Shown one piece after another: positions 1 to 39,123 of a DNA stretch of 39,123 bases. Where the stretch lies: positions 1,489 to 40,611 of the forward strand of contig SUTR01000019.1 in assembly GCA_015062825.1 (NCBI GenBank), read 5' to 3'. Made by a program: the position numbers and the translations under genes. The notes under the pieces were generated by a model. The model worked only from the letters and a program-made list of their open reading frames with translations, was not told the origin of the DNA and searched no databases. The stretch's first letter is position 1, and the number at the start of each line of letters is the position of its first letter. The DNA comes from Methanosphaera stadtmanae (GTDB taxonomy: Archaea > Methanobacteriota > Methanobacteria > Methanobacteriales > Methanobacteriaceae).

Positions 1-746
1 CTATTTACTTCATGGAAGCCACGTAAATCAACATCTTTTACTGGTTCATAAAGCATCTGTCTCATACCAGAATATGTTCTGTACAATATAGGTGTGTCAA
101 CATCTATAATTTCCCATAAATTACCAAATACTTTGTCTTTTGGTATAGCAAATGCTGCTACCATTATTACATCATAATCTAAATGTTTAACGTATCGTTC
201 GTCACCTATTACTATTTTAATATCATCTTCCAATCCTAATCTTCTTATGATATGTCTTGATAGTTTTGCTACACTTGGCTGTACTTCTATACCTACACAT
301 TTGCATCCAAACATCTTATTAATCATTATCAATGTTACAGGTAATGGTCCACTTCCTATAAATACGAATTTGGTATCTTTATCAAATTTGACTAGTTGAG
401 ATTCATTGTTCAGGAGACCTTCATATCTTTCATAGAAATGGAATGTATCCAAGACTTCCCATGCACTGTCCCCACCTTGAATAATTTCATATGCATTTTC
501 ACGTTCTAGTCTTGCTCCAATGTATACATAAAAGTCACGTATTGTTTCTAATGAATTAATCATTCCTTCATCAGACAATATTAGTTTTGCTGAATCATAA
601 TCTATGTTTTCATCATGTGCAATTACTTCTATTTCATCAAGAATTGGTACAAGTTCATCTAAGCTTACTTCATCAAGCTCCATTCCAAAATTGTTTAATT
701 TTATAGCTATTTCTCTAAGTGTAGTCCAATAATTTTTAGAACCCAT
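1..746 (-). CDS. Nicotianamine synthase-like protein (3' end outside window)
   Basis: This resembles archaeal nicotianamine synthase, which joins aminocarboxypropyl groups from S-adenosylmethionine into a nicotianamine-like metal chelator. I translated 248 codons; the gene runs off the left edge, so the C-terminus is missing. An ATG at 744-746 follows AAAGGAG about 7 bases upstream, which settles the start. The SAM-binding region is seen as FIGSGPLPVT near residues 129-138, followed by a GIEVQPSVAKLSR segment. A helical N-terminal half carries GARLERENAYE around residues 77-87; the glutamate at 81 sits where I recall the catalytic glutamate of the Methanothermobacter enzyme. The product could be another polyamine-like metallophore. 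The next gene is divergent, across a 230-base A+T-rich promoter region. Confidence 0.8.
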   Translation of the reverse strand, partial: MGSKNYWTTLREIAIKLNNFGMELDEVSLDELVPILDEIEVIAHDENIDYDSAKLILSDEGMINSLETIRDFYVYIGARLERENAYEIIQGGDSAWEVLDTFHFYERYEGLLNNESQLVKFDKDTKFVFIGSGPLPVTLIMINKMFGCKCVGIEVQPSVAKLSRHIIRRLGLEDDIKIVIGDERYVKHLDYDVIMVAAFAIPKDKVFGNLWEIIDVDTPILYRTYSGMRQMLYEPVKDVDLRGFHEVN

Positions 747-976
747 ATTAAATCTCCTTTAATCATATTAGTTAATATTACTTAAAAATATTAAATTTTT
801 ACACAATATTAAATAATGATATATATTAATAAATATTTAAAGTTGTCATAAATTTAATTTTTAATTGTTTTAAGATAATATAAAAAACAAGAATGTTAAA
901 AAGATAATATTTTTTATTAAACTATTCCCAAATATCATCAAAATAGTTAAATCAAATATAATAAAGAAGTAAGTAT

Positions 977-1993
977 ATGAAATATTATATGGGTATGGAT
1001 CATGGAACAACTGCTGTTAGTTTCCAATTGATTGATGAAAATAAAGATGAAGTTGCTTATTTCAGCCTTAATCGTGATAAGTTATCAAATGATGAAGTTA
1101 ATTTTAAGGATTCGTTATGTGAATATGTTAAGCCTAATGATATTAATCTTCTTGCCATGACTTATGCTATGGGTGATAATATTAATAAAATCACTTCAAT
1201 AAAAAATGTTGAAAATAAGGGTATTAAATCCATAAATGGTGCAGGACGTGTTACTGGAGGAGGTAGCAAAGTATATGATGAAATATTATCATTAAATATC
1301 CCTTCAGTGTTAATACCTGGTCTTCATAGAAATTCTACATTTATGGATGATAAATTTAGAGCATGCTATTCCCATTGTGCAAGTAGTGAAAAGGTTAGTC
1401 TTACTTATTATGCTTACAAAAAAACTGGATGGAAGAATATGATTATTGCAGACATCAGTTCAAATACCGTGTCAATACTTGTTGAAGATTCTAAAATTAG
1501 AGGAGCTATAGATGCATGTGTTGGTGCAATGGGCTTTATTCATGGCCCTATAGACCTGGAAATGATACGTGATATTGATGAAGGAAGACGAAGTGCCAAT
1601 GAATGTTTTTCACATGCAGGAATATCAAAGATTGCCCGAGTAAATAGTAAAGTAACAAACACTAAAGATATAATAATAGAAAAAGCTTTGAATAATGATA
1701 ATAATGCTAAATTGGCTATTGAATCATTAATTATGAGTGTTGTTATGGAAATTTATGGATTATATGGTATAAGCAATAATAGAATTGATGGTATAATTCT
1801 GACAGGTTCCGGAGGATGTATGAGAAAACCTATAGACATTAGTGGACAAATAACTAAAAAAATAGAAAAGCTAGCACCAGTCAAAGTATTAACATCAAAA
1901 AGTGGTGCTATTGGCAGTAGCCTTATTGCATATGATATATATAAAAATAGAAAAGAAAATATAATGGGTATTGAAGTGGATTATGATTATTAA
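977..1993 (+). CDS. Methanogenesis marker protein 12-like ATPase (UPF0285)
   Basis: A 338-residue protein with the actin/Hsp70/sugar-kinase (ASKHA) nucleotide-binding fold. A phosphate-1 loop is visible at the N-terminus (GMDHGTTAVSF, residues 6-16), a phosphate-2 segment near residue 160 (IADISSNTVSIL), and an adenosine-type motif near the C-terminus (GIILTGSGGC). The family is found across methanogens and is called methanogenesis marker 12; its biochemical role is not known to me. The Shine-Dalgarno match before the ATG is poor. Its stop codon overlaps the stop of the convergent surE gene by 3 bases. The fold is clear; assignment to the marker-12 family is from recall of its N-terminus. Confidence 0.75.
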   Translation: MKYYMGMDHGTTAVSFQLIDENKDEVAYFSLNRDKLSNDEVNFKDSLCEYVKPNDINLLAMTYAMGDNINKITSIKNVENKGIKSINGAGRVTGGGSKVYDEILSLNIPSVLIPGLHRNSTFMDDKFRACYSHCASSEKVSLTYYAYKKTGWKNMIIADISSNTVSILVEDSKIRGAIDACVGAMGFIHGPIDLEMIRDIDEGRRSANECFSHAGISKIARVNSKVTNTKDIIIEKALNNDNNAKLAIESLIMSVVMEIYGLYGISNNRIDGIILTGSGGCMRKPIDISGQITKKIEKLAPVKVLTSKSGAIGSSLIAYDIYKNRKENIMGIEVDYDY

Positions 1994-2763
1994 TCACTTA
2001 ACCATTTTGTCAAATCAACACTTGTAGCCATATTAGTGGATAATCCTGTTATTGTAGCTTTATTTTGTAATCTTAAAATGTGTACATCACTGTTCTGATT
2101 ATCATCCAAAATAAGACCACCAACTATCCAATAATATGGATTTCCATAGGGATCTATTCTTTTTTCAACATCAGTATCATACATTTTATCAGCCAAATCT
2201 GCCTGTACAATTTCATCAGATTCAGGATTTGCAGGAATATTTAAATTTAATATGTCAACACCCTCAGGCATTCCATGTTCTATTATTTTTTTCAATAATT
2301 TTCTTGTTATTCTAATTGCATTACTATAATCAACTTCCCTTATTCCATCCTTGAATTTGATGTCTTCTTGTTTTACCTGTATGGATACTGCTATAGCTGG
2401 TATTCCGAAGTATGCTGCTTCAAATGTTGCACCTAAAGTTCCACTTGTAGTGATACTTTTTGCCAAGTTTTCACCTACATTAATACCAGACAACACCAGA
2501 TCAGGAAGTTCTTCCAATAAATTTTTAGAACCTACAATTACACAGTCTGTTGGTGTTCCAGTGACGGCGTATGCTTCTGTACCATCATCCAAAATAGTGT
2601 TTATAGCACGTAATGGTTTCATTAATGTTATTGCATGTCCCACACCACTTTGTTGATGCAAGGGTGCTACAATCATTGTATCTGCCAAGTCTTTAACAGC
2701 ATCATTTAATGCAATTATCCCTTTAGAAGTAACTCCATCATCATTTGTTATTAAAATCTTCAT
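1990..2763 (-). CDS. surE: 5'-nucleotidase SurE
   Basis: SurE is a metal-dependent nucleoside 5'-/3'-monophosphate phosphatase. The 257-residue product starts MKILITNDDGV, whose paired aspartates (residues 8-9) bind the metal, and carries the SGINVGENL segment with the metal-binding asparagine, as well as GTPTDCV. The length is normal for the family. No Shine-Dalgarno sequence precedes the ATG; a TATA-like run lies just upstream, so the mRNA may be nearly leaderless. It converges on the marker-12-like gene with a 3-4 base overlap at the stops, leaving no room for a separate terminator. Confidence 0.96.
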   Translation of the reverse strand: MKILITNDDGVTSKGIIALNDAVKDLADTMIVAPLHQQSGVGHAITLMKPLRAINTILDDGTEAYAVTGTPTDCVIVGSKNLLEELPDLVLSGINVGENLAKSITTSGTLGATFEAAYFGIPAIAVSIQVKQEDIKFKDGIREVDYSNAIRITRKLLKKIIEHGMPEGVDILNLNIPANPESDEIVQADLADKMYDTDVEKRIDPYGNPYYWIVGGLILDDNQNSDVHILRLQNKATITGLSTNMATSVDLTKWLSD

Positions 2764-3024
2764 AATAATATATATGTAAATATTCTTTAAGTATTTTAAC
2801 AGTTAAATTAAATGAGTTTAAATTCCTTTTTTGCAAAAACCATGTTTTAGATAAATACTTAAATGAAAAATCTTGTTTTATATAACTTAAGTAATATAAT
2901 GAATTTAATTTATAATTGGACTATTTTTCAAAAAAACATATTTTTAAGTATATTAAATTACAAAATATAAATCAATATATATTATAAAACTCATAATATT
3001 TTTTTAATTTGACGAGGGAGAACA

Positions 3025-3900
3025 TTGGATAAAGAAAGATTAATTAATTTTGTTGCTACTATTATGGAAGATAGTGGCTTTAAAGTTATGAAAAACTACA
3101 CAGTATCTAATCATGTAATTGATATTTATGGTATTCTTGAGACAAGAAATGGAACATCTAGTGTAGTAGTTGCTTGTAAAAATTATGAAGAACCATGGAA
3201 AATTGGAATAGATGTACTAAAAGAAATGGAAAATGTTGCTAAATTAGTAAATGCTTCTAAAATAATGATATTTACAACCAGCAGTTATAAGCATGGTGCT
3301 GCCGTCTATGCACAAAGACGTAACATCAAGTTAGTTGATAGAAAAGGTATTATCAGAATTGCTAAGAATTATGCTAATAATCGTACAGTTATTGAAGAGG
3401 ATACTGATGATTATGAATATTATGAACCGGAATATTATGAACCAATAAATAGCAAACCTGCAAGCTTAAATCCTCATAGTACAAGTTATAATGGAAACAG
3501 CAATGGTAATACTCGTTCAATATTTGCTGGCAGATTAGGCAGATTCAGTGGAACAACCAGCAGCAATTACCATAACACTTTGTCAAATACATCCAGAAGA
3601 AGTATGAGTACTAGAAATAATAAGCCTGGAATTAATATCAATATTAATGATATTATATCTTTCTTTAAAGGTCATACTCTTGTATTCATGATTCTCTTAG
3701 TTGTTATATCAGCTCTCATATCATATTTACTAAGTTCAATAACAAGAGGACCATTTACTGGTATTGGTAAGATTGTGGCTAGTGCAATTGTATGTTATGG
3801 TGGTATGTTATTAATTAATAGAGACTTATCTGATGTATTGGCAAAAGGAAGTATTCTATTCTTTATTTCAATTATAATTTCCATATTGTCAACAATATAA
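3025..3900 (+). CDS. Membrane protein with N-terminal Mrr-like restriction endonuclease fold
   Basis: A 291-residue protein in three parts. Residues 1-115 look like an Mrr-type PD-(D/E)XK nuclease domain: the candidate metal-binding aspartate is D33 in VIDIYG, followed by a beta strand ending in ACK (residues 50-52). Residues 120-215 are a polar Asn/Ser/Tyr-rich linker. Residues 218-238, 248-264 and 274-290 are hydrophobic and should cross the membrane. The start is a TTG preceded by GAGGGAG; no better ATG exists upstream in frame. The usual Glu or Gln two residues before the catalytic Lys is Ala here, so activity is doubtful. The gene stands alone between surE and a tRNA. A DNA- or RNA-sensing role at the membrane is possible but unproven. 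Confidence 0.7.
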   Translation: MDKERLINFVATIMEDSGFKVMKNYTVSNHVIDIYGILETRNGTSSVVVACKNYEEPWKIGIDVLKEMENVAKLVNASKIMIFTTSSYKHGAAVYAQRRNIKLVDRKGIIRIAKNYANNRTVIEEDTDDYEYYEPEYYEPINSKPASLNPHSTSYNGNSNGNTRSIFAGRLGRFSGTTSSNYHNTLSNTSRRSMSTRNNKPGINININDIISFFKGHTLVFMILLVVISALISYLLSSITRGPFTGIGKIVASAIVCYGGMLLINRDLSDVLAKGSILFFISIIISILSTI

Positions 3901-4072
3901 TTACTTCTCTTTATCCCTCACTATTTTTTATTTTATTTAAATACAATTTTGTTCAGGATATTTTATATAATATAACATTGTTAATTAGATGGATATAAAA
4001 AAACAAATTCATTGAAACGAAAAAAAAATCGATTAAAATATCTTGTTAAAAATTAGATTAATTATAAAGTAA

Positions 4073-4144
4073 TGGGCCGGAGGAGATTTGAACTCCTGAT
4101 CCCCTCCTTGTAAGGGAGGTATCATACCCCTAGACCACCAGCCC
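4073..4144 (-). tRNA. tRNA-Val (anticodon TAC)
   Basis: On the minus strand the gene folds as a cloverleaf. The acceptor stem pairs GGGCTGG with CCGGCCC (one G-U pair), with A as discriminator. The anticodon arm is CCTCC / CTTACAA / GGAGG, giving anticodon TAC. The T arm is AGGAG / TTCAAAT / CTCCT. CCA is not encoded. I see no intron. Confidence 0.95.
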
Positions 4145-4438
4145 AGATTAAAAATAATTCATGTCTATCAGACACTATACAATAGTATATTATTCATAGT
4201 ATTTAAATGTTATGGTTCTATAAACTCAATATTAAAAAATCCAAAAAAACATCCCTGAAAATAGTATAAAAATAAGATAAGTTATAAAAAAGACAAATAT
4301 GCAGAATATAATAAAACTTAAACACTTAAACTAAATAAAATATAAAAAAACCATCTAAACTTAAAAGTTATATAATTAAAAAAAGATAATAATATATATT
4401 AAAGTATTTAATAAAAAAAATGAAAAAGGAATTATATT

Positions 4439-5359
4439 ATGGCATTCGATGAAACAGGAAAAATATGGTTCAATGGTGAATTAGTAGATTGGAAAGATGC
4501 ACAAATACATGTATTATCCCACGTAGTACATTATGGTACTAGTGTATTTGAAGGTCTAAGATGCTATGACACAGAAAATGGACCTGCAGTATTCAGACTA
4601 GAAGACCACATGAAAAGATTGATTAACTCAGCTAAAATTTACAGAACAGAAATTCCATACACACTTGAAGAATTATGTGAAGCTGTAAAAGAAACAATAC
4701 ATATTAATAAATTAAAATCATGTTACATAAGACCAATTGTATTTAGAGGATACAATGAATTAGGAGTATATCCATTAAACTGTCCGGTTGAAACTGTTAT
4801 TGCAGTATGGGAATGGGGACAATATCTTGGAGAAGAAGCATTAGAACAAGGTATAGACATATGTACATCAACATGGAGAAAAATGGCTCCAGATACCATG
4901 CCAAACATGGCAAAAGCAGGATCCAACTATATGAATTCACAACTGGCTAAAATGGAATCCGTAGCAAATGGATATAAAGAAAGTATTATCCTAAACTATA
5001 ATGGAGATGTAGGAGAAGGATCTGGAGAAAACCTATTTATGGTTGAAGATGGAGTTATATATACACCAGACATAGGTTCATCTGTACTTAATGGTATTAC
5101 AAGAAACACAGTCATACAACTTGCTAAAGACTTAGGATATGAAGTAAGAGAAGAACGTATTCCTAGAGAAAGAGTATATACTGCAGATGAATTATTCTTC
5201 ACAGGAACAGCAGCAGAATTATCACCAATTAAATCTGTTGATAAAATTACAATTGGAAAAGGCAAACGTGGTCCAATAACCAAAGATATACAAGACAGTC
5301 TATTTGACATACTTGACAATAAAGTTGAAGATAAATATGGATGGTTAGACTTCATATAA
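4439..5359 (+). CDS. ilvE: Branched-chain amino acid aminotransferase
   Basis: A 306-residue fold-type IV PLP aminotransferase that interconverts leucine, isoleucine and valine with their 2-oxo acids using glutamate/2-oxoglutarate. The N-terminus ([11 protein letters not shown]) and [13 protein letters not shown] segment are typical. The PLP lysine is K159 in [11 protein letters not shown], and the phosphate-binding region [10 protein letters not shown] follows. An AAAGGA-like ribosome site precedes the ATG. It stands after a roughly 290-base A+T-rich leader region and is followed by uppP about 80 bases on. With ilvD at 33430 it covers part of the branched-chain pathway in this window. Confidence 0.96.
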
Positions 5360-5438
5360 TCCCATCATATTTATTTTTAACATATTTTACTATTTTTTTA
5401 CAATTATTTTTTTATATATTTGAATTTAAGGTGATTAT

Positions 5439-6269
5439 ATGTTAGATATACTTAGTGCCATAATTTTAGGAGCCGTTCAGGGACTATCAGAATTTTTACC
5501 GATAAGTAGTTCTGGACATCTTGCATTAATACCTCATCTGTTAGGTGTTGAAACAGGACTTGCATTTGACACCGTTTTACATATTGGGACATTGATTGCA
5601 ATATTCACATTCTTTTGGAAAGATATAATAAATTTAATAAAAGGTTTCATCCTAAGTATTATTGATTTATCAGAAGGAATTGATAAATTTAAAGAAGGTC
5701 TAAATACTATTCCTGAAAAACGTTTTGCATGGCTGATTATTATTGGTACCATACCTACAGGAATAATAGGAATATTATTTAAGGATGCTGTTGAAACAGT
5801 ATTAAGAGGAACAATATTTATAGGATTCTTCCTTATAGTAACAGGAATAATTCTATATTATTCAGAAAGACATTCATCAGGAAATATCACAGCAAAGGAC
5901 ATGTCATTTAAAAAAGCAGCAATAGTTGGTATATGTCAAGGACTTGCTGTACTGCCCGGCATATCACGATCTGGTTCAACAATTGCATCAGGATTATGTT
6001 TAGGTTTAGAAAGAGAATATGCAGCTCGTTATAGCTTTTTATTATCAGTACCTGCCGTTATAGCTGCAGGAGTTTTACAAATTAAAGATATAGCAAATAT
6101 AGATGCATCAATGACAGTATTGCTTGCAGGATTCTTATCATCAGTAATATTTGGTTATCTGGCCATCAAGTTACTTATGAAAATGATAAAGGGGTGGAGT
6201 TTAGATATATTTGCATACTATTGTTGGATAGTAGGTATATTAACTTTAGTATTATCGGTTATAATTTAA
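5439..6269 (+). CDS. uppP: Undecaprenyl-diphosphatase UppP (BacA family)
   Basis: A 276-residue integral membrane phosphatase that recycles polyprenyl pyrophosphate to the monophosphate carrier. Both family motifs are present: SEFLPISSSGHL near residue 17 and PGISRSGST near residue 174, with alternating hydrophobic segments over the whole length. An AAGGTGAT ribosome site precedes the ATG. In archaea the carrier would serve cell-wall (pseudomurein) or glycan assembly; which lipid is used cannot be read from sequence. Its stop abuts the stop of convergent kae1-bud32 with no spacer. Confidence 0.95.
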   Translation: MLDILSAIILGAVQGLSEFLPISSSGHLALIPHLLGVETGLAFDTVLHIGTLIAIFTFFWKDIINLIKGFILSIIDLSEGIDKFKEGLNTIPEKRFAWLIIIGTIPTGIIGILFKDAVETVLRGTIFIGFFLIVTGIILYYSERHSSGNITAKDMSFKKAAIVGICQGLAVLPGISRSGSTIASGLCLGLEREYAARYSFLLSVPAVIAAGVLQIKDIANIDASMTVLLAGFLSSVIFGYLAIKLLMKMIKGWSLDIFAYYCWIVGILTLVLSVII

Positions 6270-7880
6270 TTAGAGGTATCTTCCTCTTTGTTCTATTTCT
6301 TCTATTTTTTTAATTATATTATCATCATCATAGCCATCAAGGAAATAATTAAATAATTTCTCTGATTTTTCAGGAACAATAGTAGTTAAAGATTTTTTAA
6401 ATACCAATAAATCAGTCCCCTTATCTTCATAAAGATCACTATATTTTCCCAATCCAAAGTCTATGAATACAGGTTCATCATTAGAAACCAATATATTTGC
6501 AGTAGTCAAATCCCCATGTATGATTCCAGCCTCATGAATGTTTGATACATCAGATCCAATCATGTTAAATAATTTTTCAATATATCCATCATCATTATTT
6601 ATTAAAACATCCTGCAATTGTTTAGCATTTATTTTCTCTTCAATAATATTCATATTTTCCAAATCTACAGAATATATAAATGGTGTTCTTACATTGACTT
6701 TTTTACAATCATTGATTAATTTAACTTCTTCTTTAGTTCTTTCAAGCCTTAACTTTTTATCAATATCACCTGTACGATAACTCTTTTTTATCCTATGTTT
6801 AATGATAGCATCCTTTTCATCCCAAATACAATCAATAATATCAGCTTCAGCACCTTTATATGATATTTCATCAGGTAGTTCTATCATATTACATGCACTA
6901 TTGTTAATCCAGGTTACTTCTACCTGGTCTGTTCTATATTTAGGATTAATATAACTATTTTCAATACCACATAAATTCTCATTATATGACAATAACCCCA
7001 GTCTTGCAATCATAGATCCATTATCGCCACAATATTTCATAGGTGGCATGTAAAAATCAACGTAATGCTCTTCACACATTACCTGCAACATGTTACGTAA
7101 TGTGCTGTTGGCTGCTACACCCCCACACAACAATACCTCATCCTTACCAGTATAACTCAGTGCACGTTCAGTAACCTCACATAACATTGCAAAACATGTT
7201 TGCTGAAAACTATTACATACCACATCCAAATCCACACCTTTTCTATATTTGTTAATGGCACTGGTTAAAATACCTGAAAATGACAAATCCATACCCTTAA
7301 CAACATAAGGCAATTCTACCGTTTCATCCGTGTTTAATGCATGTTTTTCAACGATAGGTCCCCCCGGATGACCCAAACCAATATCTCTAGAAAATTGATC
7401 AAGACAATTACCAATTGCAATATCTAACGTTTCACCAATAATTCTATATCTTCCAGATTCATAACTAATAATCTGCGTATTTCCACCACTGGCATATAAA
7501 GTAACAGGATTTGTAGCACCAGTTGTAAGCTTTCCTATTTCCACATGACCAATACAATGATTAACCCCAATAAGAGGAACATTAATATTTTGTGACAGGC
7601 TTCTTGCCGCTGTTGCAATAGTACGTAATGCCGGACCTAAACCCGGACCTTTAGCAAATGAAACCAAGTCAATATCATTTAATGATAAACCTGATTCATC
7701 TAATGCATCATTAATCAATGGAACTATATGCTCTGCATGAAAATTTGCTGCTTCTCTTGGATGAATTCCACCAACTTCAGGATATAACTGGTCACCACAT
7801 GTTGCAAGAATATTTCCATCAGAGTCAACAATACCTATACCTGTCTTTTCAGCTGTACCTTCAATACCTAAACAAATCAA
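6270..7880 (-). CDS. kae1-bud32: Kae1-Bud32 fusion: tRNA threonylcarbamoyladenosine synthase / kinase
   Basis: A 536-residue fusion of two KEOPS subunits that make t6A at position 37 of ANN-decoding tRNAs. Residues 1 to about 325 are Kae1: the metal-binding HCIGH motif is at 108-112, followed by YASGGNTQII and GGVAANSTLR. From about residue 340 comes the Bud32 atypical kinase, with the ATP lysine region GAEADII, catalytic IHGDLTTANILV and metal-binding FIDFGLGKYS. The start is a TTG; an upstream ATG in the same frame meets a stop after five codons, so it is not used. A GGGGT stretch 8 bases upstream may bind the ribosome. This fusion is common in euryarchaea. Confidence 0.96.
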   Translation of the reverse strand: MICLGIEGTAEKTGIGIVDSDGNILATCGDQLYPEVGGIHPREAANFHAEHIVPLINDALDESGLSLNDIDLVSFAKGPGLGPALRTIATAARSLSQNINVPLIGVNHCIGHVEIGKLTTGATNPVTLYASGGNTQIISYESGRYRIIGETLDIAIGNCLDQFSRDIGLGHPGGPIVEKHALNTDETVELPYVVKGMDLSFSGILTSAINKYRKGVDLDVVCNSFQQTCFAMLCEVTERALSYTGKDEVLLCGGVAANSTLRNMLQVMCEEHYVDFYMPPMKYCGDNGSMIARLGLLSYNENLCGIENSYINPKYRTDQVEVTWINNSACNMIELPDEISYKGAEADIIDCIWDEKDAIIKHRIKKSYRTGDIDKKLRLERTKEEVKLINDCKKVNVRTPFIYSVDLENMNIIEEKINAKQLQDVLINNDDGYIEKLFNMIGSDVSNIHEAGIIHGDLTTANILVSNDEPVFIDFGLGKYSDLYEDKGTDLLVFKKSLTTIVPEKSEKLFNYFLDGYDDDNIIKKIEEIEQRGRYL

Positions 7881-8039
7881 AAATAATACCCCATTAAAAA
7901 TATCAATTATTCTTTAATAAATCCGTGATAAATCAATAAAAATGAATTAAAAAAATCATATAATCAAGATGTATTGATTAACAATTTAAATAATCAATTA
8001 GGATTGAAAATCCTCTCCTAATGTATTATATATTCAAAA

Positions 8040-8094
8040 TATATATTTAATAGTATAGTATTAAAAACAAAAATCACAACAAGGAGAATATAAT
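8040..8094 (+). promoter_or_regulatory. Probable promoter and ribosome site of cobT
   Basis: A TATA-like run (ATATATTTAATAGTATAG) lies about 45 bases before the cobT ATG, and AAGGAGA lies 8 bases before it. Spacing suits an archaeal TATA box with a short leader. No transcript evidence is available, and such A+T runs are common in this genome. Confidence 0.4.
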
Positions 8095-9171
8095 ATGTAT
8101 GAAAACATAAAAATATTTGGATCAGACAAAGTACTAAAAGACTTAGAAAAATCAGAAAATATGCTATTTGCATGTGTACTAGGAAATACAGCAGTATCAA
8201 AAATTGAAGGAATTAGTGGAGCAGGTGGATCACCAGAAATGACTCCATATACACCAGCTCTAGATGTAGAATTAATGCTTAGAAACCAGGCATTAAGTCT
8301 TCCAGAAATAGCTATTACAGAATCAGATGAAGTACCAGCACCAACACCAGGACTTCTAACTAAAACAACATATGAATTATTACATATACCATTCATACCA
8401 GTTAGTGCAGGACTAGAGGTAGAACCTAAAACATCATACATAAGCCTTAATGGTCAACCAGGTGGAGATTTAAGAGAAGGAAAAGGAGTACCAAATCCAG
8501 AAGAAATATTTGAAAATGCAAAAGAAGCAGGACAATACTTATCCCAACTAACAGATCATTTAATGATAGGTGAATCAACACCTGCTGGTACAACCACAGC
8601 ACAAGGAGTACTTACAGCTTTAGGTTATGACGTGGAAGGAAAAATAAGTGGATGTATGATGCACAATCCTCATGAACTTAAAAAAGAAGTTGTGGATGCA
8701 GCATTGGAAAAAAATAATGTTAAACCTGGAGACCTAAAAGACGATCCATTTAAAGCAGTTGCAATTGCAGGAGATCCAACAATAATAGCAGCAGCAGGAA
8801 TGGCTATTGGAAGCAGCGTACCTGTAACATTAGCAGGTGGTACACAAATGACTGCAGTTCTTGCAACAATAAAAGCTATTGAACCTGATTATGATTTTTC
8901 AAACATTGCAATAGCAACAACAGTATATGTAGCTAATGATGAAACATCAGACATATTAGATATTGTAAATCAAATCGGTGAAATCGCAGTATATGCAGCA
9001 GACCCTAAAATGGAAAACTCTTCACATCCAGGTCTAGCAAGCTTTGCAAAAGGTTCTGTAAAAGAAGGAGTAGGTGCAGGTGGAAGTGTACTTTATGCAT
9101 ATCTTAAAGGAATCACCCCAGAAGAATACCTTGCAAAACTAGAAGAGCTAACAGCTGCAGTATTTGGATAA
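8095..9171 (+). CDS. cobT: Archaeal CobT-type nicotinate-nucleotide phosphoribosyltransferase (UPF0284)
   Basis: A 358-residue protein of the archaeal CobT branch, which activates the lower-ligand base of cobamides by transferring phosphoribose from nicotinate mononucleotide. Recognisable segments are GISGAGGSPEMTPYTPA near residue 40, GESTPAGTTTAQGVL near 163, and a Gly-rich VTLAGGTQM segment. A strong AAGGAG site precedes the ATG. Which lower ligand is used in this organism is not visible. It is monocistronic by spacing, with divergent kae1-bud32 upstream. It belongs functionally with cbiB, cbiG and cbiH further along the window. Confidence 0.9.
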   Translation: MYENIKIFGSDKVLKDLEKSENMLFACVLGNTAVSKIEGISGAGGSPEMTPYTPALDVELMLRNQALSLPEIAITESDEVPAPTPGLLTKTTYELLHIPFIPVSAGLEVEPKTSYISLNGQPGGDLREGKGVPNPEEIFENAKEAGQYLSQLTDHLMIGESTPAGTTTAQGVLTALGYDVEGKISGCMMHNPHELKKEVVDAALEKNNVKPGDLKDDPFKAVAIAGDPTIIAAAGMAIGSSVPVTLAGGTQMTAVLATIKAIEPDYDFSNIAIATTVYVANDETSDILDIVNQIGEIAVYAADPKMENSSHPGLASFAKGSVKEGVGAGGSVLYAYLKGITPEEYLAKLEELTAAVFG

Positions 9172-9310
9172 GTAAATACGTATTTATTCTCCCATAACCA
9201 CCTCTTTTAAAAATTAATTTTTATGATATTATTATAATCATTACACGATTTTAATTAATATTAAAATAAAAATATAGATATTAGTTTTTCTAAAAATATT
9301 ATTGATATAT

Positions 9311-9862
9311 ATGATAGTAACATTTATTACTGGAAACGAACATAAAGTTAAAGAGGCAAGAGGTATTTTCGAAAAATTTGGTATTGAAGTTGACCATGAA
9401 AATCCGGGCTATCCTGAAGTTCAAGGTTCAATAGAGGAAGTTGCAGCATATGGAGCTAAATATGTAGCAAATCTATTACAGAAACCAGTTATAGTAGATG
9501 ATACTGGCCTATTTATCAGATGCCTTAATGATTTTCCCGGAACATATTCGTCTTATGTCCAGGAAACTATAACCAACAAGGGCATTATTAAATTACTTGA
9601 AGACGAACAGGACAGATATGCCGAATTCAGGTCATGTATTGGTTATTGTGCACCCAATTGTGAACCCGAGACTTTTTTAGGTACTGTTTCTGGAGAAATT
9701 TTATCAGAAGAAAAAGGTAATAATGGATTTGCATATGATCCACTCTTCTATGTTGAAAAATATGACAAGACATTTGGAGAGCTTACTACTGATGAAAAAA
9801 ATGAATGTTCACATAGAAGAATATCCATGGAAAAATTTGCTAAATGGTATTCAAAACAATGA
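9311..9862 (+). CDS. rdgB: XTP/dITP diphosphatase (Ham1/RdgB family)
   Basis: This 183-residue enzyme hydrolyses non-canonical purine triphosphates (dITP, XTP) and keeps them out of DNA and RNA. The family signature is complete: [12 protein letters not shown] at the N-terminus, VDDTGLFI, the GFAYDPLF loop and the C-terminal [14 protein letters not shown] three codons upstream is in frame, but the ATG at 9311 gives the usual family N-terminus (MIVTFITGN), so I chose it. There is no clear Shine-Dalgarno sequence, so the message may be leaderless. Confidence 0.95.
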
Positions 9863-9958
9863 GAATATTCAGTTATAATTATTATATTATAGGAAGATGA
9901 ATGCTTTTTTTAGTATAATATAAATTGCATAATAAAAATAATATGGAGAACAAATAAT

Positions 9959-10360
9959 ATGGCAGAAGCACCAAAATGGGTAGAACAAAACCCTGAAGAA
10001 ATTGAAGAATTAATTATCAAACTATTCAAAGAAGGACAAAGTACAAGTCAAATTGGTATAACTCTCAGAGACCAATATGGAATTCCTAGTACAAAAACAG
10101 TAGTTGGAGAAAAAATAACAGATATTTTAAAAAGAAACGGAGAAGACTTCACATACCCTGAAGACTTATTAAACTTAATCAAAAGAGCAGTAAATATCAG
10201 AGAACATTTAGAAGAAAATCCTAAAGATATTCACTCAAGAAGAGGATTAATTAAAATAGAATCCAAAATCAGAAGACTTGTAAAATACTACACAAGAAAT
10301 AATGTTCTTCCTGAAGGATGGAGATATGATCCAAAAACAGCAGCACTCCTTGTTAAATAG
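9959..10360 (+). CDS. rpsO: 30S ribosomal protein S15 (uS15)
   Basis: A 133-residue archaeal/eukaryotic-length S15, which binds the central domain of 16S rRNA. It shows the archaeal N-terminal extension ([15 protein letters not shown]), the [16 protein letters not shown] segment, and the S15 core with [27 protein letters not shown] ribosome site precedes the ATG. The end of the gene is overlapped in another frame by the RecJ-like gene, so the two are probably translated from one message. Confidence 0.97.
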
Positions 10361-11693
10361 GGCTGATGATGCTTGTGATCTTATAAGATCACATATAGAA
10401 AAACAGCATGTTGTGAGAATAATTTCTCACAATGATGCTGACGGACTCACATCTGCTGGAGTACTAGCTAATGCTATTACAAAGGCAGGTGGTAGATTCC
10501 ACGTAACTATCTTACCACGTCTTAGAAATAGTAATGTTAAGGAACTTACTAAATCAAGATATAAACTATTTATTTTCTCAGATATGGGTAGTGGATGTTT
10601 AGAGAGTATATCAAAATTAAAAGGTGATGTTGTAATAGCAGACCATCATCAAGTACCTGATGGCGGTGACTATGATATACAATCTGAAAACAATGAAATG
10701 ATCCATGTAAATCCACATATGTTTAATATTGATGGAACCAAAGAAGTTAGCGGTTCTGGTCTTTCATATTTATCAGTGCATAAATTTGGTTATTATGAAT
10801 TAGCAGGACTTGCATTAACAGGTGCATATGGTGATATGCAATTTAAAGATGGTCCTAAAGGAATTAATAAACTTATTTTAGATGAAGCATTAGAGCATGA
10901 AACCATGATTGTTAAAGATGATTTAAAGTTATCATATTCTAATACTCAAGTATTATCTAAAGCTATCTGTTACACATATTTACCTGTTCTAAAAGGTTTA
11001 TCAGGAGACATTGAAAAAACAAATGCATTTCTTGATGAACATAATATTCCTAAGGATAAGCTATTAAGCCAATTATCCTCAGAGGAATATGAAAGATTAA
11101 AAAATGAATTAACAGATATTAATGAAGATATTTATGGTACAGTTTATAATATTCCTAACATAAGACGTGAATTAACCAATATAGAAGAATATTCTAATTT
11201 GTTAAATGCATGTGGAAAAAATAAGGAATATAATGCTGCAATAAGTATAGAATTGGGAAAATACAAACAGATGGAATTTGCTAATAGTTTATTATCAAAG
11301 TATGCTACAACTATGCAGAATGGTGTAGAATGGATTAAACGTGAAGGAAGTATTGAAGAGTCCCATATTCAATATATTTATACTGAAGACAAACAGCAAA
11401 AACAGATAGCAGCTGCTGTAAGTAGTATTGGTATTGAATTAGGTTTATTACCAGATAAGCCTATATTAAGTCTTATGAAGATGGATAATCTTATCAAAGT
11501 ATCTTCAAGAACTACTGACAATATGGTTGAAAAGGGAGTTAATCTTGGCGTTATAATGAATCAAGCATCCAATAATTTCAATGGTTCTGGTGGAGGACAT
11601 AATATAGCAGCAGGTGCAACAATACCATTTGATCAAAAGGATAATTTTATCCATTTAGTAAATGAAATGGTAGAATATCAAATAAATAATTAA
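10326..11693 (+). CDS. RecJ-like DHH-family phosphoesterase / single-strand exonuclease
   Basis: About 455 residues with DHH motifs: [19 protein letters not shown], and VIADHHQV (the DHH triad), then a DHHA1-type C-terminus with [12 protein letters not shown]. Archaeal relatives are RecJ-like exonucleases, including the GINS-associated nuclease. Three starts compete: ATG 10302, ATG 10326 and TTG 10350, all inside rpsO in another frame. I prefer 10326 because AAGG lies 8 bases before it. Adjacency to rpsO suggests translational coupling. Whether this one binds GINS or acts in RNA turnover cannot be decided here. Confidence 0.88.
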
Positions 11694-11719
11694 AAAAAAA
11701 TAACAATACAAGTGATATT

Positions 11720-12919
11720 ATGCAACTTACTAAATATGAAGAAGATATGTATAATGGGGAGTATGGAGAAGGTAAAGCTGAATGTATGGAAATACTAGTA
11801 AGCCTAGGTAAAATATATGATGCTCAAAAAATGATACCTATCACATCAGCACAAGTATCAGGAGTATCCTATAAAACTATAGGAGATGCTGGTCTTGATT
11901 TTGTAGTGGATTTGGGAAAAAAGGCAGATGTTACACTTGAAACTATGCTTAATCCTGCAGGTGTAGATATTGAAAATTGGAAAGAATTAGGATTTAGTGA
12001 AGAATTCACTAAAAAACAAATAGATATCATCAAAGGATATGAAAGTATAGGAGTAATGAGTACATGTACCTGTACACCATATTTAATAGGAAACACCCCA
12101 TTGTTAAATGAACATGTAGCTTGGAGCGAATCATCTGCAGTATGTTATGTAAATAGTGTAATTGGTGCAAGAACCAACCGTGAAGGTGGACCAAGTGCAC
12201 TTCTTGCAGCAATAGTAGGTCGTACACCATATTATGGCAATCATATTCCAGAAAACAGATTAGCACATATGATATTTGATGTGAATTATGATTTTACAAA
12301 TGAAGCACAAATTGGTGCTTTAGGATATTATGTAGGACAAATTGTAAATGATAAGAATCCATACTTTAAATTGAATAACAATCCAGGCAGAAATAATCTT
12401 AAATTATTAGGTGCTGCATTAGCATCCAGTGGAGCAGTCAGTATTTATCATGCAGAGGACATTACTCCAGAAGCAAACATTGTAAATAAAGATGAAAGCT
12501 TTGATGAATTGGAAAAAATAGATATTGATGCAGATATTATAAATGATACAATTGATAATTTAAGCACTACTGATAAAACACCAGATTTAGTATGTCTAGG
12601 CTGTCCACATGCATCAATAACAGAAATTCAAAAAGTTGCAGAACTAGTTAAAGGTAAAAACTTAAATAAAGATTTATGGATATGTACTTCCAAAGCTATT
12701 AAGTCAATTGCTAAACAATGTGGATATTTAGACATTATAGAAAGTGCAGGTGGAAAAATAGTTTCAGATACGTGTATGGTAGTTGCTCCAGTTGAAGATT
12801 TAGATTATGAAATTATAGGAGTAAATTCTGCAAAAGCAGCTAATTATGTACCTAATATGTGTAAATTAGATGTTGTCTATGATACTTGTGAAAATTTAAT
12901 TAAAAAAATCACAGAATAA
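11720..12919 (+). CDS. Phosphomevalonate dehydratase large subunit (aconitase X / DUF521)
   Basis: A 399-residue aconitase-X catalytic subunit. In archaea this subunit, with a small DUF126 partner, dehydrates 5-phosphomevalonate to trans-anhydromevalonate 5-phosphate in the modified mevalonate route to isoprenoid lipids. Cysteines suited to an iron-sulfur cluster are seen in STCTCTPYL, CLGCPHAS and DTCMVV; the SAQVSGVSYKTIG and SSAVCYVNSV segments are also family-typical. A GTGAT ribosome site precedes the ATG, 26 bases after the RecJ-like stop, so they probably share a transcript. The small subunit is not in this window. Confidence 0.9.
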   Translation: MQLTKYEEDMYNGEYGEGKAECMEILVSLGKIYDAQKMIPITSAQVSGVSYKTIGDAGLDFVVDLGKKADVTLETMLNPAGVDIENWKELGFSEEFTKKQIDIIKGYESIGVMSTCTCTPYLIGNTPLLNEHVAWSESSAVCYVNSVIGARTNREGGPSALLAAIVGRTPYYGNHIPENRLAHMIFDVNYDFTNEAQIGALGYYVGQIVNDKNPYFKLNNNPGRNNLKLLGAALASSGAVSIYHAEDITPEANIVNKDESFDELEKIDIDADIINDTIDNLSTTDKTPDLVCLGCPHASITEIQKVAELVKGKNLNKDLWICTSKAIKSIAKQCGYLDIIESAGGKIVSDTCMVVAPVEDLDYEIIGVNSAKAANYVPNMCKLDVVYDTCENLIKKITE

Positions 12920-12987
12920 ATGCACATTATTAAATAATAGTATTAACAAAGATTAAATTGATAGTATAAAAATTGGAGGAATATATA

Positions 12988-13236
12988 ATGGCTGATAAAG
13001 TACATGTAGAAATATTGAAAACTATTTCTGTATTAATGACTACAGCATTTGCATTTGTAGCAGGTTCAGCATGGAATGAAGCTATACAAACTTTAATTAA
13101 AGAATTTGTAGGAACATCAGGTTCTGCTGTATCTTCAATGATTATTTATGCTGTTGTAGTAACAGTAATTGCTGTTGTAGTAACATTAGTTATTGGTAGA
13201 TTAGTCGGAAGAGCAGGAATAGACTTAGACGAATAA
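12988..13236 (+). CDS. Small two-helix membrane protein (DUF5654-like)
   Basis: An 82-residue protein that starts at the ATG at 12988, 8 bases after a perfect GGAGG; a TTG overlapping that site is rejected. Residues about 10-26 and 50-72 are hydrophobic, with an amphipathic segment between (WNEAIQTLIKEF), suggesting a helical hairpin in the membrane with a charged C-terminus. The order Ala-Trp-Asn between the helices recalls DUF5654 proteins of archaea, whose function is unknown to me. It sits 68 bases after the dehydratase gene and is followed by a strong T-tract. Confidence 0.75.
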   Translation: MADKVHVEILKTISVLMTTAFAFVAGSAWNEAIQTLIKEFVGTSGSAVSSMIIYAVVVTVIAVVVTLVIGRLVGRAGIDLDE

Positions 13237-13258
13237 ACTTATTCATTTAAAACTAATC

Positions 13259-13275
13259 TTCTTTTATTTTTTTTT
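13259..13275 (+). terminator. T-tract terminator after the small membrane protein gene
   Basis: CTTCTTTTA followed by nine T on the coding strand, 23 bases after the stop. Archaeal transcription commonly ends at such U-runs. An A7 run follows directly, so the transcript could also fold weakly. Confidence 0.5.
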
Positions 13276-13674
13276 AAAAAAATAGTTATTTTTATGATAT
13301 AAGAATGTTTGCGACAAATTTTGCTACAAAAAATTATATCTATTTTTAATTTAATTTTTAATCCAGGATAATATTAATTCTAAATATAAACATGATATTA
13401 GCAAATTCCTGATAGAAGACAAGAAATAAAATATTGAACGCCATATATAATTAAAAATAAAAAATATAAACTAAACTAAAAGTATATTACTAATAAAATT
13501 AACTTCACCCCCATATAATTAATTAACCAAAAAATAATATATTAAAACACATATAAAACTATTTAGAAAATAATTATTTAATTTTAAGATTATCCCGTTG
13601 AGAAAATAATCATATTTAAATAAATGTAATGAATTAATATAAAACATACACCACATCCATAAAAGTGATAATCG
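13276..13674. other. Long A+T-rich intergenic region before the glycosyltransferases
   Basis: No open frame, tRNA or clear repeat array is found here on either strand. Near its left end, GCGACAAATTT and GCTACAAAAAA form a weak imperfect direct repeat. TATA-like runs are frequent, and the region presumably holds the promoter for the gene at 13675, but I cannot single one out. Confidence 0.4.
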
Positions 13675-15504
13675 ATGACATACATCTCAATAATCATTTC
13701 AAAATCAAATCAAGACAATGATCAAATCATAGAAACTTTAAAATCCCTAGAATCACAAACATTCACAGATTATGAAATAATAATTACAAACAAATCATCA
13801 GAGAACTTCAAAACACTAAACTCAACAATAAAAAATAAAATAATTTTCACAAACACAAACAAAATATCAGAAAATCTAGAAAAATCCAAGGGAGAATATA
13901 TTCTATTTCTAAACGAATATCCATTACAATCAACAAACACGTTGAAAACATTCTATGACATATTAAAACAAGAAAAATTAGAACTTTTACATTCAAAAAA
14001 TGAAAATACACAAAACAATACTCTTCCATTGAAAAATCTACTTTATAACACTTTTTATAATAAAGAGTTTATAAAAAACAGAACATGTAATTTAAGTTTT
14101 GACACACCATTTCTAAGTTTCTATTTTGGAACAAATGTCCTAATGAATTTAGAAAATTACAAGATAACATATGAACATTTAACAAAAAAATCCAATGAAC
14201 AGCCAATAACTTTTAATAATATCCAAGAAATCAATGACTTCCTAAAAAGCATCAGATATGTTTTATCCCACTATAAAAGTAATTTAAAAGAAGACGAAAC
14301 TATTTATGATTTTTCAAAAAATATGCCGGAAATAAATTATAAAAACATACCATCAGCTAAAGAAAATGAAATACAAAAAATAAGAAGTGAAATACAAAAA
14401 ATAACAGAAATAACTTCAAATAAATACAATAAAACAATTCATTATTATATATCAAAATACCTCAGAACATTCTATGATTTAATATATAATAGCAATACAC
14501 AATTTGACATATTAGTATCCATAATAATACCAACATATAATGTGGAAGAATACATAGATGATTGTTTAACCAGTCTTCTAGAACAAAAACTAGAAAACAT
14601 AGAAATAATATGCATAGATGATAAATCTACCGATCAAACTCCTCAGATAATCAAGTTTTATCAACAAAAGGATAAAAGAATAAAATATTATCAGATAAAT
14701 AAGAAAAAAGGTTCTGGAGGATGTAGAAACTATGCATTAACAAAAGCGAAAGGTAAATACATACAATACATAGATTCAGATGACTTCCTAGACATAAATG
14801 CACTAAAAGAATTGTATGAAAAAGCAGAAAGAGAAAAAACTCAAATATTAATATACAAAGCTACATCCTATATTCAGGATGAAAATAAATTCATTATAGA
14901 ACCCTATTATGAAATGAAACAAATAAGCAAATATCAAGATCAATTGCTTGGAATCAAAGATATTCATGATGATATATTTAAAATAGCAGTTTCACCATGG
15001 AACAAATTATACTTAAAATCGTTTCTAACAAGTATTAACATTAAATTTCCAGAAAACTTAATACATCAAGACAATCCCTTTTTCTATGAAGCCATTATAA
15101 ATGCAGATCGGATATTTTTTATAGAAAAATATTACTACAACCGAAGACGCAGAAACAATTCAATAACACAACTAAAAAATCATGTAGAACTAGGTGTAAT
15201 AGAAATAATAGAACTTATATTAAAAGTATTCTTCAAGTACGGAGTATATGAGGAATACAAACAACCATTACTAAATAAATTAATAAGCAAATTCAAGTAT
15301 CGTTATTCCATTATTAATAAAGAGTATCAAGAAGAATTTTATGAAAAATCAAAGATAAAACTAGAAAAATTCAAAAACGAATACAAATTAGAAAAAGATT
15401 TAAATATGTATTTATATCCTCAAAATAAAAGATTATATGAAAATTTTATGACAAGTAAAAATTTTGAAGAATTTAATTCAAAATATTATGGCAAAAAGGT
15501 GTAA
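13675..15504 (+). CDS. Two-domain family 2 glycosyltransferase
   Basis: A 609-residue protein. Residues 1-100 resemble a GT-A fold start (SIIISKSNQ, then SLESQTFTDYEIII), but where a DXD would lie there is LFLNEYP, so this copy looks degenerate. Residues 281 to about 500 form a complete GT2 domain: VSIIIPTYNVEEYIDDCL, ICIDDKSTDQT, GSGGCRNYAL and the metal-binding DSDD at 367-370. The C-terminus is charged and helical. No membrane segment is seen, so it acts in the cytoplasm on an unknown acceptor, probably for a surface glycan. The gene is markedly A-rich on the coding strand. The next glycosyltransferase begins 4 bases after its stop. Confidence 0.85.
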   Translation: MTYISIIISKSNQDNDQIIETLKSLESQTFTDYEIIITNKSSENFKTLNSTIKNKIIFTNTNKISENLEKSKGEYILFLNEYPLQSTNTLKTFYDILKQEKLELLHSKNENTQNNTLPLKNLLYNTFYNKEFIKNRTCNLSFDTPFLSFYFGTNVLMNLENYKITYEHLTKKSNEQPITFNNIQEINDFLKSIRYVLSHYKSNLKEDETIYDFSKNMPEINYKNIPSAKENEIQKIRSEIQKITEITSNKYNKTIHYYISKYLRTFYDLIYNSNTQFDILVSIIIPTYNVEEYIDDCLTSLLEQKLENIEIICIDDKSTDQTPQIIKFYQQKDKRIKYYQINKKKGSGGCRNYALTKAKGKYIQYIDSDDFLDINALKELYEKAEREKTQILIYKATSYIQDENKFIIEPYYEMKQISKYQDQLLGIKDIHDDIFKIAVSPWNKLYLKSFLTSINIKFPENLIHQDNPFFYEAIINADRIFFIEKYYYNRRRRNNSITQLKNHVELGVIEIIELILKVFFKYGVYEEYKQPLLNKLISKFKYRYSIINKEYQEEFYEKSKIKLEKFKNEYKLEKDLNMYLYPQNKRLYENFMTSKNFEEFNSKYYGKKV

Positions 15505-15508
15505 TTAA

Positions 15509-17056
15509 ATGAAAATAAAATCAGCAATTGGAAAGAATAATTTATCCAGTAAAATATCTAATACACCAAACAAGTACCAAAAACAAAATCAAAAAATGAA
15601 ACAACAACAAACAACAATCAATAACCTAAAGAAACAGAAAAAGCATTATATAGAAATAATCAATGATAAAGACAATCAAATAAAAGAATTCGAAAATCAT
15701 AATAATGAAATGATGATAAAAATTACAGAAAACAACAAAACACATGATGAAAATTTAAAAATGATAAATACACTACATGAATTAGAAGTAAATCAAAAGA
15801 ATGAGAAAATAAAACAATTAAAAGACAAAAACAATGTATTAACTAGAAAAATAAATCATATTCAAGATACATTAAGGACATATGAACAAATGCTGATTAA
15901 TACAGAAATGAATCTTAATTATCATACAATAAAATTTGATGATAACTTCAATGAAAATGAAAGAAAAATAGTATCAAAATCAGATAATTTGAATAAAAAT
16001 AGTAGTACATATCTTATTACAATAATCATACCTGTTTATAATCTGGAAAAATATATTGAAAAATGTTTCTTATCCCTTTTAAGACAGACAATTGGATTTC
16101 ATAACTTAGAAATAATTTTTGTTGATGATTGTTCAACAGACAACAGTTATGAAATATTAAGAGAATATGCCATGAATTATGCTAATGTAAAACTATTTCA
16201 AACTGATAAAAATAGTAAAGCAGCAGGCAAACCACGTAATATTGGCATGAAATATGCATCTAGTGATTATATAATATTTTTAGATGGAGATGATGAATTT
16301 TATGAGTATGCATGCAAAACTTTATATGATAAAATTGTTGAAACATCATCCAGTTTAGTTTCAGGTATGTATACTCAATTTAATACCGTTAATAATCAGG
16401 AAGAAATTCCTTTAAGTTTGTTGTTAAATACATTCACTGACAATAATATTAAATTTGATGAACGCCGGAAAAATTTAGAACATATGAAAAAGAAGTATCC
16501 TAAGGAAATAGTTATTAATGATATTAATCAACTGCCTTATATTGTTAATAATTATAAGTTAGCTAGTAAAATTTTTAATTTAAAGTTTTTAAGAGATAAT
16601 AAAATTACATTCCCTGAATTTATAGCAGCACAGGATTCTGTTTTTCTATATAAATGCATAGTATCATCTAAAAAGTTAATTTTTATCAAAGATGTTATTT
16701 ATAAATATACATCTAATCGAAGTATGAATGATGATAAGTCTGTTACATATAGTGATGATACTGATTTACATATTAGTCGATTAAAAGCATATAATATGAT
16801 CTATGATTTTAGTCTTGAGAAAGGATTGGAAGATATTACTGTTAAATATTTGATTAAAGAAAAGATGTCATATTTTTTTAAGAAATTTGTATTTGATAAG
16901 AATTTGTCAGATGATGATTTAATAAAGATATTTGACAATTGTAAAAATTTATGTAATCTTTTAATTCATGAAGATATTTTGTTAAGTGATAGATTGAGGG
17001 AATTATTTTCTAGAATAGTTAATTGTGAGTACAATGAAGCCATACTACTTTGTTAA
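15509..17056 (+). CDS. Family 2 glycosyltransferase with N-terminal coiled coil
   Basis: A 515-residue protein. Residues about 22-131 are a Lys/Gln/Asn/Glu-rich coiled coil without prolines. A GT2 domain starts near residue 168 (ITIIIPVYNLEKYIEKCF), with FVDDCSTDNSYEIL, AAGKPRNIGMKYA and the metal-binding DGDD at 259-262. The rest is helical. An AAAGGTG ribosome site lies within the end of the preceding gene, so the pair is co-transcribed and probably works on one glycan. The coiled coil could pair this enzyme with its neighbour or a scaffold. Base use changes within the gene, from A-rich in the coiled-coil part to T-rich in the second half. Confidence 0.85.
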   Translation: MKIKSAIGKNNLSSKISNTPNKYQKQNQKMKQQQTTINNLKKQKKHYIEIINDKDNQIKEFENHNNEMMIKITENNKTHDENLKMINTLHELEVNQKNEKIKQLKDKNNVLTRKINHIQDTLRTYEQMLINTEMNLNYHTIKFDDNFNENERKIVSKSDNLNKNSSTYLITIIIPVYNLEKYIEKCFLSLLRQTIGFHNLEIIFVDDCSTDNSYEILREYAMNYANVKLFQTDKNSKAAGKPRNIGMKYASSDYIIFLDGDDEFYEYACKTLYDKIVETSSSLVSGMYTQFNTVNNQEEIPLSLLLNTFTDNNIKFDERRKNLEHMKKKYPKEIVINDINQLPYIVNNYKLASKIFNLKFLRDNKITFPEFIAAQDSVFLYKCIVSSKKLIFIKDVIYKYTSNRSMNDDKSVTYSDDTDLHISRLKAYNMIYDFSLEKGLEDITVKYLIKEKMSYFFKKFVFDKNLSDDDLIKIFDNCKNLCNLLIHEDILLSDRLRELFSRIVNCEYNEAILLC

Positions 17057-17097
17057 TTTTTTTTAAAAAAATATATCATTTTTAATTTTCTTTTTTT
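17057..17097 (+). terminator. T-tract terminator after the glycosyltransferase pair
   Basis: Eight T begin directly after the stop codon, followed by A7 and two more T-runs ending at 17097. The T8/A7 pair could form a weak hairpin. It separates the glycosyltransferase genes from hef. Confidence 0.5.
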
Positions 17098-17263
17098 AGA
17101 ATGAATAAAAATTTAATATAACTTTCTCATTTTAGTATATGTTTAATTTCATATATTATAAAGATACTATTTTTCATAAAATATTTAATATTCTTATACA
17201 AATTAAATTTATTCCATTTATAACTTAAATTAATTAAGCATTTTATACATAAATTATATTAGT

Positions 17264-19507
17264 ATGAAAAACTGGATAGAACATAAATATATTAAGAAGA
17301 ACACTATAGAAGGAAGACGTTATCAACAGAACTTAGCTGTGAATGTTCTTAAAAAAGGTAACACTATGATAATTGCACCTACTGCTATGGGAAAAACAGT
17401 AGTTGCCGCATTAGTATCTGCTGAAAGACTAAAAAACTATGAAAATAGTAAAATATTAATTTTAGCACCAAGTAAACCATTGACATTACAACATGAAAAA
17501 AGCTTTGAAAACTTTTTAGAAGCAGATGTGGTTAGCCTTACTGGAAATGATAAACCAAGTGATAGACAACAGTTATGGCAAGAAAATCAGGTAATATGTG
17601 CTACGCCACAAACAGTCGAATCAGATATAATATCAAGATTATATGATTTTAGTGATGTTTCATTAATAATTTTTGATGAATGTCATCATGCAGTTGGTTC
17701 TTATTCATATGTTTACCTGGCACAAAAGTATATACAACAAGCACAAAATCAGTTAATATTAGGTCTTACTGCATCTCCAGGATGGGAAAAAAAGAAAATA
17801 AAAGAAGTTTCCCATAACATTTATGTTAATGAAATCATTATTAAAACGGAAGATGATCCTGATGTTGCACCTTACTTTAATTTAATAGAAACAAAATGGA
17901 TTAAAGTCAAATTAACTCCTGAATTACAAGAAGTTAAAAAGCTTATTGAAGAAACATTAAAAATCAGACTGCAAAATCTTAAAAAGTTAGGTATTATAGA
18001 TTCCATAGCAAAACCATCAAAAAAGGAAATATTAGTAGAACAATCACGCTTACAACAGAAAATAGCATCTTCAAGCATGCCTAAAAAAGAATACTTTACG
18101 GGAATATCATTACTTACAGAAGTAATTAACATATTGCATTCAAAGGAATTACTAGAAACACAAACATTGAAAACATTGAACAATTATTTTAAGAAACTTG
18201 AAAAAAAGAAAACAAAAGCTTCACGATCATTAAAAAATGATTATAAATTTAATAAAGCAGTAATGCTTGTTAGAAAATATTTGGATAATGGTGAAGATCA
18301 TCCTAAAATAAAACGTTTAATAGAATTACTTAATCAAATTCTTAAAGAAAATCCAGACAATAAAGTAATAGTATTTAGTCAATTTAGAGATACAACTAAA
18401 TCAATATATGAATATTGTCAGGAAAATAATATTAAGGCATTGCGTTTTTATGGACAGGCATCACATGAAAATGATAAGGGATTAAGTCAGAAAAAACAGA
18501 TTGAAACTATTGATGCTTTTAAAAATGAAAATTATAACGTGTTAATTTCCACTAGTGTAGCAGAGGAAGGAATAGACATCCCATCAGTAGACTATGTTAT
18601 ATTATATGAACCTGTACCTTCAGAAATAAGAATGATCCAAAGAAAAGGTAGAACAGGACGTAAACATCAAGGTGAAATGTTCATATTAATGACTAAAGGT
18701 ACGCTTGATGAATCATATTACTGGTCAAGTCAAAGAAAAGAAAGAGCTATGAAGAGTAATATTATTGATTCGTACAGAAATGATAAGATTACACTTGAAA
18801 ACTATGTTGCGGATAATGAAGAAGTAACACCATATAAACAGGAATACACATCATCAGATGATGCCGAAGCTGTTGTTTATGTTGATTATCGTGAAAAAAA
18901 TTCAAATATGATGAGAGAATTGGATAAGATTAAATGTGAAATTCATGTGAAGAATATGGGTGTTGGTGATTATCAGATTACGGATGATATAATCATTGAA
19001 AGAAAGACTGTGGAAGATTTCAGCAAGTCTATAACGGATAAACGTTTATATCAACAGGCAAAAGAATTAGCAAGCAATTGTGAAAGGCCACTGATGATTA
19101 TAGAAGGTGAAAATATTTATCATACATTCCTTCATCCCAATGCAATTAGAGGTGCTTTAGCTGCTATTGCCATAGATTTTAAAATACCAATTATCCAGAC
19201 ACAAAATGAAACTGACACTGCATTTATGATTAAAAGAATTGCCTTAAGACATCAGGATAAGGATTCTCGAAAGAATATAAGTGTCAGATCACAGACAAAA
19301 CCAGTTACATTACCGCAACAGCAATTGTTTATTACGGAAAGTTTGCCTGGTGTTGGTCCTGTATCAGCTAAAAATTTATTAAATCATTTTAAAACTGTTA
19401 AAAACTTAGTTAATGCAAATAAAAAAGAATTAAAAGAAGTTGAAGGTATTGGTGAAAAGACTGCTAGTGGTATAATTGATGTTACACAAAGAGAATTTAA
19501 AGAATAA
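17264..19507 (+). CDS. hef: Hef: fork-specific helicase-nuclease
   Basis: A 747-residue full-length Hef (FANCM/XPF relative), which processes stalled replication forks. The helicase part has Walker A APTAMGKT ending at residue 45, a DECH box at 138-141, and motifs V-VI (STSVAEEGID, IQRKGRTGR). The nuclease part begins near residue 538 with VDYRE (D541) and the catalytic ERK at 579-581 in IERKTVEDF. Two helix-hairpin-helix motifs end the protein (ESLPGVGPVSAKNL and VEGIGEKTASGI). Both activities look intact. No Shine-Dalgarno site precedes the ATG. It lies about 2 kb from cdc6 and 3-5 kb from the origin. Confidence 0.97.
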   Translation: MKNWIEHKYIKKNTIEGRRYQQNLAVNVLKKGNTMIIAPTAMGKTVVAALVSAERLKNYENSKILILAPSKPLTLQHEKSFENFLEADVVSLTGNDKPSDRQQLWQENQVICATPQTVESDIISRLYDFSDVSLIIFDECHHAVGSYSYVYLAQKYIQQAQNQLILGLTASPGWEKKKIKEVSHNIYVNEIIIKTEDDPDVAPYFNLIETKWIKVKLTPELQEVKKLIEETLKIRLQNLKKLGIIDSIAKPSKKEILVEQSRLQQKIASSSMPKKEYFTGISLLTEVINILHSKELLETQTLKTLNNYFKKLEKKKTKASRSLKNDYKFNKAVMLVRKYLDNGEDHPKIKRLIELLNQILKENPDNKVIVFSQFRDTTKSIYEYCQENNIKALRFYGQASHENDKGLSQKKQIETIDAFKNENYNVLISTSVAEEGIDIPSVDYVILYEPVPSEIRMIQRKGRTGRKHQGEMFILMTKGTLDESYYWSSQRKERAMKSNIIDSYRNDKITLENYVADNEEVTPYKQEYTSSDDAEAVVYVDYREKNSNMMRELDKIKCEIHVKNMGVGDYQITDDIIIERKTVEDFSKSITDKRLYQQAKELASNCERPLMIIEGENIYHTFLHPNAIRGALAAIAIDFKIPIIQTQNETDTAFMIKRIALRHQDKDSRKNISVRSQTKPVTLPQQQLFITESLPGVGPVSAKNLLNHFKTVKNLVNANKKELKEVEGIGEKTASGIIDVTQREFKE

Positions 19508-19556
19508 TAATGATATAGAATAATAATATTAAATAAGAATATCTGGTTGAATTAAT

Positions 19557-20291
19557 ATGAAAATTATTGTGGACAAAAAGAATAGAAAATATGTAGTGGG
19601 TGATGATGAATTTCACACTGAAAGTGGTGTGATTAGCAAAGAGGATATAATTAATTCAAAAGCTGGAGACATAGTGGAAACACATTTAGGTAAAAAGTAT
19701 ACCGTCATTAGTCCTAATATAAATGATTATATAGAATTAATGAAACGTAAATGTGCTATTTTATTGCCGCAGGATTTAGGAATGATAGTTGGATTTACTG
19801 CAATTGGAAATGGAAGTAAAATAGTTGAATCAGGTACTGGTGCTGGAAGTAGCTTATTGTTTTTTGCAAACATTGTTGGTCCTGAAGGTCATGTATCAAG
19901 CTATGAAATTAGAGAAGATTTTATAGATGATATTAAAAAAAATATTAACGGTACGGATTTTAAGAATATTACATTACATCATAAAGATGTGCTAGAAGGA
20001 TTTGAAGAAGATGATAATAGTGTTGATTTAGTATTTTTAGATTTACCATATCCTAATGATGTTATAAAAGAAGCTAATAGAATATTGAAGGTTGGTGGAT
20101 ATGTAGTTGTATATTCACCGTATGTTGAACAATTTCAAAAGGTTTATCATGAATTGAATAGTAATGGTTTTAAACACTTAAAAATCAGAAAATGTAATGT
20201 ACAAGAATTTGAAATTAAAAATAATAGAACTAGAGCTAAAAGTAGATTAGCTAATCATACAGCTTATATTACTTTTGCAAGAAAGATGTAA
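19557..20291 (+). CDS. trmI: tRNA (adenine-N1)-methyltransferase TrmI family
   Basis: A 244-residue class I SAM methyltransferase that makes m1A in the T loop (position 58, and 57 in some archaea) of tRNA. An N-terminal beta domain (residues 1-65) is followed by LLPQDLGMIVGFTAIG, the SAM motif VESGTGAGSSLL near residue 100, and the VFLDLPYP catalytic motif. It follows hef by 49 bases and precedes pyrB by 22, so transcription from a shared promoter is possible. Confidence 0.92.
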   Translation: MKIIVDKKNRKYVVGDDEFHTESGVISKEDIINSKAGDIVETHLGKKYTVISPNINDYIELMKRKCAILLPQDLGMIVGFTAIGNGSKIVESGTGAGSSLLFFANIVGPEGHVSSYEIREDFIDDIKKNINGTDFKNITLHHKDVLEGFEEDDNSVDLVFLDLPYPNDVIKEANRILKVGGYVVVYSPYVEQFQKVYHELNSNGFKHLKIRKCNVQEFEIKNNRTRAKSRLANHTAYITFARKM

Positions 20292-20313
20292 ATGATAATG
20301 GATGTGTTTAGTT

Positions 20314-21225
20314 ATGAGTTTTAATTTGAAAGATATTATATCAATAAGAGATTTTAGTAAAAGTGATGTTGAATATATTTTAGATTTAGCTGAAGAAATG
20401 GAGCCTATTGCTAAAAGTGAGAAAGTTTCACATGTAAAAGATGGTAAATTGTTGGGTGTTATGTTTTATGAACCATCAACACGTACTCGATTATCATTTG
20501 AAACAGCTATGAAAAGATTAGGTGGAGATGTTGTAGGTTTTAATCAGAAACAGGGAACCAGTGTACAGAAGGGTGAAGTATTATATGATACGGCACAAAT
20601 TGTTTCACAATACGCTGATGCTATTGTTTTAAGACATGACATGGAAGGTGCTGCAAGATTTATATCTGATAATGTTGATGTTCCTGTGATTAATGCTGGT
20701 GATGGTGCAGGCCAACATCCTAGTCAAACATTACTTGATTTGTATACTATTAAACGTACATTTGGTGGATTGAAAAATAAGAAAATTGCTATTGTTGGTG
20801 ATTTGAAATATGGTCGTACTGTTCATAGTTTAGTGTATGCATTAGCAATGTTTAATTGTGAAATTATATTTATTTCTCCAGAACAATTACAGATGCCATC
20901 AGAAATATTAGATGATCTTAAAAGATTAAAATGTAAGTTTACCATAAAATCATCATTTATTGATAATATAGAAGATGTTGATGTAATATATATGACTAGA
21001 ATTCAAAAAGAAAGATTCCCTGATCCTAAAGAATATTTAAAGGTTAAAGGACAGTATACATTAACAAAAAATAATATGATAAATACTGATGCAATATTGA
21101 TGCATCCATTACCTAGAGTAGATGAAATTAACTTTGATGTTGACAGTTTAGATAATGCCATGTATTTTAAACAAGCATTTTATGGCGTACCGGTTCGTAT
21201 GGCATTATTAGATTCAATAATATAA
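20314..21225 (+). CDS. pyrB: Aspartate carbamoyltransferase catalytic subunit
   Basis: A 303-residue PyrB that joins carbamoyl phosphate and aspartate in pyrimidine synthesis. The carbamoyl-phosphate motif [10 protein letters not shown], the [17 protein letters not shown] segment, the aspartate-loop region and HPLPRVDEI are all present. An ATG four codons upstream (20302) is in frame, but the start at 20314 gives the common family N-terminus ([12 protein letters not shown]). The regulatory subunit gene pyrI is not adjacent. The gene converges on cdc6 with only 24 bases between the stops, bridged by a hairpin. Confidence 0.95.
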
Positions 21226-21237
21226 AAAAAATAGTTT

Positions 21238-21257
21238 GAGACTTAATAATTAGTCTC
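21238..21257. terminator. Hairpin between convergent pyrB and cdc6
   Basis: GAGACT at 21238-21243 pairs with AGTCTC at 21252-21257 around an 8-base loop. The right arm overlaps the cdc6 stop codon. An A8 run precedes it on the plus strand, which reads as a U-run for cdc6 transcripts. It could end transcription from the cdc6 side. Confidence 0.5.
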
Positions 21258-22401
21258 TGTAAGATAAAGCATTGTCTATTAAATCAGAATCGCATTGAAG
21301 TGTAATTACATTAGTTCTTCCTCTTCCTCTTCCTCTTGAAATGGTATTTGCTGATATTAATCCTAACATTTCCAGTTCATTTATAAAGTCAAAGATACGT
21401 CTATAAGATACTTTGTCATTTTTTGCAAAGTCTTGATATACTTCATATAAACGTCCTGATGTAATTTCTTCGTTGCGTTTAGTCAAGTAATTTATAGCTT
21501 CCAATACTTTTTGCTGTTGAATAGGTAAAGTCATTACAACATCTATGATTTTATTATGTTCAATTCTATCTTTAGCTTCTTTAACAAAGCTTTCTTCAAT
21601 AACATCCACTTCTTTTTCATCAGCTATTTCACCAGAAGTTTTAAGTAAGTCCAATGCATAACGTGCATCTCCCTCTTCTTTAGCTGCAAGAGCTGAACAT
21701 AATGCAATTACACCATCATTAACAGCACCTTCGTTGAAGGATAATTTTGATCGTTCCTTTAAAATGTCTATTAACTGTTGTGCATTATATGGAGGAAATA
21801 CTATTTCACGATCTCTTAAACTGCTTTTTACTTTTGGCTTGATAAATTGTTTAAAATCTATAAAGTTACTAATTGATGTTATTGCTACATTGTCAGTTCG
21901 GGTTAATGTATATAATATGTTGTCACCATCATTTTTGAGAATGACATCTATTTCATCTAATATAACAATTAGTATTAAGTTTTCACCTAATATGTTCTTT
22001 TTAAACAATGCGCGAAAAGTATTGACAACTTCAGCTTTGGTCCATCCACGGTATGGTACTGGTTTTCCTAATTGTTGACATAAACGTGCAAGAATCTGAT
22101 ATTCCGTATTGTAATCAGTACATCGAATATATTCTATTTTAATATTAAGATTTTCTTGTGCTGCCATTTCTTCAAGCTGATTTTTAACATAGGATACTAC
22201 TGCTGTTTTACCAGTTCCAGTTTTACCATATATTGTAATGTCAGGTGGTGTTGTTTTACGTAATGCCTCAACCCAATAGTTAGCTATTAATTTAAATTTT
22301 TCTTCTCTGTGTGGTAAATTCTCTGGTATAAATCTGTGGTCTAAATATTCTTTTGTTTTGAACACTGATTTTTTGTTTGTTAGTTGTTTAAATATATTCA
22401 T
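21250..22401 (-). CDS. cdc6: Origin recognition protein Orc1/Cdc6
   Basis: An archaeal initiator that binds origin recognition boxes and loads the MCM helicase. The AAA+ part has Walker [13 protein letters not shown] and Walker [12 protein letters not shown], and a winged-helix DNA-binding domain occupies roughly the last 100 residues. I chose the ATG at 22401 (383 residues, MNIFKQL); ATG 22410 and TTG 22440 are in-frame alternatives. A GATGAT 5 bases before it may bind the ribosome. The N-terminal [21 protein letters not shown] region is typical of the family. The gene reads away from the origin, and two or three origin boxes lie just upstream of it, so self-regulation is likely. Confidence 0.96.
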
Positions 22402-22433
22402 ATGTATCATCTTAATAATTAAAATAAAGTTAT

Positions 22434-22447
22434 ATTTCAAGTAAAAA
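22434..22447 (-). repeat. Origin box L1 (degenerate, reversed)
   Basis: On the minus strand this reads TTTTACTTGAAAT, which lacks the central CA of the consensus TTTTACACTTGAAAT. The flank AACTT is only loosely like the extended box. It lies 33 bases before the chosen cdc6 start and is 105 bases (two times about 52.5) from box L3. Confidence 0.55.
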
Positions 22448-22464
22448 ATTAATTGTAATAATTA

Positions 22465-22479
22465 AATTTCAAGTGAAAA
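22465..22479 (-). repeat. Origin box L2 (partial, reversed)
   Basis: The minus strand reads TTTTTCACTTGAAAT, one base from the core. The downstream extension (ATACCTCTCAC type) is absent, so this is a mini-box. It sits in the cdc6 upstream region and could act in its regulation. Confidence 0.6.
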
Positions 22480-22525
22480 AATTTGATAATATAATATTAT
22501 ATTTAATAGTATAAAAAGCTTTGGA

Positions 22526-22552
22526 GAGAGGGACGTATATTTCAAGTGTAAA
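22526..22552 (-). repeat. Origin box L3 (full, reversed)
   Basis: The minus strand reads TTTACACTTGAAATATACGT followed by CCCTCTC. Core and extension both match the forward box at 23164 closely. It is the best-preserved reversed box and marks the left side of the unwinding region. Confidence 0.85.
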
Positions 22553-22644
22553 CTCAAAAAGGTATCCCTAAAAAATTTTTAAAACTATGAAAATAAAACT
22601 TGATAAAAAAGCTTTAAATGATGAAAAAAGATTGTGCTAATTTG

Positions 22645-22779
22645 TATTAAATAAAATAAAAATAAAATAATAATAATATAATATAATAATAATATAATAA
22701 TAAATAATTAATAAATAAATAATAATAATATAATATAATAATAAAATAATAATAAATAATAAATAATAATAATAAATAA
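22645..22779. other. 135-base uninterrupted A/T tract (duplex-unwinding element)
   Basis: From 22645 to 22779 there is no G or C at all; the sequence consists mainly of AAT and AAAT units. It lies between the reversed box L3 and forward box R1. Its position and composition fit the site where the helix first opens. Slippage in such units would make its length variable between strains. Confidence 0.8.
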
Positions 22780-22901
22780 CAATAAATAAAGTTTTTTCTT
22801 CAATTTTAAGTATTTTTTTTCTCATAAAATTTTATTATAAAAAGTAATACTTTTTTAAAAATGAGTATTTTTTTATTACTTTTAAAATAATATTTTTGAA
22901 A

Positions 22902-23190
22902 TTTTACACTTGCAACATACCTTTCTATTTTTTATTTCATTTTAGAAAAATAATTTTTACACATGAAATATATGTCTATTATTTAATTTTCAATCAAGAG
23001 AAAATAATACACTTGCAATTAACCTCTCACTTATTATTTTTTTCTGATATCATTTATTTTTACACTTGCAATGTACGTCTTACTGTTTATTTTTTTGAAA
23101 GAAAAAATTATTTTACACTTGCAATGTATGTCTCACTGTTTATTTTGAAAATTTGAAATAAAATTTTACACTTGAAATATACCTCTCACT
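22902..23190 (+). repeat. Six forward origin recognition boxes in a 53-base register
   Basis: Boxes start at 22902, 22955, 23005, 23058, 23111 and 23164, giving intervals of 53, 50, 53, 53 and 53 bases. The shared core is TTTTACACTTG(A/C)AAT, followed by a pyrimidine-rich extension of the form ACCTCTCACT or GTCTCACTG. Box R2 has ACATG and R3 begins TAATACAC; the others keep the core. R4 and R5 are alike beyond the box, to GTTTATTTT. A 53-base step is about five helical turns, so the boxes face the same side of DNA. The six-base ACACTTG core is where Orc1/Cdc6 is expected to bind. Confidence 0.88.
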
Positions 23191-23241
23191 ATATCATATT
23201 AAATTAATATGAAAAATTAGACTATCTTTTAAATATTTTAA

Positions 23242-24216
23242 ATGCTAAAAATATATTTAATGTTAAATGAAACTTTAATCTATGTAATTTCAATTATAAC
23301 TTTTTCGATAATTATTGATATGATAATTGGAGAAGTTCCTGATAAAATACATCCTGTAATATTTATGGGAACAGTAATTACTAAACTAAAAAATATTTTG
23401 CCAAAAACTAAATTTTCAGGTCTATTGATTTCTCTAGTAACAATATTCCTATTTTTTGTAGTTACATTGATTATTTTGTTTATCAGTGCTTTGATTAATT
23501 CCTGGCTTTTTATTATTGTAGCTGCTATATTGTTGTCTTCAACATTTTCAATTAATTATCTTATACAAACGGTCATTGCTATTAAAAAAGATCTTGATAC
23601 AGATATTGATATTGCACGTAAGAATATGTCATATCTTGTCAGCAGAAACACGTCAGAATTAACTGAATCAAGAATTACTTCTGCAGCAATAGAAACTTTA
23701 ACAGAAAATATTACTGATAGTATAGTATCTCCTTTATTTTACACTGCAATTGTGGGACTGTTGCCTATGGGCATTTTATTTATGACGCCATGTGCCTTTA
23801 TATATCGTGTTTCAAATACTATGGATGCAATGTTAGGCTATAAAACAAAGGAACTTAAAGAAATAGGTTATGTTCCAGCTACCTTAGATGATATATTAAA
23901 TTATATTCCTGCAAGATTAACTGGATTGTATGTTGTACTAGCTGCATTTTTACTTAAATATGACTATAAACAATCATGGAATGTGATGAGAAAATTTGCA
24001 AATAAAACACCTAGTCCTAATAGTGGATATTCTATGGCAGCCGCTGCAGGTGCACTGAATATAACCCTTACTAAAGAAGGTGTTTATAAATTAGGTTATG
24101 GGACTAATGATTTAACCAGTGAGCAAATATTAAAAGCAGTTTCACTGACTAAAGTAACATCATTATTGTTTATATTGACTATAATTTTAATTTATTTCAT
24201 TTTAATATTATTGTAA
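23242..24216 (+). CDS. cbiB: Adenosylcobinamide-phosphate synthase CbiB (CobD)
   Basis: A 324-residue multi-spanning membrane protein that attaches the aminopropanol linker in cobamide synthesis. Typical segments are the N-terminal DMIIGEVPDKIHPVIFMG, the ESRITSAAIETLTENITDSIVSPLFY stretch, the RVSNTMDAMLGYK segment and the C-terminal TPSPNSGYSMAAAAGAL. ATG 23242 and 23260 are both possible; neither has a Shine-Dalgarno site. It begins directly beside the origin and is followed 17 bases later by cbiG, so they form an operon. Confidence 0.95.
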   Translation: MLKIYLMLNETLIYVISIITFSIIIDMIIGEVPDKIHPVIFMGTVITKLKNILPKTKFSGLLISLVTIFLFFVVTLIILFISALINSWLFIIVAAILLSSTFSINYLIQTVIAIKKDLDTDIDIARKNMSYLVSRNTSELTESRITSAAIETLTENITDSIVSPLFYTAIVGLLPMGILFMTPCAFIYRVSNTMDAMLGYKTKELKEIGYVPATLDDILNYIPARLTGLYVVLAAFLLKYDYKQSWNVMRKFANKTPSPNSGYSMAAAAGALNITLTKEGVYKLGYGTNDLTSEQILKAVSLTKVTSLLFILTIILIYFILILL

Positions 24217-24233
24217 AAAAAAGGTGTTTATAT

Positions 24234-25223
24234 ATGAATATATCTATATTATCTGTTACTGAGCAGGGTAAATTAATCTCTGATAAATTATATGATTTAT
24301 TAATTGATGATTCTACAATATTGTCTGTAAATCAATATCATAAAAACGTTATTAAAACTGTTGACGAAATATTTAATAATACTGATTGTATTATTGGAAT
24401 AATGGCATCTGGTATTATGATTCGTTCCATAGCATCACATGTCGATTCAAAATTATCAGATCCTGCCATTTTATTAATAGATGACAATGCAAATTTCGTC
24501 ATAAGTTTATTATCAGGTCATTTTGGTGGAGCTAATGATTTAACACTTAAAATAGCTTCATTATTAAATGCTCAACCTGTAATAACAACATCAACAGATG
24601 TGAATAATAAAATAGGGATTGATTCAATAGCTAAACGTTTCTATTGTAATCTTGAAAATCCAAAAAATATTAAATATATCAACAAAGCACTTGTCAACTC
24701 TATAAAAGTTGATCTGCATTTACCTAAATCATTAGATTACATACTTACAGATGAAACTTATGATTCATATAACATAACATTTGATGATACTTTAGATGTT
24801 ATCATTGCAAAATATGATAATCATGAAGTAATATTACATCCTAAACAGATGGTTATGGGTATAGGTGCACGTCGTGATATAGCAAGTGACAAAGTAAAAT
24901 ATGCTATTACTCAAGCATGTAATATATTGAAAATACCACCTTCCAGAATTAACTTTTTTGCAACAGCTGATGTTAAAGCTAATGAGAAAGGTATTTTAAT
25001 CAATGCGGAATATTATAACAAACAAATTAAAATAATCAATATGGATGACATTAAAAATTTTCAAGATGAATCATGTTCAGAGTCTGATTTTGTCATGAAA
25101 CAATTTGGAGTAAAAGGTGTTTGTGAACCTTCTGCCTTAATAGCCAATGGTACTAATTCTCGTTTAATCTTTAAGAAAACTGCCTATAATGGAGTTACAA
25201 TAGCAGTATCCATTAAAGATTAA
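24234..25223 (+). CDS. cbiG: Cobalt-precorrin 5A hydrolase CbiG
   Basis: A 329-residue enzyme that opens the lactone ring of cobalt-precorrin-5A with loss of acetaldehyde, in the anaerobic cobamide route. The N-terminal and central parts are seen in GIMASGIMIRSIA and ISLLSGHFGGANDLT; the C-terminal domain starts near residue 205 with MVMGIGARRDI and contains FFATADVKANEKGI and GVCEPSALIA. An AAAAGGTG ribosome site precedes the ATG. It is co-transcribed with cbiB. Confidence 0.95.
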   Translation: MNISILSVTEQGKLISDKLYDLLIDDSTILSVNQYHKNVIKTVDEIFNNTDCIIGIMASGIMIRSIASHVDSKLSDPAILLIDDNANFVISLLSGHFGGANDLTLKIASLLNAQPVITTSTDVNNKIGIDSIAKRFYCNLENPKNIKYINKALVNSIKVDLHLPKSLDYILTDETYDSYNITFDDTLDVIIAKYDNHEVILHPKQMVMGIGARRDIASDKVKYAITQACNILKIPPSRINFFATADVKANEKGILINAEYYNKQIKIINMDDIKNFQDESCSESDFVMKQFGVKGVCEPSALIANGTNSRLIFKKTAYNGVTIAVSIKD

Positions 25224-25413
25224 TTATTTTTTTATTTTTTATCAAATTTTTTTATATTTTATATTCTCATAAAAAGTAATTTTTATATAATTGCTTTAAT
25301 ATAAATATTATAATATAATCAATAAATGCATAAAATATATATTTTTATAAAATATTTTTTTTTAAAGACAGTAACAATCATCTTATTTAATAGTAAAAAA
25401 AGGGGAGTATATT

Positions 25414-25683
25414 ATGACTAATGAAATAATGAACAATCAACAAATATTTGATAATTGTAATGAAATATTATCTCAAATAATTAATGACACAAGTGTGCCA
25501 CGTAATATAAGAAAGGCAGCTGAAAATTCTACAAGTATCCTTGCTAAGGATGAAGAACCAACTATCAAAGCAAGTACTGTAATATCCATTTTAGATGATA
25601 TAAGTAATGATCCAAATATACCAATTCATGCAAGAATTTTAATTTGGAACATACTTAGTGAATTAGAATCAGTTAAAGATTAA
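25414..25683 (+). CDS. UPF0147 family protein
   Basis: An 89-residue archaeal protein of unknown role. It matches the UPF0147 family through [12 protein letters not shown] and the C-terminal [21 protein letters not shown] segment, predicted all-helical and soluble. A GGGGAG ribosome site precedes the ATG. The 190 bases before it hold only A+T-rich sequence with TATA-like runs. Its 3' end overlaps that of the convergent aldolase gene by 11 bases. Confidence 0.9.
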
Positions 25684-26245
25684 GTACATGTGTTATATAT
25701 TGTGTTTTAGCTATACCTTCTATGTATTCACATAGTAGTGTAGCTTCGTCAATATTTTTACCAACACATATGACCCCATGATTTTTTAATAATACAGCAT
25801 CCTCATTTTTAAGGGCATTACTTGCATGTTTTGCTAAACTTTTACTGCCTGGTGTAAAATATTCTACTTCTTCAATATATTCACCAGTAATTTCACCAAA
25901 ACCTTCCTGTTGTTTCAATCGTTTATTACTGAAAGCAAATGCAGTAGCATAAGGTGAATGTACATGGACAACACTTTTCACGTCATTTCTTTTCTGATAA
26001 ACTCCAATATGTAAATTGGTTTCCATTGATGGGACTTTATCATCACTTGTTACATATTCTAATGTATCAACATTCACTTTAATAATATCAGTATACTTTA
26101 AACTTTTAAAATCAGTTCCTGATGCTGTTATATACATATCATCATTATCAATAATACTTATATTTCCAGCTTTTCCTATAATCATATTTTTATCATAAAT
26201 ATGATGTGCTGTTTCCACTATCTTTTCTATAATACTGTTATTCAT
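25673..26245 (-). CDS. fucA: Class II aldolase, fuculose-1-phosphate aldolase type
   Basis: A 190-residue zinc aldolase. Zinc histidines are in [11 protein letters not shown] and LKNHGVI, and the catalytic glutamate region is [16 protein letters not shown] near residue 24 binds phosphate. In Methanocaldococcus the relative (MJ1418) makes lactaldehyde from fuculose 1-phosphate and has been tied to lactate supply for coenzyme F420; I infer the same role. The start lies 9 bases after the polB stop, with GTGAT as ribosome site, so it is translated from the polB message. Confidence 0.85.
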
Positions 26246-26254
26246 ATTTAATCA

Positions 26255-27721
26255 CTATTCATTAAAATCTAATAATTGCAATGTTCCATGAGATATAACT
26301 GGTATTTGACCACATGTAGGTACAATATTATATATCTTCTGGAATTCAGTCTGTTTCTGGAATGTACCAGAATTTATCATATGCACACCTTTATATTTTG
26401 TATGTGAATTTATATGGACATGACCTGTATGAAGAATATCCGGTACATCCTCAATAACCATATAATCTTCAAATTCACTTGCAAGAGGTGTACGTTCACC
26501 ATAAATAGGAGCTAAATGACGTTTTTCTAATAATAATTTCATTATCTTATCAGTATCAGCATGTGTATATCCATTTAATGCCATAACAATATCATCAAAA
26601 CTTCTTCCATGATAAACCTGTACTTTTATATTGTCTAAGTTTACAATTGTAGGATTACTTACCATTTCAATGTTTTTCTGATTACAAAGATCTTTAGCAT
26701 ATTTTTCTGTAATTGCAGGCTGTGGTTCTGCAAGTCTTGTTGCATCATGATTTCCTGGTGATAATATTATAGGTATATCTGTAACATCACCAAGTAATCT
26801 GGCTGCTTCTTCATATTGCTGATAAATATCTTTAATCTTTAACTCTTTTTCCTGATTAGGATATACGCCTATACCATCAACTAAATCCCCACCAATTACA
26901 AGATACTTAACATCATTAGCAAGATCTTGCTGTTTTTCATCACCATAATTTCCATTAATCCATTTGATAAATCTATTGAATGCTTTTTCATCAAACATTT
27001 TACTTCCAATGTGTACATCAGATATGAAAACTACTGAAAAATCCATTGGTTTATCTACAATTCTTCTTTGTATGCTCGGATGTACTATTTCATCAGCTCT
27101 TATAAGAGTACCATTAGAACTTCCATTAACACCAATTATTTCATCTTTAACTATTGTAGTTGCGCTTTCTATTAAATCTTCGTTTTCTTTTAATATCAAT
27201 ACAGTTCCTGTTCCTGTAGGATCTTCTATTTCCAATATCTTATGTCCATTTTTGGTATTATTTATACTATTTACAATTCCAACTAAATTTAAATTGTCAA
27301 TGTTTGTCTTAGTATTTTTTAAGTCTGTTATTTCTCTGTACTCGGGATTTTCTTGAATTATCTTTCTTAACTTTGTATACCTGTCATTGAAATATTTGTT
27401 TAAGTCATTAATATCTCCATCAGTATATGATTTGTTTGTTACGTCCATCAATATTTCATATGGTGTTTCTTGATTTGCACGTATTTCTCTTGTTTTAGGA
27501 TTTTCAATAATTGATTCATGGATTCTTCTTTTTTCTTGATCCTGGTAATTTCTGATTGTCTGTGTTGTTATAACATACTGATCATTTTCATTTTCTTCTA
27601 TGTATTCTATTAACTCGTTGATTAAATAGTCATAATCATCATTTCCTTTTATTTCTGCAAATGCATTGTTATTGAGTAATAATTCTGCTTTTTGAAATTT
27701 TTTTATTATATCGTTTGACAT
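26255..27721 (-). CDS. polB: DNA polymerase D small subunit (DP1)
   Basis: A 488-residue proofreading subunit of the euryarchaeal replicative polymerase PolD. The N-terminal 130 residues are helical and charged, followed by an OB fold (residues about 140-200). The C-terminal calcineurin-like phosphoesterase part has all metal motifs: [27 protein letters not shown] and [10 protein letters not shown], consistent with active 3'-5' exonuclease. The large subunit is not in this window. It reads toward the origin and heads a two-gene unit with fucA. Confidence 0.96.
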
Positions 27722-27850
27722 ATGATCAGCTACTATTTTTTTTATATTAATTATATCTTTATTTTTTAATTCTAAAATATATTATTTATATACTATGTTT
27801 AACTTAAAATAATATAATGATATATTTTATAAATATTGGTGGGTGAATTA

Positions 27851-28483
27851 ATGTCAAGAATATTGAAAATACTTCTTTTCATAATTGCAATAATCGCATT
27901 TTTTGAAGTAGGATTATTTGTATCTTATACTGTAATATCATCAGAACCTGTTAATCCTGCTGATTTAGTTTCAATGCAGTTTGATGAAGTAACTCATTTC
28001 ACATCTTCTCTAACTGGTGAAAAGAAATTGGATGAACAAGATACATTAAATGTTACTAATGATGAAGAAGTTGCATTGGTATTGGATAATCTTACACAGT
28101 TGAGTGTTGATTTGGATTCTGTTAATGCTAAAATATCTAGTGACAATACAGGTAATCAAACAGTTACGATTAATGCTATAGCTACTAAAGATGCTCAGTC
28201 AACATCTGGTGGTGCGATAGTTATTCTTCCTCAGCAAACATACAGTATTAGTGCTACTGCAACTGGTGAAGTATATTCCAGTGGTAAGGTTAAAATCAAT
28301 GTTTCAACTATAGTAATCAAAGAGAAAATAGTTCTCTATAATCAGAATAATGTTACTACACTTAATAATAGTTCATCTGTAGATAGTTTGATTAACTTCT
28401 CTAAAAATGTAACTAATAACAAAACAAGCACTAAAAACAATAGTAATTCTCGAAGTAATTATTCAAGTAATACTTCCAGATAA
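27851..28483 (+). CDS. Membrane-anchored extracellular protein, unknown function
   Basis: A 210-residue protein I do not recognise. The ATG at 27851 follows GGTGGGTGA; an in-frame TTG at 27836 is rejected. Residues about 5-27 form one hydrophobic anchor (ILLFIIAIIAFFEVGLF), so the rest should lie outside the cell. The middle is beta-rich (TVTINAIATKDAQS, TYSISATATGEVYSSG), and the last 40 residues are Asn/Ser/Lys/Thr-rich and probably disordered or glycosylated, with several N-X-S/T sites. A role in the cell wall is conceivable. Confidence 0.7.
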   Translation: MSRILKILLFIIAIIAFFEVGLFVSYTVISSEPVNPADLVSMQFDEVTHFTSSLTGEKKLDEQDTLNVTNDEEVALVLDNLTQLSVDLDSVNAKISSDNTGNQTVTINAIATKDAQSTSGGAIVILPQQTYSISATATGEVYSSGKVKINVSTIVIKEKIVLYNQNNVTTLNNSSSVDSLINFSKNVTNNKTSTKNNSNSRSNYSSNTSR

Positions 28484-28495
28484 CTATTACTTCTA

Positions 28496-28535
28496 TTTTT
28501 TTTGAAACTTTTTTCAATCCTTTTTTCTTTTTTTT
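28496..28535 (+). terminator. Clustered T-tracts after the membrane-anchored protein gene
   Basis: Four T-runs of 8, 6, 6 and 8 bases begin 13 bases after the stop. Such U-rich stretches end transcription in archaea. No strong hairpin is seen. Confidence 0.5.
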
Positions 28536-28674
28536 AAAATTTAATTGTATAAATTATCAATTAATAATAAATATTAATAACTATACATTTATAATAAGAA
28601 AGAGGATATTATATAAAATCAATTTTCATTTATTATTTTAATTAATTTTTATAAATTAAAAGGGGAGTACAATT

Positions 28675-29778
28675 ATGATTAGTTTAATAGGTATAGGTTC
28701 AAAAAGAGAGCATATTACTCTTAAGGCAGTAGATAAAATAAAAGAAGCTGATGTTATAATAGCATATCGTCCATACTTGGAGCATATTCAGGATTTAATT
28801 GAAGGCAAAGAAGTTCACAGTAGAGGTATGGGAGATGAAATGCAAAGGGTTGAACTAGCTGTAGAATTAGAAAAGGAAGGTAAAAAAGTCGCAATTATAA
28901 GTTCTGGTGATCCGGGAATTTATGGAATGGCCAATGTTTACTTCCAAATAATTGACAAATATTCTGATTTAGAATTTGAAGTTATTCCAGGAGTAACTGC
29001 AGCAACCTATTCTGCAAGTGCATTAGGTGCACCATTGCATGATTTGGCAATAATCAGCCTAAGTGACTTACTAACACCTCTTGAAGAAATTCAAAGAAAA
29101 ATAAAACATGCAGCATTAGCTGATTTGGTAATTGCATTTTATAATCCAAAAAGTAAAACAAGAGTTATTCCATTTGAAACAGCATGTGATATATTAGTGG
29201 AAAATAGAAATCCTGAAACACCAGTAGGAATTGTTAAAACAGAAGGAACAGATACAATTACCCATATCTGTAAACTAAAAGAATTAAAAGATCAGGATAT
29301 TCATATGTCCACTACAATTATTGTAGGAAATTCAATGACCTATGTTAAAAAGGGTAAAATGATTACACCGCGTGGATATAAAATGACATCACCATTGCCA
29401 CCACAAACAGAAGAATTCTATGACAAATTCTTTGAAGGCGATATACAGATAGGACCTAATGGTGACTGTGAATATTTCCCATGTCACAATGATGAAGAAA
29501 GTTGTACATTCTGTTACTGTCCATTTTATCCATGTGCTGACGGTTCAACAGGTGGTAAATGGATAACTGATAAAAATGTATGGAATTGTAAGGATTGTAA
29601 TTGGGTTCATAAAAATGATGTAGTTGATGAAATTCTTGACTACATTAAAGAAAACGTTAAGTCAATGAAAGACTTTGATACTAAGAAGAAAGACTTGCTA
29701 AAATTAAGAAGGGCAACAATTTATAAAACAAGAAATTTGGACTTTAACAGAAACTATGAATTGGATGAAGAAAATTAA
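28675..29778 (+). CDS. cbiH: Cobalt-precorrin-3 C17-methyltransferase CbiH with C-terminal Cys-rich domain
   Basis: A 367-residue fusion. Residues 1 to about 245 are a tetrapyrrole methylase that adds the C17 methyl and contracts the ring: LIGIGSKREHITLKAV, SSGDPGIYGMA, PGVTAATYSASALG and FYNPKSKTR are seen. The remainder is a small Cys-rich domain (CEYFPCHN, CTFCYCPFYPC, WNCKDCNWVH) like the zinc- or cluster-binding domain found near other cobalamin genes. It may bind a metal or Fe-S cluster. A GGGGAG ribosome site precedes the ATG. Its 3' end faces a ferredoxin-like gene, with an origin box between. Confidence 0.92.
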   Translation: MISLIGIGSKREHITLKAVDKIKEADVIIAYRPYLEHIQDLIEGKEVHSRGMGDEMQRVELAVELEKEGKKVAIISSGDPGIYGMANVYFQIIDKYSDLEFEVIPGVTAATYSASALGAPLHDLAIISLSDLLTPLEEIQRKIKHAALADLVIAFYNPKSKTRVIPFETACDILVENRNPETPVGIVKTEGTDTITHICKLKELKDQDIHMSTTIIVGNSMTYVKKGKMITPRGYKMTSPLPPQTEEFYDKFFEGDIQIGPNGDCEYFPCHNDEESCTFCYCPFYPCADGSTGGKWITDKNVWNCKDCNWVHKNDVVDEILDYIKENVKSMKDFDTKKKDLLKLRRATIYKTRNLDFNRNYELDEEN

Positions 29779-29833
29779 ATATTCTCTTTCATCCCAAACA
29801 TTCTTTTTTTCATATTATATTTATTAAAAATAT

Positions 29834-29860
29834 TTTTTACACTTGAAATAAATGTCTTTT
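29834..29860 (+). repeat. Isolated origin recognition box
   Basis: TTTTACACTTGAAATAAATG followed by TCTTTT matches the forward origin boxes in both core and extension; box R2 is the nearest relative. It lies in the 81-base gap between the convergent cbiH and ferredoxin-like genes, about 6.6 kb from the array. No second box is found near it. Confidence 0.75.
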
Positions 29861-30723
29861 TATGATTTGTAATCTACAAGATTATCTATTCTATCAAATG
29901 CTGTTTGAATATCCTGATTGTCATATGTGATGTTCATTGCATTGGTTGGACACTTATTGCTACAATGACCACATCCAATACAAATGTTCTTATCAATAAC
30001 TACTTTATCATCAACAATATCAAGTGCATTAGCTGTACAATATTCAATACATTGCTTACACATTATACATTTGCTGTAATCACAGTTAACATCAATACCT
30101 GGTAATTTAATGAAATCATTCTGTATACTGTCACTTAAATCAGGATATACTTTCCATAGACAGCAACATGGACAACAATTACATATTGTCAGTAATTCTT
30201 CACCTGGACGAACGTTCATCCATACAGTATCCATTTTATTTCTACCCATAATATGGATTAATCCTGCTTCGTTACATTTATCAATATGTTCTAGGGCTTC
30301 ATCAACTGTAACTTCCCGACAAAAATGTCTGGAAATCTTCTTTGTTGTCTTTCCAATAAAGATACATCCTAAATCTAATGGATAATCTTCACAGTCTGAT
30401 GAATATCTGCATAAACATTTATTCATGATGACAATATTCTCAGCATCTTTAATGATATGCTTAATAAAATCTGCTGGCATAACTATTTTGTTTACATCAT
30501 CTATTTTTTCATTAACATCAATAACTTCTTCATTGACAGATATTACTTCATCAACAGCATTACTATTTGGTATAAAATAACTTCCATCATTTTCAAATAG
30601 GATTTTGGTAATGATTTTATTCATTATATTGGACTTTCTTGTAAGTCTAGCTACTTTAAATCTTAGATGAAATATACGTTTTACAACGAATACATTAACA
30701 TCTATCATTCTAATTCGTCTCAT
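29860..30723 (-). CDS. Ferredoxin-like protein with two C-terminal 4Fe-4S motifs and Cys-rich middle
   Basis: A 287-residue protein. The C-terminus has a bacterial-type 2[4Fe-4S] domain: CIMCKQCIEYC near residue 222 and CIGCGHCSNKC near residue 250. The middle has further cysteines (NKCLCRYSSDCEDYP, LGCIFIG, HFCREV and a CNCCPCCC cluster near residue 190) that could bind another cluster. I do not recognise the middle family. No membrane segment or redox partner domain is seen. A GATGAT sequence precedes the ATG. It probably carries electrons in the cytoplasm; its partner is unknown. Confidence 0.75.
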   Translation of the reverse strand: MRRIRMIDVNVFVVKRIFHLRFKVARLTRKSNIMNKIITKILFENDGSYFIPNSNAVDEVISVNEEVIDVNEKIDDVNKIVMPADFIKHIIKDAENIVIMNKCLCRYSSDCEDYPLDLGCIFIGKTTKKISRHFCREVTVDEALEHIDKCNEAGLIHIMGRNKMDTVWMNVRPGEELLTICNCCPCCCLWKVYPDLSDSIQNDFIKLPGIDVNCDYSKCIMCKQCIEYCTANALDIVDDKVVIDKNICIGCGHCSNKCPTNAMNITYDNQDIQTAFDRIDNLVDYKS

Positions 30724-30749
30724 AATATCATCATATGAATTGTTATTGT

Positions 30750-31628
30750 TTATATTTGAATATTCATAGTTGCTTCATATACTGTAAAAGCTGCTCCTTT
30801 CATTACAGCAGTCAAATAATCTGAATGATCGGTAACAGTAATGTTTAAGTCTCCACCGGATAAATGTGCAAGAACTTTTTCATTCAATAATCCCTGTTTA
30901 TATCCTAACAATACACAACTTGTAGTTCCAGTTCCACAGGCATATGTAAATCCTGCTCCACGTTCCCATGTTAATATGTCAATTTCTTCTGGAGATAATA
31001 CATTTACAAAGTGTACATTTACTTTTTCAGGAAATGCTTCATGTGTTTCGATACGTGGACCATAAAAGTCAAGGTCAATATCATCAATATTTATATCTGT
31101 AAAACATACTGCATGAGGATTTCCTACACTTACAGCACTCATTTTTACTTTTTCACCTTCAACATCCACTTCTTCATCTATAAATTCAGTAGTGTCTCCA
31201 CTAGGTGCTATTGCTGGTATTTCTTCTGGTATGAAAAATCCTTTTCCCATATCTATTTCAATATCTTCAACGTTATCATCCACAACTGTTAGTCTTGCTT
31301 CCTTGATATCTTCCATAGTTTCTATTTTCATAGTTTCTTTTTTAACAATGTCTTTATCATAAACATATTTTGCAAGACATCTGATACCATTTCCACACAT
31401 TTGTGCTTCACTTCCATCACTATTGAATATGCGGAAGCGTACATCAGCTTTATCTGATTTACATGCAAAAATAACTCCATCTGCACCTACATTAAATCTT
31501 CGTGTAGATATCTCTTTGCTGATTTTATTTTTACTTTCTTCTGGTATGATTTCTTCTTCTGTTTCATTAATTACAATATAATCATTACCAAGAGCATGCA
31601 TTTTTGTAAATTCTATTTCTTTAATCAT
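30750..31628 (-). CDS. dapF: Diaminopimelate epimerase
   Basis: A 292-residue cofactor-independent racemase that converts LL- to meso-diaminopimelate. Both catalytic cysteines are present in [10 protein letters not shown] and [10 protein letters not shown]; the N-terminus [14 protein letters not shown] is typical. The start overlaps the lysA stop as ATGA, so translation is coupled. Methanobacteriales pseudomurein uses lysine rather than diaminopimelate, so the product most likely feeds lysine synthesis via lysA. Confidence 0.97.
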
Positions 31629-32914
31629 TTTAATAACCTTGTAGGAACTTTTTGACCAGTGAGTAAGTCACTGAAATCTTCTCTTCTTCTTATAACATCT
31701 GACTGTTTTTTATTTACTAATACTTCTGCTGGACGTGGTCTTGAATTGTATTGTGATGCCATACTATATGCATATGCACCTGCATTTAATATTGCAAGTA
31801 AATCTCCTTCTTCAAGTTCTGGCATTGGTCTGTCTCTTGCAAATAAATCTCCACTTTCACATAAGTTTCCAGCAATATCTATTTCCTGTGAATTTTTTTC
31901 ATTCATCTTATTAGCTACTACAATATGATGATATGAACCATACATTGTTGGTCTAAGTAATGTACCAAATCCACAATCTACACCTGCAAATTTACGATAA
32001 CTTTCCTTAATAGTATTTACTCGGGTAAGTAACACTTCAGCATTACCTACTAGGAATCTGCCTGGTTCAATATACATTGATGGTGAACCCATATTATATT
32101 CTTCAAGTTTAGATTTGAATAATTTGATTATGTCTGTTGTAAATGTTTCAAGGTCTAATTCATTTTCTGTTGGTTCATATGGAATTCCAAATCCTCCACC
32201 AAAGTCCAGGAATTTAAAGTCCACACCTACTTCTTTATGAACTTTTCCTGCAATATCCATCATTGTTTCTACAGCTAACATAAACGGTTCGGATTCCAAT
32301 ATTTCAGAACCAATATGTGAATGCATACCAATAGGTTTAAATCCTAAGTCTATTGCTTTTTGATATACTTCCACTGCTTCTTCCTCTTTTATACCAAATT
32401 TACTTTTTGGTCCACCAGTAATACAGTGTTCATGATGTCCTGCTTCAACCATTGGGTTTACACGGATTGATATTTCTTTACCTTCTGTACCTTCTATTTT
32501 ACTTAATCTTTCAAGTGCGGATATACTGTCAAGATTTATTGTTACACCAGTTTTGTGTGCATATTCCAGTTCTTCATTTGTAACATTATTTCCTGTAAAT
32601 ACAATTCTATCTGGGCTAAAACCTGCTAGAAGAGCTGTGTATATTTCACCAGGACTTACTGCATCAATATAACTTCCTTCATCTTCAAGTATTTTAAGTA
32701 CTGCAAGAGAAGTATTGGCTTTTGCAGCATAACACATATGAAGATCTTCATATTTACTGCTGAAAGCTGTGAATAATTTATTATAATTTTCTCTTACTTT
32801 TTGTTCATCGATTACATATAATGGTGTACTATATTTTTCTGCTAATTCATTAGCATCAATTTCACCAATTATTAAATGATTATTTTCAGTTTTTAAATTA
32901 AAGTCATATGGCAT
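31625..32914 (-). CDS. lysA: Diaminopimelate decarboxylase
   Basis: A 429-residue PLP enzyme that makes lysine from meso-diaminopimelate, the final step of that pathway. The PLP lysine is in [31 protein letters not shown] and [10 protein letters not shown] bind cofactor or phosphate, and the second-subunit cysteine lies in [11 protein letters not shown]. An AAAGGA ribosome site precedes the ATG. It heads a two-gene operon with dapF (4-base overlap). Confidence 0.97.
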
Positions 32915-33120
32915 ATTATTTATTCCTTTGTTGATTAATAATTAAAAAAAAAGTCATATCATATTGTTTTATACATGTACTTAAAAAAAAGTTCTTTTTT
33001 AATAGTATGTATTTTATCTTTAATATATATTTTTAAAATTTTTTTATATTATTAGTATAACAATTAAATATATTTTATAGTAAATAATAATAAAATAAGT
33101 GATTTTTTAGATTATAATTA

Positions 33121-33196
<76 letters not shown>

Positions 33197-33429
33197 TTTT
33201 ATAGAACTATTATTTGATAGTTATAATAATTCTAAATTATATTATATTTTTACTAATATAACTTTTTTTCTATATCATATTATAATCTATGTAAATCTAT
33301 TTTAAGTTTAAATGATATATAATATATAGTCTAATGTTTTATTTATAAAAAATAGATAAAATTTTTAAGTTAAATTAATTATTTTTTTTTTACTAAAATA
33401 TTAATAAACAATAAAAGGGAGCTTTTTTA

Positions 33430-35079
33430 ATGAGAAGTGATAATATAAAAAAAGGAATTAACAGAACATCACACAGATCTCTACTTAGAGCTTGTGGATT
33501 AGATGATGATGATATGAAAAAGCCTTTTATTGGTATAGCAAACAGTTATACTGATGTAGTGCCAGGACATATACATCTAAAAGAATTAGTGCAGGTTGTA
33601 AAGGACACTGTAAGAGAAGAAGGTGGAGTACCTTTTGAATTTGATACTATGGCAGTATGTGATGGAATAGCAATGAACCATGAAGGAATGTATTTTTCAT
33701 TACCATCACGTGAAATAATAGCAAATACCGTTGAAAGTATGGCTATGGCACATCAATTTGATGCATTAATACTCATGCCAACCTGTGATAAGGTAGTGCC
33801 TGGAATGCTTATGGCAGCAGCAAGATTAAACATACCGGCAATAGTAATCACTGGTGGTCCAATGATGCCAGGTAAATTTAAAGGTGAAATTGTAGATTTC
33901 ATCAATGTAACAGAAGCAGTAGGTGCAGCTCAATCAGGTAAAATGTCAGAAGAAGATTTATATGAACTTGAAAGATGTGCATGTCCAGGTGCAGGTTCAT
34001 GTGCAGGGCTATTTACCGCAAATACAATGGCATGTCTTACAGAAACATTAGGTATGAGTTTACCTGGATGTGCTACAGCACATGCAGTAAGTGATAAAAA
34101 AGTTGAAATGGCAAAAAAATCAGCTAAAGCAATATTTAAATTATTAGAAAATGATATAAAACCATCTGATATATTAACACAGGAAGCATTCGAAAATGCA
34201 ATAATAGTGGATTTAGCTTTAGGTGGATCAACCAATACAACATTACACATACCAGCAATAGCACATGAAGTTGGAGGACTTGATGTTACAATAGACTTGT
34301 TTGATCAGTTAAGCCATGAAATACCATACATTTGCAGCATAAGACCTGGTGGAAATAATCACATGATTGATGTGGATAACGCTGGAGGTATACCTGCAGT
34401 AATGAAAAATCTAGAATCAAAATTACACACAGATTGTATGACAGCAACATCCAAGACAATTAAAGAAAATATCGAAGGCATAACTGATATTGATTATGAT
34501 GTAATACACACAATAGAAGAACCTGTACGTGATGAAGGTGGAATTGCAGTATTATATGGAAACATAGCACCTAATGGATGTGTAATTAAACAAGGAGCAG
34601 TTAATGAGGATATGCTAGTACATTCAGGTCCATGTAAAGTATATAACTCTGAAGAAGAATGTGTAGAAGCAATTGAAAATGATAAAATAGTAGATGGGGA
34701 TGTTGTAGTAATTAAATATGAAGGTCCAAAAGGTGGTCCTGGAATGCGTGAAATGCTCAATCCTACAGCTGCTATAATGGGACGTCAATTGTATCATGTA
34801 GCATTAATTACTGATGGAAGATTCTCTGGAGGAAGTAGAGGACCATGTGTAGGACATATATCACCAGAAGCAGCAGCTGGTGGACCAATTGCTGCAATTG
34901 AAGATGGGGATATAGTATCTATCAATGTATTGGAAAGAAGTATCAAACTAGAACTAAGTGATGAAGAGATACAAGAACGTTTAAAAAATGTTAAACATGC
35001 AGAACGTAATCTTAAAGGATGGTTACATCAATATCAGCAATTAGCAACATCTGCTGATAAAGGAGGAGTATTAAAATAG
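33430..35079 (+). CDS. ilvD: Dihydroxy-acid dehydratase
   Basis: A 549-residue Fe-S dehydratase for the third step of valine and isoleucine synthesis. Cluster cysteines are seen in [11 protein letters not shown] and [11 protein letters not shown], an early one in AVCDG, and the active-site serine region is [17 protein letters not shown]. The length is standard. A GGGAG ribosome site precedes the ATG. It is followed 55 bases later by the signal peptidase gene. Confidence 0.97.
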
Positions 35080-35134
35080 ACTAATTTTAATACTATAATT
35101 TTATATTTTTTTTAAATTAAATGGGGGTGTATTC

Positions 35135-35632
35135 TTGTCCAAAAAACGTAAAAATCGACAGAAAAAACAAAAACAAAAACAACAAGAGCAAGACAAACAA
35201 AAACAAACCAATATTATAAAAGAAGTAGCAAGTTATGCAATTATCATTATTATAGCAATTTTATTATCTGCTCATTTAAATGTAGTAGTATCAGGAAGTA
35301 TGGAACCAGCATTTTATAGGGGAGATATAGTCGTAACTGAAGGAACAAATGTATATGGAATTCAAGAATTTAACCCTCAAACTGATGTCAAGGTTGGGGA
35401 TGTAGTTGTATATGACGCAACTTGGTATTCAGAACCCGTAATTCATAGAGTGATAGCTGAAGAAAACATAAATGGATCAAAATATTTTGAAATAAAAGGC
35501 GATCATAACAATCAAGCAGATCCATATTTAGTATCGCCAAGTCAAATAAGGGCAAAAGTAGTAACCATTGGAGACAATTTATTCATTATTCCAAAAATAG
35601 GTTATATAACATTATTCTTCAGAGGATTATAA
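35135..35632 (+). CDS. Signal peptidase I (Sec11-type)
   Basis: A 165-residue membrane protease that removes signal peptides. A Lys/Gln-rich cytoplasmic N-terminus (residues 1-30) precedes one transmembrane helix (about 33-50). The catalytic serine is in [10 protein letters not shown]; the general base is a histidine (PVIHRVI), as in ER-type enzymes, not lysine, and a GDHNN segment supplies the aspartate. The start is TTG, 4-5 bases after a GGGGGTG ribosome site. It is followed 21 bases later by argS. Confidence 0.92.
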
Positions 35633-35653
35633 CAAATTTAAAGGAGAGATGAA

Positions 35654-37336
35654 ATGTATTCAAAATTGAAGTCAGAAATTACAGAATGTATATTAGAAGC
35701 TTTAACAAAGATGAAAATAAAATATGATGATGAAATATTACTAGAAGAACCACCAAATCCTGAAATGGGAGATATATCCAGTAATATATCATTTTCATTA
35801 GCAGGTAAATTAAAAAAATCACCAGTAGAAGTAGCAGAAGAAATAAAAAGTAAAATCAAATTACCATTGTATTTTGATAAAGTGGAATGTATGGGACCAT
35901 ATCTTAACTTCTTTATCAACTATACTCTATTTACAACAAAAATAGTAAATTATATTGATAAAAGTTATGGTGAATTGCCTGAAAAGGATGAAACAATACT
36001 ACTTGAACATACATCTGCAAATCCTAACGGACCACTACATGTAGGACACTTACGTAATGCAATATTAGGTGATTCAATCAAAAGAGTATTGCAACATGCC
36101 GGTTATAAGGTAGAATCACAATATTATGTAAATGATATGGGAAGACAAATAGCCATTATAGTATGGGGAATGAACAAATTCAATTTCAAATTGGATGAAG
36201 ACAAGAAAATTGACCATGCAATAGGTGAAGTATACTTCATGAGCAATCAGGAACTAGAATCTAATCCAGAATATAACCAGGAAATTGACGAAATTCTAAG
36301 AAGCTATGAAGAAGGAAAAGACCAAAAATTAATAGATTCATTTGAATCAGTAGTGGAAAATTGTCTTGATGGTATTAAACAAACACTTAAGGATTTAAAT
36401 ATTAAAATGAACTTATACAAATGGGAAAGTACTTTCCTAAGAAATGGTTCTGTGGATGATGTACTTGAAAAATTACAGCCATTTACCATAAAGGATGACA
36501 TATTATACTTGCCGTTAGAACGTTATAATGTGGATAAGGAATTAGTATTAAGAAGATCTAATGGTACAAGCTTATATGCAACACGTGATTTAGCATATCA
36601 TCAATATAAAACAAAAAACAGTGATATATCCTTGGATATATTAGGTGCTGATCATAAATTAGCAGCAACACAATTAGGATTAGCATTAAAGCTATCAGGA
36701 AATCGTGCACCTGAAGTGGTATTCTATGAATTCATAGACTTACCTGAAGGATCAATGTCTACAAGACGTGGTGTATTCATATCAGTTGATGAATTCATTG
36801 AAGAATCAATACAACATGCAAAAGATGAACTTATACGTCGTAAACTTGACTTGACTGATAAGCAGATTGAAGAAGTATCTGAGAAGATAGGTGTAGGTTC
36901 CATAAGATTCTATATAAATCAGATATCACCAGAAAAACCTATAACATTCAAATGGGAAGAAGCATTAAGCTTTGAAAGAGGATGTGCATCCATCCAATAT
37001 GCACATGCAAGAGCATGTAAACTACTTGCAAAAGCCGAATATGATGAATATGAAACCGTAAATTGTGACTATCAATTGGATGATGATGAAAAAGAATTAG
37101 TCAAGGAATTATCTAAATTCACTGAAATAATCAGACAATCTGCAGAAGAAAGAAGAATACATCATATAACAGAATATACTATGAGCTTATCCAAAGCATT
37201 CAATAAATTCTACAAATCACAACAAGTAATAGGCTCTGAACATGAAAAACTCAGATTAAAACTTGTTGATGTCTCAAGAATAACACTTAAAAATTCATTA
37301 AGTCTTCTTGGAATTAAAGCTCCTGAATACATGTAA
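35654..37336 (+). CDS. argS: Arginyl-tRNA synthetase
   Basis: A 560-residue class I synthetase that charges tRNA-Arg. The N-terminal additional domain (about residues 1-100) precedes the ATP motif SANPNGPLHVGHLRNAILGD near residue 118. The KMSK loop is replaced by GSMSTRRG, as in many ArgRS. The C-terminal helical anticodon domain contains the SFERGCASIQYAHARACKL region and ends LLGIKAPEYM, typical of the family. An AAGGAGA ribosome site precedes the ATG. A tRNA-Arg lies 2.5 kb away. Confidence 0.97.
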   Translation: MYSKLKSEITECILEALTKMKIKYDDEILLEEPPNPEMGDISSNISFSLAGKLKKSPVEVAEEIKSKIKLPLYFDKVECMGPYLNFFINYTLFTTKIVNYIDKSYGELPEKDETILLEHTSANPNGPLHVGHLRNAILGDSIKRVLQHAGYKVESQYYVNDMGRQIAIIVWGMNKFNFKLDEDKKIDHAIGEVYFMSNQELESNPEYNQEIDEILRSYEEGKDQKLIDSFESVVENCLDGIKQTLKDLNIKMNLYKWESTFLRNGSVDDVLEKLQPFTIKDDILYLPLERYNVDKELVLRRSNGTSLYATRDLAYHQYKTKNSDISLDILGADHKLAATQLGLALKLSGNRAPEVVFYEFIDLPEGSMSTRRGVFISVDEFIEESIQHAKDELIRRKLDLTDKQIEEVSEKIGVGSIRFYINQISPEKPITFKWEEALSFERGCASIQYAHARACKLLAKAEYDEYETVNCDYQLDDDEKELVKELSKFTEIIRQSAEERRIHHITEYTMSLSKAFNKFYKSQQVIGSEHEKLRLKLVDVSRITLKNSLSLLGIKAPEYM

Positions 37337-37377
37337 TTTTTTCCTTTTTTTACATTATTCACTTCCATTTTTTTTTA
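37337..37377 (+). terminator. T-tracts after argS
   Basis: Runs of six, seven and nine T begin immediately after the argS stop and end just before the SMR gene's ribosome site. They could end argS transcription; partial readthrough into the SMR gene is possible. Confidence 0.45.
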
Positions 37378-37400
37378 ACTATAAAATCTGAGGGTAAATT

Positions 37401-37721
37401 ATGAATTCTTGGATATGCTTGATTATTGCAGGTATCTGTGAAGTGGTATGGGCTATAATGCTCAAATACTCTGATGGATTTACAAAGTTAGTACCTTCTG
37501 CTTTAACGGTGATATTTCTAATTATAAGTATGGTATTGTTGGAACAGTCAATAAAGGGTATTCCTCTTGGTACGGCATATGCCTGCTGGACTGCAATAGG
37601 TGCTGTTGGTACTGTTGTTGTAGGCATGCTTTTCTTAAATGAATCAACATCTCTGATAAGAATGTTCTTTTTATTTTTAGTCATAGTTGGAATAGTGGGA
37701 TTAAAAGTAACCACTTCATAA
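37401..37721 (+). CDS. sugE: SMR-family exporter, SugE/Gdx (guanidinium) type
   Basis: A 106-residue protein with four hydrophobic helices. The helix-1 glutamate that couples protons lies in CEVVWAIMLKYSDGFT; the Trp-Ala-x-x-Leu-Lys-Tyr-Ser context is that of the Gdx (SugE) branch, known in bacteria to export guanidinium, rather than the drug-export EmrE branch. GTAYACWTAIGAVGTV in helix 3 is family-typical. A GAGGG ribosome site precedes the ATG. No guanidine riboswitch is seen in the short leader. A 77-base segment of this gene recurs exactly at the right edge of the window. Confidence 0.93.
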   Translation: MNSWICLIIAGICEVVWAIMLKYSDGFTKLVPSALTVIFLIISMVLLEQSIKGIPLGTAYACWTAIGAVGTVVVGMLFLNESTSLIRMFFLFLVIVGIVGLKVTTS

Positions 37722-38087
37722 ATTAAACATATTATTTTTTACTATTTTTCTTCTTTTGAATTTAATTTAAATAAACTATAAAATTAAATTTAATATATTA
37801 ATTGCTGGATAATATAATAATTTCTTTTATAAAGAATTATATAAAAAAATTCCAATACAAAGCCAAAACTATGTATTCTTTAATTACAATTATTCTTATT
37901 ACAATGGATATTTATTGAAAACATATTATATTTTTGTTATTATTATATATTTTGATTAATATTTATTGAATAATGTATTACATTGATTAATATTAAACAA
38001 CATAATTATATAAAATAGTATGAATAATATATTAATAAATGTGTTGAACGTTTAATTTATATAGTAATATTTAAAAGTAGTGATCGT
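37722..38087. other. A+T-rich intergenic region with short direct repeats
   Basis: No gene is found. ATATTTATTGAA occurs at 37908 and 37959, and TGATTAATATT at 37953 and 37984. The region should contain the promoter for the small gene at 38088, but many TATA-like runs compete. Confidence 0.4.
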
Positions 38088-38249
38088 ATGACTAAAAAAA
38101 TAGTTTTTAATAAAATTAGAGCTACTCCTCCTATTGAAGGTGAGGATGCTAAACGTTTTATTGCAGATATGAATAGACCTATGACTGAACATGAAAAAAT
38201 GATTCAAAGAAGGATTAAAAATAGAAGGGATGTTGAAATCATCAGATGA
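38088..38249 (+). CDS. 53-residue basic protein, possible antitoxin
   Basis: A small gene with ATG at 38088 preceded by AGTGATCGT, which resembles the GGTGAT ribosome site. The product is charged and has the order PPIEGEDAKRFIADMNRP then MTEHEKMIQRRIKNRR, suggesting one or two helices and no membrane segment. I do not recognise a named domain. It ends 2 bases before the stop of a convergent GNAT gene. The GEDA-R-F-I and Pro-Met-Thr-Glu pattern recalls small antitoxins that accompany GNAT or other toxins, but this is inference. Confidence 0.6.
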   Translation: MTKKIVFNKIRATPPIEGEDAKRFIADMNRPMTEHEKMIQRRIKNRRDVEIIR

Positions 38250-38251
38250 TG

Positions 38252-38788
38252 TTATATATAATCTACATTTTTATACATTCCAACTATTGAATTTGGATTT
38301 CTTTTTTCTGCTTTTTTTATTTTTCCAAAATCTATATTATGCACATATTTAAAATCATTTTCTTCATAAAATCGTCTTGCAGATACATAGGAATCTACAG
38401 TAATATATTTAATTCCAAATTTCATAGATTGTTTTTTAATATCTCTACAAGCTATGTCTAATAATTCTGAACCTAAGCCCATTTTTTTAAATTTTTTATC
38501 TCTTGCAAATTGTCCTATTTTAATCGCCGGAGCATTTTTATATTCTTTAGGAATATTAAAATCTACTTTTTTTAATCTGATATTGTCAGCCAATAAACTA
38601 TAATATCCTAGAATCATATTATTATATATTGCCAAATATGTTACATTGAATCTATTATTTTGTTGTTCTAACGCATCTTTTTTTAAAAAAGTGTTTAATT
38701 TCTCGTTTTCACAGTTAAAATCATTTAAATAATGATGTTTGGTTATTTTTTCTATTTTATAATTATCAACACATTCTTTTTTATCCAT
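38252..38788 (-). CDS. GNAT-family acetyltransferase, toxin-like (TacT/AtaT type)
   Basis: A 178-residue N-acetyltransferase. FNCENEKLNTFLKKDALEQQ (residues about 19-38) matches the beginning of GNAT toxins, which acetylate aminoacyl-tRNA. MILGYYSLLADNI, IGQFARDKKFKKMGLGSELL (the acetyl-CoA loop) and VSARRFYEENDFKYV follow the GNAT order. No Shine-Dalgarno site precedes the ATG. Toxin activity is not shown by the sequence alone; it could be an ordinary acetylase. Its only close partner is the convergent 53-residue gene. Confidence 0.8.
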   Translation of the reverse strand: MDKKECVDNYKIEKITKHHYLNDFNCENEKLNTFLKKDALEQQNNRFNVTYLAIYNNMILGYYSLLADNIRLKKVDFNIPKEYKNAPAIKIGQFARDKKFKKMGLGSELLDIACRDIKKQSMKFGIKYITVDSYVSARRFYEENDFKYVHNIDFGKIKKAEKRNPNSIVGMYKNVDYI

Positions 38789-39025
38789 ATTTTCATATTT
38801 TTACTTATTGTTATTAATATTTTTTCATTATTTTTAAATTATTTTGAATATTGTTTAAATATATATGTTGAATGTTATTATTTAAGTAAAATTATCTGAT
38901 TTATATGTAATCATATCTTTGAATGTTATTGTATCTTAAATATAGTTATTACTTGTAATATTTTATAAAAATACTAATATCAAATCAGCAAAATTGATTA
39001 TTAACCATAATTTATTGTAATGTGA

Positions 39026-39123
39026 ATGTTATATGTACTCTTCTTAAAATACTCTGATGGATTTACAAAGTTAGTACCTTCTGCTTTAACGGTGATATTT
39101 CTAATTATAAGTATGGTATTGTT
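39026..39123 (+). pseudogene. 5'-truncated second copy of the SMR gene (continues past window)
   Basis: Bases 39047-39123 are identical to 37464-37540 inside sugE, 77 of 77, and run on at the window edge. An in-frame ATG at 39026 would give MLYVLFLKYSDGFT, which skips the first 13 or so residues and the proton-coupling glutamate. The region upstream of 39047 is unrelated to sugE. It could be a decayed duplicate, a remodelled paralogue, or an assembly artefact. Confidence 0.7.

Follow-up and report, generated by a model that had tools for sequence, protein, structure and literature searches.

The window analysed here, a stretch of 39,123 nucleotides from Methanosphaera stadtmanae, carries in this order an orc1/cdc6 gene, three inverted boxes, an A+T stretch with AAT-type repeats, an arm of six boxes, and cbiB (Table 1). 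The orc1/cdc6 gene belongs to the chromosomal group, and its product is 59–90% identical to orthologues encoded beside the same boxes throughout the order. The best PDB matches of the protein are the archaeal Orc1/Cdc6 chains 2qby_A and 2v1u_A, which we take to be DNA-bound; the true start of the gene is probably the ATG near 22410 or 22401. Two further Orc1/Cdc6 relatives are found in the genome of the window (L002 on contig 47 and L003 on contig 120 of G000). They are 26–27% identical to the chromosomal protein and possibly derive from mobile elements.

Table 1. Origin features in the window and synteny groups of satellite boxes
Feature	Position	Strand	Evidence or context
orc1/cdc6, replication initiator gene	21250..22440	-	TIGR02928, E 4e-116
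Inverted ORB L1 (weak)	22426..22447	-	PWM 17.2; promoter/5' region of orc1/cdc6
Inverted ORB L2 (weak)	22458..22479	-	PWM 15.0
Inverted ORB L3 (strong)	22531..22552	-	PWM 29.7
Stretch of A+T-only repeats lying between the ORB arms; candidate duplex unwinding element	22640..22790	.	~92-100% A+T per 60-bp window
ORB R1	22903..22924	+	box pattern, PWM
ORB R2	22956..22977	+	53 bp from R1
ORB R3	23006..23027	+	50 bp from R2; slot of 50-51 bp in every Methanosphaera compared
ORB R4	23059..23080	+	53 bp from R3
ORB R5	23112..23133	+	53 bp from R4; near-identical to R4 even outside the box
ORB R6	23165..23186	+	53 bp from R5; TATA-like stretch directly after, ahead of cbiB
cbiB, array-side neighbour gene	23242..24216	+	TIGR00380 / NF002281 above cut-off
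Isolated satellite ORB	29836..29857	+	PWM 28.1; gap between convergent genes, at 6.7 kb from the array
Satellite group 1			upstream of the gene for a 456-aa protein that follows an AddA/UvrD-like helicase gene
Satellite group 2			flanked by a MetX-like gene and a proteasome-assembly-chaperone gene
Satellite group 3	29836..29857 (window)		gap where a tetrapyrrole-methylase gene and a ferredoxin-domain gene converge
Satellite group 4			beside a glycosyltransferase gene
Satellite group 5			one other site

The six boxes of the right arm (TTTACACTTGMAATNTAYSTCT) all lie on the plus strand. With starts set 2–3 nt ahead of the 22-bp box proper, they begin at 22901, 22954, 23004, 23057, 23110 and 23163, and the start-to-start gaps of 53, 50, 53, 53 and 53 bp are exactly those given by the first-pass annotation of this DNA. 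For six boxes placed randomly in 450 bp, a gap range of at most 3 bp has a probability of ~0.8–3 x 1e-5 under any assumed minimum spacing. Each of the six boxes is at most one mismatch away from the degenerate ORB core TTACACTTGAAAT with its 3' extension, and their weight matrix (PWM) scores are 23.5–31.8. The box also agrees with the Methanobacteriaceae ORB core TT[TA]CACTTGAAAT... used by Ori-Finder 2 (PMC4164010 Table 1); the 3' part of the ORB as printed in that table is one position of register off relative to the box in the window. Beyond the six boxes noticed originally, the window holds the three inverted boxes of the left arm, next to orc1/cdc6, and the isolated box at 29836–29857. 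The distances in the left arm are 32 bp (L1 to L2) and 73 bp (L2 to L3); the former is kept in several Methanosphaera, and L3 is found in nearly all of them.

A textbook archaeal origin comprises an A+T-rich unwinding element, flanking inverted polar ORBs and an adjoining initiator gene (PMC4010727, PMC5333045, PMC12141716). The matching ORB core, the adjacent orc1/cdc6, the inverted arms around the A+T-rich element and the recurrence of this layout upstream of orc1/cdc6 order-wide all speak for the locus being an origin. In the closest complete genome (G115; Orc1 identity 90%) the sign of the GC skew flips at the locus, the change being weak: the mean is -0.019 on the left and +0.021 on the right, as calculated from 20 sampled 20-kb blocks of this genome only. 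The six boxes are thus very probably the right arm of a Methanosphaera-type chromosomal replication origin in which a distance of about 50 bp is kept by selection; the binding of Orc1 to the boxes, the unwinding and the reason why the distance matters we infer. Each 22-bp box would serve as an asymmetric site that binds a single Orc1/Cdc6 molecule, the product of the neighbouring gene. The two arms of outward-pointing boxes would flank the A+T-only stretch, where the duplex would be opened and the MCM helicase loaded. Neighbouring Orc1-bound units would need to lie about 50 bp apart for the array to work, which would account for the near-constant centre-to-centre distance.

To compare spacing among relatives, we took the DNA upstream of orc1/cdc6 from well over 100 genomes of Methanobacteriales, oriented it and scanned it with a weight matrix of 22 positions. 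At a score of at least 9 these regions contain about 950 boxes, as against 15 in shuffled copies. In 13 distinct Methanosphaera origins the successive slots of the right arm measure 52–54, 50–51, 51–55 and 51–56 bp; two members of the genus, G108 and G120, are exceptions with rearranged boxes. The rearranged origin of G120 (L240; contig 4, 1–9000) has numerous boxes that point in either direction, and its satellite site at 7 kb carries three ORBs in tandem at a distance of 21 bp. In Methanobrevibacter-like genera a right-arm pair is 47–48 bp apart (exactly 47 bp in 49 of 55 cases in genus g10).

A Methanothermobacter genome of 1,751,377 bp (G149), which we take to be that of M. thermautotrophicus deltaH, has a right arm of six boxes spaced 50, 51, 53, 53 and 50 bp. 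The origin of this species, with its MthORB array, was reportedly described by Capaldi & Berger 2004 and Majernik & Chong 2008 (both as cited in PMC4010727 and PMC5333045). The G149 locus shares with the window the box core and its 3' extension, the adjacent orc1/cdc6, the two inverted arms and the number of boxes in the right arm. It differs in the spacing of the left arm (89, 49, 71, 51 and 49 bp vs 32 and 73 bp in the window), in the gap between the arms (73 bp vs 372 bp) and in the box itself, which has GAAAT where the boxes of the window often have GCAAT. The origin of M. thermautotrophicus has been established experimentally (PMC4010727). Sulfolobus oriC1 (ORB2-DUE-ORB3; PMC12141716) also has inverted polar ORBs flanking an A+T-rich element, each ORB being bound by one Orc1-1 monomer, and a ucm motif that is essential (PMC12141716); it has three boxes and no long regular array, whereas the window has nine boxes.

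Regular spacing thus recurs in Methanosphaera, Methanothermobacter and Methanobrevibacter-like genera, which makes it a trait of the order and no peculiarity of the window. The comparison with related genomes, as suggested in the first-pass annotation, bears out the spacing as conserved in Methanosphaera and finds a regular pair in the Methanobrevibacter-like genera as well. The accompanying remark that such regularity is unusual for archaeal origins does not hold among these relatives. Taken by itself, the array belongs to an already known class, the Orc1/Cdc6 origins of Methanobacteriales, and is an ordinary member of it.

The spacers behave differently from their lengths. Over the 13 Methanosphaera origins the standard deviations of the slot lengths are 0.70, 0.46, 1.32 and 1.55 bp, while spacer identity is at the level of shuffled sequences (0.575 vs 0.563, 0.517 vs 0.519, 0.532 vs 0.534, and 0.538 vs 0.519); the boxes themselves are 0.79–0.84 identical. 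That the length is kept while the sequence is not argues for selection on distance, and in Methanosphaera-type origins the inter-box distance indeed looks selected, judging from these figures. The 47-bp spacing of the Methanobrevibacter-like genomes is weaker evidence, since the spacer inside the pair is partly conserved too (identity 0.70 vs 0.50 shuffled). The low variance of spacing may also partly reflect a low indel rate, given that the gap between the arms is itself nearly constant (372–386 bp in 11 of the 13 Methanosphaera; 231 and 328 bp in the other two). The tolerance, 49–56 bp in Methanosphaera and Methanothermobacter and 47–48 bp elsewhere, is looser than that of a rigid lattice. 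The array spacers were also searched for phased A/T tracts and for any further conserved motif; only a mild drift from T-rich to A-rich came out, which could not be interpreted.

The comparison thereby adds a quantitative constraint: initiator sites keep their distance while the sequence of the spacers changes, and the distance has two settings that depend on the lineage, 47–48 bp and about 50–56 bp. Cooperative binding has been reported for the Cdc6 of M. thermautotrophicus, and whether archaeal Orc1 forms higher-order complexes is, according to the same review, unclear and dependent on the species (PMC5333045). The distance constraint turns the higher-order assembly of archaeal Orc1 into a directly testable question.

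One explanation of the constant distance is helical phasing proper, with boxes five turns apart, initiators on one face of the DNA and bends adding up. The one-face picture fits the single sequence of the window, where 53 bp corresponds to 5.05 turns and the boxes lie within an arc of about 86 degrees, giving a phase coherence of R = 0.87 at 10.5 bp per turn; the slot of 50 bp departs from register by about 86 degrees. Several relatives also reach R of at least 0.8, but the value falls to 0.44–0.62 in G115, G116, G122, G117, G123 and G114, and in G149 one arm gives 0.61 and the other 0.08. The range is 0.44–0.94 within Methanosphaera and 0.08–0.94 in Methanothermobacter. The 47–48 bp of the Methanobrevibacter-like clade amount to about 4.5 turns, half a turn out, and some helical period makes any regular array look phased. 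An integer number of turns with a phase conserved between relatives was thus not observed, and we consider helical phasing unlikely. Across all lineages, a rule that sets initiators about 50 bp apart gives a better fit than one that keeps them on a single helical face. The first-pass annotation had proposed a designed nucleoprotein array in which initiators would line up on one side of the helix: the organised and selected spacing of the origin boxes stands, because the spacers cannot be aligned and their lengths are kept, whereas the one-sided helical purpose, despite the coherence in the window, is not conserved in relatives.

The regularity could alternatively be a passive relic, without function, of tandem duplication of a unit of about 53 bp. 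Consistent with this, R4 and R5 are alike over nearly all of about 35 bp, within Methanosphaera six boxes occur only in the clade of G000, G115 and G112 (the remaining species compared have at most five), and the satellite cluster L226 in G098 is plainly built from duplicated 54-bp units. Spacing that is a mere relic should, however, have drifted by now, since the spacers have diverged genus-wide to the shuffled level and their lengths are unchanged. When species are compared, boxes that occupy one slot are about as similar as boxes from different slots, or more similar, which indicates that the array is old. A relic is therefore a rather improbable source of the regularity, less probable than phasing. 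Unit duplication may have added a box; an origin of the sixth box by clean duplication of one 53-bp unit was rejected, as the distance from R1 to cbiB is about 80–90 bp longer in the six-box clade, not 53 bp.

It is very improbable that the boxes are mainly operators for cbiB (R6) and orc1/cdc6 (L1–L3) and not replication elements. L1 and L2 do lie within the orc1 promoter region, and in the window, as in most Methanosphaera, the last right-arm box abuts a TATA-like sequence ahead of cbiB (23165–23240), so that initiator binding could also affect cbiB transcription; the whole, however, is the standard layout of archaeal origins, in which an A+T-rich element next to orc1/cdc6 is surrounded by spaced boxes. 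A CRISPR-like or iteron-type plasmid array, which short repeats with unique spacers of even length might bring to mind, is refuted to the point of negligible probability by the degeneracy of the repeats and their arrangement in inverted arms, by spacer lengths conserved between species, by neighbours among which, as far as identified, no cas or plasmid rep gene is evident, and by a chromosomal locus conserved order-wide.

We also found boxes of the same type outside the origin. When the window's own genome was scanned with a loose pattern, there were 102 matches vs 23 in the reversed control; with the extended box and at most two mismatches, controls gave 0–1 per genome, and most genomes still had boxes outside the origin. 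Ten genomes that are complete or nearly so have 36 sites with at most one mismatch, of which 26 fall in the fifth of the chromosome nearest to the origin (binomial P 2e-11), and in Methanosphaera alone 15 of 18 do so (P 1.4e-8), P values that are too small because the counts are not phylogenetically independent; by synteny group, our own tally for Methanosphaera is about six near groups of nine. Five synteny groups were recognised (Table 1), and in groups 1–3 the 22-bp box is intact between species while the flanking DNA is unrelated. The gap that holds the satellite box of the window, for instance, also holds boxes in G110, G115, G118 and G126, with unrelated flanks.

These observations tentatively suggest, at somewhat below even probability, an initiator layout on two scales: a core array with the selected rule of about 50 bp, and single near-perfect ORBs at conserved intergenic sites some 5–240 kb away, which may titrate Orc1 or mark the origin region rather than regulate their neighbours, by analogy with datA and parS of bacterial origins. 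Ordinary promoter operators were considered and rejected, plain promoter control being unlikely because the gene contexts are mixed (convergent 3' gaps, upstream, downstream) and cannot be reconciled with one promoter role. Extra ORBs outside the core origin are also known from Haloarcula hispanica oriC2, where a downstream cluster has been proposed to act negatively (PMC4010727); that is one cluster, whereas the satellites described here are mostly single boxes in syntenic intergenic positions, at distances that run from kilobases to hundreds of kilobases. We found no description of such satellite boxes in the literature searched, the coverage of which was partial, and the pattern looks newer than the array itself. 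The satellite boxes near the origin are concrete candidates for sites at which archaea titrate their initiator or mark their origin.

Isolated near-perfect ORBs occur in syntenic gaps between genes in several Methanosphaera, about 5–240 kb from the origin (29836–29857 of the window, L206–L225, L238, L239 and L243). Satellite clusters of five, three and two boxes (L226 on contig 4 of G098, 2577–2803; L227; L228) lie downstream of an orthologous aminotransferase gene; four boxes of L226 are exactly 54 bp apart, an evident unit duplication. In Methanothermobacter one satellite ORB site, some 100 kb away from the origin, is conserved. In G149 (L234) it consists of two boxes in the gap that separates a YGR210-like GTPase gene from a cation-ATPase gene, and similar sites are present in G139, G141, G143, G145, G147 and G148.
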